Source: Stenotrophomonas maltophilia
GTDB lineage: Bacteria; Pseudomonadota; Gammaproteobacteria; Xanthomonadales; Xanthomonadaceae
Direction: 5' to 3'
DNA: 64,000 nucleotides
Assembly: GCF_002138415.1 (NCBI RefSeq)
Contig: NZ_CP015612.1
Coordinates: 4,442,001 to 4,506,000 of the forward strand
Numbering within the stretch: the stretch's first letter is position 1; each line of letters opens with the position of its first letter. The position numbers and the translations under genes were made by a program. Of the stretch, positions 1-64,000 are shown piece by piece. The notes beneath the pieces are model-generated. The model worked only from the letters and a program-made list of their open reading frames with translations, searched no databases and was not told the origin of the DNA.

Positions 1-208
1 AATCCGGAACGTCGTTCGCACTATCAATCCACGCTATCGAAGCAGTGAGGATTGAAGGCTTCGCCACTCGCGAACCGGTTCATCAGCGTCGTGTGGTGTC
101 GGCACTGATTGGCCTCACACCAGACATGCCGAGCTCAGCCGAGGCCCGATCGACAAGTGAATTCAACTGTGGCGGATCACGACAGCCTCGGTCTCGGCGG
201 TCGTGCAA
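1..208. other. Left edge, no gene recognised
   Basis: No supported gene lies here. A plus-strand frame open from the window edge ends at a TGA at about 46-48 (NPERRSHYQSTLSKQ) and could be the tail of a gene cut by the window, but 15 residues are too few to identify it. The rest shows no start with a ribosome-binding site and no strong hairpin. Confidence 0.3.
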
Positions 209-724
209 TCACAACGCCGCGGTCAGCGGGCATTCGCCACGCTCGCGGCAGGCCTGCAGTTCGCACTCCTGCGCGGCCTCGTCGTCATCCAGTGCAGTCA
301 GGTCGAAGGTCTGCTTGTTCTCGCCCAGCACATACATCACCGGGTAGTCCCACACGTCGTCACTGCGGGTGCCTTTCACGAACAGCCGACCGTGCGCATG
401 CGGTCCTTCCAGGGCCACGGTCAGGCCGACATCGCGCTGGCCGTTGATCGCGGTCTGCATGCTGCCCAGTGGCATCGATTCAATATGCAGCGGCTCGCCG
501 AAGGCTTCCACCAGTTCGATGCTGCAGCCCGCGCGGCGCAACGCTTCGCGCATCGGCGGGCTTTCGCGTGCCGCCTCGCTCCAGCGCAACACGCTCCAGG
601 CCACCACCCCACCGGCGCCGCCCAGCACCAGCACCACCGTCAACGGCATCGCCCAGCGCCAATGACGGCACCACCAACCGGCGGACGTCTGTCGATGGGC
701 GGGAATCGGTGGTGGCAGGGTCAT
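209..724 (-). CDS. Coa1/Tim21-like membrane protein
   Basis: 171-residue protein with one predicted transmembrane segment at about residues 26-46, preceded by an Arg/Trp-rich cytoplasmic stretch. The rest looks like the Coa1 (cytochrome oxidase assembly factor 1-like) domain: a helix in which an 'EALRRAG...VEAFGEPL' pattern leads into beta strands, including 'GPHAHGRLFVKGTR'. In bacteria this small domain is found in membrane proteins of mostly unknown role, so oxidase assembly is only a family association. It starts 25 bases after the DPP IV stop on the same strand and is probably co-transcribed with it. The acidic, Cys-containing tail (residues about 145-171) is not part of the usual domain. 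Family assignment is by pattern recognition only. Confidence 0.6.
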   Translation of the reverse strand: MTLPPPIPAHRQTSAGWWCRHWRWAMPLTVVLVLGGAGGVVAWSVLRWSEAARESPPMREALRRAGCSIELVEAFGEPLHIESMPLGSMQTAINGQRDVGLTVALEGPHAHGRLFVKGTRSDDVWDYPVMYVLGENKQTFDLTALDDDEAAQECELQACRERGECPLTAAL

Positions 725-749
725 CGGCGGGCTCCTTCCCGGCTGCGGA

Positions 750-3137
<2,388 letters not shown>

Positions 3138-3827
3138 TCAACGCTGGCCGAACAGGTGCTTGCGCTCTTCGTCGCTGAGCGGCTTGCCAGCGTTGGGGTT
3201 CACCTGCTGGCGCAGGGCATAGGCGCGCTGGGTGGCCGGGCGCGCGGCGATGGCGTCGTGCCAGCGCTTGAGGTTCGGGAACGCGGCGAAGTCCACCGGC
3301 AGCTTGTCGTAGGCGCCGATCCACGGGTAGCTGGCCATGTCGGCAATGGAGTACTCGTCGCCGGCCAGGAAGGCGTGCTGGGCCAGGCGCTTGTCCATCA
3401 CCCCGTGCAGCCGGCGCACTTCATTGTCATAGCGCTCGATCGCGTACGGGATCTTTTCCGGCGCATACACATTGAAATGCCCCATCTGGCCGCTCATCGG
3501 GCCCAGGCCGGCCATCTGCCAGAACAGCCACTCCAGGGTGGTGACGCGGCCGCGCGGGTCACTGGGCAGGAACTGGCCGGTCTTTTCGGCCAGGTACAGC
3601 AGGATCGCGCCGGACTCGAACACGCTCTGCGGGGCGCCGCCATCGACCGGGGCGTGGTCGACGATGGCCGGCATCTTGTTGTTGGGCGAGATGGCGAGGA
3701 ATTCCGGCTTGAACTGGTCGCCCGAGCCGATGTTGACCGGGTGGATGTGGTACTCCAGGCCGGCTTCTTCCAGCAGCAGGGTCACTTTGTGGCCGTTCGG
3801 GGTGGGCCAGTAATACAGGTCGATCAT
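3138..3827 (-). CDS. YfcG-like (nu-class) glutathione S-transferase
   Basis: 229-residue cytosolic protein. The start at 3827 (MIDLYYWPTPNGHK) opens directly on the thioredoxin-fold strand; the longer reading frame upstream adds 50 residues unlike the family. The N-terminal motif TPNGHKVTLLLEEAGL is that of YfcG-type disulfide-bond oxidoreductases, which use Thr and Asn near the N-terminus rather than Tyr, Ser or Cys to hold glutathione. NNKMPAIVDH supplies the cis-Pro and a following ESGAILLYLAEK is the glutathione-binding Glu-Ser pair. The C-terminal helical domain runs from about residue 90. It diverges from the UPF0114 gene across 112 bases. Confidence 0.85.
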   Translation of the reverse strand: MIDLYYWPTPNGHKVTLLLEEAGLEYHIHPVNIGSGDQFKPEFLAISPNNKMPAIVDHAPVDGGAPQSVFESGAILLYLAEKTGQFLPSDPRGRVTTLEWLFWQMAGLGPMSGQMGHFNVYAPEKIPYAIERYDNEVRRLHGVMDKRLAQHAFLAGDEYSIADMASYPWIGAYDKLPVDFAAFPNLKRWHDAIAARPATQRAYALRQQVNPNAGKPLSDEERKHLFGQR

Positions 3828-3939
3828 GGCGGCGGCTCGGGGTGCGGAAAGGAACCTGAAGTCTAGTGCGTGAGTTGGGTTGGCACCGTCACGGCAGGCC
3901 GGTAACCTCGCCTCTCCCCCGCAACGCAGCATCCTCCGC

Positions 3940-4560
3940 ATGAGTGCAAACCGCCCGCCGCTCTCCCCGCTGTCCACGCTGATCTTCGCCTCGCGCTGGC
4001 TGCAGCTGCCGCTGTACCTGGGCCTGATCGTGGCGCAGTGCGTCTATGTATTCCTGTTCGGCAAGGAACTGTGGCACCTGATCTCGCATTCGGCCTCGAT
4101 GGGCGAGCAGCAGATCATGCTGATCGTGCTGGGCCTGATCGACGTGGTGATGATCTCCAACCTGCTGGTGATGGTGATCGTCGGCGGCTACGAGACCTTC
4201 GTCTCGCGCCTGCGCCTGGAAGGCCATCCGGACCAGCCGGAGTGGCTGAGCCACGTCAACGCCAGCGTGCTGAAGGTGAAGCTGGCGATGGCGATCATCG
4301 GCATCTCCTCGATCCACCTGTTGAAGACCTTCATCGCCAGTGGCGCGCTGGGCGGCATCCCGCTGTGCACGCCGGAGCAGATGAGCGTGGCCGCCGCCAA
4401 CATCGGTGTCGCCCGCTGCTCGATGCTGACCCAGGACGGCGTGCTGTGGCAGACCATCATCCACTGCGTGTTCATCCTGTCGGCGATCGGCATCGCCTGG
4501 ACGGACAAGCTGATGTCCAACGGCCACAGCAAGCCCCACGACAAGGCGCACGACCACTGA
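3940..4560 (+). CDS. UPF0114 (YqhA-like) inner-membrane protein
   Basis: 206-residue multipass membrane protein. Segments are visible at about residues 25-45, 65-90, 118-138 and 175-193, with hydrophilic loops such as [19 protein letters not shown] between them. This pattern, including '[16 protein letters not shown]', is that of the UPF0114/YqhA family, whose biochemical function is not established. The start at 3940 ([14 protein letters not shown]) matches family length; the open frame upstream adds 20 unlike residues. The His/Lys-rich tail (KPHDKAHDH) is notable but of unknown meaning. It stands alone on its strand. Confidence 0.8.
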
Positions 4561-4597
4561 TGTCGTTGCCAGCAGCGGCATGATGCCGTTGCCCATT

Positions 4598-4631
4598 CCG
4601 GCCACCGCCCCTTGCGCGCGGCGGTGGCCGG
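4598..4631. terminator. Strong hairpin after the UPF0114 gene
   Basis: The arms CCGGCCACCGCC and GGCGGTGGCCGG pair perfectly around a loop of about 10 bases, about 37 bases after the stop. No T-run follows, so this is either a weak terminator or a structural element. A smaller hairpin (about 4571-4591, GCAGCGGCAT/GATGCCGTTGC) precedes it. Confidence 0.4.
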
Positions 4632-4760
4632 GATGCTAGATTGCACCCTCGCCGTTGCCGGCGGTGGCGTCGGGAAACGTCATCGTTCCGTGCCCGGACC
4701 GCAGGTCCCGGCCATGCATATCAATGATTTACGTCACGTCGTCTTCTAGAGGGGAGCAGG

Positions 4761-5765
4761 ATGTCGCACGTCTCAACGATCACCGCCGCGCGCCGGTGGC
4801 TGCCGGTTGCCCTGGCACTGGCGCTGGCCGCCTGCTCGGGCAAGGAAGAATCCGCAGCACCGGCCCCGGCCGCCGCCCCCACCGCCGCCGCACCCGCCGC
4901 ACCGGTGGTCGCTGCCAAGGTGCAGTCGATGGGCACCGAGCAGCTGCGCGAGTCGGCCAGCCAGGCGCTGCGCGAGAACCGCATGTACGCGCCGGCGGGC
5001 GACAACGCCATCGAGTACTACCTCGCCCTGCGCGACAAGACCCCGGACGACGCCTCGGTGAAGAGCGCGCTGACCGACCTGCTGCCCTACACCCTGATCG
5101 CCGCCGAGCAGCACCTGGGCCGCGAGGACTACACCGAAGCGCAGCGCCTGGTGGCGCTGATCGAAAAGGTGGATGCCTCCGCCCCTGCCCTGCCGCGCCT
5201 GAAGGAAGGCCTGGCCAAGGGCGTGGAGAACGCGGCCAAGCGCACCGAGACCGAAGCAGAGAAGGCAAAGAAGGACGCCGAAGACCGGACCAAGCAGCAG
5301 GCCGAACAGCAGCGCCTGGCCGAGCAGCGCGCCAAGGAAGCCGATGCGGCCAGGCAGATTGCCGCGCAGCAGGACGCCACGCGCCGCGACAACGAACGCC
5401 AGGAAGCCGAGCGCCAGGCCACCGCCCGCCGCGAAGCCGAACAGAAGCAGCAGCAGGCGGCGGCCCAGCAGGCCAGCGCCGCACGCCAGGCAGCAGCCGC
5501 CGCCGCGCCCACGCTGCGCCCGGTCAGTACGCCGGCACCGCGCTATCCGGGCGAAGCACTGCGTTCGGGCACCTCGGGCGAAGTGTTGGTGGAGATCACC
5601 GTCGGCACCGACGGCTCGGTGATCAACGCCCGCGTGCTGCGTGCGACACCGAGCCGCGTCTTCGACCGCGAAGCCCTGAACGCCGTGAAGCGCTGGCGTT
5701 TCGAACCGGTCAGCGCACCGGTCACCACCCGCCGCACGCTGGTGTTCGCCCCGGGCGGCGGCTGA
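4761..5765 (+). CDS. TonB-like energy transducer with lipoprotein signal
   Basis: 334 residues. The N-terminus ends in a lipobox (LALAAC, Cys at about residue 25), so the protein is predicted to be lipidated rather than anchored by the usual TonB transmembrane helix. An Ala/Pro-rich linker follows, then a structured region (about 55-150), then a long Lys/Glu/Ala/Gln coiled coil (about 155-250). The C-terminal 80 residues are a TonB_C domain (PRYPGEALRSGTSGEVLVEI; FDREALNAVKRWRFEPV). Classical TonB needs its membrane helix to contact ExbB/ExbD, so this protein may act in envelope scaffolding instead. A GGGGAGCAGG site precedes the ATG. A terminator and a REP follow. Confidence 0.75.
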   Translation: MSHVSTITAARRWLPVALALALAACSGKEESAAPAPAAAPTAAAPAAPVVAAKVQSMGTEQLRESASQALRENRMYAPAGDNAIEYYLALRDKTPDDASVKSALTDLLPYTLIAAEQHLGREDYTEAQRLVALIEKVDASAPALPRLKEGLAKGVENAAKRTETEAEKAKKDAEDRTKQQAEQQRLAEQRAKEADAARQIAAQQDATRRDNERQEAERQATARREAEQKQQQAAAQQASAARQAAAAAAPTLRPVSTPAPRYPGEALRSGTSGEVLVEITVGTDGSVINARVLRATPSRVFDREALNAVKRWRFEPVSAPVTTRRTLVFAPGGG

Positions 5766-5769
5766 CCAC

Positions 5770-5808
5770 AAAAAGGGGACGGAGGGGATTAAGTCGGTTC
5801 CGCCCCTT
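5770..5808 (+). repeat. RAYT-linked REP, copy 1
   Basis: Begins AAAAAGGGGACGGAGGGGAT and continues TTAAGTCG, then closes with CCGCCCCTT, which pairs with the AAGGGG(A)CGG arm. The same 26-27 base head recurs at 6956 and, inverted, at 7781, on either side of the RAYT gene. Confidence 0.8.
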
Positions 5809-5815
5809 GATGACG

Positions 5816-5842
5816 CCAAGGCCCGGCATGTCCGGGCCTTGG
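5816..5842. terminator. Bidirectional hairpin between convergent genes
   Basis: CCAAGGCCCGGCA and TGTCCGGGCCTTGG form a strong stem with a tiny loop, followed by CCGTTTC. It lies between the TonB-like gene and the convergent 84-residue gene. Confidence 0.75.
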
Positions 5843-5847
5843 CCGTT

Positions 5848-6102
5848 TCAGGCCACACCCTCGATCAAGTCCTGCAGTGCAGGATCACGCGCAGCCAGCA
5901 CACGGAACAGGCCCAGTGCGTGCAGACCCGGCAGCAGCGCACGCAGGTCGGCCTCGGCGGCGGCGCGGGTGGCGTCATTGCTGGCGGGATCCTGCCAGTC
6001 ACGAACGCTGGCCAGAAAGGCACCGACACTGCCCTTGCGCACGGTGAGACCGTTCACCTGCACGTCGTTCTGATGGTCGGGAAGGATGTCCTGTGGTCGC
6101 AT
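5848..6102 (-). CDS. Small conserved-looking hypothetical protein
   Basis: 84 residues from the ATG at 6102 (MRPQDILPDHQNDVQVNG). The open frame extends to 6204, but the extra residues run through the intergenic dyad and are not protein-like. A short beta-rich N-terminus (VQVNGLTVRKGSVGAFLASV) is followed by helices (ATRAAAEADLRALLPGL). No signal peptide, membrane segment or catalytic motif is visible and no family is recognised. It diverges from the AraC-type gene, which often indicates a regulated target; that is inference. Confidence 0.55.
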   Translation of the reverse strand: MRPQDILPDHQNDVQVNGLTVRKGSVGAFLASVRDWQDPASNDATRAAAEADLRALLPGLHALGLFRVLAARDPALQDLIEGVA

Positions 6103-6167
6103 GGGGAAGCGCTCGGTTGAAGTGGTCTCCAGTGTCGGGGCCCGAACGCGACGTTTCTGCCGTATAA

Positions 6168-6186
6168 CTGCCAAGTAATATGGCAG
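6168..6186. promoter_or_regulatory. Operator-like dyad over the araC-type start
   Basis: CTGCCA and TGGCAG form a perfect inverted repeat around a 7-base spacer, and the ATG of the AraC-family gene lies inside the element. A TATAAC at 6163-6168 is 12 bases before that ATG, compatible with a leaderless transcript. Autoregulation and control of the divergent gene are inferred. Confidence 0.45.
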
Positions 6187-6977
6187 ATCAGACAACCACC
6201 GCATTGCTCGACCCCGCGTTGACCGATGCCGCTGACGGGCCGGTGGTGCTGGCGGCCCGGCTACGCCAGCGCGGTATGCGTCGCACGGCCCGCCACCAGC
6301 ACGCCCGCGGCCAGCTGCTGGGGGCGCACCAGGGCCTGCTGCGGATCGCCGCCGACGACCTGCACTGGCTGCTGCCCGCAGGTCACGTCGCGTGGATACC
6401 GCCCTTGCTACCCCATGCGCTGCTGAGCGCAGACGGGTTCGATGGCTGGAGCCTGTACTTCAATGCCGAGACCTGCCTGGGCCTGCCCGCCACACCGCGC
6501 ATTTTCCAGCCCAATGCACTGCTGCAGGCGGCGACAACACGTGCGCTGCGATGGCCCCATCAGCCGCTGGACGCTGCGCAGGCACGACTGGCCGGTGTGA
6601 TCGCCGATGAGATTGCCGCCAGCATGCCCCTGCCGCTTGCCCTGCCACAACCGCGTGACCGGCGACTGCAGAAGATCGCCGCCGCACTGGCGCGCGCACC
6701 TGGAGACGGCTGCAGCATCGAAGAGTGGGCCGCAGGCAGCGGGCTTTCCGGCCGCAGCCTTGCCCGCCATTGGCTGGCCGAGACCGGCATGACCTTGAGC
6801 CAGTGGCGGCAACGCCTGCGCGTGCTGCTGTCGCTGCCACGCCTGCTGTCCGGCGAGCCGGTGATCAGCGTCGCGCTGTCGATGGGCTACGAGACGCCCA
6901 GTGCGTTCATCGCCGTGTTCAAGCGCGAGATGGGGGTGACGCCTGCGCGCTACGGAAAAGGGGACGGAGGGGATTAA
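6180..6977 (+). CDS. AraC-family transcriptional regulator
   Basis: 265 residues. An N-terminal cupin-like sensor (about 20-150; 'HQHARGQLLGAHQGLLRI', 'VAWIPPLLPHALLSA') precedes the two helix-turn-helix motifs of the AraC domain: 'CSIEEWAAGSGLSGRSLARH' and 'EPVISVALSMGYETPSAFIA', ending in FKREMGVTPARYGKG. The sensor type is the one commonly found with small efflux or oxidoreductase genes; the ligand is not known. The last residues (KGDGGD) and the TAA stop lie inside a REP element, so the insertion rewrote the C-terminus. No clear ribosome-binding site precedes the ATG. Confidence 0.85.
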   Translation: MADQTTTALLDPALTDAADGPVVLAARLRQRGMRRTARHQHARGQLLGAHQGLLRIAADDLHWLLPAGHVAWIPPLLPHALLSADGFDGWSLYFNAETCLGLPATPRIFQPNALLQAATTRALRWPHQPLDAAQARLAGVIADEIAASMPLPLALPQPRDRRLQKIAAALARAPGDGCSIEEWAAGSGLSGRSLARHWLAETGMTLSQWRQRLRVLLSLPRLLSGEPVISVALSMGYETPSAFIAVFKREMGVTPARYGKGDGGD

Positions 6978-6981
6978 GTCG
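6956..6981 (+). repeat. RAYT-linked REP, copy 2
   Basis: AAAAGGGGACGGAGGGGATT plus AAGTCG, overlapping the end of the AraC-type gene. It forms the left border of the RAYT locus; the inverted right-hand copy is at 7781-7806. Confidence 0.85.
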
Positions 6982-7077
6982 CTTCTGCCCTACCCCACAC
7001 CTTCTCGCGGCATCGCCTGATGTTCACCACAGCCCGCTTGGCGGCAGGCTGGCGACTCCTTGAATTCCTGAACTCCC

Positions 7078-7788
7078 ATGCCTCGACAAGCACGCCTGAT
7101 GCTGGCCGGCCAGCCGTACCACGTGACCCAGCGCGGTGTGAACAAGGGGGCGATCTTCGTTGACGATATCGACCGCCAGTTGTTTCTGCACCTGTTGCAC
7201 AGTGCGTTTCTGAAGCATCAGGTCGCGCTGCATGCCTACGTATTGATGGGCAATCACGTTCATCTGTTGGCCACACCCTCCACGGGTGTGGGCCTAGCCA
7301 ACGCGATGAGGATGCAGGGCAACAACTACGTCCAGGCCTTCAATCAGCGACATGAGCGCAGCGGACCGCTCTGGCAGGGTCGCTTCCATTCTTCAATGGT
7401 GGACAGCGACGCCTATCTGCTCAGCGTCTATCGCTACATCGAACTCAATCCGGTTCGTGCAGGTATGACAGCCGGCCCGGAAGATCACCCCTGGTCGAGC
7501 GTGCATGGAAACCTGCAGCGACGGCACGATCCGATGCTGACAGCGCATCCCGTATTTCAGGCACTGGCCGCGAGCAAGCGACAGCGGGCGACAATCTATG
7601 CACAGTTTCTGCGGGATCTGAATGCGTCCGCTGACCTGCCGGCAATCCGCAACCACAGTGCTGCGCAGCATCCATTGGGAAGCACAGCGTACCTGCGGAT
7701 GGTAGAGCAGACACTTGGACGACCTGCGATGCTGCGCAAGCGTGGGCGCCCGCGCAAAGAAGGGACGGGAGGGCTAGAAACGACTTAA
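7078..7788 (+). CDS. REP-associated tyrosine transposase (RAYT)
   Basis: 236-residue single-strand HUH-type Y1 transposase of the TnpA_REP family, which moves or maintains REP sequences. It shows the N-terminal QPYHVTQRG strand, the HUH metal site in LMGNHVHLLATP, and the catalytic Tyr in MQGNNYVQAFNQR, followed by SGPLWQGRFHSS and the YRYIELNPVRAGM helix typical of RAYTs. A basic tail (LRKRGRPRKEG) is probably for DNA binding. It starts on the ATG at 7078 after a weak site. It sits between inverted REP copies of its own type, the usual arrangement for a RAYT with its cognate REPs. All motifs look intact. Confidence 0.93.
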   Translation: MPRQARLMLAGQPYHVTQRGVNKGAIFVDDIDRQLFLHLLHSAFLKHQVALHAYVLMGNHVHLLATPSTGVGLANAMRMQGNNYVQAFNQRHERSGPLWQGRFHSSMVDSDAYLLSVYRYIELNPVRAGMTAGPEDHPWSSVHGNLQRRHDPMLTAHPVFQALAASKRQRATIYAQFLRDLNASADLPAIRNHSAAQHPLGSTAYLRMVEQTLGRPAMLRKRGRPRKEGTGGLETT

Positions 7789-7806
7789 TCCCCTCCGTCC
7801 CTTTTT
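7757..7806 (-). repeat. RAYT-linked REP hairpin, copy 3 (inverted)
   Basis: A left arm AAAGAAGGGACGGGAGGG pairs with ATCCCCTCCGTCCCTTTTT after a loop of about 14 bases. The right half is the reverse complement of copies 1 and 2 with one G fewer. It overlaps the RAYT stop. Its T-run on the plus strand and A-run on the minus strand would let it serve as a terminator between the RAYT and the convergent ABC operon. Confidence 0.85.
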
Positions 7807-7813
7807 CTGCATG

Positions 7814-8998
7814 TCAACCGGAGATCGCCAGACGCTCGTTGTGGTAACGGCGCACGGCGGCGAACCACAGCAGTGCGGCCAGGCCGAGGCTGGCACCGAG
7901 ATAGATGGCCCAGACCGACGGCGTGATGGTCTCGTGGCGGATCACCTTCAACAGCATCTGGTTCTGCGACAGGAACGGCACGGCGTACTGCCACAGCTCG
8001 CTCTTCAGCGGATAGGCCACCAGCGCGTAGCCGGGCATCATCGGCAGCAGCATCAGCCAGGTCATATGGCTCTGCGCTTCCTTCATGCTCTTGGCTGCGG
8101 CCGACAGGAAAGTCAGCAGCGAGGTGCCGATCATCAGCATCGGCAACATCACCAGGAGCATCTGCAGCATCGAACCGACATTCATGTTGAACTGGCGACC
8201 GATGTTGCCGGGCGCGATCTGTGCGCTCACCTTGAACGCCACCAGGGTCAGCAGCAGCGATACGAACCCGACCACGCAGGCGGCGGCGATCTTGCCGCTG
8301 ACAATGGCGCTGCGCGAGCCCGGCGTGGCCAGCAGCGGTTCCAGTGACTGCCGCTCGCGCTCGCCGGCGGTGGCGTCCATCACCAGGTAGGCGCCGCCGA
8401 TGAACGAGGTCAACGTGAGCAGTACCGGCAGCAGCATCGACAGCATCATGCCGCGCTTGGCCTCGGCACTGGCCAGATCCTGGCGCGCCACGTCCAGCGG
8501 CCGCGCCACCTGCGCATCGATGCCACGTGCCATCAGCCGCAGCGCGCCGACCTGGCCGTTGTAGGTCGCCAGTGCCGCCTCCAGACGTGCGCTGGGCACT
8601 TCAGCGGCACGGCGCGTACTGTCCTTGATCACCTCCACCAGCGCCGGCTTGCCATCGGCCCAGTCCTTGCCGAAGTCATCGCTGATGCGCAGCGCCACGT
8701 CGATCTCCTGGCTGCGGATGGCCTCGGCCAGGTCCTTCGGTGCAGGTGCGGTGTTCAGCCCCTGCGCGGCGAGGAAACGCACCAGATTGGGGGCGTTGTC
8801 CGCACCGATGGTCGGAATCTGCAGCGGTTGCTCGATCTGGGTGCGTACCCGGCTCTCGGCCAGCTTGCCCATGCCCAGTAGCAGCACCGGGTACAGCAGC
8901 GGCCCGAACAGCAGGGTCAGCAGCAGTGTGCGGCGATCACGGGAAAGGTCGCGTAGTTCCTTGCGCATCACCGTCATCAGGGTCGACATCATGCTCAT
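7814..8998 (-). CDS. ABC-2 type permease, NatB-like
   Basis: 394-residue membrane subunit of an ABC exporter. One transmembrane segment lies at about residues 20-42, followed by a large extracytoplasmic domain (about 45-215), then about five segments from residue 225 on (MLSMLLPVLLTLTSFIGGAY and following). ERERQSLEPLLATPGSR is the conserved coupling motif of NatB/CcmB-like permeases. The start at 8998 shares an ATGA with the stop of the ATPase gene, indicating translational coupling. NatAB exports Na+ in Bacillus; the substrate here is unknown. Confidence 0.88.
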   Translation of the reverse strand: MSMMSTLMTVMRKELRDLSRDRRTLLLTLLFGPLLYPVLLLGMGKLAESRVRTQIEQPLQIPTIGADNAPNLVRFLAAQGLNTAPAPKDLAEAIRSQEIDVALRISDDFGKDWADGKPALVEVIKDSTRRAAEVPSARLEAALATYNGQVGALRLMARGIDAQVARPLDVARQDLASAEAKRGMMLSMLLPVLLTLTSFIGGAYLVMDATAGERERQSLEPLLATPGSRSAIVSGKIAAACVVGFVSLLLTLVAFKVSAQIAPGNIGRQFNMNVGSMLQMLLVMLPMLMIGTSLLTFLSAAAKSMKEAQSHMTWLMLLPMMPGYALVAYPLKSELWQYAVPFLSQNQMLLKVIRHETITPSVWAIYLGASLGLAALLWFAAVRRYHNERLAISG

Positions 8999-9741
8999 GC
9001 GTGCAGGCCCTCTTCGCTGCCGATCAGTTTCACGAACGCATCTTCCAGGTTGGCCTCGCCGGCCTGCGCACGTAGCTCGTCGGCGCTGCCGGCCGCCATC
9101 ACCGTGCCCTTGGCGATGATCACGATGTGGTCGCACAGCGCGGCCACCTCCTGCATGATGTGGCTGGACAGGATCACGCAGCGACCCTCTTCGCGAAGGC
9201 CCAGCAGGAATCGCCGCAGCGCGCGCGTGGTCATCACGTCCAGACCGTTGGTCGGCTCATCGAGAATGACGTTGCGCGGGTCATGCACCAGCGCGCGGGC
9301 GATCGCGGTCTTCGTACGCTGGCCCTGCGAGAAGCCATCGGTCTGGCGGTCGAGGATGTCACCCATGTCCAGCGCGTGCGACAGCACTTCGATGCGCTCG
9401 CGGATGCGCTCGGCCGAGAGACCATGCAGTTCGCCGAAATAGGCGATGTTCTCGCGCGCGGTCAGGCGCTTGTAGACACCGCGCGCATCGGGCAACACGC
9501 CAAGGTGGCGGCGTACTTCCACCGGATTGCGTGCGGCATCGACACCATCGACGCTGATGCTGCCCTGGTCGGGGTTCATCAGCGTGTACAGCATGCGCAT
9601 GGTGGTGGTCTTGCCGGCACCATTGGGGCCCAGCAGGCCGGTGATGCGGCCGTCCTCGGCACGGAAGCCGACATTGGAGACCGCCTGGATGCGGCCGGTG
9701 CGTGTGTCGAAGGCCTTGTGCAGGTTGTCGGCGACGATCAT
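8995..9741 (-). CDS. ABC exporter ATP-binding subunit, NatA-like
   Basis: 248 residues from the ATG at 9741 (MIVADNLHKAF), which overlaps the upstream stop by ATGA; an ATG at 9750 is an alternative adding three residues. Walker A GPNGAGKTT, Q-loop region, signature FSQGQRTKTAIARAL (degenerate SQGQ in place of SGGQ), Walker B NVILDEPTNGLD and the switch His in LSSHIMQEV are all present. It would energise the adjacent NatB-like permease. The C-terminal 'NLEDAFVKLIG' resembles NatA-type subunits. Confidence 0.9.
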   Translation of the reverse strand: MIVADNLHKAFDTRTGRIQAVSNVGFRAEDGRITGLLGPNGAGKTTTMRMLYTLMNPDQGSISVDGVDAARNPVEVRRHLGVLPDARGVYKRLTARENIAYFGELHGLSAERIRERIEVLSHALDMGDILDRQTDGFSQGQRTKTAIARALVHDPRNVILDEPTNGLDVMTTRALRRFLLGLREEGRCVILSSHIMQEVAALCDHIVIIAKGTVMAAGSADELRAQAGEANLEDAFVKLIGSEEGLHA

Positions 9742-11264
9742 GGTTCCCATCCATTGAACGAGGTGAACGCCGGCACGTAGCTCAGCGTGTCCAGGCAGCC
9801 GGCATCCAGCGCCCTGGCATCGGTCTTGTCGATGAACTGGCCGAGCAGGCGCGGCATGCAACCGGCACTCAGCGTGCCGTGGCCCTGGCCGCGGGCGACC
9901 AGCGCGCGGCCATTGGGCAGGCCCTTGAGGACCTGTTCGGCATAGCGCGGTGGCGTCACCGGGTCGAGTTCACCGGACAGCAGCAGCGCCGGTACGTCAC
10001 TGCGCAGCGGCACGGCATTGGCCGCTGGCGCCGGCTGGTGCGGCCATACCGGGCAGGCCGCGAAGAAGGCACTGGCCACGTCGTTTCCGAACAGTCGCTC
10101 CGGGTCCTCGGCCGGCGCCTTGTAGCGCGGCGCATCCTCGCTGCAGATCACCGACCACTGCATGCCTCGGTTGATCTGGAAATCCATGCTGCGGTTCGCA
10201 CCGCGTGCCAGCGACGCCAGCGGTGCATAGCGGCCGTGCGCGGCTTCATCGAGCACCAGCGGCAGCAGCGAGGAATACTGCGGCACATAGGAGAAGGCGA
10301 ACGCCAGGCCGATCACGCTGTCCGGACTCAGCACATCCTGCCGGGTCTGGTTGGTGCCGGGGTCGCGATACTCCACCGAGACCGGCGCACGGCGCAGGGT
10401 CTCGACCACGCTGCGCAGCTGCGCGCGGGTGTCGGTCGGGAAGCGTTTGCTGCAGGCGGCATCCTTGCGGCACTGCGCCGACTGCAGGGCGATCGCATCC
10501 TCGAACGTCGTGGCGAAGTCACCGCCCACCACCAGTTCATTGGGCACTACGCCATCGATGACGATGCTGCGGGTGTGCTGCGGATAGGCACCGGCATAGC
10601 GCTGGGCCACGCGGGTACCGTAGGAGCCGCCGACCAGGTTGATCCGGTCCACGCCCAAGGCCTGGCGTACCGCATCCAGGTCGGCGATGGCTTCGGTGGT
10701 CGTGTAGAAGCGGGCATCGGCACGCCCCTGCAGCGAGGCCGCGCAGCGCTGCGCGTAGTCGCGCAGCGACGCCTCGGTGGGAGCGGCGTCCTCGTCCATC
10801 TGCAGGTCCTTGCCGTCCGCGCCGAGGCAGCTGAGCGGGTTGGAGCCGCCGGTACCGCGCTGGTCGACGAGGAAGATGTCGCGCTGCTTGCGCACCTGGC
10901 GCAGCGCGGTATCGACGACGACCGCCACTTCGCTGGCCGCCTGGCCGGGGCCACCGGCCAGGAAGAACACCGGATCGGGCTGGCTGGAGCCGCTGCTGCC
11001 CGATTCCAGCCAGGCGATGCGCAGGCCAATGCGTCGGCCATCGGGCTGGGCCCGGTCTTCCGGCACCTGCAGGGTGGCGCACTGCGCTTCCACGTTGGCG
11101 CTGGCGCCTTCGGTGGACAGCGTGCAGGGCTGGAAGTCGATCGTGCCGAAACGGCGGCTGGGTGCATCGCTGGCGCTTTCGGCGCCGGGTGACGGTGACT
11201 GGCTGCAACCGGCAAGCATCAGGCTGGCCAACGCTGCGGCCAACGCGAGGTGGTGTCTTTGCAT
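9738..11264 (-). CDS. S33-family peptidase lipoprotein (TAP-like)
   Basis: 508 residues with a lipoprotein signal (LASLMLAGC). The alpha/beta-hydrolase core has the oxyanion-region motif FFLAGGPGQA, then DQRGTGGSNPL, the nucleophile elbow GGSYGTRVA, the acid in SGELDPVTPP and the His in GQGHGTL. The cap domain and Cys-rich C-terminal part match the tripeptidyl/prolyl aminopeptidase (S33, TAP-like C-terminal domain) group. It is probably anchored in the envelope and trims peptides. It is first in an operon with the NatAB-like exporter, joined by a 4-base stop/start overlap, so peptide cleavage and export may be linked; that link is inference. Confidence 0.85.
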   Translation of the reverse strand: MQRHHLALAAALASLMLAGCSQSPSPGAESASDAPSRRFGTIDFQPCTLSTEGASANVEAQCATLQVPEDRAQPDGRRIGLRIAWLESGSSGSSQPDPVFFLAGGPGQAASEVAVVVDTALRQVRKQRDIFLVDQRGTGGSNPLSCLGADGKDLQMDEDAAPTEASLRDYAQRCAASLQGRADARFYTTTEAIADLDAVRQALGVDRINLVGGSYGTRVAQRYAGAYPQHTRSIVIDGVVPNELVVGGDFATTFEDAIALQSAQCRKDAACSKRFPTDTRAQLRSVVETLRRAPVSVEYRDPGTNQTRQDVLSPDSVIGLAFAFSYVPQYSSLLPLVLDEAAHGRYAPLASLARGANRSMDFQINRGMQWSVICSEDAPRYKAPAEDPERLFGNDVASAFFAACPVWPHQPAPAANAVPLRSDVPALLLSGELDPVTPPRYAEQVLKGLPNGRALVARGQGHGTLSAGCMPRLLGQFIDKTDARALDAGCLDTLSYVPAFTSFNGWEP

Positions 11265-11332
11265 CGTGCTCGTTTCCCCTGGAGGACGTTCCTGGCAACC
11301 ACGACGGGCTGCCGCGGAAGATGTGACTCAAC

Positions 11333-11778
11333 TTACACGGGCACGGCGTCGTCGGCGATGGGCAGACGCGAAATCTCCGCCGGCGTGGCGCAGGCCAGGC
11401 GGTCGCGGCCTGCGGCCTTGGCCCGGTACAGCGCCGCATCCGCCGCAGCCAGCAGCGTGGACAGGTCGCCATGCCCGTCGTCCATGGCCAGGCCGATGCT
11501 GGCGGTGACCGTCACCGGCCCGGTGGCCAGCCGCGCCGGCTTCTGCTGCAGAGCGGTACGGATCGCGGCGGCCCACGCCATCGCTTCACCCTGTGTGCTG
11601 CCGGCCAGCACCAGCACGAACTCCTCGCCACCGTAGCGGCCCAGCGGCGTGTCATGGCCCTGCAAACCGTGCTGCATCAACGCAGCGAAGTGGCGCAGTA
11701 CCTCGTCTCCGGCCAGGTGGCCCCAGCGATGCAGAGCAGGAAGCCAAGCACGGTGAGGGTGGGGAAATCCAGGGACAT
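11333..11778 (-). pseudogene. Diguanylate cyclase with internal deletion
   Basis: The ATG at 11778 starts a membrane-protein-like N-terminus (MSLDFPTLTVLGFLLCIAGA) that shifts frame near 11725-11735. From there another frame reads HRWGHLAGDEVLRHFAALM and goes on through RYGGEEF, the GGDEF active-site loop, to the normal GGDEF end (DAALYRAKAAGRDRL). HGHLAGDEVL normally lies mid-way through a GGDEF domain, so the sensor region and first half of the catalytic domain are missing and the junction is out of frame. The remaining 115-residue open frame lacks the metal and substrate residues of the first half and is unlikely to make c-di-GMP. Confidence 0.75.
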
Positions 11779-11932
11779 GGAGCGCTCATCGGCCGGGGTG
11801 GCGCGCGCATCTTGGCGCCTTGCGGTGCGATCCCCGTGGCGCTGCCTGGCCCGATGGAGATGCCGGGTCTGAATACGGCGAGCATGACGGCCGGTGCGTG
11901 CGCAGAATCCGGGGAAAACCAAGGAGACGCCC

Positions 11933-12418
11933 ATGCATGCGTGGTACCTCGGTGGCCTCGACCACCGCCCCTTCCAGCACCTGTTCGAGAAGAGTGACGC
12001 CGCGCTGGCTGCGCTGGGCATCCAGCGTCGCTGGGCCGGCGAAACAGGAGGACACCCCTGCCGGATCGGCCTGAGCGATCCGCCCAGCGGCAGCGAGCTG
12101 CTGCTGTTGTCCCATGTGCACCTGCCGCTGCACTCGCCCTATCACGCCTCGGGCCCGATCTTCGTGCAGCGTGGCGTAACGCGCTGCGTGCTGCCGCCGG
12201 GCGAGGTACCCGCCTATGTACAGCGCCGTACGATCTCGTTGCGCGCCTATGACCAGGCTGCATTGATGCTGGCCGCAGAGATCAGCGCGGGCACTGATGT
12301 TGCCGCCCGGCTGGACGCGCTGTTTGCCGACCCTGCCGTAGCCTTCGTGCAGCTGCACAACGCGGCCCACGGTTGCTTCTCATGCCAGGCGGATCGAGTG
12401 GGTATGGCGCCGACGTAG
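11933..12418 (+). CDS. DUF1203 family protein
   Basis: 161 residues from the ATG at 11933, which follows AAGGAG with good spacing; the 13 codons upstream are not protein-like. Pattern 'SELLLLSHVHLPLHSPYHASGPIFV', 'YVQRRTISLRAYD' and a Cys/His-containing end ('FVQLHNAAHGCFSCQADRVG') match DUF1203, a family of small proteins of unknown function. Cytosolic, with no signal or membrane segment. The gene stands alone; the intergenic region to the LPMO gene is about 230 bases. Confidence 0.75.
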   Translation: MHAWYLGGLDHRPFQHLFEKSDAALAALGIQRRWAGETGGHPCRIGLSDPPSGSELLLLSHVHLPLHSPYHASGPIFVQRGVTRCVLPPGEVPAYVQRRTISLRAYDQAALMLAAEISAGTDVAARLDALFADPAVAFVQLHNAAHGCFSCQADRVGMAPT

Positions 12419-12651
12419 CAGGATCTCCACGACGTGATCGATGCCACGCCGAAGACGTGATGGTCAACGCATCCGTTCAGTCCCGCGTGAAGCCTGCGGG
12501 AAGGGCTTCACACCCCCAGTCACGGATCGGCGCTTCGGTGGTTCCGCACCCTGCATCGCGACTCGATACTCGCCGTGGTGCCGCCGAAAGTCCGCCGTGC
12601 AGCGCAGCTCCTGCGGTCACCGTTCTCTTTCGACGACCACAAGGAAGCGCC

Positions 12652-13824
12652 ATGTCATTCCGATCCACACCGCTGTTGCTGGCCACCTCGTTCGCCGCTG
12701 CGGGCCTGTGCCTGGCCGGCAACGCATTCGCCCACGGCACCATGACCACGCCGGTCAGCCGCGTCTATGCCTGTTTCCAGGGCAATCCGGAGAACCCGAC
12801 CAACCCGGCCTGTGCTGCCGCCAAGGCCGTCGGTGGTTCGCAGGCGTTCTACGACTGGAACGGCATCAATCAGGCCAACGCCAACGGCAACCACCAGGCC
12901 GTAGTGCCCGATGGCAAGCTGTGCAGCGGCAACAACCCGACCTTCCGCGGGCTGGATGTAAACCGCAGCGACTGGCAGACCACGCCGATCCAACCAGATG
13001 CCAACGGCAAGTTCACCTTCGTGTTCAAGGCGACCGCGCCGCACGCCACGCGTGACTGGCGCTTCTTCGTCACCCGCGACGGCTGGCAACCGGGCAGCCC
13101 GCTGCGTTGGGCCGATCTGCAGGAGTTCTGCACGCTGGGCAACACGCCGCTGTCGGCCGATGGCACCTACAAGCTGCAGTGCACGCTGCCACAGCGCAGC
13201 GGCCAGCATGTGATCTACAACACCTGGCAGCGCTCGGATTCGACCGAAGCGTTCTACACCTGCATGGACGTGCGCTTTGAAGGAAGCGGCGGCAGCACCC
13301 CGCCCGCAGCGCAGTGGCAGGATGCCGGCCCGGTCACCGCGCGCGGCGAGCTGCCGGTCGGCACCACCCTGGCGTTGCGCGTGTTCAACGCCAACGGCAA
13401 TGACGTCGAACGCGTGGAAGCGACCCTGCCCAGTGGCCAGACTGCGGCCGCGCAGTGGCCGTTGGCGCTGGCCCGCAAGGTCAATGCCAGCGCCCAGCAC
13501 GCACGCGTGGGCGTGCTCAGCAATGGCGTGATCACACCGGCAGCCTCGGCCACCGCCAACCGCGTGTACCTGAAGGATGGCAACCGCTTCCAGCTCGATA
13601 CCCAGGTGCCGGACCCGGGTACGCCATCGCCGGGTGGTGATTTCGACCACGTGTACCCCGCTGGAATCGGCAGCTACGTGCCGGGCCAGACCGTGGTGAA
13701 GGGCGGCGACGGCAAGCTTTATGCCTGCCGCCCGTTCCCGGAAGGTGCATGGTGCAACGTCAACGCCGAAGCCTACCGGCCGGGCGTGGGTGCAGCATGG
13801 CGCGATGCGTGGATCGCGTACTGA
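12652..13824 (+). CDS. AA10 lytic polysaccharide monooxygenase, copy 1
   Basis: 390 residues. Signal cleavage after AFA exposes His28 as the mature N-terminus, the first ligand of the copper histidine brace; the second is His131 in APHATRDWRFF. This is the AA10 (chitin-type) fold, which cleaves crystalline chitin or similar glycans oxidatively outside the cell. A GbpA-like middle domain follows (about 225-325, 'WQDAGPVTARGELPVGTTL'). The last 55 residues are a small carbohydrate-binding module (YPAGIGSYVPGQTVVKGG ... YACRPFPEGAWC ... AAWRDAWIAY). An AAGGAAG site precedes the ATG; the frame is open upstream, but the signal peptide fixes the start. A paralogue follows 178 bases downstream. Confidence 0.92.
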   Translation: MSFRSTPLLLATSFAAAGLCLAGNAFAHGTMTTPVSRVYACFQGNPENPTNPACAAAKAVGGSQAFYDWNGINQANANGNHQAVVPDGKLCSGNNPTFRGLDVNRSDWQTTPIQPDANGKFTFVFKATAPHATRDWRFFVTRDGWQPGSPLRWADLQEFCTLGNTPLSADGTYKLQCTLPQRSGQHVIYNTWQRSDSTEAFYTCMDVRFEGSGGSTPPAAQWQDAGPVTARGELPVGTTLALRVFNANGNDVERVEATLPSGQTAAAQWPLALARKVNASAQHARVGVLSNGVITPAASATANRVYLKDGNRFQLDTQVPDPGTPSPGGDFDHVYPAGIGSYVPGQTVVKGGDGKLYACRPFPEGAWCNVNAEAYRPGVGAAWRDAWIAY

Positions 13825-13839
13825 GGCAGTGATGCGGGA

Positions 13840-13860
13840 GGCGGTGCACAGTGCACCGCC
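13840..13860. terminator. Hairpin after LPMO copy 1
   Basis: GGCGGTGCAC/A/GTGCACCGCC is a near-perfect palindrome 16 bases after the stop and is followed by TTTCG, consistent with an intrinsic terminator. Confidence 0.65.
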
Positions 13861-14002
13861 TTTCGCCCGGATGGCGGCACAGTGAGCACCGTGTTGCAGA
13901 TCGAACACAGCCGCCATCGATTTCAAACCTGTCCGATGTTGCCGACGGCCCTGCATGTGAAGACTGCGCGAGGTTTCCCACACTTCGCAAAGGAGTTCCT
14001 GC

Positions 14003-15172
14003 ATGCATCTGTCCCACCGGGCAGTCCTCGCTCTGTCCGTCGTTGCCGGCCTGGCCCTGTCCGGCAGCGCCCTCGCCCACGGCACCCTGTCCAAGCCGCT
14101 CAGCCGCGTGAAGCAGTGCCACGAGGGCAATCCGGAAAACCCGACCAACCCGGCCTGCGCCGCGGCCAAGGCCATCGGCGGTGCGCAACCGTTCTACGAC
14201 TGGGCCGGCGTCAACCAGGCCAACGCCAACGGCAACCATCAAGCGGTGGTTCCAGATGGCGAGTTGTGCAGCGGCGGAAACAGCAAGTACCGCGGCCTCG
14301 ATCTGAACCGCAGTGACTGGCCGACCTCGCCGATCCGCGCCGATTCTCGGGGCCGCTACACCTTCGAGTTCAAGGCACCGGCCCCGCATGCCACCCGCGA
14401 GTGGAAGTTCTACGTCACCCGCGACGGTTGGCAGCCGGGCAGCCCGTTGCGCTGGGCCGATCTGCAGGAATTCTGCACGCTGGGCAACGTGCCGGTCTCC
14501 GGCGACGTCTACAAACTGGACTGCCCGCTGCCCAAGCGCAGCGGCCAGCACATCATCTACAACACCTGGCAGCGCTCGGATTCCGGTGAAGCGTTCTATA
14601 CCTGCGCGGACGTGCGCTTCGAAGGCGGTGGTGGCGTCGAACCGCCGCCGCAGTGGCAGGATGCCGGCGCGGTGACCGCCCGCGGTGCGTTGGAAGAAGG
14701 CACCACCCTGACGCTGCGCGTGTTCAACGCCCAGGGCAATGATCTGGAAAGCCCGCATATCACCCTGGCTGCGGGTCAGACCGCTGCGAACCAGTGGCCG
14801 CTGGCGCTGGCCCGCAAGGTCAACGCCAGTGCGCAGCAGGCGCGCGTGGGCGTGATGAAGAACGGCATGATCACACCGGTCGCCTCGGCCACCGAGAACC
14901 GTGTCTACCTGAAGCCGGGCAACCTGTTCCAGATCGATACCCGCCTGCCGGGCCCGGTCGATCCGGTCGATCCGCCGCCGGGTGACGACTACGACCATGT
15001 GTACCCGGCCGGCCTCGGCAGCTATGTGCCCGGCCAGACCGTTGTGAAGGGCACCGACGGCAAGTTGTACGCCTGCCGCCCGTTCCCGGAAGGTGCGTGG
15101 TGCAACATCAACGCCGATGCCTACCGCCCGGGCACCGGCTTTGCCTGGCGCGACGCCTGGATCGCGTACTGA
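14003..15172 (+). CDS. AA10 lytic polysaccharide monooxygenase, copy 2
   Basis: 389 residues, a tandem paralogue of the preceding gene with the same domain order. The signal peptide ends in SALA, giving mature His26; the second copper His is His129 in APHATREWKFY, exactly 103 residues on, as in copy 1. Most of the catalytic domain is near-identical (NPENPTNPACAAAKAIGG, ANANGNHQAVVPDG, GWQPGSPLRWADLQEFCTLG). Differences cluster in the signal peptide, around residues 80-95 and in the linker before the C-terminal module (PVDPVDPPPGDDYD). AAAGGAG precedes the ATG. A terminator lies between the two genes, so each probably has its own promoter. Confidence 0.92.
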   Translation: MHLSHRAVLALSVVAGLALSGSALAHGTLSKPLSRVKQCHEGNPENPTNPACAAAKAIGGAQPFYDWAGVNQANANGNHQAVVPDGELCSGGNSKYRGLDLNRSDWPTSPIRADSRGRYTFEFKAPAPHATREWKFYVTRDGWQPGSPLRWADLQEFCTLGNVPVSGDVYKLDCPLPKRSGQHIIYNTWQRSDSGEAFYTCADVRFEGGGGVEPPPQWQDAGAVTARGALEEGTTLTLRVFNAQGNDLESPHITLAAGQTAANQWPLALARKVNASAQQARVGVMKNGMITPVASATENRVYLKPGNLFQIDTRLPGPVDPVDPPPGDDYDHVYPAGLGSYVPGQTVVKGTDGKLYACRPFPEGAWCNINADAYRPGTGFAWRDAWIAY

Positions 15173-15180
15173 GGCAGGAC

Positions 15181-15209
15181 ACCGGGGGCGGCGTGATGCC
15201 GCCTCCGGT
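15181..15209. terminator. Hairpin after LPMO copy 2
   Basis: ACCGGGGGCGGC and GCCGCCTCCGGT pair over 12 bases (one G-T) around a 5-base loop, nine bases after the stop. There is no long T-run. Confidence 0.6.
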
Positions 15210-15235
15210 GGGCATTTCAAGGCGTCATGGGGGGG

Positions 15236-15258
15236 TGCCGGCCAGCGGCCGGCACTAC
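15236..15258 (-). repeat. SMAG element
   Basis: Reverse complement of GTAGTGCCGGCC(G)CTGGCCGGCA, between the LPMO hairpin and the fpr stop. Seven bases separate it from the end of fpr. Confidence 0.85.
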
Positions 15259-15265
15259 CCCTGAC

Positions 15266-16015
15266 TTACTTGCTGCTGACGTACTTCTCGCGGCGGATCT
15301 GCGGGTTGCCCAGACCGGCGGCCTTCAGCAGCTCGGCGCAGGCATCGACCATGTCCGGGTTGCCGCACAGGTAGGCGATGTCAGTGGCCGGGTCCGGCGT
15401 GAAGCCGGACAGCGCCTGCTGGACGTAGCCGTGCTGTACGTCCGGGTGTGGTTCGGCCGGCAGTTCGCGCGACAGGCACGGAACATAACGGAAGTTCGGG
15501 TGCTTTTCGGCGAAGCTGTAGAAATCCTCGCTGTACAGCAGCTCGCCCGGGCTGCGCGCGCCCTGCAGCAGCACGATCTGCACACCACGTTCGGCCATGG
15601 CCTTTTCCAGCAGCGGCAGCATCGAGCGGTACGGGGTAACACCGGTACCGGTGGCGATCAGCAGGTAACGGGCATTGTGATCACCGGGATTCAGGCAGAA
15701 CCGGCCATACGGGCCGGACGCACTGATCTGCCCGCCCTGCTCCAGCGCCTCGAACAGGGCCGTGGCGGCGCCACCGGGCACGAAACTGACCGCGATATCC
15801 ACCGCCTCGCCCGGGCCCAGCGCGTGGTCGTGGATGGTCGCCAGCGAGTAGCTGCGCTTGGTTTCGGTGCCGTCTGCGTAGCTGAAATGGACCTGGATGA
15901 ACTGGCCGGGCTGGAAATCCAGCGGCTGTCCATCGTCACGCACGAACTGGTAGTGGCCGACGGTCGGGGCCAGCATGCGGCAGCCGACCAGCTTGAGGGG
16001 GAATTGAACAGGCAC
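15266..16015 (-). CDS. fpr: Ferredoxin/flavodoxin-NADP+ reductase
   Basis: 249-residue FAD enzyme that passes electrons between NADPH and ferredoxin or flavodoxin. The FAD-binding half carries KRSYSLATIHD (RxYS motif) and a GPYGRF loop. The NADP half carries IATGTGVTPYRSML and CGNPDMVDACAELL. It ends in REKYVSSK, the C-terminal pattern of bacterial subclass Fpr enzymes, whose last residues stack on the flavin. Length matches the family. It diverges from an ABC exporter operon whose -10 box lies about 50 bases away; Fpr is often part of oxidative-stress responses, but no SoxR-type site was identified. Confidence 0.9.
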   Translation of the reverse strand: MPVQFPLKLVGCRMLAPTVGHYQFVRDDGQPLDFQPGQFIQVHFSYADGTETKRSYSLATIHDHALGPGEAVDIAVSFVPGGAATALFEALEQGGQISASGPYGRFCLNPGDHNARYLLIATGTGVTPYRSMLPLLEKAMAERGVQIVLLQGARSPGELLYSEDFYSFAEKHPNFRYVPCLSRELPAEPHPDVQHGYVQQALSGFTPDPATDIAYLCGNPDMVDACAELLKAAGLGNPQIRREKYVSSK

Positions 16016-16061
16016 GACTTTTCGGGACAGTGTGTAGCCGGGGCAAGCCCTCGGGGTCTTC

Positions 16062-16067
16062 TATAAT
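16062..16067 (+). promoter_or_regulatory. -10 box for the YadGH-like operon
   Basis: A perfect TATAAT lies 33 bases before the ATG at 16100. No good -35 hexamer is seen 16-18 bases upstream, so activation or an incomplete -35 is likely. Confidence 0.5.
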
Positions 16068-16099
16068 AGCCCCTCCCCGCCCCTCTCCAGCGCCAGCCC

Positions 16100-17068
16100 A
16101 TGGGCGCGAAGGCTTCGAGCTTGGCATCCCAGAACGATACGGCGCCCGCCCTGCGCGTGCGCGACCTGCGCAAGACCTATGACAACGGCACCCAGGCCCT
16201 GAAGGGGGTTTCCCTGGAAGTGGCCCCGGGCGACTTCTTCGCCCTGCTCGGCCCCAACGGTGCCGGCAAGTCGACCCTGATCGGCATCATCAGCTCCCTG
16301 GTCAACCTCAGCGAGGGCCAGGTGGAAGTGTTCGGCAGCGACCTGGTGCGCAACCGCAGCGCCACCATGCGCCTGATCGGGCTGGTGCCGCAGGAAATCA
16401 ACTTCAACCTGTTCGAAAAGCCCTTCGACATCCTGGTGAACTACGCCGGGTTCTACGGCGTGCCGCGCGAGGAAGCCGAGCAGCGCGCCGAGGAAGAGCT
16501 GAAGCGCGCGCACCTGTGGGAAAAGGCGCAGGTGATGAGCCGCACGCTGTCCGGCGGCATGAAGCGCCGGCTGATGATCGCCCGCGCGATGATGACCCGC
16601 CCGCGCCTGCTGATCCTGGATGAGCCGACCGCCGGCGTGGACATCGAGATCCGCCGCGACATGTGGCGCGTGCTGAAGGAGATCAACGCTGCCGGCACCA
16701 CGATCATCCTCACCACGCACTACCTCGAAGAAGCCGAGTACCTGTGCCGCCACCTGGCGATCATCAACCATGGCCAGATCGTCGAGCAGGGACCGATGCG
16801 CACCCTGCTGGCCAAGCTGGACGTGGAAGGCTTCCTGCTGGACATCGATGGTGACCTGCCGGCGCAGCTGCCGGTGATCGAGGGCGCGACACTGACCGCG
16901 CCGGACCCGCACACGCTGGACATCGACATGCCGCGCGCAATGGACCTCAACCGCGTGTTTGCCACGCTCAACGAGTCCGGTATCCGCGTGCGTTCGATGC
17001 GTACCAAGAGCAACCGCCTGGAGGAGCTGTTCGTGCGCCTCACCGGCAACATGGAGAAGCCTGCATGA
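16100..17068 (+). CDS. ABC exporter ATP-binding subunit, YadG-like
   Basis: 322 residues, cytosolic subunit of an ABC-2 exporter. Walker A GPNGAGKST, signature TLSGGMKRRLMIAR, Walker B RLLILDEPTAGVDIEIR, and the switch His in LTTHYLEEAEYLC are intact. The VPQEINFN Q-loop and the 'SGGMKRR' signature are typical of YadG. An 80-residue C-terminal extension (about 240-322) is also typical. The first ATG at 16100 gives about 15 extra N-terminal residues before ALRVRDLRKTYDNG; later starts are possible. It overlaps the permease start by ATGA. Confidence 0.9.
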   Translation: MGAKASSLASQNDTAPALRVRDLRKTYDNGTQALKGVSLEVAPGDFFALLGPNGAGKSTLIGIISSLVNLSEGQVEVFGSDLVRNRSATMRLIGLVPQEINFNLFEKPFDILVNYAGFYGVPREEAEQRAEEELKRAHLWEKAQVMSRTLSGGMKRRLMIARAMMTRPRLLILDEPTAGVDIEIRRDMWRVLKEINAAGTTIILTTHYLEEAEYLCRHLAIINHGQIVEQGPMRTLLAKLDVEGFLLDIDGDLPAQLPVIEGATLTAPDPHTLDIDMPRAMDLNRVFATLNESGIRVRSMRTKSNRLEELFVRLTGNMEKPA

Positions 17069-17856
17069 GCACCACCGAGCTGACCGACGGCCAGCGCAAC
17101 CGCATCGCGCTGATGACCATCGTGCGCCGCGAAGTCGCCCGTATCATGCGCATCTGGGGCCAGACCCTGGTGCCGCCGGCGATCACCATGACCCTGTACT
17201 TCCTGATCTTCGGCAACCTGATCGGGTCGCGCGTGGGTGACATGGGCGGCTACACCTACATGCAGTTCATCGTGCCGGGCCTGGTGATGATGAGCGTGAT
17301 CCAGAACAGCTACGGCAACATCAGTTCCTCGTTCTTCGGTGCCAAGTTCGGCCGCCACGTGGAAGAGCTGCTGGTCAGCCCGATGCCGAACTGGGTGATC
17401 CTGTGGGGCTACGTGGCCGGTGCCGTGCTGCGCGGCCTGATGGTGGGCGTGATCGTGCTGATCATCGCGATGTTCTTCACCCCGGTGCGCATCCCGCACC
17501 CGCTGGTGATGCTGACCACGGTGATCCTGGGCGCGACGATCTTCTCGCTGGCCGGTTTCATCAACGCGGTGTATGCGAAGAAATTCGATGACGTGGCGAT
17601 CGTGCCGACCTTCATCCTGACCCCGCTGACCTACCTGGGTGGCGTGTTCTATTCGGTGAAGCTGCTGCCGGGCTGGGCGGAAGCGGCCACGCACGCGAAC
17701 CCGATCTTCTACATGGTCAATGCGTTCCGCTATGGCCTGCTGGGCAGCAGTGACGTGCCGCTGCCGGTGGCCTACGGGTTGATGCTCGGCTTCGTGGTGG
17801 CGCTGACGGCGCTGGCGCTGTGGCTGCTGCGTCGTGGCGTGGGCATGCGCAGCTGA
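17065..17856 (+). CDS. ABC-2 permease, YadH-like
   Basis: 263-residue membrane subunit with six predicted segments (about 32-52, 67-85, 115-140, 150-175, 182-203, 230-252). Motifs 'TMTLYFLIFGNLIGSRVGDM', 'QNSYGNISSSFFGAKFGRHVEELL' and 'YLGGVFYSVKLLPGWAE' are those of the YadH/DrrB-like ABC-2 group. Starts with an ATGA overlap on the ATPase gene. The transported compound is not known. Confidence 0.9.
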   Translation: MSTTELTDGQRNRIALMTIVRREVARIMRIWGQTLVPPAITMTLYFLIFGNLIGSRVGDMGGYTYMQFIVPGLVMMSVIQNSYGNISSSFFGAKFGRHVEELLVSPMPNWVILWGYVAGAVLRGLMVGVIVLIIAMFFTPVRIPHPLVMLTTVILGATIFSLAGFINAVYAKKFDDVAIVPTFILTPLTYLGGVFYSVKLLPGWAEAATHANPIFYMVNAFRYGLLGSSDVPLPVAYGLMLGFVVALTALALWLLRRGVGMRS

Positions 17857-17894
17857 GGGGTGCCTGCAGGGCCTGCGGCCCTGCACCCGCAGTG

Positions 17895-17917
17895 GTAGTG
17901 CCGGCCGCTGGCCGGCA
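17895..17917 (+). repeat. SMAG element
   Basis: GTAGTGCCGGCCGCTGGCCG plus GCA, the most common SMAG form in this window, 38 bases after the permease stop. Confidence 0.85.
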
Positions 17918-17954
17918 ACAGCAACAGCCAAGGCGGGAGCATCACGAGTTGGGC

Positions 17955-18070
17955 GGGGCGGTGTGGGGGTGCAGGACACGCCGTAAACCCGTCCGTGGGG
18001 GCTCGATGGCGCCATCCATGGCGCCAACGGTCCTGCACCCCCACACCGCCCCACCCCTGACAGTTTCCGG
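17955..18070 (+). repeat. Long palindrome, left copy
   Basis: Two 22-base perfect arms (17955-17976 and 18031-18052, GGGGCGGTGTGGGGGTGCAG and its complement) enclose a 54-base core that contains ACGCCGTAAACCCGTCC and the dyad TGGCGCCATCCATGGCGCCA (18007-18026). The tail CCCCTGACAGTTTCCGG ends the unit. The same unit recurs inverted at 19044-19158, on the other side of the next gene. Confidence 0.8.
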
Positions 18071-18079
18071 TCGCTGTTG

Positions 18080-18162
18080 GTAGGTGTCGACCTTGGTCGA
18101 CACGGTAGATCCACGCCATGCGTGGATGAAGCGCTCCCTGTAGAGCCAAGCCGATGCTTGGC
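18080..18162 (+). repeat. Three tandem SMAG elements
   Basis: Three GTAG-headed palindromes follow each other in one orientation: 18080-18103 (core GTCGACCTTGGTCGAC), 18105-18127 (ATCCACGCCATGCGTGGAT) and 18140-18162 (GCCAAGCCGATGCTTGGC). Different stem sequences with the same head suggest separate insertions. They end 34 bases before the next gene and may fold in its leader RNA. Confidence 0.85.
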
Positions 18163-18196
18163 GCTTTTCGTTTCGGATTACGGCTAGGCTGTGGCG

Positions 18197-18964
18197 ATGA
18201 AGATCACTTCCATTGCGTTGGACAAGGCTGTGTCGGAGGGTCCGATCGATGCCTTCAGCCATGTCCTGCTGAGCGATTCGCCCACGCTGGATGAGGTGCT
18301 GGATTGCCTGGCCTCGCTGCACATGGCCGATCCCCGCCATCGCTACCTGTGCACGCTCGACGATGTCGGCCAGTGCCGTTACACCAGCATGCATGCGTCC
18401 GACGACGAGCGCATTGCGTTGTACGAGGACGAAGACCCGGCGACGCCGGAAGATGCGTTGGCGGCACGCGAGCGGTTGCTGGCGCATGTGGTCGCGCAGC
18501 TTGAGCATTCCACGCATCGGTTGGAGTGGACAGCGCTGGCCGGCACGTTGATGTGCAGCAACGAGGACATCGAGGCGCTGGTCGCCGCCAATGCGACACC
18601 GGATCTCATCATCGATGACGTGGTCTGCGTGCAGCAGGTACCCGTAGCCAGTGACGACCTGCTGATTGCCGCCCTGCCCAACGGCTACTTCAGCGCCGAC
18701 TGGGACATTTTCCAGAACCACGCCCTCATACGGCATCTGCAGGAGCACCACGGCTACCGCCTGTTCGGACTCGGCGCGTCGTGGCTCGGCTTCCAGCGCG
18801 ACAGCGCACCCTCGCCTGCAGAAGCGGACGCGTTGGTCGCGGACCTGCAGCGCGTCTATGCGGCCGGAACGCACGACACGTGGTCAAAACTGGCTGCAAC
18901 GCTGGCCACCCGCACCACACTACTGTTGGGCTACACCGAAGACTTCAGCGAACAACTGCCCTGA
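18197..18964 (+). CDS. Hypothetical protein between inverted palindromes
   Basis: 255 residues from the ATG at 18197 (a GTG two codons earlier is possible). The protein is acidic and cytosolic: alternating helices and strands, no signal peptide, no transmembrane segment. Recognisable landmarks are 'DSPTLDEVLDCLASLHMADP', 'VQQVPVASDDLLIAALPNGYF', 'HHGYRLFGLGASWLGF' and 'LLLGYTEDFSEQLP'. I do not recognise a family. Codon use looks slightly less GC-biased than the neighbours. It is the only gene between two inverted copies of a roughly 115-base palindromic unit, so it may have travelled as a cassette. Confidence 0.7.
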   Translation: MKITSIALDKAVSEGPIDAFSHVLLSDSPTLDEVLDCLASLHMADPRHRYLCTLDDVGQCRYTSMHASDDERIALYEDEDPATPEDALAARERLLAHVVAQLEHSTHRLEWTALAGTLMCSNEDIEALVAANATPDLIIDDVVCVQQVPVASDDLLIAALPNGYFSADWDIFQNHALIRHLQEHHGYRLFGLGASWLGFQRDSAPSPAEADALVADLQRVYAAGTHDTWSKLAATLATRTTLLLGYTEDFSEQLP

Positions 18965-19043
18965 GCACCGCTCTACACGAGCGAGCGCAGCGAGCGACCC
19001 GCTTCCGCCTTCGCTTCTGATCTGCTTTCCGTGGTGGCCGCGC

Positions 19044-19158
19044 CCGGAAACTGTCAGGGGTCGTGTGCGCTGGATTCGCGGGGGTATCCGCGCCATGGAT
19101 GGCGCGGCTAAGCCCCCATGGACGGGTTCACGGCGTCCCCCGCGAACCCAGCGCACAC
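19044..19158 (-). repeat. Long palindrome, right copy (inverted)
   Basis: Starts with CCGGAAACTGTCAGGGG, the exact complement of the tail of the left copy. Arms at 19063-19084 and 19137-19158 (GTGTGCGCTGG / CCAGCGCACAC) pair with one mismatch. The core again holds GCGCCATGGATGGCGC and GGACGGGTTCACGGCGT. Arm sequences differ from the left copy while core and tail are kept, as expected for two members of a family rather than a recent duplication. Confidence 0.8.
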
Positions 19159-19267
19159 GGCCCAGCTCATGAAACCAACTGCGCGAACCACCACGAGGGG
19201 CTCCGCCGATGGCCGCAATCTCCGGCACAATCGCACTCCTGATTCCCCAGAAAACGGTGAACGTGCA

Positions 19268-20206
19268 ATGCGCATCCTGATCCTCGGCGCCGGTGGTACC
19301 GGCGGTTACTTCGGCGGTCGCCTGGCCCAGGCCGGCGTGGACGCGACCTTCCTCGTGCGCCCCGCACGCGCCGCCCAGCTGGATCGCGACGGCCTGGTCA
19401 TCCGCAGCCCGCTCGGCGATGCCAGCTTCCCGGTGCAGCACGTCACCGCCGATGCACTACCCGCATTGGCCGCGCAGAAGCCGTTCGATCTGGTCATCCT
19501 CAGCTGCAAGGCCTACGACCTCGACAGCTCGATCGAGGCCATTGCTCCGGCCGTAGGCGCGAACACCACCGTACTGCCGATCCTCAATGGCCTGCATCAC
19601 TACAACGCGCTGGATCTGCGCTTCGGCCGCGAGGCGGTGCTGGGCGGCCTGTGCTTCATCAGTGCCACCAAGGCACCTGATGGCGCCGTGCTGCATCTGG
19701 GCAAGCCGGCCAAGCTCACCTTCGGCGAACGCGATGGCGGCGCGGCTTCCGAACGCGTGCGTGCCTTCGCCGCCGCCTGCGCGCAGGCCAATCTTGATCA
19801 CCTGGCCAGCGAACACATCGGCCAGGAACAGTGGATCAAGTACACCTTCCTGACCGCGCTGGCCGCCGCGACCTGCCTGCTGCGTGCGGATATCGGCACC
19901 ATCGTCGCCACCGATGATGGCGAGGCGATCGTACGTGGCCTGTACGACGAGTGCCTGGCCGTGGCCGAGGCTGCCGGTGAACCGATTCCCGATGCCGCGC
20001 AGGAGACCGCACGCGGCACCCTGACCCAGGCCGGCTCGGCACTGAAGGCTTCGATGCTGCGCGATCTGGAAGCCGGCCAGCAGGTGGAGGCCGAACAGAT
20101 CGTCGGCGACATGCTGGCGCGCGCACGCAAGGCCGACCAGGAAGCCCTGCTGCTGCAGGTCGCCTACAGCAGCCTGCAGGCCTACCAGGCACTGCGCAGC
20201 GCGTGA
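19268..20206 (+). CDS. 2-dehydropantoate 2-reductase family (PanE/ApbA)
   Basis: 312 residues from the ATG at 19268; the open frame upstream runs through the repeat and is rejected. N-terminal NADP-binding site ILGAGGTGGYFGGRLA, then 'LVILSCKAYD', the conserved 'VLPILNGLHHY', and the C-terminal helical domain with 'GQEQWIKYTFLTALAAATCL', where the catalytic Lys lies. PanE reduces ketopantoate to pantoate in coenzyme A synthesis; several bacterial members of this family act on other 2-keto acids, so pantothenate is likely but not proven. Its stop overlaps the GTG start of the next gene. Confidence 0.85.
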   Translation: MRILILGAGGTGGYFGGRLAQAGVDATFLVRPARAAQLDRDGLVIRSPLGDASFPVQHVTADALPALAAQKPFDLVILSCKAYDLDSSIEAIAPAVGANTTVLPILNGLHHYNALDLRFGREAVLGGLCFISATKAPDGAVLHLGKPAKLTFGERDGGAASERVRAFAAACAQANLDHLASEHIGQEQWIKYTFLTALAAATCLLRADIGTIVATDDGEAIVRGLYDECLAVAEAAGEPIPDAAQETARGTLTQAGSALKASMLRDLEAGQQVEAEQIVGDMLARARKADQEALLLQVAYSSLQAYQALRSA

Positions 20207-21087
20207 GCCTCCCGTTGCCGGCCAGTGCGGCGCCCGCACGGGTGCTGATCCTCGGTCTGGGCTGGAGCGGACGCGTGCTGGCCACGCACCTGCAGGCGCT
20301 GGGCGCGCGAGTGGCCGGCACGGTGCGCGATCCCTCGTCGGCACCGGACGATGCCCTGCTGCGGTATCAGCTGCGAGCTGACTCCACAGCGTCGCCTGCC
20401 CTGCTCGATGAGATCGCGCAGGCCGAGGCCGTGCTGTGCAGCGTGCCACCCGATGCCGAGGGCGACCCGGCACTGCGTCTGCTGCTTCCAGCTCTGCAGG
20501 AAAGTCCGGCACTGCGCTGGGTGGGCTATCTGTCGTCCACGTCGGTGTATGCCGACCGGGCCGGGGGCTGGGTCGACGAGCGCAGCGCGGCCGATGCCAC
20601 TGAAGCTGCCGGCGTGCAGCGCCTGCGGGCCGAAGCACAATGGCGTGCGCTTGCAGAAGAGCGCGGCATCGCATCGGCAGTGTTCCGCCTGCCCGGCCTG
20701 TACGGGCCGGGGCGCAATGCGCTGCTGCAGCTGGCACAGGGCCGCGCACGCCACGTAGTTCGCCCCGGCCTGGTGTTCAACCGGCTGCACGTGGATGACC
20801 TGGCAACGGTCGTTATCGCGTCGATGCAGCGGCCGTGCGTGGATGGCCTGTATCTGCCGGCCGATGACGAGCCGGCACCGCCGCAGGAGGTACTGGCCTT
20901 CGCCGCGCAGCTGGGTGGGTTTGCGATGCCACCTGCCGTGGCCTGGGACGACCCTGCACTCAGCCCGACGCTGCGGCGCTTCTACGAGAGCAACAAGCGC
21001 ATCGACAGTCGTGGCACGCGTGAAGCGCTTGGGTGGCAGCCGCGCTTCCCCAGCTACCGTGAGGGCCTGCGCGACCTGCTCCGGTAG
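20203..21087 (+). CDS. NAD(P)-dependent epimerase/dehydratase-like SDR (YeeZ-like)
   Basis: 294 residues, GTG start overlapping the upstream TGA (GTGA). Rossmann motif VLILGLGWSGRVLATHL, a central 'VGYLSSTSVYADRAGGWVDE' (Ser and Tyr of the extended-SDR site), and 'RLPGLYGPGRNALLQL' match the YeeZ-type extended SDR group, with unknown substrate. The Tyr is not in a clean YxxxK, so catalysis may be altered. The TAG stop is part of the GTAG head of a SMAG element, so the gene now ends in the repeat. Confidence 0.8.
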   Translation: MSLPLPASAAPARVLILGLGWSGRVLATHLQALGARVAGTVRDPSSAPDDALLRYQLRADSTASPALLDEIAQAEAVLCSVPPDAEGDPALRLLLPALQESPALRWVGYLSSTSVYADRAGGWVDERSAADATEAAGVQRLRAEAQWRALAEERGIASAVFRLPGLYGPGRNALLQLAQGRARHVVRPGLVFNRLHVDDLATVVIASMQRPCVDGLYLPADDEPAPPQEVLAFAAQLGGFAMPPAVAWDDPALSPTLRRFYESNKRIDSRGTREALGWQPRFPSYREGLRDLLR

Positions 21088-21159
21088 TGCCGGCCGCTGG
21101 CCGGCAATCGCGCGATGTTTGCGGCGTTCATGCTGCTGCCGGCCAGCGGCCGGCACTAC
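21084..21159. repeat. Inverted SMAG pair
   Basis: 21084-21106 (plus) and 21137-21159 (minus) are head-out inverted copies of the TGCCGGCC(G/A)CTGGCCGGCA type, 30 bases apart. The RNA can fold as two hairpins or one long stem. The pair lies between convergent genes and can serve as a terminator. The first element supplies the SDR stop codon. Confidence 0.85.
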
Positions 21160-21163
21160 CTGA

Positions 21164-21967
21164 TCAACCCGCGTCAGGCAGGCGGAAGAACGCACGCGTC
21201 GCCGCAGTCGCATTCGCGGCGGTCACCGCCACGTCCTCGCCACGGTCACGCGCCAGTTCTTCCACGATGTGCGAGAGGAACATCGGTTCATTGCGGCGAT
21301 CCTTCGGCATCGGCTTCAGCGTGCGCGGCAGCAGGTACGGCGCGTCGGTCTCGATCATCAGGCGGTTGGCCGGAATGTTTTTCACCAGCTCGCGCAGATG
21401 CGCGCCACGGCGCTCGTCGCACAGCCAGCCGGTGATGCCGATGTACCAGTCCTGGTCCAGGTAGTCGAAAAGTTCGTCGCGTTCGCCGGTGAAGCAGTGC
21501 ACCACCGCCGGGCCGATGCGACCCTCGAAGTTCTTCATCTGCGCCATGAAATCGGCATGCGCGTCGCGCTGGTGCAGGAACAGCGGCTTGCCATTGTCAG
21601 CGGCCAGCTGCAGCTGGCGCTCGAACGCGCGATGCTGGGCCGGGCGCGGCGAGAAGTCACGGAAGTAGTCCAGCCCGCACTCGCCCACCGCCACCACTTC
21701 CGGGTGGGCATGCAGCGCGCGCATCTCGGCGTCGCATTCCTCGGTGTATTCCACTGCATGGTGCGGGTGCACGCCGGCGGTGGCGTACAGGAAGCCGGGG
21801 TGCTGCTGGGCCAGCTGCAGGGCCAGCGGCGAGTGCTCGCGGCTGGCACCGGTGATGACCATCTGCACCACGCCGGCCTGCCGCGCGCGGTCCAGCACGG
21901 CATCGCGGTCGCGGTCGAAGGAGTCGTGGGTCAGGTTGGCGCCGATATCGATCAGGTGCATGGTCAT
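21164..21967 (-). CDS. tatD: TatD-family metal-dependent hydrolase
   Basis: 267 residues from the ATG at 21967 (MTMHLIDIGANLTHDSFD); the ATG at 21961 is an equal alternative. TIM-barrel hydrolase with DIGANLTH, the metal Glu in AVGECGLDYFRDFSPRPAQ, His in LFLHQRDAH, His in VVHCFTGERDEL, and Asp in MIETDAPYLLPRTL. TatD proteins are Mg-dependent 3'-5' DNA/RNA exonucleases linked to DNA repair. The 'LPRTLKPMPKDRRNEP' segment is characteristic of TatD proper rather than its YcfH or YjjV paralogues. It diverges from hrpB across about 60 bases. Confidence 0.88.
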   Translation of the reverse strand: MTMHLIDIGANLTHDSFDRDRDAVLDRARQAGVVQMVITGASREHSPLALQLAQQHPGFLYATAGVHPHHAVEYTEECDAEMRALHAHPEVVAVGECGLDYFRDFSPRPAQHRAFERQLQLAADNGKPLFLHQRDAHADFMAQMKNFEGRIGPAVVHCFTGERDELFDYLDQDWYIGITGWLCDERRGAHLRELVKNIPANRLMIETDAPYLLPRTLKPMPKDRRNEPMFLSHIVEELARDRGEDVAVTAANATAATRAFFRLPDAG

Positions 21968-22028
21968 CGCAGGGGAAAAGTGCCCGCGCATTGTACCTGC
22001 GCCCGCCGTGGCCCCTTATCCTTTGCAC

Positions 22029-24533
22029 ATGAACACCCCGCTCTTCCCGATTTCCCCGCTGCTGCCGCAGATCCAGCAGCACCTGGCCGCGCAGCCGCGG
22101 CTGGTGCTGGAAGCGCCGCCCGGCGCCGGCAAGACCACCCAGGTGCCGCTGGCCCTGCTCGATGCGCCGTGGCTGCAGGGGCGGAAGATCATCCTGCTGG
22201 AACCGCGCCGTGTGGCCGCACGCAGCGCCGCGTTGTTCATGGCGCGGCAGCTGGGCGAAGAGGTGGGCGGGACCGTCGGCTACCGCATCCGTTTCGAGAA
22301 CAAGGTCTCGGCGCGTACCCGCATCGAGGTCGTCACCGAGGGCATACTGACCCGCATGCTGCAGGACGATCCGATGCTGGAAACGGTCGGCGCGATCCTG
22401 TTCGATGAATTCCATGAGCGCCACCTCAGTGGCGACCTCGGCCTGGCCCTGGCGCTGGACGTACAGTCGCAGCTGCGCGACGACCTGCGCCTGGTGGTGA
22501 TGTCGGCCACGCTGGATGGTGAGCGGCTTGCCCGCTTCCTCGATGCGCCGCGCCTGAGCAGCGAGGGCCGCAGTTATCCAGTGACAGTCAGTCACTTCCC
22601 GGCGCGCCGCGATGAGGCGCTGGAACTGCAGGTGCGCCGCGCGGTGCAGCAGGCCCTGGCCGAGCATCCCGGCGACCTGCTGGTATTCCTGCCCGGCCAG
22701 CGCGAGATCGCGCGGGTGCAGGCGGGCCTGCAGGAATCGCTGGACGGCAGCGTCGAGGTGCTGGCGCTGCACGGCGAGCTGCCGGTGGAACAGCAGGCAC
22801 GCGTGCTGCAGGCCGCCAACGATGGCCGCCGCCGCGTGGTGCTGGCCACCAACGTGGCCGAGTCCTCTGTGACCCTGCCCGGCGTGCGCGTGGTGATCGA
22901 CAGCGGCCAGGCGCGCGAGCCGCGCTACGACCCCAACAGCGGCTTCACCCGGCTGGACGTGGTGGCCATCGCGCAGGCGTCGGCCGACCAGCGCGCCGGT
23001 CGTGCAGGACGCGTGGCCGAGGGCGTTGCGTGGCGGCTGTGGCCGCAGTCGCAGCGGCTGGAGCCGCAGCGCCGCGCCGAGATCGACCAGGTCGAGCTGG
23101 CCGGGCTGGTGCTGGAACTGGCGGCCTGGGGCAGCAGCGACCTGCGCTTCCTCGATCCGCCACCGGCGGGGCCGATGGCTGCAGCGCGCGAACTGCTGCA
23201 GCGGCTCGGCGCGCTGTCCAGCAGCGGCGCGATCACCGCGCTCGGCCGCCGTGTGCTGGCGCTGGGCACGCATCCGCGGATGGCGGCAATGCTGCTGGCC
23301 GCAGCCGATGCCCGCGCGCAGGCACTGGCCGCCGATCTGGCCGCCCTGCTGGAGGCGCGCGATCCGTTGCGCCAGGGCGGTGACGCGCTGGCCGCGCGTT
23401 GGCGGGCGCTGTCCGCGTTCCGCAACGGTCGCGCGCCGGGCGACGCCAACCGCAGCGGACTGGCCGCCATCGATGCGGCGGCCAAACAATGGCGACGTCG
23501 CCTGCGCTGCGATGCCGCGCCACCGGCCAGCATCGAGGCACACGAGCTGGGTGACCTGCTCGCACATGCGTTCCCGGACCGCATCGGTATCCAGCATCCC
23601 AGCGATCCGCTGCGCTACCTGCTGGCCAATGGCCGCAGCGCGCGCCTGCACGAGCTGAGCGACCTGCGTGGGGAACCGTGGCTGGTAGCCAGTGAACTGC
23701 GCTTCGAGGCACGCGACGCGCTGCTGCTGCGTGCCGCACCGGTGGATGAGGGACAGCTGCGCAAGGCCTGGCCGGAGCGCTTCGTGACCGAAGATGTGGT
23801 GCGCTGGGACAGCGAGCGTCGCGCCTTGGTGGCGCTGCGCGAGACCCGTTTCGACCGCATCGTACTGGACAGCCGCTCGGCCGGGCGGGTCGATCCGCAG
23901 CACGCCGCGCAGGCGCTGACCGACGCGGTGGCCGAACTCGGCCTGCAGGCGCTGCCGTGGACCGAAGGCCTGCGCCAGTGGCAGGCACGGGTGGAATCGC
24001 TGCGGCGCTGGATGCCCGAGCTCGGCCTGCCCGACTGCAGCGACGACGCCCTGCTGGCCACGCGCGCGCAATGGCTGCAGCCCGCGTTCGCCGGCAAGAG
24101 CCGCCTGGACGCACTGGATGAATCCAGTTTCGGCGAAGCGCTGAAGTCGCCCCTGGAGTGGTCGCAGCGGCAACTGGTTGAACGACATGCGCCCACCCGC
24201 ATCACCGTGCCGTCCGGACTGGAGCGGCCGATCACCTACGCGTTGGACAGCGAGAGCGGCGAACCGTTGCCGCCGGTGCTGGCGGTGAAACTGCAGGAAC
24301 TGTTCGGCCTGGCCGACACGCCGCGCATCGCCGATGGCCGCGTGCCGCTGACCCTGCACCTGCTCTCGCCCGGCGGCCGCCCACTGCAGGTCACCCAGGA
24401 CCTGCGCAACTTCTGGGAAAACACCTACGCCGAGGTGAAGAAGGAGATGAAGGGCCGTTACCCGCGCCATCCGTGGCCGGATGACCCGTGGACGGCCACG
24501 GCCACGCACCGGGCCAAGCCGCGCGGCACCTGA
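22029..24533 (+). CDS. hrpB: ATP-dependent helicase HrpB
   Basis: 834-residue DEAH-box helicase of unknown substrate. Motif I APPGAGKTTQVPLALL, Ia LEPRRVAARSAA, II as DEFHERH (Phe in the DExH box, usual in HrpB), III MSATLDGERLARFL, V ATNVAESSVTLPGV and VI QASADQRAGRAGR are in order within the first 400 residues. The helicase-associated domain and HrpB C-terminal domain follow, ending with 'RPLQVTQDLRNFWENTYAEV' and 'KGRYPRHPWPDDP', the typical tail. Start at 22029 (MNTPLFPISPLLPQIQQHL). The long open frame on the opposite strand is its shadow. Confidence 0.95.
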   Translation: MNTPLFPISPLLPQIQQHLAAQPRLVLEAPPGAGKTTQVPLALLDAPWLQGRKIILLEPRRVAARSAALFMARQLGEEVGGTVGYRIRFENKVSARTRIEVVTEGILTRMLQDDPMLETVGAILFDEFHERHLSGDLGLALALDVQSQLRDDLRLVVMSATLDGERLARFLDAPRLSSEGRSYPVTVSHFPARRDEALELQVRRAVQQALAEHPGDLLVFLPGQREIARVQAGLQESLDGSVEVLALHGELPVEQQARVLQAANDGRRRVVLATNVAESSVTLPGVRVVIDSGQAREPRYDPNSGFTRLDVVAIAQASADQRAGRAGRVAEGVAWRLWPQSQRLEPQRRAEIDQVELAGLVLELAAWGSSDLRFLDPPPAGPMAAARELLQRLGALSSSGAITALGRRVLALGTHPRMAAMLLAAADARAQALAADLAALLEARDPLRQGGDALAARWRALSAFRNGRAPGDANRSGLAAIDAAAKQWRRRLRCDAAPPASIEAHELGDLLAHAFPDRIGIQHPSDPLRYLLANGRSARLHELSDLRGEPWLVASELRFEARDALLLRAAPVDEGQLRKAWPERFVTEDVVRWDSERRALVALRETRFDRIVLDSRSAGRVDPQHAAQALTDAVAELGLQALPWTEGLRQWQARVESLRRWMPELGLPDCSDDALLATRAQWLQPAFAGKSRLDALDESSFGEALKSPLEWSQRQLVERHAPTRITVPSGLERPITYALDSESGEPLPPVLAVKLQELFGLADTPRIADGRVPLTLHLLSPGGRPLQVTQDLRNFWENTYAEVKKEMKGRYPRHPWPDDPWTATATHRAKPRGT

Positions 24534-24538
24534 AGGCG

Positions 24539-24630
24539 GGGGTCGGATCCCTTCGCAACGCAAAGGGCTCTGACCCCAGGCGCGGCGGTTGGGGTCAGAG
24601 CTCTTTCCGAAGGGAAAGGGATCCGACCCC
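24539..24630. repeat. Two inverted GGGGTCAGAG-family palindromes
   Basis: 24539-24577 reads GGGGTCGGATCCCTT...AAGGGCTCTGACCCC and 24591-24630 reads the opposite way, GGGGTCAGAG...ATCCGACCCC. The pair is separated by 13 bases directly after hrpB and could form one large stem or two hairpins. Confidence 0.85.
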
Positions 24631-24746
24631 ACCCTGCCTGATCCTGAATAGCTGCGCTAAAGTCACGCCACGTGCTGCCTCGACTGACATACCGTTTACG
24701 GGCAACACGCGACACTGGACTTCGACCCGAGGCAAAGGACCCCCGC

Positions 24747-25136
24747 ATGAGCAAGCTGACCGTAATCACCGACCGCGCTCTGGAGCGCGCCCTGGACCTG
24801 GCCCACAGCGCCGGCGACGGCCTGAAGAGTGCCGGTGGCAGCCTGCGCCACCTCGGGCCGCAGGCCAGTGACTGGATCAAGACCGGCGCGGCGCTGGGCG
24901 CTGTCAAGACGGGTGGCAAGGTGGCCACCAAGTTCGCCCGGCGCAACCCGGCGGTGACCATTGCCGCCGCAGCCGTTGGCGTCGGCCTGCTTGGCTATGC
25001 GCTGTACCGCAAGCAGCAGAAGAAGAAAGCAGCCAATGGCCACGTGGTGAATGGGCAGGCCCAGCGCATCAGCGCACGTGACCGCCGCAACGACACCGTG
25101 GTGGACGAGCACAGCGACATCGGCAGCGACGCCTGA
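24747..25136 (+). CDS. Small basic single-span membrane protein
   Basis: 129 residues from the ATG at 24747 (MSKLTVITDRALERAL). An amphipathic N-terminal half (about 1-70) leads to one transmembrane stretch (TIAAAAVGVGLLGYAL, about 80-96), followed by a Lys-rich stop-transfer sequence (YRKQQKKKAA) and a hydrophilic acidic tail. No known domain is recognised; conserved small proteins of this shape occur in Xanthomonadaceae. GGCAAAGGA lies upstream of the start. It is flanked by palindromic repeats on both sides. Confidence 0.6.
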   Translation: MSKLTVITDRALERALDLAHSAGDGLKSAGGSLRHLGPQASDWIKTGAALGAVKTGGKVATKFARRNPAVTIAAAAVGVGLLGYALYRKQQKKKAANGHVVNGQAQRISARDRRNDTVVDEHSDIGSDA

Positions 25137-25143
25137 GTCTGCC

Positions 25144-25180
25144 GGGGTCGGATCCCTTCCGCAGGAAGGGCTCTGACCCC
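25144..25180. repeat. GGGGTCAGAG-family palindrome
   Basis: GGGGTCGGATCCCTTCC...GGAAGGGCTCTGACCCC, eight bases after the small membrane protein gene. Confidence 0.85.
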
Positions 25181-25192
25181 GTCCGCCACACG

Positions 25193-25230
25193 AGGGCCGG
25201 ATACCGGAAGGTATCCGGCCCTTTCTGTTT
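25193..25230. terminator. Bidirectional intrinsic terminator
   Basis: AGGGCCGGATACC/GGAA/GGTATCCGGCCCT is a perfect 13-bp stem with a GNRA tetraloop, followed by TTCTGTTT; the convergent pseudouridine synthase gene ends at its edge. Confidence 0.85.
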
Positions 25231-25769
25231 CAACCGATCTGCCGCCACTGCCCGGGCTGCAGGTCGTCCAGCCGGTACGGCCCCATCGACACCCGCACCA
25301 GCCGCAGCGTCGGCAGGTTCACCACCGCGGTCATCCGCCGTACCTGCCGGTTGCGACCCTCGCGGATCGTGATCGCCAGCCAGGCATCGGGCACAGTCTT
25401 GCGGAAACGCACCGGCGGATCGCGCGTCCACAGCGACGGCGCTGGATCGAGGCGCTCGATCTTCGCCGGCAGGGTCGGCCCGTCGTTCAGCTCGACGCCG
25501 TCGCGCAGCTGCTGCAACTGCTCGTCGCTGGGCATGCCTTCCACCTGCACCCAGTAGGTCTTGTCGGCCTTGTGCTTCGGGTCGGTCAGCTTGTGCGCCA
25601 GCGTACCGTTGTCGGTCAGCAGCAGCAGGCCCTCGCTGTCATGGTCCAGGCGACCGGCGGCGTATACCCGCGGAGGCAGGCCGAACCCGGCCAGGGTCGG
25701 CCGCGGCGGCACGCTGCGGTCGGTGAACTGGCAGAGCACGTTGAAGGGCTTGTTGAAGGCGATCAGCAT
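25230..25769 (-). CDS. rluE: RsuA-family pseudouridine synthase, RluE-like
   Basis: 179 residues from the ATG at 25769 (MLIAFNKPFNVLCQF). It lacks the N-terminal S4 domain of RsuA and RluB, as RluE does, and RluE modifies U2457 of 23S rRNA. The catalytic Asp is in AGRLDHDSEGLLLLTDNG, and the RluE-type 'HKADKTYWVQVEG' and 'REGRNRQVRRMTAVVNLPTLRLVRV' follow. The assignment to RluE rests on these motifs and the short length. The upstream open frame adds 16 residues and is not needed. Confidence 0.85.
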   Translation of the reverse strand: MLIAFNKPFNVLCQFTDRSVPPRPTLAGFGLPPRVYAAGRLDHDSEGLLLLTDNGTLAHKLTDPKHKADKTYWVQVEGMPSDEQLQQLRDGVELNDGPTLPAKIERLDPAPSLWTRDPPVRFRKTVPDAWLAITIREGRNRQVRRMTAVVNLPTLRLVRVSMGPYRLDDLQPGQWRQIG

Positions 25770-25830
25770 TGCGGGCACGGCGGGCGGCGGGTGGGATAGT
25801 GTCCCACGCCGCGCCACGCGCCACTCGGCT

Positions 25831-25909
25831 GTAGAGCCGAGCCCATGCTCGGCTCATCGCGCACAGCGCGGCGGAACGCAACAGCAGCCGAGCATGGGCT
25901 CGGCTCTAC
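25831..25909. repeat. Inverted SMAG pair
   Basis: 25831-25854 (GTAGAGCCGAGCCCATGCTC plus GGCT) and its near-exact reverse complement at 25886-25909, 31 bases apart, between the starts and ends of two leftward genes. Confidence 0.88.
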
Positions 25910-25942
25910 GGAGTCAAGATGCACCAGCCCGGCGCTACTGCC

Positions 25943-26800
25943 TTACGGCTTGATGAAGCGCAGGGTCATGCGGTCGCTTTCGCCAATCGCCTGGTACTTC
26001 GCATCATCGGCCTTGTCGTGCTGGTTGGTCGGCGGCAGCGTCCACACGCCGTTCGGGTGGTCCTTGGTGTCACGCGGGTTGGCGTTGACCTCGCTGCGCG
26101 CGTCCAGTTTGAAGCCGGCGGCTTCGGCCATTGCGATCACCTGCTGCTGGCCGACATAGCCGGTGTCATCGTCGTCGGCCACGTCGGCCTTGGCGCGATG
26201 CTCGACCACGCCCAGCACGCCGCCGGGCTTGAGCACGTTGAAGAAGCCCTGGAACATGCCCTGCGCCTGGCCGGCCTTGCGCCAGTTGTGCACGTTGCGG
26301 AAGGTCAGCACCACATCGGCTGAATTGGCCGGGCCGAACACCGGCTTGGCCGGATCGTAGGCGACCACGGCAGTCTTGCCGAACTGTGCCGGCGCACCGG
26401 CGTACTTCTTTTCCAGGCTGTCGCGGCTGCGCTGCTGGTAGTCACGGCCGCGGCCTTCAGGCACCGCCATCGGGTCGACCACCGCAGCAATGTAGTGGCC
26501 CTTGTCATGCAACAGCGGCGCCAGGATTTCCGAGTACCAGCCGTTGCCGGGGGTGATCTCGATGACGGTCTTTTCCGGCGTCACCTTGAAGAACGACAGC
26601 GTCTGCGCCGGATGGCGGAAGCCATCGCGCTTGACGTTGTTGGCATCGCGAGTGGGCGCTTTCACTGCCGCGTCGACGGCCGGTGAGACCTGGATCTTCG
26701 CCGGTGCGACCGTGGCCGGTGCGGCGAACGCGGGAACAGCGGCAAGCAGGGCCGAAGCAAGCAGCAGGCGGCAACCACGCAAGAACGAAGCAGGCATCAT
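25943..26800 (-). CDS. Exported class I methyltransferase-like protein
   Basis: 285 residues with a clear Sec signal peptide (MMPASFLRGCRLLLASALLA...AFA). The mature part is a Rossmann-like methyltransferase fold: VIEITPGNGWYSEILAPLL (motif I, ExxPGxG), IAAVVDP (motif II), then 'DVVLTFRNVHNWRKAGQ' (motif IV region) and 'VLKPGGVLGVVEHRA' (motif V-VI). Such exported proteins annotated as methyltransferases are found in proteobacteria, yet S-adenosylmethionine is not known in the periplasm, so the real activity is open. 'FRHPAQTLSFFKVTPEKTV' is typical of the group. It diverges from an aldo/keto reductase gene. Confidence 0.75.
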   Translation of the reverse strand: MMPASFLRGCRLLLASALLAAVPAFAAPATVAPAKIQVSPAVDAAVKAPTRDANNVKRDGFRHPAQTLSFFKVTPEKTVIEITPGNGWYSEILAPLLHDKGHYIAAVVDPMAVPEGRGRDYQQRSRDSLEKKYAGAPAQFGKTAVVAYDPAKPVFGPANSADVVLTFRNVHNWRKAGQAQGMFQGFFNVLKPGGVLGVVEHRAKADVADDDDTGYVGQQQVIAMAEAAGFKLDARSEVNANPRDTKDHPNGVWTLPPTNQHDKADDAKYQAIGESDRMTLRFIKP

Positions 26801-26969
26801 CGGAGCGACTCCAGCGGAAGATGCGGCGAGACTAGCAGCCGCGGCGTCCCAGGTGTTCACAAAACGTTAGCTGCGTGCGTATCGCGGAACACTGTTTTGT
26901 GGTCACCGCCGCAGCACGGTCACACAACGCGTTTTATTCTGGAGCACTTCCCCCAAGGAGTCCGTGCCC

Positions 26970-27926
26970 ATGACGGCAACCCGCGAACTGGGCCGTTCCG
27001 GCCTGCATGTACGTCCGCTCGCCTTCGGTGGCAACGTGTTCGGCTGGAGCGCCGATGAGAAGGCCAGCTTCGCCCTGCTCGATGCCTTCGTCGATGCCGG
27101 CTTCAACCTGGTCGACACCGCCGATGTGTATTCGGCCTGGGTGCCGGGCAATGCCGGCGGCGAATCGGAAACGCTGATCGGCAAGTGGTTTGCCCGCAGC
27201 GGCAAGCGCGACAAGGTGGTGCTGGCGACCAAGGTGGCCAAGTGGGCCGAGCGCCCCGGCCTGACCCCGGACAACATCAACGCCGCGGTGGAAGATTCGC
27301 TGCGCCGCCTGCAGACCGACGTGATCGATCTGTACCAGGCCCACGAGGATGACGAGTCAACGCCGCTGGAAGCGACCCTGGCCGCATTCGGCCGGCTGAT
27401 CGAAGCCGGCAAGGTGCGCGCGATCGGTGCCTCCAACTACAGCGCCACGCGCCTGGCCGATGCGCTGAAGGTATCCACCGACTACAAACTGCCACGCTAC
27501 GAAACCCTGCAGCCGGAGTACAACCTGTATGACCGCGCCGGTTACGAAAAGGAACTGGAACCGCTGGTGCAGCGCGAACAGATCGGCGTGATCGGCTACT
27601 ACGCGCTGGCCAGTGGCTTCCTCAGCGGCAAATACCGCACGCCGGCCGATGCGGCCAAGAGCCCGGCGCGTGGCGAGAACGTGGTGAAGCGCTATCTGAA
27701 TCCGCGTGGCCTGCGCATCCTGCAGGCACTGGATGACGTGGCCAGCAAGCACAACGCCAGTGCCGCGCAGATCGCACTGGCATGGCAGATCGCACGGCCG
27801 TCAATCACCGCGCCGATCGTCAGCGCAACCAGCGTCGAACAGCTGCACGATCTGCTGGCGGCGGCCAACGTGTCGCTGAGCGTGCAGGATGTCGCGCAAC
27901 TCGATGCCGCCAGCAAAGAAGGCTGA
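26970..27926 (+). CDS. Aldo/keto reductase
   Basis: 318 residues, ATG at 26970 nine bases after AAGGAG. NADPH-dependent TIM-barrel oxidoreductase. The catalytic tetrad is visible: Asp in NLVDTADVYSAW, Tyr in the same motif, Lys in LATKVAKW and His in LYQAHEDDES. 'GASNYSATRLADAL', 'QPEYNLYDR' and 'IVSATSVEQLHDLLAA' place it in the YajO/Tas-like (AKR11-14) group. The substrate is unknown. A SMAG element follows 3 bases after the stop. Confidence 0.9.
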   Translation: MTATRELGRSGLHVRPLAFGGNVFGWSADEKASFALLDAFVDAGFNLVDTADVYSAWVPGNAGGESETLIGKWFARSGKRDKVVLATKVAKWAERPGLTPDNINAAVEDSLRRLQTDVIDLYQAHEDDESTPLEATLAAFGRLIEAGKVRAIGASNYSATRLADALKVSTDYKLPRYETLQPEYNLYDRAGYEKELEPLVQREQIGVIGYYALASGFLSGKYRTPADAAKSPARGENVVKRYLNPRGLRILQALDDVASKHNASAAQIALAWQIARPSITAPIVSATSVEQLHDLLAAANVSLSVQDVAQLDAASKEG

Positions 27927-27929
27927 GGT

Positions 27930-27952
27930 GTAGTGCCGGCCGCTGGCCGGCA
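27930..27952 (+). repeat. SMAG element
   Basis: GTAGTGCCGGCCGCTGGCCG plus GCA, just after the aldo/keto reductase stop. Confidence 0.85.
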
Positions 27953-27959
27953 TCGCACA

Positions 27960-28154
27960 ATGCCGAAGAAAATAATTGAACAAAATGGTTGCGCGCGAGT
28001 AAATCGTGGTTTATCGTGCGCACCTCGTTTCAACAACCACTGGAAACTTCCCTTGAACGCGCATTCCGTCGCCATCGCCAAACTGCTGCCATGCCTGCGC
28101 ATGGACGTGCTGGCGCGCGCGTTCAGCAAGGAAGACCAGCTGACAACGGCCTGA
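27960..28154 (+). other. Possible 64-codon ORF of unknown nature
   Basis: An ATG at 27960 opens a 64-codon frame (MPKKIIEQNGCARVNRGL ... HSVAIAKLLPCLRMDVLARA). The first part is AT-rich for this genome. The second part (from about 28053) has normal codon use and looks more protein-like. There is no good ribosome-binding site. The last 33 residues faintly recall the N-terminus of some IS4-type transposases, too weakly to claim. It is followed by two hairpins, the second a good terminator, so the stretch is probably transcribed as a short unit. Confidence 0.3.
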
Positions 28155-28165
28155 TACCCGCCCTG

Positions 28166-28236
28166 CGGAGATCGGCCACCCCGATCTCCGAGGCTTGACG
28201 ACGCCCTCGGAACGCAAGTCCCGGGGGCGTTTTCGT
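28166..28236 (+). terminator. Double hairpin with intrinsic terminator
   Basis: First hairpin 28166-28190: CGGAGATCGG/CCACC/CCGATCTCCG. Second 28201-28230: ACGCCCTCGG paired with CCGGGGGCGT over 10 bp, followed by TTTTCGTTT. It should insulate the slipin-rtcB transcript from upstream transcription. Confidence 0.7.
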
Positions 28237-28358
28237 TTGCGTCGGCACAAGGACCCGCGATGCCAGAACTGCACCCCGCGCGGCAACCCGCCGCTCACTG
28301 ACACAGGTTTTTTCCGCTCCGCCGAAGGATTTACTTCGCGCGAGTGGCGACGCCTGGA

Positions 28359-28401
28359 CATTATCTGCATCGCATCAAAACATTATCGCTCGCGATAATG
28401 T
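28359..28401. promoter_or_regulatory. Dyad upstream of the tRNA-like/slipin/rtcB unit
   Basis: ACATTATCG/CTCG/CGATAATGT (28380-28401) is a perfect 9-bp inverted repeat, AT-rich in a GC-rich stretch. A direct half-site ACATTATC occurs 13 bases upstream at 28359-28366. This is the pattern of a transcription-factor site, and GATAAT inside it may double as a -10 box. It lies just before the tRNA-like sequences. The protein that binds it is unknown, and no regulator gene is adjacent. Confidence 0.5.
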
Positions 28402-28432
28402 CGATGGCCTGCACCCTCGATTCTCCAACGGT

Positions 28433-28570
28433 CCCGTTTCCACCACGGGCTGGTGCGCGCGGCGTTGCCGTGGCGTATGCCGGAGGTCGCGGACATGCCA
28501 TCGCCTGGATCGCCTGCTGGAAGCAGGCACCGGTTCGCCGGTACGCGGTTCGATTCCGCGCGGTTCACCA
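28433..28570 (+). ncRNA. tRNA-Ser-like RNA segment (5' part unresolved)
   Basis: The 3' two-thirds reads like a class II tRNA. Anticodon arm: GCCTG/CTGGAAG/CAGGC (28512-28528), a 7-base loop with U33 and anticodon GGA (Ser). Long variable arm: ACCGG/TTCG/CCGGT (28529-28542). T arm: CGCGG/TTCGATT/CCGCG (28544-28560). Then CGGTTC, A and an encoded CCA (28568-28570). No 5' acceptor strand complementary to CGGTTC and no convincing D arm are found upstream, so it is not a standard tRNA gene. Further upstream, CCCGT/TTCCACC/ACGGG (28433-28449) is another 5-bp/7-base hairpin of anticodon-arm geometry. The next tRNA-like unit begins after one base. Confidence 0.6.
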
Positions 28571-28571
28571 C

Positions 28572-28642
28572 TGGATAGCTCAGTCGGGTAGAGCAACGGA
28601 TCCTGATTCCGTCTGTCGTGGGTTCGACTCCCACTCCAACCA
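28572..28642 (+). ncRNA. tRNA-Gln-like RNA with short acceptor
   Basis: 71 bases with all tRNA arms. The acceptor TGGA pairs with TCCA over only 4 bp, followed by A and encoded CCA (28640-28642). D arm GCTC/AGTCGGGTA/GAGC. Anticodon arm ACGGA/TCCTGAT/TCCGT with anticodon CUG (Gln) but C where the near-invariant U33 should be. Variable loop CTGTC. T arm GTGGG/TTCGACT/CCCAC. Read with a 7-bp acceptor, the 3' strand TCCAACC would need 5' GGTTGGA, but the sequence has CACTGGA, so three pairs are missing. It is in the orientation of slipin-rtcB and probably part of their transcript. Confidence 0.75.
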
Positions 28643-28917
28643 CATGACCTCTCACGTCATGACTTGAAGCAACACCCGGGGCGCAAGCCCCAGCGGCCAT
28701 CGTCGCCGTCCACGGACACCGCCTTCGGGCAGGAACGTGGAAGGCAACGGACCGCACGCCGGGCCCCGGCCCGCCGCCACTGCCAGCCACGTTCCGCACC
28801 GGCGCTGCCTGCCGGGAACGACGATGGCAGCAGTGCCGGTGCACCGAAGGCTCCGCGCGCGGACCGTCCGCCGATGGCCGCCCTCTTCCGCTGCCTGCAC
28901 GTGGTGTGCAGGCGGCC
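28643..28917 (+). ncRNA. Structured leader RNA ahead of slipin
   Basis: A run of strong hairpins fills the space between the tRNA-like unit and slipin: CATGAC/CTCTCAC/GTCATG (28643-28661); GGGGC/GCAA/GCCCC just after 28678; a long stem GGAACGTGG..GGCA with TGCC..CCACGTTCC (28732-28795); ACCGGC..GCTGCC with GGCAGC..GCCGGT (28798-28840); and GCCTGCAC/GTGGT/GTGCAGGC (28893-28913) set inside GGCCGCC/GGCGGCC. An open frame crosses the region but its peptide is Arg/Pro-rich and not protein-like. The density of perfect pairing suggests a noncoding RNA or processing sites. Confidence 0.5.
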
Positions 28918-28999
28918 TCTCCACGACCTGATCGACCCGGGTCATGGCGATTCATCCGCAACGGGTCGAACCACCAGAGCCATACAAGGAGAGACTCCC

Positions 29000-30124
29000 A
29001 TGTTCTGGACCATCAAGGTCGTGATCGGCGACGGCGAGCGCGGCCTGGTGTATCGCAACCGTCGTTTCCAGCAGATTCTGCTGCCGGGCGTGCACCGCCT
29101 GTCGCCGTTCGGCGGCCGCCCGCACGTGGACATCCACACTGCATCGAAGGGCGCGGCCTATACCGGCAGCGACCAGGACAGCCTGATCGAAACGCTGGGC
29201 GCACGGCTGGACACGCACTTCGTGCTGGCCAACGTCGGCGCCAGCGAGGTCGGCCTGTTGCTGCGCAACGGCCGCATCGATGAAGTCCTGCCGCCGGGCA
29301 GCCGCCGTCTGTACTGGCGCGGTTCGGTCGATACCCAGGTGCGCGTGATGGCGCTGGGTGACGAACCGCGCATCCCGGCGGACGTGCAGCAGCGCCTGGG
29401 CCAGTTGGGCGTGTTGCCGCGTGTGGCGGTGATCAGCACCGTGCCGAGTGAGTCGGTCGGCCTGCTGTTCATCGATGGCACGCTGCGGCAGACGCTGGAC
29501 GCCGGCCTGCACGCATTCTGGAACTTCAACGGCAACGTGTCGGTGGAGCGTGTGGAACTGCGTGCACGTTCACTGGACGTGTCCGGCCAGGAACTGCTGA
29601 GCCGCGACAAGGTGACCCTGCGGGTGAACCTGGCCGCGACCGTGCAGGTGGTCGACCCGGTGCGTGCGCACCGCACGCTCAGCAATGCCGATGAGTTCGT
29701 CTACCGGCAGCTGCAGTTCGGCCTGCGCCAGGCAATTGCCGCGCGCAGCCTGGACGAGCTGCTGGGCGACAAGGCGGCGCTGGACGGCGAGATCGCCGCC
29801 CATGTGCAGGCCGCGATCGAGGGCCACGGCGTGAGGCTGCTCGGCGTGGGCATCAAGGACGTGATCCTGCCGGGCGAGATGAAGGAGATCCTCAACGGTG
29901 TGGTGCTGGCCGAGAAGCAGGCCCAGGCCAGCGTGATCCGCCGTCGCGAGGAGGCCAACGCGACGCGTTCGCAGCTCAACACCGCAAAGCTGATCGAGGA
30001 CAACCCGGTGCTGATGCGCTTGAAGGAGCTGGAGGCACTGGAGAAGGTCACCGAGAAGATCGACAAGCTCACCGTGTTCGGCGGCCTGGATGGCGTGCTG
30101 AAGCAGCTGGTGACGATCAGGTAG
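29000..30124 (+). CDS. Slipin-type SPFH/band-7 protein
   Basis: 374 residues from the ATG at 29000, with AAGGAGAG seven bases upstream. Residues about 180-330 form the SPFH domain ('LRVNLAATVQVVDPVRAHRT', 'RQAIAARSLDELLGDKAALD', 'GHGVRLLGVGIKDVILPGEMKEILNGVVLAEK'), followed by a helical tail. No N-terminal membrane anchor is visible, unlike membrane slipins. Instead, the first 175 residues contain three similar beta-hairpin units: GERGLVYRNRRFQQILLPG (12-30), SEVGLLLRNGRIDEVLPPG (82-100) and ESVGLLFIDGTLRQTLDAG (151-169). Slipins of this type are known neighbours of rtcB in bacterial RNA-repair loci. rtcB follows 56 bases downstream. Confidence 0.88.
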   Translation: MFWTIKVVIGDGERGLVYRNRRFQQILLPGVHRLSPFGGRPHVDIHTASKGAAYTGSDQDSLIETLGARLDTHFVLANVGASEVGLLLRNGRIDEVLPPGSRRLYWRGSVDTQVRVMALGDEPRIPADVQQRLGQLGVLPRVAVISTVPSESVGLLFIDGTLRQTLDAGLHAFWNFNGNVSVERVELRARSLDVSGQELLSRDKVTLRVNLAATVQVVDPVRAHRTLSNADEFVYRQLQFGLRQAIAARSLDELLGDKAALDGEIAAHVQAAIEGHGVRLLGVGIKDVILPGEMKEILNGVVLAEKQAQASVIRRREEANATRSQLNTAKLIEDNPVLMRLKELEALEKVTEKIDKLTVFGGLDGVLKQLVTIR

Positions 30125-30180
30125 GGGGTCGCGGTGGCGCAGGGACGCGCCACCGGCCCATCAAGGACATTCAAGAAGAC

Positions 30181-31401
30181 ATGGACACTCAACAGAACTA
30201 TCAATGGCTGCACGCCGAGGGCACCACGCCGATCAAGGGCTGGGTCAACGGTGTGCCGCTGGAAGCGCAGGCGCATGAGCAGCTGCGCAACATCGCCGCG
30301 ATCCCGTTCGTCGGGCCGTGGGTGGCGGTGATGCCGGACGTTCACCTGGGCAAGGGCGCGACCGTGGGCTCGGTGATCCCGACCCGCGGTGCGATCATCC
30401 CGGCCGCGGTCGGTGTCGACATCGGCTGCGGCATGGCGGCAGTGCGCACCACGCTGCGCGCCAACGACCTGCCCGATGACCTGCGGCAGCTGCGCAACAG
30501 CATCGAGCGCAGCATCCCGGTCGGCAACGGGCGCGGCGGCGAGCATCAGCGCATGCCCGACAGCATCCACACCCGGCTGGTGCAGTCCGGGCTGGCCGAC
30601 GGCCTGGAGAAGATCAAGGACAGGCACCGCAGGATCCGCACCGACAAGCTCGACCGCCAGCTGGGCACGCTCGGCGGCGGCAATCACTTCATCGAACTGT
30701 GCCTGGACGAGACGGATACGGTGTGGGTGATGCTGCACAGCGGATCGCGCGGCACCGGCAACCTGATCGGCACCTACTTCATCGAGAAGGCGCGCGAAGA
30801 GCTTGCGCGCCGTGTGCTCGGCTTCCACCTGCCGGACAAGGACCTGGCGTTCTTCATGGAAGGCGAGCCGCTGTTCGATGACTACGTCGAAGCGGTGTCG
30901 TGGGCGCAGGACTATGCCCGGCAGAACCGCGAGGCAATGATGTCGCGGGTGCTGGCCGAGATGCGCCACCGGCTGCCGAAGTTCCAGCTGGCAGCGATGG
31001 CGGTGAACTGCCACCACAACTACGTGCAGAAGGAGACGCACCACGGCCAGGAGCTGCTGGTGACGCGCAAGGGCGCGGTCAGCGCGCGTGAGGGCGAACT
31101 GGGCATCATTCCCGGCAGCATGGGCACGCGCAGCTACATCGTGCGCGGCAAGGGCAACGTGGACAGCTTCCACAGCTGCAGCCACGGTGCCGGCCGGGTG
31201 ATGAGCCGTGGCACGGCGCGCCAGCAGATCACGCTGGCCCAGCACCGCGAGGCCACCGCGCACGTGGAATGCCGCAAGGACAGCGGCGTGCTGGACGAGT
31301 CACCGGCCGCGTACAAGTCGATTGACGACGTGATGGCAGCGCAGCTTGACCTGGTCGATGTGGTGCATACCTTGCGCCAGGTGCTGTGCGTGAAGGGATG
31401 A
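30181..31401 (+). CDS. rtcB: RNA-splicing ligase RtcB
   Basis: 406 residues, full family length. GTP- and Mn-dependent ligase that joins RNA 2',3'-cyclic-phosphate or 3'-phosphate ends to 5'-OH ends, as in tRNA splicing and repair. Metal ligands lie in VGVDIGCGMAA (Asp80, Cys83), GGGNHFIEL and MLHSGSRGTG. The guanylylated His is His335 in FHSCSHGAGRVMSR (E. coli His337). 'AVNCHHNYVQKE' and 'GSMGTRSYIV' are also conserved. RtcA (cyclase), the sigma-54 activator RtcR and archease are not adjacent. With the slipin gene and the tRNA-like RNAs upstream it appears to form one transcription unit. Confidence 0.96.
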   Translation: MDTQQNYQWLHAEGTTPIKGWVNGVPLEAQAHEQLRNIAAIPFVGPWVAVMPDVHLGKGATVGSVIPTRGAIIPAAVGVDIGCGMAAVRTTLRANDLPDDLRQLRNSIERSIPVGNGRGGEHQRMPDSIHTRLVQSGLADGLEKIKDRHRRIRTDKLDRQLGTLGGGNHFIELCLDETDTVWVMLHSGSRGTGNLIGTYFIEKAREELARRVLGFHLPDKDLAFFMEGEPLFDDYVEAVSWAQDYARQNREAMMSRVLAEMRHRLPKFQLAAMAVNCHHNYVQKETHHGQELLVTRKGAVSAREGELGIIPGSMGTRSYIVRGKGNVDSFHSCSHGAGRVMSRGTARQQITLAQHREATAHVECRKDSGVLDESPAAYKSIDDVMAAQLDLVDVVHTLRQVLCVKG

Positions 31402-31462
31402 TGGAACGGTGCCGGCCAAGGCCGGCACCCACCGCGCCTCAATCGTGCCCGATCGCTCTGCA

Positions 31463-31615
31463 GTAGATCCACGCCATGCGTGGATGTGGTCCCATCGGGG
31501 TAAGAGCCCCTTCTACGAAGGGGATCCGACCCCGGCGCCGACCAAGGTCGGCATCCACCAGAGCAGCACGGCATGCCGGGGGTCAGAGCCCTTTCTGCGA
31601 AAGGAATCCGACCCC
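31463..31615. repeat. SMAG plus two GGGGTCAGAG-family palindromes
   Basis: 31463-31485 is a SMAG (GTAGATCCACGCCATGCGTG plus GAT). 31497-31533 (GGGGTAAGAGCCCCTT..AAGGGGATCCGACCCC) and 31579-31615 (GGGGTCAGAG..ATCCGACCCC) are direct copies of the longer family. GCCGACCAAGGTCGGC lies between them, and TGCCGGCCAAGGCCGGCA precedes the SMAG. This packs the whole gap between rtcB and the next, convergent gene. Confidence 0.82.
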
Positions 31616-31622
31616 GAGACGT

Positions 31623-32528
31623 TCAGCGCGGCACGCTGTCCTCGGCCACCAGCGCATGATGCACGCCGATCCCTGCGCGCACGCCCTCGGCGGTGGCCAG
31701 GGTAATGTTGCCGACCGTCGTCGCATCGCCTGCGGCGTATACGTTCGGCACCGAGGTCTGCTTCATCATGTCGACCTCGATCAGCACACCCAGCGGGCTC
31801 TCGACCAATGTGCAACCAAGCTGCTGCACCAGCGGCGTGGCCATCGTCTGGGTGGCCGGCACGAACAGCGCACGCTGTGCGATGCGGCGGCCGTCGGCCA
31901 GCTCCACTTCCAGCCACGTCGGCTGGTCGCCCTGCACGCCCAGCACCGGCGAGGTCTCGATCTGCACGCCGCGCTGCTGCATGGCCGCCCGTTCCTCGTC
32001 GGTGATCGGCAAGCCCTGGCTGAAGAAGGTGACATTGCCCCAGTCGGCGAACAGCGGCGCCTTGCTGGCGGACATCGGATGGCCGCCGAGCAGGCCGATG
32101 GCACCACCACCCACTTCATAGCCATGGCAGTAGGGGCAGTGCAGCACGGTGCTGCCCCAGCGCTCGGCCAGTCCGGGCAGTTCCGGCAGCTGGTCGGCGA
32201 TGCCGCTGGCCAGCAGCAGCTTGCGCGCGGCCAGCACCTGCCCATCGGCGGTGCGCACTTCCACGCCATCGGCGCTGGCGGTGGCCTGCACCGCCTCGGC
32301 GTGCACCCAGCGCACGCTGGGGTAATCCAGCAGTTGCTGGCGGGCGGTCTTCAACAGCTCGGCGCCACTGATGCCATCCAGCCCCAGCACCCCGTGCGAA
32401 TGGCTGGCGAAACGATTGCGTGGCGAACCGGCGTCGATGACCGTGACCGGGCGACGGGCACGGGCAAGGATCAGGCCGGCGGCAATGCCGGCATAGCTGC
32501 CGCCGACGATGAGCACATCAGGATTCAT
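31623..32528 (-). CDS. Thioredoxin-reductase-like FAD oxidoreductase
   Basis: 301 residues from the ATG at 32528 (MNPDVLIVGGSYAGIAAG). The FAD-binding GGSYAG dinucleotide motif, the redox-active CPYC in VLHCPYCHGYE, a partly degenerate NAD(P) motif (LLGGHPMSASKA), and the C-terminal YAAGDATTVGNITLA flavin motif mark a TrxR-like protein. The usual TrxR GGGDSA NADPH site is replaced, so the electron donor may differ. It overlaps the Rrf2 gene by 11 bases and is probably controlled by it. The reading frame extends upstream through the Rrf2 gene, but MNPD is the family start. Confidence 0.88.
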   Translation of the reverse strand: MNPDVLIVGGSYAGIAAGLILARARRPVTVIDAGSPRNRFASHSHGVLGLDGISGAELLKTARQQLLDYPSVRWVHAEAVQATASADGVEVRTADGQVLAARKLLLASGIADQLPELPGLAERWGSTVLHCPYCHGYEVGGGAIGLLGGHPMSASKAPLFADWGNVTFFSQGLPITDEERAAMQQRGVQIETSPVLGVQGDQPTWLEVELADGRRIAQRALFVPATQTMATPLVQQLGCTLVESPLGVLIEVDMMKQTSVPNVYAAGDATTVGNITLATAEGVRAGIGVHHALVAEDSVPR

Positions 32529-32973
32529 GGTGACCTTCCAGGGAACGGTGATGGGCAAGATGGCGGGCGAAGTCGGCGCCGAGCTGGTCCAGCCTGGTCG
32601 CCTGCAGGCGCTGCTCAAGCAGCCGCTGCGCCTCGCGCGCGCCTTCGAGCAGGGCGCTGTTGACCAACTGCTGGATCGGACAGCCGCCGCCGGAATCGCG
32701 CGCGCCGACCTGCACCAGCGGTGGTGCGCCCACGGCCAGATAGACGTCATGCAGGGTGATCGTTGCGGCATCGCGGGCCAGCTGGCTGCCGCCCCCATGA
32801 CCGCGGGTGCTGCGCACCAGGCCGGCCTTGTGCAGCTGTGCCAGCAGGCGTCGGATCACCACCGGATGGGTGGGCAGGCACGATGCCAGTTGCTCGGAGG
32901 TACGTGGGGCGGCATGGCCGACCAGGTGCGCCATCACATGCAGGGCATCGGAGAGCGGGTTTGCGGATTTCAT
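32518..32973 (-). CDS. Rrf2-family transcriptional regulator
   Basis: 151 residues from the ATG at 32973 (MKSANPLSDALHVMAHL); the longer frame runs across the operator. The winged-helix N-terminus (RTSEQLASCLPTHPVVIRRLLAQLHKAGLVRSTRGHGGGSQLARD) is Rrf2-like. The three-Cys Fe-S cluster set of IscR and NsrR is absent: only one Cys (GGGCPIQQ) is found in the cluster region, so a cluster is unlikely and it may sense thiol chemistry or something else. It is followed by the TrxR-like gene. The operator over its start suggests autorepression. Confidence 0.85.
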   Translation of the reverse strand: MKSANPLSDALHVMAHLVGHAAPRTSEQLASCLPTHPVVIRRLLAQLHKAGLVRSTRGHGGGSQLARDAATITLHDVYLAVGAPPLVQVGARDSGGGCPIQQLVNSALLEGAREAQRLLEQRLQATRLDQLGADFARHLAHHRSLEGHHES

Positions 32974-32991
32974 GTAACAACAATAGTTACA
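32973..32991. promoter_or_regulatory. Operator dyad at the rrf2-type promoter
   Basis: TGTAAC/AACAATA/GTTACA is a perfect inverted repeat beginning at the first base of the Rrf2 start codon, in an AT-rich stretch (ATTTAAAT follows). Rrf2 proteins commonly bind such sites. Confidence 0.6.
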
Positions 32992-33156
32992 TTTAAATCC
33001 CCTGTCGAGAGTCCGCATTCGTTCCATATGGACACATTTGTCCTATGAAATGAATTCTTCACATCGCTAAACGAAACGCGAATGTGATGCGTGTCGCACT
33101 TCAGCGCGTGCGTGGCGGGTCGATACCGCAGTGCCCCTTCCCGAGAGTTCTTCCCC

Positions 33157-35277
33157 ATGAATGCGTCTGTCCGTGCTCCGCGCCTGCAGTCCAAGCTGCT
33201 CGGCGCGGTTTCTGTTGGTCTGGCCGTGGTCCTGCTGTGCGCTCTGGCGGGCCTGGCCTCCGCCTGGTTGAAGTTGTCCACCGAGGTTCCGCCCGAAGTC
33301 GCGCACAGCCGCGATGCCGAACGCCTGCAGCGTGAATTCCGCGGCCAAGTGCAGGAATGGAAGAACGTGCTGCTGCGCGGCCACGACGACGCGTTGCGTC
33401 AGCGCCATCTGGAGGCCTTCGACAGCGAAGGCCGCCTGGTCGAGCAACTGGCCAAAGGTCTGGTGAGCAGCCCGGATGCGCGCACGCGTGAACTGGCGCA
33501 GGCGTTCATCGGCCTGCACGCGCAGCTGCAGCAGGACTACCACGCGGCGCTGCAGGCGTTTGCCGAGGCCAGCTACGATCCTGCCGCCGGCGACAATCTG
33601 GTGCGCGGCAAGGATCGCCCGGTGGCGACGGCACTGGATGCGCTGAGCACGCATGCTACTCAGGTGGCCGAAGCGGCGGTGACGGCACGATCGCAACAGG
33701 CGCGGCAGACCCTGCTGCTCTGCGCGGCGCTGACCGTGCTGGCCGCCGTACTGCTGCTGATCGGCCTGGCCTGGTGGCTGCGGCGTGCGGTGGTGCAGCC
33801 GGTGCTGGCGGTGGAAGCCGCTGCGCGCGCAGTAGCTGCCGGTGATCTGCAGCATGTGGTGCAGGTGCGCAGCCGCGATGAGATCGGTCGCCTTGCACAG
33901 GCGATGCAGGCGGTGCAGTCCACGCTGCGCGGCGTGCTCGATGCGCAGGCCGCGATGGCACAGGCGCATGAAGCCGGCACCATCAGCCACCGCATGGACG
34001 CCAGTGCCTTCCCCGGCGCATTCGGCAAAATGGTCGCCGACAGCAACGCACTGGTTGATGCGCACATCCAGGTAAAGCTGCGTGCGATTGCGATCATGGG
34101 GCGTTACGCCATCGGTGACCTCAGCCAGGACATGGAACGCCTGCCCGGCGAGAAGGCGGTGATCACCGAGGCGCTGGACATGGCCAAGCACAACCTCGGC
34201 TTGATCAATGGCGAGATCCGCCGCCTGGCCGAAGCGGCGGCTGCCGGTGACTTCAGCCAGCGCGGCGACAGCGCGCGTTTCGAGCATGATTTCCGCGCGA
34301 TGGTGGACGGCCTGAACCGATTGATGCAGACCACCGAGCTGAACCTGGGCGAGGTCTCCAGCATGCTGCGCGCGATTGCCGATGGCCGCCTCGGTGCGCG
34401 CATGCACGGCGATTTCCAGGGCGTATTCGCACGCATCGCCGGTGATGCCAACACCACCGCCGCACAGCTGGCGACCATCGTCACCGACATCAAGCACGCC
34501 TCCGGCAACATCCACACGGCGGCGGCGGAGATCGCCGCCGGCAACAACGATCTGTCACGCCGCACCGAACAGCAGGCGGCCAACCTGGAAGAGACCGCCG
34601 CCTCCATGGAGGAGCTGACCTCCACCGTGCGCCAGAACGCCGAGCATGCGCGCCAAGCCAACCAGCTGGCGATCGGCGCACACACCGTTGCCTCCCACGG
34701 CGGCAGCGTGGCCGGTCAGGTGGTGACGACGATGGGCGCTATCGAAACCTCGTCACGGCAGATCGCCGAGATCATCAGCGTGATCGATGGCATCGCCTTC
34801 CAGACCAACATCCTGGCATTGAATGCTGCGGTGGAAGCCGCGCGTGCCGGCGAGCAGGGCCGCGGCTTCGCGGTGGTCGCCAGTGAAGTACGCACGCTGG
34901 CGCAGCGTTCGGCCGCTGCGGCGAAGGAGATCAAGACGTTGATCGAAGCGTCGGTAGAACAGGTCGGGCACGGAGCGCAGCGCGTGCGCGAGGCCGGCGA
35001 CACCATGGCCGAGATCGTGGCCTCGGTGCAGCGCGTGACCGACATCATGGCCGAGATTTCCGCTGCCTCGCAGGAGCAGAGCGCGGGGATCGAGCAGGTC
35101 AGCCAGACCGTGATCCAGATGGATGGCACCACCCAGCAGAACGCCGCGCTGGTGGAAGAAGCCAGCGCCGCGGCGCGCAGCCTGGAACAGCAGGCGAACC
35201 GCTTGATCGACGCGGTGGATGTGTTCGACCTGTCGACCACGGCGGCTGCGAAGGGCGGGCTGGCGCGCGCGGCCTGA
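33157..35277 (+). CDS. Methyl-accepting chemotaxis protein
   Basis: 706 residues from the ATG at 33157. Transmembrane segments at about 13-37 and 183-206 enclose a periplasmic helical sensor domain of about 145 residues, then HAMP (about 208-260), a second HAMP-like/linker region (about 265-440) and a long cytoplasmic signalling coil. The tip '[20 protein letters not shown]' and the methylation-helix motifs ([20 protein letters not shown]) are standard. It would report a chemical cue to CheA/CheW. No pentapeptide CheR tether is seen at the C-terminus (GGLARAA). It lies alone, divergent from the Rrf2 operon. Confidence 0.92.
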
Positions 35278-35287
35278 GGGATCCGGT

Positions 35288-35471
35288 TGCCGGCCAGCGG
35301 CCGGCACTACCCGTGCGATGTGCCGGCCGCAGGCCGGCAGCGTGCGCCGCCACATGGGTAGCGCCCGACCGTTGGTCGGGCGATGGCAGGATCAGTGCGG
35401 ACCAACGGTCCGCACCCACCAGAGCAGCCGCGCCCACCGGAGCGTGCGGTAGTGCCGGCCGCTGGCCGGCA
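35288..35471. repeat. Cluster of SMAG and related palindromes
   Basis: 35288-35310 (inverted TGCCGGCC type), 35321-35339 (same stem without GTAG), 35358-35382 (GTAG head, stem CGCCCGACCGTTGGTCGGGCG), about 35395-35416 (GTGCGGACCAACGGTCCGCAC without head) and 35449-35471 (GTAGTGCCGGCC type). The cluster fills the whole gap between the convergent chemoreceptor and LysR genes. Confidence 0.82.
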
Positions 35472-35474
35472 ACC

Positions 35475-36377
35475 TCAGCGCACGTAATCGCTCTGCGCCA
35501 TCGCATCGGCCAGGTGATCCACGAACGAGCTGATCCGCGACGATACGGCGGTGTTGCGGTAGTACACCGCGTGGATCGGCTGGTACACATCCAGTGTCTG
35601 CGCTGCCAGCACCGGCACCAGCGTGCCGGCAGCGCGGTCGCGATCGGTGACGAAGTCGGACAGGCAGGTGATGCCGACGCCTTCCACCGCCAGACGGCGC
35701 AGTGTCTCGCCACTGGACACGGCGATGTCCGGCCGCACCAGCAGCAGCCCATCCGACTCTCCGGGCAACGGCCAGCGGTTGAGTGACTCCGGCTCGTTGA
35801 AGCTGAGCAGTGTGTGCTGGCCCAGCGCAGCGGCACTGGCCGGTTCGCCGTGCCTGGCCAGGTAGGCCGGGCTGGCCACCAGCCGCAGCTGGCAGCGGCC
35901 CAGCAGCCGCGCATGCAGGGTGGAGTCGGCCAGCGGGCCGATCCGGATCGCCAGATCGGTGCGCCGTTCGAGCAGGTCGATGTAGCGGTCGGAGCTGTTC
36001 AACTCCAGCTGCACTTCCGGGTAACGCGCGCGATAGCCGGCCACCAGCGGCGCAATCACGTGCAGCACGAACGGCATCGCCGCATCCACGCGCAGGCGCC
36101 CTGCCGGGCGCTCGCGGCGCGCCGCCATCTGTTCCTCGGCCGATTCCACCGCATCGATGATCGCGCGCGCATGGCGCAGGAACGCCTCGCCCTCGGCGGT
36201 CAGGTGCAGGCGGCGGGTGGTACGGGTCAGCAGGGTGATCCCCAACTTGTCCTCCAGCCGCCCCAGCGCACGGCTCACGCCCGAGGGCGTCTGCCCCAGC
36301 TGCTCGGCGGCGGCACTGATCGAGCCGCTGTCGATCACCGAGAGGAACGCCTGCATTTCATCGAGAGTGGTCTTCAT
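35475..36377 (-). CDS. LysR-family transcriptional regulator
   Basis: 300 residues. The N-terminal winged helix (MQAFLSVIDSGSISAAAEQLGQTPSGVSRALGRLEDKLG) is followed by the LysR co-inducer domain (GRLRVDAAMPFVLHVIAPLV ... EVQLELNSSDRYIDLLERRTDLAIRIG). This closely resembles the AaeR/DsdC-like branch that often controls a divergent efflux or reductase gene. It diverges from an MFS exporter across 107 bases containing a LysR-type dyad. Confidence 0.9.
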   Translation of the reverse strand: MKTTLDEMQAFLSVIDSGSISAAAEQLGQTPSGVSRALGRLEDKLGITLLTRTTRRLHLTAEGEAFLRHARAIIDAVESAEEQMAARRERPAGRLRVDAAMPFVLHVIAPLVAGYRARYPEVQLELNSSDRYIDLLERRTDLAIRIGPLADSTLHARLLGRCQLRLVASPAYLARHGEPASAAALGQHTLLSFNEPESLNRWPLPGESDGLLLVRPDIAVSSGETLRRLAVEGVGITCLSDFVTDRDRAAGTLVPVLAAQTLDVYQPIHAVYYRNTAVSSRISSFVDHLADAMAQSDYVR

Positions 36378-36385
36378 GTCTCTAT

Positions 36386-36404
36386 TATTGACTGCACGGC
36401 AATA
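36386..36404. promoter_or_regulatory. LysR-type binding dyad
   Basis: TATTG/ACTGCACGG/CAATA, nine bases before the LysR start in the divergent intergenic region. It has the T-N11-A shape of LysR sites. Control of both genes is inferred. Confidence 0.55.
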
Positions 36405-36484
36405 GTGATTGGCGTGAAGACCGGTTTTTCAGCAAAGGTCGGCGGCGCAGACTGCGCAGCCTCTTCCTCCTGCTGGACCCTGTC

Positions 36485-37699
36485 ATGACCCGTGGCATTC
36501 CCCTCGCCCTGCTGGCGTTGACCCTCGGTGCCTTCGCCATCGGCACCACCGAGTTCGTCATCGTCGGCCTGATTCCGACCATTGCCGCCGATCTTCAGGT
36601 CAGCCTGCCCTCCGCAGGCCTGCTGGTCTCGCTGTATGCCCTCGGCGTGGCCATCGGTGCGCCGGTGCTGACCGCGCTCACCGGCCGCGTGCCGCGCAAG
36701 TCGCTGCTGGTGGCCCTGATGGTGCTGTTCACCTTCGGCAACGTCATCGCCTTCCTGGCGCCGGGCTACACCTCGCTGATCATCGCCCGCATCCTCACCG
36801 GCCTCGCCCACGGGGTGTTCTTCTCGATCGGTTCGATCATCGCCACCGCGGTGGTGCCGAAGGAGAAGGCCGCCAGCGCGATCGCCATCATGTTCACCGG
36901 CCTGACCGTGGCACTGGTGACCGGGGTGCCGCTGGGCACCTTCATCGGCCAGCACCTGGGCTGGCGCGCCACCTTCCTGGCGGTGGCCGGCCTCGGCGTG
37001 ATCGCCCTGCTCGGTGCACTGCTGTTCGTGCCGCGCAGCGTGCCGCAGAGTGCGCCGGCCAGCTTCCGCCAGCAGCTGGCTGTGCTCGCCCAGCCCCGCC
37101 TGCTGCTGGTCTATGCGATGACCGCGCTGGGCTACGGCGGCACCTTCCTGGCCTTCACCTATCTGGCGCCGATCCTGCAGGACATCACCGGTTTCTCCGC
37201 CAATGCGGTCAGCCTGGTGCTGCTGGTGTACGGCGTGTCGGTGGCGATCGGCAACCTGTGGGGCGGGCGCATGGCCGACCGCATGGGTCCCGTGCCCGCG
37301 CTGAAGCGCATCTTCGCATTGCTGGCCCTGGTGCTGTTCGTACTCACGTTCACTGCCTACAACACCTGGTTGATGCTGCTGACAGTGCTGGCGCTGGGCG
37401 CGGTGGCGTTCGGCAACGTGCCGGCGCTGCAGGTGTATGTGGTCAAGCAGGCGCAGCGCTACGCGCCGCAGGCGGCCGACGTGGCCTCGGGCCTGAACAT
37501 CGCCGCATTCAACGTTGGCATCGCCATGGGCGCCTCGCTGGGCGGTCTGGTGGTGGAGCACCTCGGCCTGATGCATACGCCCTGGCTGGGCGCGCTGGTG
37601 GTCGTACTCGCCTACGCGCTGACCGTGCTCAGTGGCCGCCTGGACCGCCGCGACGGCATCGATGACCGCGCCGATGGCATCGCCGTGGCCGCGCATTGA
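36485..37699 (+). CDS. MFS efflux transporter, DHA1-like
   Basis: 404 residues with 12 predicted transmembrane helices. Start '[25 protein letters not shown]' and the loop motif '[15 protein letters not shown]' are typical of the AraJ/YdhP-type drug:H+ antiporter group; '[19 protein letters not shown]' is the antiporter motif C region. It likely exports a drug, sugar or metabolite. It diverges from the LysR gene and is followed by DkgB 82 bases later, suggesting a LysR-controlled efflux/reduction unit. Confidence 0.9.
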
Positions 37700-37781
37700 T
37701 CCATGCAATGCAGCGTTGCCGGCATGCATACGGCACCTGTCCTACCCTCTTTCCCTTGCAACTCCCCCCTTGGAGCTTTCC

Positions 37782-38591
37782 ATGACTGTTCCCGCTTTTG
37801 GCCTTGGTACCTTCCGCCTGAAGGACCAGACCGTGATCGACTCGGTGCGCAATGCACTGGATGTCGGCTACCGCGCCGTCGATACCGCGCAGATCTATGG
37901 CAACGAAGCCGAGGTCGGCCAGGCCATCGCCGAGTCCGGCGTGCCACGTGATGATCTGTACCTCACCACCAAAGTGTGGATCTCCGAGTTCAAGCACGAT
38001 GCGCTGCTGGCCAGCCTGCGTACCAGCCTCGAAAAGCTGCGCACCGACCGCGTCGACCTGGCGCTGATCCATTGGCCCTCGCCGAACGACAAGGTCGACG
38101 TGCCGATGGAGGAGTACCTGCCGGCGCTGGCCGAAGCCAAGGCGCAGGGGCTGACCAGGGCGATCGGCATCTCCAACTTCACCATCGCCCAGACCCGCAA
38201 GGCGATCGAGATCCTCGGCGTCGATGCGATCGCCACCAACCAGATCGAGATCCATCCGTACCTGCAGAACCGCCTGCTGGTGAAGTTCCTGCAGGACAAC
38301 GGCATCCACATCACCGCCTACATGAGCCTGGCATATGGCGAGGTGATCAAGGACCCGGTGATCCAGGCCATTGCCGGCCGCCACCAGGCCACGCCGGCGC
38401 AGATTGCGCTGGCCTGGGCCCTGCAGCAGGGTTACTCGGTGATTCCGTCTTCGACCAAGCGCGAGAACCTGGCCAGCAACCTGGACGCGGCCTCGATCCG
38501 GCTGACCGACGAGGACATGGCGCAGATCGCCAAGCTGGATCGCGGCCATCGCCTGGCCAACCCGGACGGCATCGCGCCCGCCTGGGATTGA
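37782..38591 (+). CDS. dkgB: Aldo/keto reductase, DkgB-like
   Basis: 269 residues from the ATG at 37782, behind TTGGAG. Family AKR5: '[21 protein letters not shown]', the tetrad Asp and Tyr in [13 protein letters not shown], Lys in LTTKVWI and His in LALIHWPSP, then '[14 protein letters not shown]', '[11 protein letters not shown]' and '[14 protein letters not shown]'. DkgB (YafB) reduces 2,5-diketo-D-gluconate and methylglyoxal and other 2-oxo aldehydes. Length matches E. coli DkgB (267). The open frame further upstream belongs to the MFS gene in another phase. Confidence 0.9.
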
Positions 38592-38597
38592 GGCGTT

Positions 38598-38721
38598 GCT
38601 GTGGAGCCGAGCCCACGCTCGGCTCCGGGCCGCCTGCAGCCGAGCATGGCTCGGCTTTACAGGTCGATGCCGACCTTTGATCGATCGATGAAACACCGTG
38701 CCGACCAAGGTCGGCACCTAC
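38598..38721. repeat. SMAG-type palindromes
   Basis: A GAGCCGAGCCCACGCTCGGCTC stem, an inverted AGCCGAGCATGGCTCGGCTT(TAC) and 38698-38721, the reverse complement of GTAGGTGCCGACCTTGGTCG plus GCAC. They fill the gap between convergent dkgB and the histidine kinase gene. Confidence 0.78.
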
Positions 38722-38728
38722 CGGACAG

Positions 38729-40462
38729 TCAGCGCTCTGCAACACCGCGCAACATATCCAGAACGCTCCCGATGTCCAGTGGCTTGCACAGAAAACCAGC
38801 CGCACCCAGCGCCTGCGCCCTGTCAATCACCTCCACCCGGGTGTCTGCACTCATCACCAGAACGGGAGGCGCCCCAGGGTCCCTGACCAGCGCCTCCAGT
38901 ACGTCCCATCCACTGCAACCTGGCATGTGCAGATCCAGCAGGACTACGTCGGGCGCCAGCGCCTTGATCACTGCCTGAGCATCGTGACCATCTTGCCGGA
39001 AGCTGAGACGATGGCCTGCACACTGCAGCAGGTGCTGCACCACCTCGCGGTTGGTCTCCACGTCTTCGAACAGCAGGCAGTGCAGCGGACGAACCACCGC
39101 CGCGTGCGACTGGAAAAGCTCATCCAGTGAGGGAAGCGGGTCAGCCTCATCGGCCACGGCAGCAGCGAAGCACCACACGAATGAGGCGCCGCCGGCGTCG
39201 CTGCGGCCGACGCTGATCGTTCCGCCCATGGCATCGGAAATCAGCCGAACGATGTACAGCCCCAGCCCGACGCCCTGTTCGCAACGCGCTTCGCCCTGAC
39301 TGACCTGCACGAAAGGCGAGAAAATCGTGTCTCTCTGCGCGTCGTCGATGCCCGTGCCGGAGTCGCAGACCGAGATCCGCACCTGCCAGTCATCCACCGA
39401 TCGAACGGCGCCAACCGAGACCCTCGCCTCGCCCGCCATGGGGCTGAACTTGATGGCATTGCAGAGAAGATTGGTCACCACCTGTTCGATGCGACCGCCG
39501 TCTGCCAACAGCCATACGTCCGCTCTCCCCGCATCCACCTGCAGCACCACGCCCTTGTCGGCAGCCGCAGGCATGCAGTTCGCCTGCGCCGCCTCGATGA
39601 TGGAACGCAGTGAACAAGGATGTGGCCGCAGCTTCAGCTTGCCGCCATCTATGCTGGCAACATCAAGTACATCATCAATGCGATGCCGGAGCGCCTGGGC
39701 CTGCCCTGCAACGGTGGCCAGCGCGTGCCGCTGGGCAGCACTTGCCGTATTGACCTCCAGAAGCTGGATACCGCTGATGATGGCATTGAGCGGCGTGCGA
39801 AGCTCATGACTCATGGTGCCGACGAATCGCCCCTGCGCCTCACGCGACGCAATGGCACGCAACGCGATTTCGCGCATCGCTGCCACCAGTGACGCCACGA
39901 CCAGCGGCAACAGGATGGTCAACGCCAGCGCATAGGCCAGATAGGCGGGCCGCGAGAACCAGTAGCCTTCGGGGGCTGCCCACAACAATGCCACGGCCGT
40001 TACCGCGATTGCCGGCGCCATGGCCTTGCGTCCGTAAGCTACCGTCGCGGCGATGACGAGGAACGGCAGAGTTGCATTGAGTGCCATCAACAGGATGAAG
40101 GCCGAGTGCACCTGGATGGCCACCATCGCCAGACTAAGCAGAAGACCCGCCGCGTCGTACCACGTGTCGCGACGCGCCCTGCAAAGGTTTACAAAGAGTG
40201 CCCACGCCACAGATACCGCCAGAAGTACAATGGCGGCCGGCAGCACACGCGCTGCCTCATCGGCCAGAACAGGCTGTGGGCCATCGATCCAGAGCCAGCA
40301 CCACAGCACCGCAAGCGCCTGCAACAGCACCCGGAACCCACTGGCGCGCGGCTCCTGAAAGCACGACAGCAGTAGCGCCAGACGATGCATTTCCAGCAAG
40401 CGCGCAGCATGCAGCAGCGCTGCCGGGGACGACATTGAAGAGGACGTGTGCGGACCATGCAT
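38729..40462 (-). CDS. RpfC-like hybrid sensor histidine kinase
   Basis: 577 residues. Five to seven transmembrane helices fill the first 200 residues with little periplasmic sequence, as in RpfC. Then HisKA with the phospho-His in FVGTMSHELRTPLNA, and the ATPase domain with an N box (VVTNLLCNAIKFSP), CDSGTGIDD and VGLGLYIVR. A receiver domain ends the protein: acidic pair in LLFEDVETNRE, phospho-Asp in VLLDLHMPGCSG and Lys in FLCKPLD. It lacks the Hpt domain of RpfC, but a separate Hpt gene lies just upstream. No rpfF synthase is adjacent, so the DSF signal is not implied. Confidence 0.88.
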   Translation of the reverse strand: MHGPHTSSSMSSPAALLHAARLLEMHRLALLLSCFQEPRASGFRVLLQALAVLWCWLWIDGPQPVLADEAARVLPAAIVLLAVSVAWALFVNLCRARRDTWYDAAGLLLSLAMVAIQVHSAFILLMALNATLPFLVIAATVAYGRKAMAPAIAVTAVALLWAAPEGYWFSRPAYLAYALALTILLPLVVASLVAAMREIALRAIASREAQGRFVGTMSHELRTPLNAIISGIQLLEVNTASAAQRHALATVAGQAQALRHRIDDVLDVASIDGGKLKLRPHPCSLRSIIEAAQANCMPAAADKGVVLQVDAGRADVWLLADGGRIEQVVTNLLCNAIKFSPMAGEARVSVGAVRSVDDWQVRISVCDSGTGIDDAQRDTIFSPFVQVSQGEARCEQGVGLGLYIVRLISDAMGGTISVGRSDAGGASFVWCFAAAVADEADPLPSLDELFQSHAAVVRPLHCLLFEDVETNREVVQHLLQCAGHRLSFRQDGHDAQAVIKALAPDVVLLDLHMPGCSGWDVLEALVRDPGAPPVLVMSADTRVEVIDRAQALGAAGFLCKPLDIGSVLDMLRGVAER

Positions 40463-40463
40463 G

Positions 40464-40868
40464 TCAGCGTCCTCTGGTCAGTGATTGACCTGTCGTGCGT
40501 CCCAGAAGACGCCTTGCCGAGATCGCCAGCGCGCAGCCGCGAATCCGCACGCTGCCGATGACTTCACCGGAGCGAAGAGCATCGGCAAGATCGTCGCAGG
40601 CATCGGCAATCCTGCTGCTTCCCAGCGCCGAGGTCACACTTTTCAAGGCATGCACGCGCGACAGCTCCTGTTCCAGACAACCCGAGGATTCATCTTCTGC
40701 AGCACTCATCCAGCGCGAAATCGCCTCGTCCAAGGCGACGGTAAACGATGAGAGCTGGTCTGGCGCAGTCGCTGCAATCAGGCTGAGCATCGATCGCTCC
40801 CCGAGCTCAGGACCGTCTGCAGGATGTTGCCGCGGCTGTACCCCTTGCGTTGAGTTCAAGCGTCGCAT
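40464..40868 (-). CDS. Stand-alone Hpt phosphotransfer protein
   Basis: 134 residues from the ATG at 40868, preceded by GGAGGA at proper spacing. The core 'LSRVHALKSVTSALGSSRIADACDDLADALRSG' has the HxxKS pattern and trailing helix of histidine phosphotransfer domains; the His is the phospho-acceptor. The N-terminal 35 residues are polar and not conserved-looking. One base separates its stop from the kinase start. It probably completes the His-Asp-His relay of the hybrid kinase, whose final response regulator is not in this window. Confidence 0.75.
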   Translation of the reverse strand: MRRLNSTQGVQPRQHPADGPELGERSMLSLIAATAPDQLSSFTVALDEAISRWMSAAEDESSGCLEQELSRVHALKSVTSALGSSRIADACDDLADALRSGEVIGSVRIRGCALAISARRLLGRTTGQSLTRGR

Positions 40869-40970
40869 TGCTTTCCTCCGCGTGTCGCATTCAACACCTG
40901 AAGAGATGCGTTTCCACGTTCCGCAGCACCTGACCATAGGCCTGAAGCGACAGCCTGCGAGACGTACGGA

Positions 40971-41108
40971 CTACTGCATCCGTTGATGGATCTGCAGGAA
41001 CAGCCGCGCAAACGTGCTGCCGAGAAGATGCCCGACAGCAACCGCGAGCAGCACGGCGCCCACGATGGCAGCACACCTGACCGGGAGTGACATTCGCTTC
41101 AGATCCAT
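40971..41108 (-). CDS. Possible 45-residue membrane peptide
   Basis: MDLKRMSLPVRCAAIVGAVL followed by LAVAVGHLLGSTFARLFLQIHQRMQ: positive N-terminus, one transmembrane helix and a polar tail. It lies 102 bases upstream of the Hpt gene on the same strand, possibly first in that operon. The start could also be 41120 or 41093, none with a strong ribosome-binding site. The same frame remains open far upstream as a shadow of the YdcF-like gene. Confidence 0.4.
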   Translation of the reverse strand: MDLKRMSLPVRCAAIVGAVLLAVAVGHLLGSTFARLFLQIHQRMQ

Positions 41109-41177
41109 GGCATCCAGCATGGAAGCAACGATCGCGTAACGCCATCGGATTTCTTTCAAATTATCCTGAGGTTCGTC

Positions 41178-42047
41178 ATGCTCGCCCTGACACTCTTTCT
41201 GCTGCTTTCGTGCGCGGTTCTGGTTCGGAAGCGACACGTGCGCAGCGGCGCCCTGCTCGCCGTAGCGCCACTGGCCATCCTGGCCAGCGCGAGCGCGCCC
41301 ATCACGCAACTGCTGCTCGACCTGGCACAGGGCGTGCCGCCAAGCACTGCAACATTGCACCATCCACACACGGCGATTGTCGTGCTGGGCGCTGGCATCG
41401 ATCAGGATGCTCACGGCTCCAGGCCCAGCCTGGCTGGTTACAGCCGGTTGATGGCCGCAACGCAGCGCTATCTTGCCTGCGAGCGCACTGGCGAAGCCTG
41501 CGTGGTGATGGTCAGCGGAGGCGCTACTGCGCCAGACAATGCCGCAGAAGCCGACGTCTACGCGCGTGAACTGATCGCGCTGGGCGTACCTGCGGAACAC
41601 ATTGTCCGCGAGCACGCCAGCGTGAACACCTGGCAGAACGCAAGGAACAGCAGCCGAATGATCCAACGCGACAGTGTCCGGGTAGTGCTGGTGACCTCTG
41701 GCCTGCATCTCAGGCGCAGTCTGATCTACTTCCGGCACTTCGGTGTCGTGGCCGAGGGCTTGCCCAGTGATCGCCTCCGCGCCTCGGCGAGGTGGCTTCC
41801 CTCTGCGTACAACCTGCTGCTGATCGAAGTGATGCTGCACGAGTACATCGGCGTCCTGCGCTACCACGCCTACAACGGCATGGGTTGGAACGAGGAATCC
41901 ATCAGGCCGGACAATGTCACACCAGCAGCAACCACCCACGCATCGCCGCGCTCACCTCGTCCGGTTTCTCCATCGGTGCCAGGTGCCCGCAATCGGGTAC
42001 CACCACCAGTTGCGAGTGCGGCACCATCGTGTGCATTTCCTCGCTGA
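41178..42047 (+). CDS. YdcF/DUF218 family membrane protein
   Basis: 289 residues. Two N-terminal hydrophobic segments (about 1-15 and 24-50) precede the DUF218 domain: 'TAIVVLGAGIDQDAHGSRPSLAGYSRLMAA', 'MVSGGATAPDNAAEADVYARELIALGVP', 'ASVNTWQNARNSSRMI' and 'VLVTSGLHLRRSLIYFRHFG'. This is the ElyC/SanA/YdcF group, linked to envelope or peptidoglycan steps in E. coli. Family-like sequence stops near YNGMGWNEESIRP; the last 40 residues (Pro/Ser/Ala-rich) read through the antisense 3' end of the next gene because no stop occurs earlier. Confidence 0.85.
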   Translation: MLALTLFLLLSCAVLVRKRHVRSGALLAVAPLAILASASAPITQLLLDLAQGVPPSTATLHHPHTAIVVLGAGIDQDAHGSRPSLAGYSRLMAATQRYLACERTGEACVVMVSGGATAPDNAAEADVYARELIALGVPAEHIVREHASVNTWQNARNSSRMIQRDSVRVVLVTSGLHLRRSLIYFRHFGVVAEGLPSDRLRASARWLPSAYNLLLIEVMLHEYIGVLRYHAYNGMGWNEESIRPDNVTPAATTHASPRSPRPVSPSVPGARNRVPPPVASAAPSCAFPR

Positions 42048-42618
42048 CCGCGAGTGGCGTAATGCGGTCGTTGGCGCCACAGATGATCAGCAGCGGGTCG
42101 CGGTAGCCAGCCAGCACGTCATGGCCGTCACGGCGTTCCAGCGCACTCTGGCGCAGGAACACGTCCGCGCCCAGGCGGGCGGTCATGTCACGCACACGTT
42201 GCACCAGCACGTAATCATCCAGCCGCGAGGCATCGATGTAGCTGCGCATCAGCACATCGCCGAAGCCATGGAACTTGCCGGGCAGGCGCACGCTGGCCCG
42301 TTGGCTGCGGCGCTGTTCGGCACGTTCCGTTGAATCGGCGTGGATCGAGGTATCGACCAGCGCCAGCTGCAGCACACGCTCGGGCGCGATGCGCAGGATC
42401 TGCTGGGCGACGAAGCCGCCCAGCGAGAAACCGGCCAACGCAAAGCGCTCCGGTGCCTGCGCCAGCACGTCTTCGGCCACCGCCTGCAGGGTCTCACCAC
42501 GGGTCTGGTCGCCCACGGTGCAGTCGGCGATATCGGCCAGGTCGGCCAGCTGCGCGCGCCACAGCTCGGCATCGTTGAGCAGGCCAGGCAGCAGCAACAG
42601 GGGGATACGGTCGGTCAT
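41917..42618 (-). CDS. Alpha/beta hydrolase
   Basis: 233 residues from the ATG at 42618 (MTDRIPLLLLPGLLNDAELW). Nucleophile elbow AGFSLGGFVAQQ, catalytic acid in ICGANDRITPL, and His in PDCGHLAPMEKPDEV. Close in style to BioH/MenH-like small esterases, but no pathway neighbour supports a specific role. Its 3' end overlaps the convergent YdcF-like gene by 131 bases. Confidence 0.88.
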   Translation of the reverse strand: MTDRIPLLLLPGLLNDAELWRAQLADLADIADCTVGDQTRGETLQAVAEDVLAQAPERFALAGFSLGGFVAQQILRIAPERVLQLALVDTSIHADSTERAEQRRSQRASVRLPGKFHGFGDVLMRSYIDASRLDDYVLVQRVRDMTARLGADVFLRQSALERRDGHDVLAGYRDPLLIICGANDRITPLAVSEEMHTMVPHSQLVVVPDCGHLAPMEKPDEVSAAMRGWLLLV

Positions 42619-42675
42619 GGGGCTATTGTCGCGCCAGCACGGTGACGGAACCATGCCGCAACGGGCGATTGCGTT

Positions 42676-42701
42676 GTAGAGTCGAGCGAGCTCGACTCTA
42701 C
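42676..42701. repeat. Perfect SMAG palindrome
   Basis: GTAGAGTCGAGC/GAGCTCGACTCTAC is a perfect palindrome with GTAG at both ends, between divergent genes. Confidence 0.85.
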
Positions 42702-42726
42702 AGAAGGCAGCGACACGGACGCGACC

Positions 42727-43107
42727 ATGGCAGACCCCTACAACAGCGGCACCCCTTCCCCGCCGGAGCTGCGCTTCGACGATGCGCTGGTCACCACCGC
42801 CTTCGAGCTGCCCGGCCATCGCGTGGTGCGCAACCTGGGCGTTGTGCGCGGCATCACCGTGCGCTCGCGTTCGATCGTCGGCAACTTCCTGGGCGGCATC
42901 CAGACGCTCTTCGGCGGCAACATCACCATCTACACCGAGCTGTGCGAACAGGCCCGCGAGGAAACCTACCGCGACATGGTCAAGCACGCGCGGCAGCTGG
43001 GTGCCAACGCGATCATCGGCATGCGCTACGACGCCACCGATGTGATGACCGGGCTGACCGAGGTGCTGTGCTATGGCACGGCGGTGGTGGTGGAGCCCCT
43101 CCGCTAA
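42727..43107 (+). CDS. ybjQ: YbjQ family protein (UPF0145)
   Basis: 126 residues, ATG at 42727. The YbjQ fold is evident from '[33 protein letters not shown]', '[26 protein letters not shown]' and '[10 protein letters not shown]'. The family forms pentameric rings and is sometimes called heavy-metal binding, but function is unproven. The first 20 residues are an extension relative to E. coli YbjQ. Confidence 0.9.
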
Positions 43108-43114
43108 CCTGGCC

Positions 43115-43174
43115 GTAGAGTCGAGCTTGCTCGACTGCTTCCCGATGACGACAGTCGAGCAAGCTCGACTCTAC
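43115..43174. repeat. Inverted SMAG pair
   Basis: 43115-43136 (GTAGAGTCGAGCTTGCTCGA plus CT) and its reverse complement at 43153-43174. The right-hand GTAG, read on the minus strand, supplies the TAG stop of the acetyltransferase gene (43171-43173). Confidence 0.88.
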
Positions 43175-45891
43175 AAGTCCGGTGCCGGCACCTCGACCTG
43201 CTGCACCGGCAGGGTCACTATCATCACCGTCGGGTCGTCCGGGTCCAGCTTGGTCTTGAAGCCCAGGCTCTGACACATCGCCAGCATGGTGCTGTTCTCG
43301 CGCAGCACCTGGCCTTCGACCACGTCCAGGCCCAGCCACTTGGCGTACTCGATCATGATCGCCATCAGCCGCCAACCGATGCCGTGGCCCTTCAGATCCG
43401 AGCGGATCAGGATGCCGTACTCACCACGGTGGTAATCGGCATCGGCGTGCAGGCGCACCGCGCCCAGCATTTCGCCACTGCGCGGCTCGATCGCCACCAG
43501 CGCGATCGAGCGTGCGTAGTCGAGCTGGGTCAGGCGTGCGATGAATTCGTGGCTGAAGTGCTTCACCGACTGGAAGAAGCGCAGGCGCAGGTCCTCGTCG
43601 CTGACGCGGGCGAAGAACGCACGGAACAGCGCGTCGTCCTCCGGCCGCACCGGACGCACGAAGGCCCGGCCGCCATCGGACAGTTCGATGGTGCGCTCCC
43701 ACTCCTTCGGGTACGGGAACACCGAAAAACGCGGATGGCCACGGCCCTTATGCAGGATGCGCGACGGCGCCACCGCCACGCGTGCGTCGAGGGCGAGGAT
43801 GCCCTTGCCGTCGACCAGCAGCGGATTGATGTCCAGCGTGCGCACTTCGGGAATGTCGGCGGCCAGCTGCGCCAGCTTGACCAGCGCCAACGCCAGTGCG
43901 CGCTCGTCGGCGGCAGGCACATCGCCATAGGCCTTGAGGATGCGCGAGGCGCGGGTCTGGCCGATCAGCTCGTGGGCCAGGCGCAGGTCCAGCGGCGGCA
44001 GCGCCAACGCCTTGTCATTGATCACTTCAACCGCGGTACCGCCACGGCCGACCACGATCACCGGGCCGAACGTCGCGTCATCGGCAATGCCGACGATCAG
44101 CTCGCGCGCCTTCGGGCGAACGATGGTCGGCTGCACCAGCAGGCCATCGATACGCGCATCCGGCCGCAGCTGGCGCGCACGCGACAGGATCGCCTTGGCC
44201 GCGCTCTGCACCGCCGGCAGCGTGGACAGGTTCAGGCGCACGCCGTCCACTTCCGACTTGTGTGGGATGTCCGGTGACAGGATCTTCAGTGCCACGGTGG
44301 CACCGCGCTCCAGCAGCGGCTGCGCCAGGTCCATCGCCTCGTGCGCATCGCGCGCATGCATCACCGGCGCGGAGGGAATGCCATAGGCCTTCAGCAGTTC
44401 ATGCGTGGCCAGCGGGTCCAGCCACTGCTGGCCATTGGCCAGCGCAGCATCAACCAGCGCGCGTGCGGCCGTAGCGTCGACATTGAAGTCCTGCGGCAGG
44501 CTGGGTGGCGTTTCCATCAGGGCGTTCTGTGCTTCGCGGTAACGCACCAGGTGCTGGAAGCCACGTACGGCCTCCGCCTCGGTGGGATAGGTCGGCACCC
44601 GCGCCGCGTTGAGCGTGGCCGTTGCCTGGTCGTCGTTGCCCAGCCACACCGCAAACACCGGCTTGTCCCGATGATGGCGCGGGCGCAGGCCGAGCGTGCG
44701 GGTGAGCGCCTGCGCGGCGTCCGCCGATGAGGTGAACGCGGTCGGCACGTTCACCACCATCACCGCGTCGTTCTCGTTGTCGGCGAGCAGCGCTTCGATG
44801 GCCGCGGCATAGCGGTCACCATCGGCGTCGACCACGATGTCGACCGGATTGCTGCGCGACCAGCCCTGCGGCAGCACCGCGTCGAGTTTCTCGATGGTGC
44901 TCTCGGACAGGTTGGCCAGCGTGCCACGCAATGCGATCAGCTGGTCCACGGCAAGGCGGCCGACACCACCGCCATTGCTGAGGATGGCCAGGCGACGACC
45001 GGGGAACGTCCCCAACCGGCCCAGCGATTCGGCAGCGGTGAACAGTTCGTCCAGCGCGCCCACGCGCAGCAGGCCGGCGCGGTTGAACGCGGCGCCATAC
45101 ACGTCGTCGGCGCGGGCCAGGGCCTGCACATGGGTATCGCGGCTGCCCGGCTGCACGCGCTCGGCGCGGCCGGACTTCACCACCACCACCGGCTTGGCGC
45201 GGGCGGCGGCACGCGCGGCCGACATGAACTTGCGCGCATCCTTGATCTGCTCGACGTAGAGCAGGATGGCGCGGGTGCGGTAGTCGGTGGCGAAGTAGTC
45301 GAGCAGGTCACCGAAGTCGACGTCCATCGTATCGCCCAGCGAGACCACGGCGGAGAAGCCGACCGAGCGCGCCACGCCCCATTCCACCAGCGCGGCGGCA
45401 ATGGCCGAGGATTCGGAGATCAGCGCGAGGTCACCGGCCTGCGGGAAGTGCGCGGCGATGCTCGCATTGAGACGTGCATGCGGTGCGATCACACCCAGGC
45501 AGTGTGGGCCGAGGATGCGCAGGCCATGCTTGCGGGCCACCGCCTCCACCTGCGCCGACGGCGAGCCCGGGCCTTCGCCCAGGTGCGCGGTGAGGATGAT
45601 TGCCGCCTGCACGCCACGTTCTGCGGCGGTACGCACCACCTGCGGCACGATCGCCGCCGGTGCGGTGATCACCACCAGGTCGGGCACCCAGTCCAGGTCC
45701 TTCAGCCGCTTGACCGTGCGGATGCCATCCATCTCGGCATGCCGTGGATTGATCCACGCCACCTTGCCGGGGAAGCCGGTGCCGCGCAGGTTGCGCATCA
45801 CCGCGCGCCCGGCCGAGCGCTCGCGCGGGCTGCCGCCGATCACCGCGACCGACTGCGGACGGAACACAGACTGCAGGTGGTAGGTACTCAT
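43171..45891 (-). CDS. Pat/PatZ-type protein lysine acetyltransferase
   Basis: 906 residues from the ATG at 45891 (MSTYHLQSVFRPQSVAVIGG). The first 700 residues resemble NDP-forming acyl-CoA synthetase: a CoA-binding domain (SVAVIGGSPRERSAGRAVMRNL), succinyl-CoA-ligase-like domains (ISESSAIAAALVEWG, ILSNGGGVGRLAVD) and an ATP-grasp part (LLKAYGIPSAPVM, VALKILSPDIPHKSEVDGV). The last 180 residues are a GNAT domain ('LSDGGRAFVRPVRPEDDALF', 'YGILIRSDLKGHGIGWRLMAIMIEYA'). This is the layout of Pat/YfiQ, which acetylates acetyl-CoA synthetase and other proteins. I cannot tell here whether the synthetase half is active. Confidence 0.88.
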   Translation of the reverse strand: MSTYHLQSVFRPQSVAVIGGSPRERSAGRAVMRNLRGTGFPGKVAWINPRHAEMDGIRTVKRLKDLDWVPDLVVITAPAAIVPQVVRTAAERGVQAAIILTAHLGEGPGSPSAQVEAVARKHGLRILGPHCLGVIAPHARLNASIAAHFPQAGDLALISESSAIAAALVEWGVARSVGFSAVVSLGDTMDVDFGDLLDYFATDYRTRAILLYVEQIKDARKFMSAARAAARAKPVVVVKSGRAERVQPGSRDTHVQALARADDVYGAAFNRAGLLRVGALDELFTAAESLGRLGTFPGRRLAILSNGGGVGRLAVDQLIALRGTLANLSESTIEKLDAVLPQGWSRSNPVDIVVDADGDRYAAAIEALLADNENDAVMVVNVPTAFTSSADAAQALTRTLGLRPRHHRDKPVFAVWLGNDDQATATLNAARVPTYPTEAEAVRGFQHLVRYREAQNALMETPPSLPQDFNVDATAARALVDAALANGQQWLDPLATHELLKAYGIPSAPVMHARDAHEAMDLAQPLLERGATVALKILSPDIPHKSEVDGVRLNLSTLPAVQSAAKAILSRARQLRPDARIDGLLVQPTIVRPKARELIVGIADDATFGPVIVVGRGGTAVEVINDKALALPPLDLRLAHELIGQTRASRILKAYGDVPAADERALALALVKLAQLAADIPEVRTLDINPLLVDGKGILALDARVAVAPSRILHKGRGHPRFSVFPYPKEWERTIELSDGGRAFVRPVRPEDDALFRAFFARVSDEDLRLRFFQSVKHFSHEFIARLTQLDYARSIALVAIEPRSGEMLGAVRLHADADYHRGEYGILIRSDLKGHGIGWRLMAIMIEYAKWLGLDVVEGQVLRENSTMLAMCQSLGFKTKLDPDDPTVMIVTLPVQQVEVPAPDL

Positions 45892-45952
45892 GCGCCTACG
45901 GTACACGGACTGGCGCATCGGGCGCATGATCCAGCGCAAGCCCCCGGTCTCC

Positions 45953-46018
45953 GGGGTCGGATCCCTTCGCACAGCGATGGGCTCTGACCCCTGCGTGCCG
46001 ACCAAGGTCGGCACCTAC
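45953..46018. repeat. GGGGTCAGAG-family palindrome plus SMAG
   Basis: 45953-45991 (GGGGTCGGATCCCTTCG...GGGCTCTGACCCC) is followed three bases later by an inverted SMAG, 45995-46018, ending CACCTAC. They lie between two leftward genes. Confidence 0.85.
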
Positions 46019-46038
46019 CGGAGCACGGTGAATCCGGC

Positions 46039-47409
46039 CTACAGCAACGTACCGTGCAGGATCATCGCGGCGATGCTGAAGTAGATCACCAGGCCGGTCA
46101 CGTCCACCAAAGTGGCGACGAACGGGGCCGAGGCGCTGGCCGGGTCGAAGCCGAGCCGCTTCAGGATGAACGGCAGCATCGATCCGGACAGCGAGCCGAA
46201 CGTGACGATGCCGACCAGCGCGGCGCCGATGGTGATCGCCAGCAGGATCCAGTGCTCGCCGTAGTCATGCAGGCCACCCAGCTGCCAGATGACGATGCGC
46301 ACGATGGCCAGGCAGCCGAGGATCGCGCCCAGCACCATGCCGGTGGGCACTTCGCGCAGGGCCACCTTCCACCAGTCGCGCAGGCGCAGTTCGCGCAGCG
46401 CCAGGCTGCGGATCAGCAGCGAGGTGGCCTGCGAACCGGAGTTGCCGCCCGAACTCATGATCAGCGGAATGAACAGGGTCAGCACCACCGCGCGCGCCAG
46501 TTCGTCCTCATAGTGCTGCATCGCGCTGGCGGTCAGCATCTCGCCCAGGAACAGCACGCTCAGCCAGCCGGCGCGCTTGCGCAGCATCTCGAAGAAACCG
46601 ATCTGCATGTACGGCTTGTCCAGCGCTTCCATGCCGCCAAACTTGTGCGCGTCCTCGGTGGATTCCTCGATCAGCGCATCCAGTACGTCATCGACGGTGA
46701 CGATGCCGAGCATCTGCTGCTGCGCATCGACCACCGGGATCGCCAGCAGGTCGTGGCGACGGATCAGCCGTGCCACTTCTTCCTGGTCCATCAGTGCGTC
46801 CACCGTCACCGGTGGATTGACCTGGGCCACGTCCAGGATCGACTCCTCCGGCAGGCCGGTGATCAGCCGGCGCATGGTCACCACCTGCTGCAGCTGCTGG
46901 CTGGCCGGGTCCAGCACGTAGATCGCGTATACCGTTTCACGGGTGCGCTCGACCTGGCGGATGTGCTGCAGGGTCTGCGCCACGGTCCAGCTGGCGGGTA
47001 CCGCCACGTACTCGGTGGTCATCAGCGCGCCGGCGGTGTTCGGCGGGTAGCTGAGCAGCTTCTGGATGGCCTGGCGGGCGTCGGTGCCCAGCAGTGGAAT
47101 CAGCCGCGCGCGCTCTTCTTCGTCCAGCTCGTGGACAATGTCGGTGGCGCGGTCGTCGGCCATCAGGCCCAGCAGAGCCGCAGCCCGCGCCGGTGGCAGC
47201 GCGGCCACCAGCTCGCCACTGCGGTGCAGCTCCGGCGCTTCGAGCATCTTCACTGCACGCGGCAACGGCAGCGCAGCCAGCGTTTCCGCGGCGCGGGTCA
47301 GTTCCAGCGTGTTGAGGAATTCCACCGCATCGGCGGTGTTGAAGTTCGCCAGCGGTGCGGCCAGTGCGGCGGCATCGGCCACCGGGCGCAACAATTGCTT
47401 CTGGTTCAT
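46039..47409 (-). CDS. mgtE: Magnesium transporter/channel MgtE
   Basis: 456 residues from the ATG at 47409 (MNQKQLLRPVADAAAL). N-terminal superhelical domain (about 30-135), two CBS domains (about 140-265; 'TTEYVAVPASWTVAQTLQHI', 'GIVTVDDVLDALIEE'), a plug helix, and five transmembrane helices with the pore signature 'IPLIMSSGGNSGSQATSLLIRSLA' and 'SMLPFILKRLGFDPASASAPF...TLVDVTG'. It carries Mg2+ into the cell and is gated by Mg2+ in the cytosolic domains. The upstream open frame is not protein-like. Confidence 0.94.
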   Translation of the reverse strand: MNQKQLLRPVADAAALAAPLANFNTADAVEFLNTLELTRAAETLAALPLPRAVKMLEAPELHRSGELVAALPPARAAALLGLMADDRATDIVHELDEEERARLIPLLGTDARQAIQKLLSYPPNTAGALMTTEYVAVPASWTVAQTLQHIRQVERTRETVYAIYVLDPASQQLQQVVTMRRLITGLPEESILDVAQVNPPVTVDALMDQEEVARLIRRHDLLAIPVVDAQQQMLGIVTVDDVLDALIEESTEDAHKFGGMEALDKPYMQIGFFEMLRKRAGWLSVLFLGEMLTASAMQHYEDELARAVVLTLFIPLIMSSGGNSGSQATSLLIRSLALRELRLRDWWKVALREVPTGMVLGAILGCLAIVRIVIWQLGGLHDYGEHWILLAITIGAALVGIVTFGSLSGSMLPFILKRLGFDPASASAPFVATLVDVTGLVIYFSIAAMILHGTLL

Positions 47410-47754
47410 CGGTTTTGCCTTGTGGGGGTGCGACCTCGCGCAACGCCAATGCAGGCAAACCGTCCCGATGTCAGGCGGTGGCCATCGCTGGCGTCGAACG
47501 AGGTCGACTTCTACTGTCGCTGGACATGGGTTGGGGACTCCGGGATGCGTGTGCCGACGGACGCGCCGCCAGCGGCGGGCAGTCTGGACCCGTGGACCAT
47601 ACAGGTCAACCCGGTCCCGCCGCGGCAGCACCCTGCCCGCAGGTTGTTCTCGTGCATGCACAGGCCGGCGCGCATAATGGCGCGGTGGTGTTCGCCACGC
47701 TTTTCCCCACCCGAACGGACGCACAGCGGCTCCCCCCGATGACCAGGTATTCCC
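47410..47754. other. Divergent intergenic region, mgtE/Kef
   Basis: 345 bases between divergent starts. Reading leftward toward mgtE there is a GC-rich leader with modest hairpins (for example GCGCGAGGTCGCACCC near 47430). A TTGACC at about 47602-47607 on the minus strand lacks a good -10. I see no recognisable Mg2+ riboswitch (M-box). A CGCCGCCAGCGGCGGGC hairpin lies near 47564. Confidence 0.4.
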
Positions 47755-49533
47755 ATGCATAGCGGTGGTCTGGAACTGGCCCTGGTGCTGCTGCTGGCGG
47801 CGGTCATCGCCGTGCCGGTGTTCAAGAAATTCGGCTTCGGTGCGGTGCTGGGCTACCTGGCGGCCGGCGTGGTGCTGGGCCCGGACGGGCTGGGCTTCGT
47901 GCAGGATGCCGACCGCATCCTCGGCGCCGCCGAAATCGGTGTGGTGATGCTGCTGTTCGTGATCGGGCTGGAGCTGTCGCCGGCACGCCTGAAGGTCATG
48001 CGGCGCTCGGTGTTCGGCGCCGGTGCGGCGCAGGTGGCGCTGTCCGGGCTGGTGTTGGGCGGCCTGCTGCTGCTCGACCACTTCCAATGGAAAAGCGCGC
48101 TGGTGGTGGGCGTGGCGCTGGCGCTGTCATCCACTGCGGTGGGCCTGCAGCTGCTGTCCGAGCACAAGGCGATCAACAGCGACCATGGCCGGCTTGGCTT
48201 TGCCATCCTGCTGTTCCAGGACCTGATCGCGATTCCGCTGCTGGCGGCCATCCCGCTGCTGGGCGGGGTCAAGAACGAGACCCTGCGCTGGGAAGACGCC
48301 GCCGTGGCCCTCGGCGCGCTGGCCGTGGTGATCCTGTGCGGACGACCGGTGCTGCGCAAGGTGTTCGGCATCATCGCGCGCACCCGCAGCCCGGAAGTGT
48401 TCACCGCCACCGCCCTGCTGGTGGTGCTGGGTACCGCCTGGTTCATGCAGGAAGCCGGCCTCAGCCCCAGCCTGGGTGCGTTCCTGGCCGGCGTGCTGCT
48501 GTCCGATTCGGAGTTCCGGCACGAACTGGAAGCGCAGATCGAGCCGTTCAAGGGGCTGCTGCTGGGCCTGTTCTTCATCGCGGTGGGCATGGGCATCGAC
48601 CTTGACCGCATCGTTGCCGAGCCGTGGCTGATCGCTGCCGGCGTGGCAATCCTGCTGGTGGTCAAATTCAGCCTGCTGTACGTGATCGGGCGCATCGCAA
48701 AGCTCAGTTCACGGCACTCGCTGCTGCTGGGCAGCGTGCTGTGGCTGGGCGGCGAGTTTGCCTTCGTGGTGTTCAACGAAGCGCAGCGCGCGCACCTGCT
48801 GGGCAACGCCAACCATGACCGTCTGGTGGCGATCGTCGGCCTGTCGATGGCGATCACGCCGCTGCTGATGATCGCGCTGCTCAAGCTGCTCGGCCAGGAG
48901 AAGGCGGCGCCGCGCGAGGCGGCCGAGGCCGACAAGGTGGCGCCGGACAACCGGCCGAAGGTGCTGATTGCCGGCATGGGCCGCTTCGGCCAGGTCATCG
49001 CGCGCCTGCTGACCGCGCAGAAGGTGCCGTTCGTGGCGCTGGAAGCGAATCCGGACACCGTGGCCGACCTGCGCCGCTTCGGCAACCAGCTGTACTACGG
49101 CGACCCGACCCGGCCGGAGATGCTGCGCGCGGCCGGCGGCGAGCACATCGATGTGTTCGTGATCACCGTGGATGACCCGGAGACCAACCTGCGCGCGGTG
49201 CGCATGGTGCGCCGGCTGTACCCGGACGCGACGGTGCTGGCGCGTGCGCGCAACCGCCAGCATGCGTGGCGCCTGATGGACATGTCGGCCGAGCCGTTCC
49301 GCGAAGTGTTCGGCACCAGCCTGGAGATGAGCGGCCGCGTGCTGACCGCGCTGGGCGTGGCGGCGGACGTGGCCGAACGCCACGTGCAGCGCTTCCGTGA
49401 GCACGATGAACAGCTGCTGCGCGACCAGTACCTGGTCTACGACGACGAGGCGGCGGTGATCCAGACCTCGCGCGACGCACGCAACGACCTGATGCACCTG
49501 TTCGAGGCCGACGCGGAAAGCGACGGCAAGTAG
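47755..49533 (+). CDS. Kef-type K+/H+ antiporter with RCK domain
   Basis: 592 residues. About 12 transmembrane helices of the CPA2 fold (residues 5-380), including 'LFVIGLELSPARLKVM', the ion-site region 'SSTAVGLQLLSEHKAINSDHG' and the Q-D pair in 'ILLFQDLIAIPLLAAIP'. Then a cytosolic Rossmann K+-binding (RCK/KTN) domain (VLIAGMGRFGQVIARLL, about 400-520). This is the arrangement of KefB/KefC, glutathione-gated K+ efflux systems that protect against electrophiles. The HALSS-like gating loop is not clear, and no KefF/KefG ancillary gene is adjacent. The TAG stop coincides with a GTAG-headed palindrome. Confidence 0.9.
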   Translation: MHSGGLELALVLLLAAVIAVPVFKKFGFGAVLGYLAAGVVLGPDGLGFVQDADRILGAAEIGVVMLLFVIGLELSPARLKVMRRSVFGAGAAQVALSGLVLGGLLLLDHFQWKSALVVGVALALSSTAVGLQLLSEHKAINSDHGRLGFAILLFQDLIAIPLLAAIPLLGGVKNETLRWEDAAVALGALAVVILCGRPVLRKVFGIIARTRSPEVFTATALLVVLGTAWFMQEAGLSPSLGAFLAGVLLSDSEFRHELEAQIEPFKGLLLGLFFIAVGMGIDLDRIVAEPWLIAAGVAILLVVKFSLLYVIGRIAKLSSRHSLLLGSVLWLGGEFAFVVFNEAQRAHLLGNANHDRLVAIVGLSMAITPLLMIALLKLLGQEKAAPREAAEADKVAPDNRPKVLIAGMGRFGQVIARLLTAQKVPFVALEANPDTVADLRRFGNQLYYGDPTRPEMLRAAGGEHIDVFVITVDDPETNLRAVRMVRRLYPDATVLARARNRQHAWRLMDMSAEPFREVFGTSLEMSGRVLTALGVAADVAERHVQRFREHDEQLLRDQYLVYDDEAAVIQTSRDARNDLMHLFEADAESDGK

Positions 49534-49652
49534 GCGTGCCGACCAACGGTCGGCACCCACCAGGGGCAGATTCCCAGAGTAGATCCACGCCATGCGTGGA
49601 TGGCGCGGTGTTGGGGGTCAGAGCCCTTTCCGTTGGAAAGGGATCCGACCCC
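49530..49652. repeat. SMAG variants and GGGGTCAGAG palindrome
   Basis: GTAG at 49530-49533 overlaps the antiporter stop and precedes GTGCCGACCAACGGTCGGCA(C) (49536-49556). 49579-49601 is a SMAG with the ATCCACGCCATGCGTGGAT stem. 49614-49652 is a GGGGTCAGAG-family palindrome. They sit between convergent genes. Confidence 0.82.
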
Positions 49653-49658
49653 GGCCTG

Positions 49659-52600
49659 TCAGCCGTTGTCGCGCAGGAACCGCGCCATCGACGAGACGCC
49701 CGGCACGCGCGGTTCGAACTCGCCGGCAACGTCGATGAAGCCACGCATCACCGCGATCTCGCGCGGGCTGCGGTTGAGGCTGTCGCGCACTTCCGGATCG
49801 GCACCGGCGCGCAGCAGGCGCTGCACCAGCAGCGGCAGTCCATGCAGCGCGGCCAGATGCAGCGGGCCGAAGCCACGCGGATCGCGCACGTCCAGGCTGA
49901 CGTCCTCATCCAGCAGGCGCTCCACCGCCGCCATCACCACCTGCTCGTCGCAGGCGGTACCCGGTTCGGCACGCGCACCCAGCAGCAGCAGCAGCGGCGT
50001 GACCGAACCGGCCGCGGCCTGGTCCGGTTCGGCACCGGCCAGCAGCAGGGTGTCGAGCAGGGCCAGCAGGCGCGAGCGGTCGCGGGCACTGAAGCCGTAC
50101 AGCGCGGCACAGTGCAGCGGCCCCAGCTGCTGCGCATCACCGGCATGCACGTCGGCACCGGCGGTGAGCAGGCGCGCGACGATGTCCGGCAGGCCCAGCG
50201 CCGAGGCCAGCATCAGCACGGTCACCCCACCCGGCAGGCGATGTTCCAGCTTGGCGCCGGCGTCGAGCAGGGCCGAGACGATATCCACCTGGCGCATGCT
50301 GACCGCCGCCGACAGCGGCGTCGCGCCACTTGCTGCGGCGTGCTGCGGATCGGCGCCACGCGCCAGCAGCAGGTCGGTCACCGCCAGGTGACCACCGCCG
50401 GCTGCACGCAGCAGCGCGGTGCAGCCCTGTGCGTCGACCGCGTCGACGGCGAAGCCCAGGTCGATCAGGCGGCGCACCGCATCGACGTCACCGGCCATCG
50501 CGGCGGCCGGCAGATCGGCCTCGCGCAGCGTACGGCGCGGCAACGGCCATACCCGCCAGTCGAGCCAGTCGGCCAGATCGCGGCGACCGATCGACAGCGC
50601 CACGCCCAGCGGCGTCTGGCCGTCGGCGGCACGTGCTTCCGGCGAGGCACCGTGCTGCACCAGCAGCTTCAGCGCGCCTTCGCGGGCCAATGCGGTGGCC
50701 AGGTGCAATGCGGTCATGCCATGGCTGTCGCGCGCTTCGCGATCAACACCGGCCTTGAGCAGGGCCTGCTGCAGGCGCAGCCAGCCCAGGCGCACCGCCA
50801 GCGACAACGGCGGATCACCGGCCGGTGATGCGGCGAACGGGTCGGCGCCACGTTCCAGCAGTTCCAGTGCCAGCTGTTCCAGGCCACGGGCGGCCTGGTC
50901 GTGCTGTGCGCAGGCCGCCAGGAAGCGCGCCAGGCCACCCCGGCCAGCCGGCGACAAGCCACGTTGCAGCATCACCTGCAATGCAGGCACCGCGTCGATG
51001 CCTCGCGACAACAGCGCGAACATCGGCGTGTCGGAACAGGCGTCACGCACGTAGGGATCGGCGCCGTGGGCCAGCAGCCAATCGACCGCACGCGGCTCCA
51101 GCGCCAGTTCCGGATCGAGCAGCAGGCCACCCAGCTCTTCCGGCTGGCACAGCTTGGCCAGCGCGGCCATGCCTTCGGTGTTGCCGAAACCCAGCGCTTC
51201 GCGCAGCAGGGTCAACGGCGGACGGTCCGGCAGCAGGCCGCTGGCGCTGGCGGCTTCGCCGCGCTCGGCCAGGCCATCACTGACGGCGGCCGGCAGCGGA
51301 TAGGACGGGTCCAGCAGGGCCACGATCGCCCAGCGGCCGGCTTCGGCGGCGTAGTCCACCGCGCGGCGACCGACCGGATCAGCGGCATCGGCGGCGATGC
51401 CCAGTTCGACCAGGCGCTTGATCAGCAACGGCGAGACATCCTCGGCCATCGCTGCCAGCTGCACCGCGTTGCGGCCTTCGCCGTCCACTGCGACCAGGTC
51501 CGGCTTGTGCGGCAGCAGGTGTTCGATCACGGCGGCGCGACCGGCACGGGCTGCTTCCAGCCACGGCGTACGGCCCAGCGCATCGCGCGCTTCCAGATTG
51601 GCACCGGCGCCCAGCAGCACGCCGATGATCTCCACGTGGCCGGCCAGCGCCGCCTCATGCAGCGCACTGCGGCGCTGGCGATCGCGGGCGTCGGCGCGCG
51701 CCTTGTGCTTGAGCAGCAGCTGCACCCCGGCCGGATCGTCATCTTCGGTGGCAGCGGCGGCAAGCAGCACCGGCGTGCCCTCGGCCGGTTCGCTGCGCGC
51801 ACCGCGTTCGAGCAGGAAGCGGGCCAGACGCCAGTTACCGACCTGGCAGGCCACTGCCAGCGGCGACCAGCCCTCGTTGTTCAACGCATCGACTTCGGCG
51901 GCGGCATCGCGCAGCAGCGCGGCCACGCCCGGGTCGGAACTGCGCGCGGCATGGTGCAGCGGGGTGTTGCCATCGCTGTCGATGGCACGCGAGTCGGCGC
52001 CGTTGGCGAGCAGGGTCATCACCGCTTCGGGCCGGCCGTGCCAGCTGTCGCGGGTGGCGGCCAGCAGCGGGGTCATGCCCCGGTGCGGCGCATTCACATC
52101 AACGCCGCGGGCGATCAGTTCGCGCAGCAGGCGCAGGTCCGGCAGCACCGCAGCCAGCACCGCCAGGCTGCGCTGGTCGCGCCAGTTCGGGTCCGGCAGC
52201 GCATACGGATCGGCACCGGCCTGCAGCAGCTGCAGGCCCCGGTCGATGCGGCCATGGCGGGCGGCTTCATACAGTGCCGGGGTCAGTTCCTGCGGTGCCA
52301 TCGCCTCCAGCGGCGCAGTTTCGGCCGCGGCGGCGAACATCGGTTCGTGCTCGTTGCTGGCCGTTGCCAACGGGCTGGAGCGCAACGACACCAGCGGCGC
52401 TGGCGCAACCCGCTGCAGCAGCAGATGCAGCAGCGGCGACAGCACCAGCACTGCCAGCGTGGCAGGCCAGCGTGCGCTCTCCGGCAGCAGGCCTGGCCAG
52501 GCCGGCAACACCACCAGTGCAGCCAGTGCGATCACCAGCGCGGCCACGCCGAGGCCACGCCAGGCGGTCAGGTCGCGCCCGGCCAGCGCCTGCCAATGCT

Positions 52601-52997
52601 GGGCCAGGCTGCCGTCAAGGCGTTCAACGTCGTTCCACAACGGCCAGGTACGCCAGGCCGCCAGCAGGCCGGCACTGACCAACACGCTCAGGCCCAGCAC
52701 AGCGGCCAGGCTGCCGCTGTCGCGCAGCGCCGCCAGCGGCCAGGCCAGCAGCAGCGCCAGCAGCAGCGGTGCGGCGGCCCACAGCGCCAGCAACGCGGGC
52801 AGGTCCTGGCGTGCGACCACCTTCAGCGGCAGCAGCGCGCGGCTGCGGCGCCACCACGACACACCCAGCGCGAACGCAGGCTGCGCCAGAGCGGCAAGGA
52901 TGGCACCCGGAACGCCGCCCACGGCGGCGCCCAGCGCCAGTACGGCACCCACGGCGAAGGCGATCGACAGCACGCGCGGACGGGAGACGTCAGTCAT
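49659..52997 (-). CDS. Large ankyrin-repeat membrane protein
   Basis: 1112 residues. Six or so hydrophobic helices occupy residues 10-200 ('[21 protein letters not shown]', '[20 protein letters not shown]' and others). From about 240 to 1095 there are more than 20 ankyrin-like repeats of 30-35 residues ('[20 protein letters not shown]', '[20 protein letters not shown]', '[20 protein letters not shown]'). Ankyrin stacks bind proteins; with the membrane N-terminus this looks like a cytosolic or periplasmic scaffold. Homologues with this length occur in Xanthomonadaceae without known function. It overlaps ycgL by 8 bases. The opposite strand also carries a 751-codon open frame, which is its shadow. 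Confidence 0.85.
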
Positions 52998-53250
52998 AGT
53001 GCCGCGGCATCAGGCTGGCCACCGACGGCGGCACCTGCAGGTAGAACCCGCGTTCGCTCATTTCGCTGCGGACCTTTTCCGGATCGGCCTGGGCCAGGCG
53101 GCGCTGGGCATCCAGGGCCACCTCCAGGACGAAGGCGAGCGTCCCCAGCGAGGTGAGCAGCGGCGCGGGCAGCGCGCTGAAATCATCGCGTCGGGGAACG
53201 TAGACGTAGGTGTCTGGCTTGAGTTGGCTTTTATAGACGTAGGCGTGCAT
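52990..53250 (-). CDS. ycgL: YcgL domain protein
   Basis: 86 residues, beginning [20 protein letters not shown], the hallmark YcgL N-terminus, followed by '[16 protein letters not shown]' and '[20 protein letters not shown]'. YcgL is a small alpha/beta protein of gammaproteobacteria, function unknown. It is the first gene before the ankyrin protein, with an 8-base overlap, so the two are made together. Confidence 0.9.
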
Positions 53251-53413
53251 GTCCGCGGGACGATAACCCGGGAAGAGCCATGATTGTGTCGGAAAGCCGA
53301 CACCGGGGAAAGCCGTCAGCCGACGATGGCGGCGCGATCGGCGGCGTTTCCCCTGCGGGGTTCAGCAATGTGGCGGCGGCGTTCAGCCACACGCACACCT
53401 GACGGCTGCGGGA

Positions 53414-54652
53414 TCACTCGCCCCAGCGACGGAACACCAGGGACGTGTTGATGCCCCCGAATGCGAAGTTGTTGCTCATCACGTACTCGGCCTGGAGTTC
53501 GCGGCCCTGGCCGGTGATGAAGTCCAGCTGGCCGCAGCGCGGATCGACCTCCACCAGGTTCAGGGTCGGGGCAAACCAGCCGGCACGCATCATCTCGATG
53601 CTCACCCAGGCCTCGAACGCACCGCAGGCGCCCAGCATGTGGCCGACGTAGCTCTTCAGTGAGCTGATCGGCATCCGCGAGCCGAACACCTGCGCGGTAG
53701 CCTGGGTCTCGGCGATGTCGCCGTGATCGGTCGCGGTGCCGTGGGCGTTGACGTAGTCGATCTGCGCCGCGTCCAGTCCGGCATCCTCCAGCGCCAGGCG
53801 CATGGCCTGGGCCATGGTGTCGGCACTGGGCTGGGTGACGTGCTGGCCGTCGCTGTTGGTGCCGTACCCCACCACCTCGGCAAGGATGGTCGCGCCACGC
53901 GCCTGCGCGTGCTCCAGATCTTCCAGGATCAACGTGCACGCGCCCTCGCCCAGCACCAGGCCGTCGCGGCCGGCATCGAACGGGCGGGGCGTGGACTGCG
54001 GGGCGTCGTTCTGCACGCTGGTCGCGAACAAGGTGTCGAACACGGCGGCCGCGGCGGCGTCCAGCTGCTCGGCACCGCCGGCCACCATCACCGTCTGCTT
54101 GCCGCTGCGGATCGCCTCATAGGCCGCGCCGACGCCCTGGCTGCCGGATGTACAGGCACTGGACGTGGTGTAGACGCGCCCGGACAGGCCGAAGAACACA
54201 CCGATGTTGACCGGCGCGGTGTGGCTCATCATCTTCAGGTAGGTGGTGGCGCTGATGCCTTCGGTGGTGAACTCGTTGAGCATGCGGCCAAGTTCGCCGA
54301 TGGCCTCATGGCTGCCGGAGGAGGAGCCATAGGCCACTCCGGTGCGGCCACTGCGGAGCACCGGATGGTCGTGCAGCCCCGCTTCGTGCAGCGCGATTTC
54401 GGTGGCACGCACCGACATGATCGCCACCTTGCCCATCGAGCGGGTGCTTTTGCGGTTGTAGGTTGGCGGCAGCTCGAACGGCTGCACCGGTGCGGCCAGT
54501 CTGGTGTTCAGCCCGGCATAGACATCCCACTCGGGCATCGCGCGCACGGCGTTGCGGCCGCTGCGCAACTGCGCGTGGATGGTCGGCCAGTCGTGGCCAA
54601 GCGGACTGATGGCGGCGGCACCGGTCACCACCACGCGATGGTCGATGCCCAT
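53414..54652 (-). CDS. Beta-ketoacyl-ACP synthase, aryl-polyene (ApeR-like)
   Basis: 412 residues, FabF-type fold. Catalytic Cys in SSACTSGSQG, the two His in VNAHGTATDHGD and SYVGHMLGACG, and the closing NNFAFGGINTSLVF are intact, so it should condense acyl and malonyl-ACP. It is the last gene of the leftward pigment operon and starts with an ATGA overlap on the ketoreductase. Position after the O-P-Q type genes corresponds to ApeR of E. coli and Xenorhabdus clusters; the name is by position and family, not proof. Confidence 0.88.
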   Translation of the reverse strand: MGIDHRVVVTGAAAISPLGHDWPTIHAQLRSGRNAVRAMPEWDVYAGLNTRLAAPVQPFELPPTYNRKSTRSMGKVAIMSVRATEIALHEAGLHDHPVLRSGRTGVAYGSSSGSHEAIGELGRMLNEFTTEGISATTYLKMMSHTAPVNIGVFFGLSGRVYTTSSACTSGSQGVGAAYEAIRSGKQTVMVAGGAEQLDAAAAAVFDTLFATSVQNDAPQSTPRPFDAGRDGLVLGEGACTLILEDLEHAQARGATILAEVVGYGTNSDGQHVTQPSADTMAQAMRLALEDAGLDAAQIDYVNAHGTATDHGDIAETQATAQVFGSRMPISSLKSYVGHMLGACGAFEAWVSIEMMRAGWFAPTLNLVEVDPRCGQLDFITGQGRELQAEYVMSNNFAFGGINTSLVFRRWGE

Positions 54653-55383
54653 CAGAGCATGCCTCCGTTGACCGAAATCACCTGCCGGGTGATGTAGCCG
54701 GCCGGCTCGGACAGCAGGAAGGCCACCGTCGCCGCCACTTCATCGGGACGGCCGACGCGGCCGGCCGGAATCAGTTTCAGGGCGTGCTCCACCACGTCCG
54801 CACTGAGCATCTCCGTCTCGATCAGGCCGGGAGCCACGCAGTTGACCGTGATCTGGCGGCTGGCCAGCTCCAGCGCGAGGGCCTTGGTGGCGCCGATGAT
54901 GCCGGCCTTGGCCGCACTGTAGTTGACCTGGCCTCGATTGCCGGCAATGCCGGACACCGACGACAGGGTGACGATGCGGCCCGGCTTGCGCCGACGCACC
55001 ATCGGCATGATCAACGGATGCAGCACGTTGTAGAAGCCATCCAGGTTGGTGTGGATGACCTGGTCCCAATCTTCCGACGACAACGCCGGGAAAGCGCCGT
55101 CACGGGCGATGCCGGCATTGCAGACCACGCCGTAATACGCGCCATGCGCGTCCACGTCGGCCTCCAGCGCCGCGCGCGCGGCATCACGATCGGACACGTC
55201 GAAGGTGAGCACGCGCGCCTGCACGCCCAGCGCCTGGATCTCGGCCACCACGGCCTGAGCCTCCTCCACCCGGCTGCGGCAATGCACCGCCACGTCGAAT
55301 CCATCATGGGCAATACGCAGCGCAATGGCGCGGCCGATTCCCCGGCTGGCGCCCGTCACCAGCACGCATCGATTCCCAGTCAT
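54652..55383 (-). CDS. 3-ketoacyl-ACP reductase (ApeQ-like, FabG family)
   Basis: 243 residues, classical SDR. TGASRGIGRAIAL binds NADPH; the catalytic Ser is in VTLSSVSGIAGN and Tyr/Lys in VNYSAAKAG; CNAG is the structural motif. It would reduce each 3-ketoacyl intermediate of the polyene. Overlaps both neighbours by four bases. Confidence 0.9.
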   Translation of the reverse strand: MTGNRCVLVTGASRGIGRAIALRIAHDGFDVAVHCRSRVEEAQAVVAEIQALGVQARVLTFDVSDRDAARAALEADVDAHGAYYGVVCNAGIARDGAFPALSSEDWDQVIHTNLDGFYNVLHPLIMPMVRRRKPGRIVTLSSVSGIAGNRGQVNYSAAKAGIIGATKALALELASRQITVNCVAPGLIETEMLSADVVEHALKLIPAGRVGRPDEVAATVAFLLSEPAGYITRQVISVNGGML

Positions 55384-55835
55384 GCCTGTCCACTCTCCAG
55401 ATAGGCCTTCGCGTCGGCCGGTTCATACACCGACACGTTGGCAACCGCCCATTCTTCCTCGCCCGCCAGGATCCGGCAGGCGAACAACCCCAGCCCATTG
55501 TCGCCCAGCAGTTCACGACGCGCCTGCACGCGCAGCCGGGAGCCACTGGGGAAACCACTGCGCTGGCTGCTGTAGCGCCGGCTGCCAAGCAGGAACCCCA
55601 ACTGCGGCACGCTGCCGGCCGCGCGCGCGCGGCAGCCTGCCCAGGCGGCAATTGCCTGTGCCATGTACTCAATGCCGATCCAGGCCGGCATTTCGCCATC
55701 TTCGATGAACAAGCCCGTCGCGGGTACCACCAGTTCGGCCTCGATGCTGTCCTGGTCCCATCGCAGTATCCGCTGCAGCAGGCACATGTCCTGGCGATGC
55801 GGCACCACTTCTTCGATCGCGTAGAGAGGGTTCAT
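55380..55835 (-). CDS. ApeP-like dehydratase (hotdog fold)
   Basis: 151 residues. 'YAIEEVVPHRQDMCLLQRIL' with PHR near the N-terminus and 'GEMPAWIGIEYMAQAIAAWAG' give the His and the Glu of the FabA/FabZ-like hotdog site; the domain is the ApeP-like dehydratase family. It would remove water from 3-hydroxyacyl-ACP to build the conjugated double bonds. Overlaps by ATGA on both sides. Confidence 0.85.
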   Translation of the reverse strand: MNPLYAIEEVVPHRQDMCLLQRILRWDQDSIEAELVVPATGLFIEDGEMPAWIGIEYMAQAIAAWAGCRARAAGSVPQLGFLLGSRRYSSQRSGFPSGSRLRVQARRELLGDNGLGLFACRILAGEEEWAVANVSVYEPADAKAYLESGQA

Positions 55836-57016
55836 CGGCGTTCCAGTGCCAGCACCGCATTGCTGCCGCCGAAGGCAAACGAGTTGCTCAGTATCCGTCG
55901 CAGCGGCCGTGCCAGGCGGGTGCCCGGCGCCACCAGTGACAGTGCCGGCAGCGCCTCATCCACGGCGCCATCCCACCAGTGCGGTGGCAGCCGCTGCAGC
56001 GGGTTCTCGGCCAGCATCATCCAGCACAATGCCGCCTCGATCGCGCCGGAGGCGCCGAGCGTATGCCCGGTGAGCGGCTTGGTCGAGCTGGCCGGTACAC
56101 CGGTACCGAGCACCTCCGAAACCGCCAGGCTTTCCATGGCATCGTTATGGTCGGTGGCGGTGCCATGCAGGTTCACGTAATCGACATCAGCGGGCGACCA
56201 GCCAGCGCGCTTCAGTGCCTGCTGCAGCGCATCGATGGCGCCTTGGCCTTGCGGGTCGGGCGCGGACATGTGGTGGGCGTCGGACGATTCACCCCAGCCA
56301 GCAAGAACCACCGGACCGATCTCGCGGGTGAGCAGGAACAGCGCGGCTCCTTCCCCGATGTTGATGCCGGATCGATGTTGCGAGAACGGGTTGCAGCGCA
56401 GCGCGGACACCGACTCAAGCGCGCTGAAACCCGCCACGGTAAAGCGGCACAGGGAATCGGAGCCGCCGGCGATGACCGCATCGACAACCCCGGCGCGCAA
56501 CAGGCGCGCAGCCGACGCCAGGGCCTTGGCACTGGATGAACATGCCGTGGACAGCGTCCATGCCGGGCCCTGCGCACCACTGCGAAGCCGTACGAACTGC
56601 GCGGCCGTTCCCATTTCCTGCTGCGCGTAATCGTAGTCCGCCGGCCAATGACCGCTGCTGGCGTGGGAGCACATGGCCCGCTCACCTTCGCCAATACCCG
56701 ACGTGCTGGTCCCCATCACCACAGCCACGCGCTCGGCGCCATAGCGGGCGATGGCCGCGGCCACCGCAGGCGCGATCTGCGCCAGCGCAACCGCCAGCAG
56801 CGCGTTGTTGCGCCCACGCAGGGCCAGCGGGAGTTCGTCCAGCGATGGCAGCGGCGTGCACACCTCCCCCAGCGCCAGGGTCCGGCCCGGCAACAGGCTG
56901 TCGTTGTTGCTCAACCCACCCGGCACCTCGGCGAACATCGCTTCCGACACCGCCGCGCGGCCATCACCCAGCGCGCAGACAATGCCCAGATCGTTGAGGA
57001 AAACGGCGGTGTCCAT
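55832..57016 (-). CDS. Beta-ketoacyl-ACP synthase, aryl-polyene (ApeO-like)
   Basis: 394 residues from the ATG at 57016 (MDTAVFLNDLGIVCALGDGR), which shares ATGA with the DUF3261 stop. Catalytic Cys in STACSSSAKAL, His in NLHGTATDHND and TGHTLGASG, end NSFAFGGSNAVLAL: all three catalytic residues are present, so it is not a chain-length factor of the Cys-less type. It is divergent from the other synthase in this operon; aryl-polyene systems pair different ketosynthases. Confidence 0.88.
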   Translation of the reverse strand: MDTAVFLNDLGIVCALGDGRAAVSEAMFAEVPGGLSNNDSLLPGRTLALGEVCTPLPSLDELPLALRGRNNALLAVALAQIAPAVAAAIARYGAERVAVVMGTSTSGIGEGERAMCSHASSGHWPADYDYAQQEMGTAAQFVRLRSGAQGPAWTLSTACSSSAKALASAARLLRAGVVDAVIAGGSDSLCRFTVAGFSALESVSALRCNPFSQHRSGINIGEGAALFLLTREIGPVVLAGWGESSDAHHMSAPDPQGQGAIDALQQALKRAGWSPADVDYVNLHGTATDHNDAMESLAVSEVLGTGVPASSTKPLTGHTLGASGAIEAALCWMMLAENPLQRLPPHWWDGAVDEALPALSLVAPGTRLARPLRRILSNSFAFGGSNAVLALERR

Positions 57017-57573
57017 CAATCCTGTCCAGCCATATCGATCGATTCGATGCGCAGCGCGTAGCCTTCTGCGCGGTTGTCCAGCTGCAGGCTGCCATCCTGC
57101 AGGCGCTGCAGCTGCAGCCACACCGTACCGTCGCGCGACAGACTGCGCTGGTGGCCGTCATCACCGACCTGCCAGCCAGCCGGCAGCACGGCGGCGATCG
57201 CGGCCGTCGGCCACAGCGCGAACTGCAGATCGTCCAGCACACGCTCCGCGCGAACCTGCGGCGGCAGCCACGATGCACGTTGCTCGGTCAACTGCCGACC
57301 ATCCCAGCGCAGACGAACGCCAGTCTGGCCCATGGCCTGCACCGCCAGCTGCACCTGCTGCGCATCGGCTTCCAGCAGAGCGTCGAGATCACGTTCGTGG
57401 CGCCCGAAGCGGAAATGCAGCTGCTGCTGCAGCGCCAGTGGCGTCGGCAGGCTGGACGGGGCCAACCGCAGCGGCGGCAGCTCGACCTGCGGCCTCGGCA
57501 TGCGCCCGGCGCAGGCGGACAGCAGCGCGCACAGCAGCAGCGCTGCAATGCTGCGCACGATCAGCTGTGGCAC
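57016..57573 (-). CDS. DUF3261 lipoprotein of the aryl-polyene cluster
   Basis: 185 residues if started at GTG 57573 (behind GGAGG), or 180 from GTG 57558. The signal ends in a lipobox (LLSAC). The body is beta-rich ('HFRFGRHERDLDALLEADA', 'ALWPTAAIAAVLPAGWQV', 'GYALRIESIDMAGQD'), the DUF3261 pattern regularly found beside the MMPL exporter and LolA-like protein of these clusters. It is probably an outer-membrane lipoprotein that helps place the product. The longer upstream frame begins inside unrelated sequence. Confidence 0.78.
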   Translation of the reverse strand: MPQLIVRSIAALLLCALLSACAGRMPRPQVELPPLRLAPSSLPTPLALQQQLHFRFGRHERDLDALLEADAQQVQLAVQAMGQTGVRLRWDGRQLTEQRASWLPPQVRAERVLDDLQFALWPTAAIAAVLPAGWQVGDDGHQRSLSRDGTVWLQLQRLQDGSLQLDNRAEGYALRIESIDMAGQD

Positions 57574-57711
57574 GCGGCCTCCAGCACACGTGTGGGGCAG
57601 CCGCTGTCGATGGAATTGTTCATGTAACGCCCTTCCGGATACGGGTCGAGGGGGTAGATGATGTTCCCGAAGTGGTCGCCGCGCCAGCGTCGGGCGGTGG
57701 CCCACGCACTC
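57561..57711 (-). other. Protein-like fragment without a start
   Basis: Between the exporter stop and the DUF3261 gene one frame reads WSAWATARRWRGDHFGNIIY, then PLDPYPEGRYMNNSIDSGCP and TRVLEAACHS, ending in TGA. The amino acid pattern looks like the end of a real protein, but the only in-frame ATG (57623) leaves 20 residues, and the frame runs back into the exporter gene. It may be a decayed gene or a tiny peptide; I do not recognise it. Confidence 0.35.
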
Positions 57712-57715
57712 CAAT

Positions 57716-60070
57716 TCAGGACGGCGGCAATGCGTGGGGTGACGGTCGGAACAACGGCGAGATCAGCCAGACCAGACCGATGCCGAACAGCAGGGTGAGA
57801 CCGAACGCACGCAGCGCCGGCGTCTGCGACAGGCCCAGCAGGCCGAACGACAACCAGGTGCTGGCCGCGCCCACGCACACCGCCAGCCATGCGCTGGCAT
57901 CGCCGCGGTGCTCGATCAGGAAGATGCCGTAGTCGATGCCCATGCCCAGCAGCAGCATCAGCGCCAGTACGTTGAACAGCTGCAGCGGCTGGCCGAACAG
58001 GCCCAGCAGGCCCAGGGTCAAGGCACCGGCAATCAGGGTCGGCGCAAACACACGCCAGGCCTGGCGGCGGTAGCGCAGCCACAGCGCGCCGAACACCAGC
58101 GCGATACCGACCAGCAGCAGCCCGCCCATCAGCTTGCGGTAGTGGCCCAGCAGTGTGGAGAAGTCGGCGGTGCGGTCCACCCAGCGCACGCCCGGCAGGC
58201 CTTCGGCCGCACCCTGCAGGATGGCCAGCGCATCGGCACGCGACAGATCATCGACCATCACCACGCTGATCATCTGCCCGCCCACATCGCCCACCCACAG
58301 GTGGCGGAACGGCTGCGAGACCGGCGACGCCAGGAAGGCTTCAGCGGTGAGCGGCGCGTTCGCGAACTGCGGTCGCTGCAGTGGTTCACCGACCGCCTCC
58401 GACACGGCCGACAGCACACCCGGTTCGACCTTCGCGGTCAGCGCGGCATCGGCCTGCTGGCGCGACGGCGACGGCAGCCAATCGCTGATCGCGCGGTAGC
58501 CACCAATGCGTTTGTCGTTGGCCAATACACGCAGGCGCTCGGTCAGTGCTTCCTCACGCTGCAGCAGCTGCGCGGCATCCGCACCTTGCACCAGGTAGAA
58601 CTGCGCCGGGCTGGGCATGCCCAGCAGATGGCTGAGGCGGATCTGCTGTGCCATCAATGCCGGCGGCGAGGACTGCAGGCTGCGCAGGTCGTCGTTGCTC
58701 TGCAGGCGGGCGATGCCGATCGCAGACAGCGCCAGCGTGATCACCACGAACAGCGTCACCGGACGGCGACCATGCAGACGCGGGAAGCGCTCCAGCGTGC
58801 TGCCCAGCCACTGCGAAAAACGGGTCTGGCGGATCTCACCACCATCCAGCCACGGGAACCAGAAGATCACCGTCAGGAACGCGGCCGCCAGGCCGACCAC
58901 CGAGAACAGCGCCATCTGGCGCAGGCCCGGGAACGGCGTCAGGCCAAGCGCCAGGTAGGCCAGTGCGCTGGTCAGCAGCGCCAGCCACAGGCCAGGCAGC
59001 AGGTGCCGCAGCAGCTTCCAGCGGCGATCGGCCGGTTCGGCCTGGCGCGATGCGAACCAGTGAATGCCATAGTCCTCGGCCACGCCCACCAGCGATGCGC
59101 CGAACACCAGGGTCAACACGTGCACGTTGCCGAACACCAGCACGGTCACCGCCAGCGCCACGCCACAGCCGATCAGCAGCGACGTGGCCACCAGCAGGAT
59201 CGGCCGCAGCGAGCGGAACGCGAGCCACACCAGCAGCAGCACCGCCGCCAGCGAGCCCCAGCCGATGGTATTGATCTCCCGGTTGGCCTGCACTGCCGCA
59301 GCTTCGGCATGCAGCGGCACGCCCGCATGCAGGATCTCCAGATCCGGAGCGGCCGCCTTCGCCGCCTGCCCGGCACGTTCCAGCAATCCATCCAGATGGC
59401 GCTCGCCATCGAGCTTGAACGCCGAACCCGGCGTATCGAACTGCAGTGCAGCCCAGTGCCTGCCTTCGGCGTCGAGCAGGCCATCATCGCCCAGCCGCAG
59501 GCCCGAGCCCTGCGCCTGCTGCTGCCACCATTGCGGCCACAGCGACAGCGGATCCTGCCGCCACTCGGTCAGACGTGGAGCCCCCATCGGGCCGTACAGC
59601 GCGGCCAGCGCCTGCTCGGCCAACGCGCCCGGTTCGCCGCCCTGCAGCTGCTCGCGCTGGGCCGGGGTCAGCAGGCGGTCGCGGTACGGCGCGTAGAACG
59701 CGCGCGCCTCATCGAACCAGCCTTCGATCGAGCCGCTGGGCACCAGCAACGTGTGATCGGCGTCATTGGCCATGGCCGCAGCAAACGCGGCCTGCGCACA
59801 CTTGGCGGCAGCGCCGTCCTTGCTGCCAAGCAGCACCACTACCTGCCGCGAGCTGCCATCGGCGATGCGCCGGGTGACGTCGCTCAACAGGCGGTCGTGC
59901 GCGTCCTGTGGCAGCAGTGCAAGGATGTCGGTGTCGATCCGTGATTGCTGGCTCCACAGGTGCCACTGCTGCACGCCCAGCGCCAGCAGCAGCGCCAGCC
60001 AGGCGATGCCCAGCCAATGCCACCAGCGGCGCAACCGGTCCGGTGCATTCAACGCCACGTCCTCACTCAA
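57716..60070 (-). CDS. MMPL/RND-type exporter of the aryl-polyene cluster
   Basis: 784 residues with two repeats of one transmembrane helix plus a periplasmic domain plus five helices (helix at about 15-35, five at about 255-420, one at about 440, five from 640). 'FGASLVGVAEDYGIHWFASR' and 'LLLGMGIDYGIFLIEHRGD' are the proton-relay segments of MMPL proteins. It should extract or export the polyene lipid from the inner membrane. It overlaps the LolA-like gene by 8 bases. Confidence 0.9.
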   Translation of the reverse strand: MSEDVALNAPDRLRRWWHWLGIAWLALLLALGVQQWHLWSQQSRIDTDILALLPQDAHDRLLSDVTRRIADGSSRQVVVLLGSKDGAAAKCAQAAFAAAMANDADHTLLVPSGSIEGWFDEARAFYAPYRDRLLTPAQREQLQGGEPGALAEQALAALYGPMGAPRLTEWRQDPLSLWPQWWQQQAQGSGLRLGDDGLLDAEGRHWAALQFDTPGSAFKLDGERHLDGLLERAGQAAKAAAPDLEILHAGVPLHAEAAAVQANREINTIGWGSLAAVLLLVWLAFRSLRPILLVATSLLIGCGVALAVTVLVFGNVHVLTLVFGASLVGVAEDYGIHWFASRQAEPADRRWKLLRHLLPGLWLALLTSALAYLALGLTPFPGLRQMALFSVVGLAAAFLTVIFWFPWLDGGEIRQTRFSQWLGSTLERFPRLHGRRPVTLFVVITLALSAIGIARLQSNDDLRSLQSSPPALMAQQIRLSHLLGMPSPAQFYLVQGADAAQLLQREEALTERLRVLANDKRIGGYRAISDWLPSPSRQQADAALTAKVEPGVLSAVSEAVGEPLQRPQFANAPLTAEAFLASPVSQPFRHLWVGDVGGQMISVVMVDDLSRADALAILQGAAEGLPGVRWVDRTADFSTLLGHYRKLMGGLLLVGIALVFGALWLRYRRQAWRVFAPTLIAGALTLGLLGLFGQPLQLFNVLALMLLLGMGIDYGIFLIEHRGDASAWLAVCVGAASTWLSFGLLGLSQTPALRAFGLTLLFGIGLVWLISPLFRPSPHALPPS

Positions 60071-60692
60071 AGCGGCGCGCCTCGTCTGCGCTGAGCGCGG
60101 CCGGAACCTCGCTGAGCGCGTCGAAATGGATCAGCGTGCGGTCCTTGCTGGCCTCGACAATCTCGACCTGGCGCACGTAACGGTCGCCCTGCAGGGTCAG
60201 CGACTGGAACGCCTTGGCCAGCATCGCGGACTTCGGCGTCAGCTGCAGCCGCCAGCCCTGTCCTTCACGGCTGACCGTCACGTTGAACGGGCCGGACAGC
60301 GCCTGCACGTCGCCACTCATCAGCGCGAACATGATCGCGTTCACCGAGCGCATCGCCGGCTGCTGCCGCGCATCGAGCTCGACGCGGGTGCTGCCGTCAC
60401 GCTGGCGGCTCAGGATGCGGTCGGCAGTGACCACCACCTCGGAGGGAAAGGGCTTCAGCGTGGTCCAGATCACGCCATGCTGGCGCGCGACCACGAACCG
60501 GCCCTGCGAGCGCAATGGGTTCTTGAAGCCGCTGACCTGCTTTTCCTGCGTGAACTGGCCACGCAGTACGTCCGGCCGCGCCACCGCGTGGGTGATCGCG
60601 TCGATGGCCGGATCGGCGGCCTGCACCAGCGGTGCGGCCAGCAGCAACACCGCACACAGCAGCGCACGCGCGAAACGGTTGGCTCGGTTCAT
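60063..60692 (-). CDS. LolA-like outer-membrane carrier
   Basis: 209 residues from the ATG at 60692 (MNRANRFARALL). Signal peptide ending VQAA, then the LolA half-barrel: 'VLRGQFTQEKQVSGFKNPLRSQGRFVVARQHGVIW', 'PFPSEVVVTADRIL', 'FNVTVSREGQGWRLQLTPKSAML'. Cluster-specific LolA paralogues are thought to ferry the polyene lipid across the periplasm. Its ATG overlaps the thioesterase stop. Confidence 0.87.
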   Translation of the reverse strand: MNRANRFARALLCAVLLLAAPLVQAADPAIDAITHAVARPDVLRGQFTQEKQVSGFKNPLRSQGRFVVARQHGVIWTTLKPFPSEVVVTADRILSRQRDGSTRVELDARQQPAMRSVNAIMFALMSGDVQALSGPFNVTVSREGQGWRLQLTPKSAMLAKAFQSLTLQGDRYVRQVEIVEASKDRTLIHFDALSEVPAALSADEARRFE

Positions 60693-61120
60693 GGTGCAGG
60701 TACTCCCAGGCGTTCCCACAGTACCGGCGGGCACTGGTACAGCATTTCCCTGCTGACCACGTCCACCGCCACCTGGATGGTCATTGCGCGGGTCAGCACC
60801 TGGCCACTCTGCGCATCGAGGATTTCATAGTCGAACTTCAGCCGGTTCTCCCATTCCACGAGGCGCGCGACCACGCGCAGCGGCTGGTTGAACAGCAGCG
60901 GCCGCACATACTTCACCCGTGCATCGACCACCGGCCAGAGGTAACCCGATTCGAGCATCTGCGGGTAGTCGTAGTTGTAACGACCCAGCAGTGCACAACG
61001 CGCGATCTCGAAGTACTTGAAGTAATGGCCATGCCAGACCACGTTCATCGGGTCACAGTCATGGAAGGCCGGGGCCAGCGCAACTTCGGCCACCCGTTCG
61101 ATTGCTTCATTCACCGGCAT
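60689..61120 (-). CDS. Acyl-ACP/CoA thioesterase, hotdog fold
   Basis: 143 residues from the ATG at 61120 (MPVNEAIERVAEVALAP). 'FHDCDPMNVVWHGHYFKYFEIARCALL' is the 4-hydroxybenzoyl-CoA-thioesterase-like active site, with the Asp of DCDPMN. 'PLRVVARLVEWENRLKFDYEI' follows. Equivalent to ApeK, which releases or edits acyl chains. Overlaps the ammonia-lyase gene by 14 bases. Confidence 0.87.
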   Translation of the reverse strand: MPVNEAIERVAEVALAPAFHDCDPMNVVWHGHYFKYFEIARCALLGRYNYDYPQMLESGYLWPVVDARVKYVRPLLFNQPLRVVARLVEWENRLKFDYEILDAQSGQVLTRAMTIQVAVDVVSREMLYQCPPVLWERLGVPAP

Positions 61121-62657
61121 ACAGCTCCCAACGTTGCGCGCGGATCTCCACCAGCAGGTCCCGCAGTTCGCGATCCAGCGCGCGGTCTTCTTCGACCAGG
61201 GCGATGCGCTGCCCCAGGTCGGCGTACATATCGGCCAGACTGCCATGCAGCTGCGCGTTCAGGCCAACCCGTTCGCGCAGCGCCAGTCCTTGGCGGGCAG
61301 CGATCAGCATCGCGGCCACCACCTGCTCGGTCAGTTCGATCACGCGCAGGCAGTCGCGCGCGGCGATGGTGCCCATGCTGACCTTGTCCTGGTTATGGCA
61401 TTCAGTGGACCGCGAGAACACGCTGGCCGGCATGGTCTGCTTCAGTGCTTCGGCAGTCCACGCCGAAACGCTGATCTGCAGTGCCTTCAGGCCATGGTTG
61501 ATGGCCGCACGCGGGCCGGTGGCGGCCGACAGGTTGGCCGGCAGTCCATGGCTGTAGCGCGCATCGACCACCAGCGCCAGCTGGCGGTCGAGCAGGTCGG
61601 CAACGTTGGCTACCGTGTTCTTCAGGGTATCCATCGCCAGCGCGATGTGGCCTCCGTAGAAGTGGCCGCCGTGCAGGATGCACTCGCCATCGGCATCGAT
61701 CAGCGGATTGTCGTTGGCGCTGTTCAGTTCGGTTTCGATCAGCTGGCGCAGGAACGGCAGGCTGTCTTCCAGCACGCCGATCACATGCGGTGCACAGCGC
61801 AGCGAGTAACGGTCCTGCAGGCGCTGTTCATTGCGCGGCGGGCACTCGCTGTGCAGGTCGCTGCGCAGGCGCGCGGCAATGCGCATCTGGCCCGGGTGCG
61901 GTTTGGCCGCGAACAGGTCTTCGTCGAAGTGGTGCGCGTTGCCGTCGCTGGCCAGCACATTGAAGGCGGTCAAGCGCGTGGCCATGCGTGCCAGGTAGTC
62001 GGCGCGCTGCCAGGCCAGGCAGGCCAGGCCGGTCATCACCGCGGTGCCGTTCATGATTGCCAGGCCTTCCTTCGGCCGCAGCTTCAGTGGCGCCATGCCG
62101 ATCTTCGCCAGCACTTCGGCCGCCGGCTGCACGCGGCCGTCGTGCAGCACCTCGCGCTCGCCACACAGCACCGCCGCCACGTAGGACAGCGGGGTCAGGT
62201 CACCGCTGGCACCGACCGAACCTTCGGCCGGAATCAACGGCAGTACATCGTGCTGCAGCAGCGTAGCCAGGCTTTCCAGCAACGGTACGCTGACACCGGA
62301 CATGCCACGCACCAGCGATGCCAGGCGCGCGGCCAGCACCGCGCGGGTCTCGACCGGGTCCAGGTAACGGCCCAGGCCGCAGCCATGGTAGGTGTACAGA
62401 TGGTGCGGCAGCTCGGCTACCAGCGCCGGCGGGATGTTGACCGTGCACGAGTCACCGTAGCCGGTGGTCACACCGTAGATCACGCCGTCCTCGCGCAGCA
62501 GGCGGTCAAGGAAGTCGGCACCGCGCTGGATGTGCGCACGGAACGCCTGTGCCTCGCTCAGCGCAGCTTCGCAACGGCGCCGGGCCAGGGCAACCACGTC
62601 TTCGATGGTCAAGAGTGCATCGCCAAAGCGGCACACGGGTACGGCGTCAGTCGTCAT
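61107..62657 (-). CDS. Aromatic amino-acid ammonia-lyase (HAL/PAL/TAL family)
   Basis: 516 residues from the ATG at 62657 (MTTDAVPVCRFGDALL). The MIO prosthetic group would form from the Ala-Ser-Gly in GSVGASGDLTPLSYVAAVL. The catalytic Tyr is in VIYGVTTGYGDSC, and 'NPLIDADGECILHGGHFYGGHIALAMD' and 'MPASVFSRSTECHNQDKVSMGT' are conserved. In a pigment cluster it could supply an aryl-acrylate starter. The residue pair that aligns with Ser-His of histidase and His-Leu of tyrosine lyase reads Tyr-His here (LYTYHGCGLG), so the substrate cannot be called. No hut genes are nearby. Confidence 0.88.
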   Translation of the reverse strand: MTTDAVPVCRFGDALLTIEDVVALARRRCEAALSEAQAFRAHIQRGADFLDRLLREDGVIYGVTTGYGDSCTVNIPPALVAELPHHLYTYHGCGLGRYLDPVETRAVLAARLASLVRGMSGVSVPLLESLATLLQHDVLPLIPAEGSVGASGDLTPLSYVAAVLCGEREVLHDGRVQPAAEVLAKIGMAPLKLRPKEGLAIMNGTAVMTGLACLAWQRADYLARMATRLTAFNVLASDGNAHHFDEDLFAAKPHPGQMRIAARLRSDLHSECPPRNEQRLQDRYSLRCAPHVIGVLEDSLPFLRQLIETELNSANDNPLIDADGECILHGGHFYGGHIALAMDTLKNTVANVADLLDRQLALVVDARYSHGLPANLSAATGPRAAINHGLKALQISVSAWTAEALKQTMPASVFSRSTECHNQDKVSMGTIAARDCLRVIELTEQVVAAMLIAARQGLALRERVGLNAQLHGSLADMYADLGQRIALVEEDRALDRELRDLLVEIRAQRWELYAGE

Positions 62658-63588
62658 GCGGAGCCTGATCCCAGAAGGGGAAGAAATTGAACCAGTCCAG
62701 CGGCGACTGGATGACCTGCTGTTCCAGCCAGCCCGCATAGCGCTGCACCTGATCGGACAACGCCGCATCACGCGACCCGCGTGGCAGCACGATGCGATCG
62801 GCGAACGGCTCGAACACCACCCGATAGCCCTCGCCCTCGTGCAGGCAGGCCATGGTGTAGACGGGGCAGCCCAGTGCGGCGGCCAGTACATAGCCACCGA
62901 TGGGGAACGGCGCACGCTGCCCGAGGAAATCGGCGCTGAGGCAGCGCCCACCACCGACCGGCGTACGATCGCCGACAATGGCCACGAAACCGCCGGCGGC
63001 GACCTTGTCGGCCAGCATCATCGCGGTGGCAGGCCCCATTTCGGTGACCTGCACAAGCTCCACCGCTGCCAGCGGATCCAGCCGGCGCAGCAGGCGGTTG
63101 AAACGCTGCGCATGCGCGGTATGCACCAGTACGGTGATGCACAGGCCGGGAACCCGCTCGGCCAGCACCTGGCACAGTTCCAGACAGCCGATGTGCGCGG
63201 TGAGGATCAGCCCGCCTTCGCGCTGCGCGATCCTCTCCAGCACCGGGGTGCGATGCAGGTGGATGCGTTCGGGCGGATAGCGCCCGCCGATGCCGAGGAT
63301 CTTGTCCAGCATCGTGTCGGCAAACGCAAAGAAGTGGCGCAGGCTGTCGCGCCGGGTCGGCGCGCGACCCAACACGCCGCTGTGGGCCTGCAGGCGCTGC
63401 AGATACTGCATCGAGGCCTCACGGCCAACGCGGTTGCCCAGCCAGTGGCAGGCCACCACCGGCCACACGCACATGCGGAACGGCCAACGCCCGAACCAGC
63501 GGTGTACCCAGTACAGGACCAGCACGCCGGCCACCGAGGTGGATTCACCGATATCGGCCCAGTGCGGGGCACCCTGCGGGGTCGCCAT
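62647..63588 (-). CDS. LpxL-like lysophospholipid/lipid acyltransferase
   Basis: 313 residues from the ATG at 63588 (MATPQGAPHWADIGES). One N-terminal transmembrane helix, then the LABLAT fold: HxxxxE-type motif in LILTAHIGCLELCQVLAE (His and Glu), 'VAIVGDRTPVGGGRCLSADFLGQRAPFPIGGYVLAAALGCPVYTM' and the end 'SPLDWFNFFPFWDQ'. In aryl-polyene clusters such enzymes attach the polyene or an acyl chain to a lipid. It overlaps the ammonia-lyase by 11 bases. Confidence 0.87.
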   Translation of the reverse strand: MATPQGAPHWADIGESTSVAGVLVLYWVHRWFGRWPFRMCVWPVVACHWLGNRVGREASMQYLQRLQAHSGVLGRAPTRRDSLRHFFAFADTMLDKILGIGGRYPPERIHLHRTPVLERIAQREGGLILTAHIGCLELCQVLAERVPGLCITVLVHTAHAQRFNRLLRRLDPLAAVELVQVTEMGPATAMMLADKVAAGGFVAIVGDRTPVGGGRCLSADFLGQRAPFPIGGYVLAAALGCPVYTMACLHEGEGYRVVFEPFADRIVLPRGSRDAALSDQVQRYAGWLEQQVIQSPLDWFNFFPFWDQAPHDD

Positions 63589-63589
63589 T

Positions 63590-64000
63590 TCAGCGCTGCC
63601 CCCGCAGGCGGCGGCGCAGCAGGCGCGGTGCGCGCCAGAGCATGCCGAAGAACAGGCGGGTGTGCATGCGGGTGATGCGCACGTTGTCGCGCCACATATC
63701 AAAGTGCGACACGCCATCGGAAGGATAGGTCACGCGCGTGGACAGATGCTCGACCGGCACCTGCCGCCAGTACAGGCGCACGATCACCTCGGTATCGAAA
63801 TCCATGCGCCGGCCGATGGTCTCTTCGCCGATCAGGCGCAGAACCGGTGGCAGCGGGTACACGCGGAAGCCGCACATGGTGTCGCGCAGGTGCAGCGACA
63901 ACGTATTGATCCAGACCCAGATGTGGGTGGCGTAGCGGCCATACAGGCGTGCCTTCGGTACGCTGGCGTCGTAGGCCGGGATACCGCAGATCACCGCATC
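63590..64000 (-). CDS. Family 2 glycosyltransferase, C-terminal part
   Basis: Only the last 135 or so residues are in the window; the gene runs off the right edge. 'WINTLSLHLRDTMCGFRVYPL', 'MDFDTEVIVRLYWRQVPVEHLSTRVTYPSDGVSHF' are the acceptor-side motifs of DPM1-like GT2 enzymes, with RDTMCGFR preceding the helix that holds the base. The basic end (RAPRLLRRRLRGQR) follows. One base separates its stop from the acyltransferase start. It probably glycosylates the lipid part of the polyene. Confidence 0.85.
   Translation of the reverse strand, partial: DAVICGIPAYDASVPKARLYGRYATHIWVWINTLSLHLRDTMCGFRVYPLPPVLRLIGEETIGRRMDFDTEVIVRLYWRQVPVEHLSTRVTYPSDGVSHFDMWRDNVRITRMHTRLFFGMLWRAPRLLRRRLRGQR

Follow-up and report, generated by a model that had tools for sequence, protein, structure and literature searches.

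What kind of element stands in front of the slipin gene and rtcB in this Stenotrophomonas maltophilia genome, and what might it do there? A preliminary description had pointed to a dyad, two abutting tRNA-like sequences and about 270 bases of dense hairpins in line with the two genes, and had proposed that the tRNA-like RNAs serve as decoy, sensor, or guide or substrate for RtcB. Comparison across loci reveals a conserved, covarying region of predicted structured RNA (~28380-28999) that belongs with the slipin gene and would display, on tRNA-like bodies and stems that are themselves conserved, up to three anticodon-arm positions (tRNA-like A, tRNA-like B and hairpin C). All coordinates are positions within the window, that is, the whole stretch of 64,000 nucleotides analyzed, and all parts lie on the + strand. 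The order from 5' to 3', with slipin and then rtcB downstream and in line, is as follows:

28382..28399, +, 5' hairpin (the dyad ATTATCG/CGATAAT), a covarying helix (pairing in 91% of cells across 64 aligned loci, two-sided changes in 8 of 10 pairs)
28404..28503, +, nested 5' domain with closing helix 28404-28411/28496-28503; covariation
28419-28429/28479-28489, +, inner helix of the 5' domain; covariation for this helix
28430-28451 and 28453-28478, +, hairpins of the 5' domain, the second carrying the conserved GGTGCGCGCGGCnnTGCCGTGGCGTATGCC motif
28506..28570, +, tRNA-like A, a four-helix unit read from the sequence, ending in ..ACCA
28572..28642, +, tRNA-like B, called tRNA-Gln(CTG) by ARAGORN; Rfam tRNA model, 47.2 bits
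28643..28661, +, hairpin C, a putative anticodon stem-loop mimic; two-sided changes in all 6 pairs, anticodon-like loops across loci
28678..28691, +, GNRA hairpin GGGGC-GCAA-GCCCC; pairing in 97% of cells, two-sided changes in 3 of 5 pairs
28693..28881, +, 3' domain with a long-range closing helix (..28699/28871-28881); covariation, also per helix
28932..28969, +, hairpin TCGACCC/GGGTCGA directly 5' of the slipin ribosome-binding site; two-sided changes in 4 of 7 pairs
29000..30124, +, gene for a slipin-like SPFH protein of 374 aa; Pfam Band_7, 119 bits; no transmembrane segment apparent by hydropathy
30181..31401, +, rtcB, RNA ligase of 406 aa; Pfam RtcB, 418 bits; matches solved RtcB structures

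Are the two tRNA-like units simply tRNAs? tRNA-like A has the acceptor stem TGGATCG/CGGTTCA, an arm CCTGC/GCAGG and a T arm CGCGG-TTCGATT-CCGCG followed by CCA; at the position of the anticodon arm, ACCGG-TTCG-CCGGT provides a UUCG tetraloop and no anticodon. tRNA-like B has an acceptor of 4 bp (TGGA/TCCA), a D arm, a T arm GTGGG-TTCGACT-CCCAC followed by ACCA, and an anticodon arm ACGGA-TCCTGAT-TCCGT with C33. Model R1 matches 28502-28643 at 112 bits. In the output of a standard tRNA finder such units figure as tRNA genes, and both ARAGORN and Rfam call B a tRNA. Nevertheless, we regard it as highly improbable that they are ordinary tRNA genes, or decayed pseudogenes of tRNAs, placed in front of rtcB by chance. 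Neither unit combines the 7-bp acceptor, the 7-nt loop with U33 and the stable isotype of an elongator tRNA, and tRNA-like B is the only one of 65 Rfam tRNA matches in the genome to span model positions 4-67, the others covering 1-71. Anticodon identity varies between close relatives, and a real tRNA-Gln(CTG) and a real tRNA-Thr(CGT) are encoded elsewhere in this genome. U33, present in 46 of 46 distinct real tRNAs read in the genome, is missing from about half of the 7-nt B loops, and compensatory changes in the stems exclude decay.

The dense hairpins are borne out by folding, since 28640-29000 reaches z = -6.65 and none of 100 shuffles folded equally well. The stability of 28400-28660 alone is ordinary (z = -1.32), so that single-sequence folding could not by itself prove the tRNA-like units; being uninformative on this part, it was replaced there by the comparison of loci. 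In an alignment of the A-B pair from 50 loci, the more regular part of 70 candidates (dropping 20 irregular ones favours a clean alignment), pairing holds in 96.7% of 1880 cells, both partners change in 27 of 38 pairs, and double changes occupy 256 cells compared to 59.6 in shuffles and at most 56 in slid alignments. A wider, model-fitted alignment (96 rows, among them a partial one, L098, and several that are real-tRNA matches of L095; 88 distinct rows) has 97.6% of cells paired, 35 of 38 pairs changing on both sides and 567 double-change cells (122.4 shuffled, at most 111 slid). Double changes are likewise in excess in the 5' region (417 compared to 136 shuffled) and in the whole 3' region (484 compared to 158). 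Within the 5' domain, merely 78% of cells pair in the closing helix, and the motif hairpin is 98% paired with few double changes. The covariation at other slipin-rtcB loci that the preliminary description had set beforehand as its test is thus present, and its dyad, abutting pair and downstream hairpins all stand. The loop of the 5' hairpin varies in length among species, as is more readily expected of an RNA hairpin than of a rigid operator; the dyad as operator is disfavoured because the spacing of its arms differs across species.

With which gene, then, does the RNA travel? The ligase retains the C, NH and HGAGR motifs in a structure alignment with TTHA1785, over the catalytic region of RtcB. 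Its upstream neighbour can be assigned to the Slipin/SPFH family by its Band_7 domain and the stomatin fold of its predicted model (pLDDT 74.5), for which Foldseek returned stomatin as best match (E 1e-12, TM ~0.34 of the query) and also the SPFH structures HflK/C. Classical slipins have an N-terminal membrane anchor. The maximum 19-residue hydropathy of the protein here is 1.34, and 15 homologues have no strongly hydrophobic segment either (maximum 19-residue mean 1.16-1.73, by hydropathy only). Since model R1 is unspecific and picks up ordinary tandem tRNAs as well (in 170 of 249 genomes at E <= 1e-15, a threshold at which this locus is the sole match in its own genome), the linkage rests on gene context instead of genome-wide counts. 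Of 23 loci of this slipin subfamily in 398 genomes sampled from the phylum, 22 have tRNA-like units upstream and the remaining one has 91 nt upstream, whereas such units are found in none of 20 regions preceding other SPFH genes. The idea that the RNA is tied to the RNA-repair operon consequently needs to be amended: it is conserved and covarying as expected, but its constant partner is slipin, rtcB being usual and not universal. In 6 of 133 loci rtcB lies upstream, and in 33 of 133 it was not found near slipin within the flank taken per locus, so RtcB resealing may account for part of the function only. The RNA accompanies slipin also in these loci and where RlaP or RtcA adjoins slipin; the RNA-repair neighbours across loci are RtcB, RtcA and RlaP, with RlaP in E. 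coli and rtcR in Citrobacter. Of ten ORFs that relatives have between slipin and rtcB, one matches zf_Tbcl and the others no Pfam family.

The stems covary and are retained across loci, whereas the anticodon loops turn over. From 186 loci picked by a TTCRA-like pattern, from which T-loop conservation is not inferable, 160 gave a pair and 132 were distinct; 111 A and 124 B loops remained once arms of fewer than 4 stem pairs were set aside. Loop B occurs in 72 distinct versions among the 124, with 31 triplets among 104 seven-nt loops, 50 of which (this locus included) lack U33. Loop A was parsed as a tetraloop in 55 of 111 cases (20 of the 55 GNRA), figures that are rough in the own genus, where the parser sets the loop a few bases off (its 'CGGT' stands for the TTCG tetraloop). 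After removal of duplicates and loci without a detected pair, 36, 18 and 13 loci were reduced to 30, 14 and 11 for tests on slipin trees. Loop B takes 4.14 steps per site compared to 0.58 for the rest of the RNA in the own genus (n=30, permutation P 0.0007), 2.00 compared to 0.68 in a Xanthomonas-like genus (n=14, P 0.005) and 2.33 compared to 0.33 in genus g82 (n=11, P 0.0001), in tests that treat sites as independent. It also outpaces third codon positions in the own genus (P 0.002) and in g82 (P 0.0008), the comparison not being significant in the Xanthomonas-like genus (P 0.13). Many other sites of the RNA also reach 8-10 steps in the own genus, indicating that recombination inflates the step counts there.

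Hairpin C consists of a stem ATGAC/GTCAT, a closing C-G pair and the 7-nt loop CTCTCAC; it is absent from the preliminary account of the locus. In a survey of 133 loci, 7 lacked a perfect hairpin of 5 bp, and among the other 126 the loop differed from 7 nt in 37. The 89 seven-nt loops have U33 in 86 and A37 in 85 cases, and 61 are identical to a real anticodon loop of this genome (35.9 when shuffled); counted as distinct loops, 8 of 25 equal real ones compared to 3.9 shuffled (P 0.02). In the own genus, steps fall on positions 34 (8), 35 (3) and 37 (1) and none on the stem. The stem CTGCC/GGCAG is identical in 11 of 11 loci of g82, with the loop triplets GTT, CCC, GTC and TTC, and the Xanthomonas-like genus has mostly a 5-nt loop without anticodon features. 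The hairpin parser of the tree tests recovered 7 of 14 hairpins in the latter genus and none in g82, where the survey parser recovered 11 of 11.

Anticodon loops that change faster than any other part of a conserved RNA favour the proposed decoy or sensor role. Our leading proposal, which we hold tentatively as quite possible though short of probable, is that the RNA is a bait and sensor for anticodon nucleases whose damage is resealed by RtcB and whose loops track the attackers. The RNA would be transcribed from the promoter of the operon and bound by the SPFH oligomer; toxins, bacteriocins or phage-triggered nucleases would cut the displayed loops instead of, or besides, real tRNAs, leaving 2',3'-cyclic-phosphate and 5'-OH ends for RtcB to reseal, and RlaP or RtcA may process the ends in other lineages. 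As the attacking nucleases change, the loops would change fast. The turnover of loop B, the slipin linkage, the covariation of A and B, the features of hairpin C and the RNA-repair neighbours support this reading. Several observations count against it, namely that loop A is often a tetraloop and thus a poor nuclease target, that hairpin C in its 7-nt form is not universal, and that the loops are invariant in the reduced RNA of five E. coli loci. That the arrangement amounts to a new kind of immunity at the RNA level, with a changing panel of anticodon stem-loops on fixed tRNA-like bodies that evolves by anticodon swaps as a decoy for the tRNA-cutting toxins encountered by the lineage, is held by a soluble SPFH assembly and is mended by the operon's own ligase, seems doubtful to us. 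A search of viral contigs found no relative. Either way, the RNA bears on what bacterial RtcB repairs and why SPFH proteins accompany it.

The tetraloops of A and the U33-less loops of B would suit a nuclease-resistant scaffold as well as a bait. In a Y-RNA-like architecture, tRNA elbows would dock slipin oligomers, RtcB and damaged tRNAs, with loops that go unread and drift or resist nucleases. In the A-B alignments few pairs are as constant as those of the T and D stems, and SPFH proteins form large oligomers, in line with such a role; the Rfam model of YrlA (RF02553) matches the RNA with the T arm before the D arm, albeit at 24.5 bits, far below its cut-off of 69. Drift, on the other hand, hardly explains loop rates above those of third codon positions in two genera, nor that hairpin C keeps U33, A37 and the loops of real tRNAs while positions 34-36 vary. 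We consider the scaffold rather unlikely.

Burroughs and Aravind reportedly described in 2016 an SPFH/Band-7 module beside RtcB with a cognate 'novel tRNA-like molecule', a proposed RNA-repair scaffold; their system would share with this one the tRNA-like RNA beside the Band-7/SPFH gene of an RtcB repair system. A slipin-linked tRNA-like RNA has thus reportedly been predicted previously, and what is added here is the tandem layout, hairpin C and the loop turnover. Among the matches listed by a literature search covering few subscription or non-commercial-licence papers, none was found to describe this RNA in the portions accessible.

The Salmonella rsr-yrlBA-rtcBA operon, in the parts of the report available, likewise combines RtcB with an RNA bearing a tRNA-like domain, the Y RNA YrlA (PMC7790460). 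YrlA has one permuted module, whereas two units stand in tandem here. Fragments of YrlA went undetected, so that it is not cut by the tRNA-cutting nuclease, which favours a scaffold and counts against a bait; in the same excerpts, competitive inhibition of the anticodon nuclease is one possibility raised by the authors (PMC7790460). In the portions seen for Anabaena, the repressor TrcR controls rtcB and a 26-gene tRNA array and a slipin gene is among those rising upon its deletion; these loci are separate by their gene numbers and no structured leader is mentioned there (PMC10272220). The accessible text on P. aeruginosa places the SPFH gene PaFlo8, probably PA4582, in the rtc locus, similar to the arrangement here, and lists PA4582 and PA4584 as unknown genes of the rtcB operon, a tRNA-like RNA being unmentioned in it (PMC13086221, PMC8619066).

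The Salmonella operon stands in a context of Rsr (a TROVE protein) and RtcR, whereas the genome studied here has no match to TROVE (Ro60/Rsr) or to RtcR anywhere, as had been claimed for the surroundings of the locus. The conclusion that its logic differs from that of the enterobacterial rtcBA operon holds as far as RtcR is concerned, but E. coli and Citrobacter, whose slipin operons contain a reduced RNA and a nucleotidyltransferase gene, have a sigma-54-like element (GG-N10-GC) in front of that RNA, and rtcR adjoins the operon in Citrobacter. This element is one argument for a cis-acting leader regulating slipin-rtcB, in which, for instance, cleavage of a tRNA-like arm would alter the folding or stability of the leader and switch the operon on. 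The RNA also lies upstream of and in line with slipin wherever it was found among the examined loci, and a covarying hairpin directly precedes the ribosome-binding site. However, the RNA is far bigger than a leader requires, no terminator-like site was found on the + strand of the locus, and folding alone hardly explains up to three displayed anticodon arms; a leader therefore strikes us as improbable. A sigma-70-like promoter was searched for at the locus and not found, and upstream of the RNA in the window the nearest sigma-54-like likeness, judged by eye, is GG-N9-GC. The reduced RNA is unannotated in all four inspected E. coli chromosome records carrying the query (reduced RNA and slipin), at least 80% of which is held by 1621 of 5426 complete E. 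coli genomes.

The window contains a conserved RNA region linked to slipin, which has tRNA-like bodies, presents up to three positions for an anticodon arm, and lies in an RNA-repair neighbourhood. Its parts and the adjoining genes are as follows.

Features of the RNA region and the downstream genes
28382-28399, + strand: dyad, read from the sequence
Between dyad and unit A, + strand: nested domain with the motif GGTGCGCGCGGCGTTGCCGTGGCGTATGCC, read from the sequence
28506-28570, + strand: tRNA-like unit A, upstream of B, with an encoded CCA as 3' end and an anticodon arm capped by a UUCG tetraloop
28572-28642, + strand: tRNA-like unit B, abutting A; tRNA-Gln(CTG) according to ARAGORN, Rfam tRNA 47.2 bits
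28643-28661, + strand: hairpin C, short, with a 7-nt loop, directly 3' of B
After hairpin C, + strand: GNRA hairpin, read from the sequence
29000-30124, + strand: slipin-like SPFH protein, Pfam 119 bits
30181-31401, + strand: RtcB, directly after slipin, Pfam 418 bits

The Pfam matches bear out the preliminary description in placing a slipin gene and rtcB in line downstream of the RNA, and about 1 kb separates slipin from the preceding long + strand ORF, which ends at 27926. Unit B has a C at position 33 and only four acceptor pairs. Hairpin C was absent from the first reading of the sequence, and the 3' domain beyond it is strongly folded (z -6.65). A terminator-looking inverted repeat at 28199-28240 (ACGCCC..GGGCG, then TTTTCGTTT), which is also present in the aligned same-genus loci, may mark the end of the upstream transcription unit. 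Downstream of rtcB, the intergenic DNA at 31404-31580 carries short palindromic repeats that are GC-rich and, by eye, resemble REP elements.

The element at 28350-28680 was found with 93-97% identity in 7 of the 24 other same-genus genomes searched, and the named relatives with a 97-99% identical slipin are Stenotrophomonas. In alignment A3 (50 loci, the more regular ones out of 70), 96.7% of the cells are paired, 27 of 38 pairs have changed on both sides, and 256 double-change cells compare with 59.6 ± 7.0 after shuffling and no more than 56 when the alignment is slid; double changes occur in every helix except the D stem of B. The wider, model-fitted alignment A4 (88 distinct rows, a few of them real tRNAs from locus L095) gave 97.6% paired cells, changes on both sides in 35 of 38 pairs, and 567 double-change cells, compared with 122.4 after shuffling and no more than 111 after sliding. 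The tRNA-like units are therefore conserved and covary at other slipin loci. The 5' domain was aligned over 64 and the 3' domain over 59 non-redundant loci of Xanthomonadales type; here we counted 417 versus 136 and 484 versus 158 double-change cells, respectively, figures that are biased towards the fold, which was predicted from the same alignment. The covariation in each region indicates that the dyad, the tRNA-like units, and the "dense hairpins" noted earlier are real and form a single conserved stretch of ~620 nt, which we infer to be one RNA molecule.

The constant partner of this RNA is slipin. R1, a covariance model of the A-B pair, matched 85 of the 88 loci L028-L115 (counted when spanning the model) and 37 of the 40 loci L116-L138 and L144-L160 (two of the 37 partial), the locus sets overlapping and the counts not being independent. 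The exceptions were L098 (partial match only), L102 and L105 (<240 nt upstream), and L123, L132, and L155 (sequence upstream of slipin short or absent). The cleanest sample is that of 398 phylum genomes: slipin was present at E <= 1e-60 in 23, four of which represent the own genus, and at least one tRNA-like unit lies upstream in 22 of these 23 loci, the remaining one having 91 nt upstream. As a control, R1 matched upstream of other SPFH genes in 0 of 20 stretches. Within three genera, the locus is patchy (33/91, 17/35, and 13/25 genomes). A search with the window's RtcB (E <= 1e-10, flanks of 1.5-4 kb) located rtcB downstream of slipin in 79/88 loci of L028-L115 and 15/45 of L116-L160, and upstream in 6/45 of the latter; within these flanks, some at contig ends, it was not found in 9/88 and 24/45 loci, respectively. 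In Hahella, RlaP follows slipin, and the Microbulbifer order is rtcB - RNA - slipin - rtcA. By eye, L116, L118 (Thiodiazotropha), L119, and L121 (Competibacter) have a full A cloverleaf and a reduced B, the reverse of the window.

Among 132 distinct A-B pairs, 72 distinct B loops were found in 124; 104 of the B loops have 7 nt, with 31 different triplets and U33 in 54, and the 111 A loops include 18 of 7 nt and 55 of 4 nt as parsed. Counted on slipin trees, the steps per site of loop B number 4.14 for the own genus (n = 30), 2.00 for the Xanthomonas-like genus (n = 14), and 2.33 for a further genus, g82 (n = 11); the remainder of the RNA has 0.58, 0.68, and 0.33, and third codon positions have 1.37, 1.32, and 0.71. 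The excess over third codon positions is not significant in the Xanthomonas-like genus (P 0.13), where TT..AA flanks are mostly kept and the triplet is variable. Several other RNA sites in the own genus also reach 8-10 steps, so that recombination adds to the counts there. The clearest case is g82, in which the bodies hardly vary (0.14 steps per site when the anticodon arms are set aside) and the loops are swapped wholesale. Unit B outscores one of the 65 tRNA-family matches in its genome, all of which except unit B itself span model positions 1-71. U33 is present in 46/46 distinct real tRNAs (read from fetched stretches); since these include tRNA-Gln(CTG) and tRNA-Thr(CGT), the RNA is dispensable for decoding the respective codons.

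A perfect 5-bp hairpin C directly follows B in 126 of 133 distinct loci. Its 89 seven-nt loops carry C32 in 85, U33 in 86, and A37 in 85 cases. With the real anticodon loops of this one genome standing in for all species, 61 of the 89 are identical to one of them (Asp GUC 35, Glu UUC 14, Asn 5, Tyr 3, and one each for Gly, Arg, Lys, and Leu) versus 35.9 when column-shuffled, as are 8 of 25 distinct loops versus 3.9 (P 0.02). The stem is invariant in the own genus, with steps at positions 34 (8), 35 (3), and 37 (1), and identical in 11/11 g82 loci, with loop triplets GTT, CCC, GTC, and TTC. Judged from these sequences, the 7-nt hairpin C evolves like an anticodon, though outside any tRNA, a statement qualified by the other loop lengths in 37/126 hairpins and the mostly 5-nt loops without anticodon features in the Xanthomonas-like genus.

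At least 80% of a query of upstream RNA plus slipin was present in 1621 of 5426 complete E. coli genomes. In five E. coli records (L314, L317-L320) and one Citrobacter record, the gene after slipin encodes a nucleotidyltransferase, which is RlaP for both E. coli proteins that were scanned, and all six carry a sigma-54-like TGGCAC..GC element upstream, a putative sigma-54 promoter by its resemblance to the consensus. The upstream RNA is reduced and keeps one T arm; R1 matched the T arm only (E 0.04), ARAGORN found no tRNA in the loci tested, and the RNA is unannotated in four E. coli chromosome records. In Citrobacter, rtcR adjoins the slipin locus. The E. coli loci are located between yjbD and lysC or phage genes; a zeta-toxin family gene adjoins slipin and the nucleotidyltransferase gene in two records (L319:5490-6416, L320:5489-6415), and phage tail genes follow in two others.

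We infer that the RNA is a putative bait or sensor, the loops of which would be displayed to anticodon nucleases and, once cut, would be resealed by RtcB. Among such nucleases, colicin E5 cuts the GUN-anticodon class and zymocin cuts UUC. Counting against a bait are the tetraloops in A, the fact that half of the 7-nt B loops lack U33, the invariant loops in the five E. coli loci, and Salmonella YrlA, which is reported to be uncut (PMC7790460). A nuclease-resistant scaffold and a cis-acting leader are both real rivals to the bait or sensor.

In the parts of the literature covered by our search, no description of this RNA was found. In the abstract of Burroughs and Aravind (2016), SPFH/Band-7 modules are reported to have a cognate novel tRNA-like molecule; the class is therefore already predicted, and its discovery cannot be claimed here. 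What this analysis adds is the tandem layout, hairpin C, the turnover of the loops, the role of slipin as constant partner, and the reduced form in E. coli, any of which may already be in the text or supplement of that paper.

The slipin of the window has no obvious membrane segment and a stomatin fold (predicted model, pLDDT 74.5), and a soluble assembly is therefore possible. Five Lysobacter/Pseudoxanthomonas-type loci (L078:5126-5932, L080:5173-5955, L086:5282-6160, L093:5218-6144, L117:5225-6037) have frames of 261-309 aa, without a Pfam match, between slipin and rtcB. In a gammaproteobacterial genus, this position is occupied by a 126 aa treble-clef (zf_Tbcl) protein (L147:1080-1457, minus strand).
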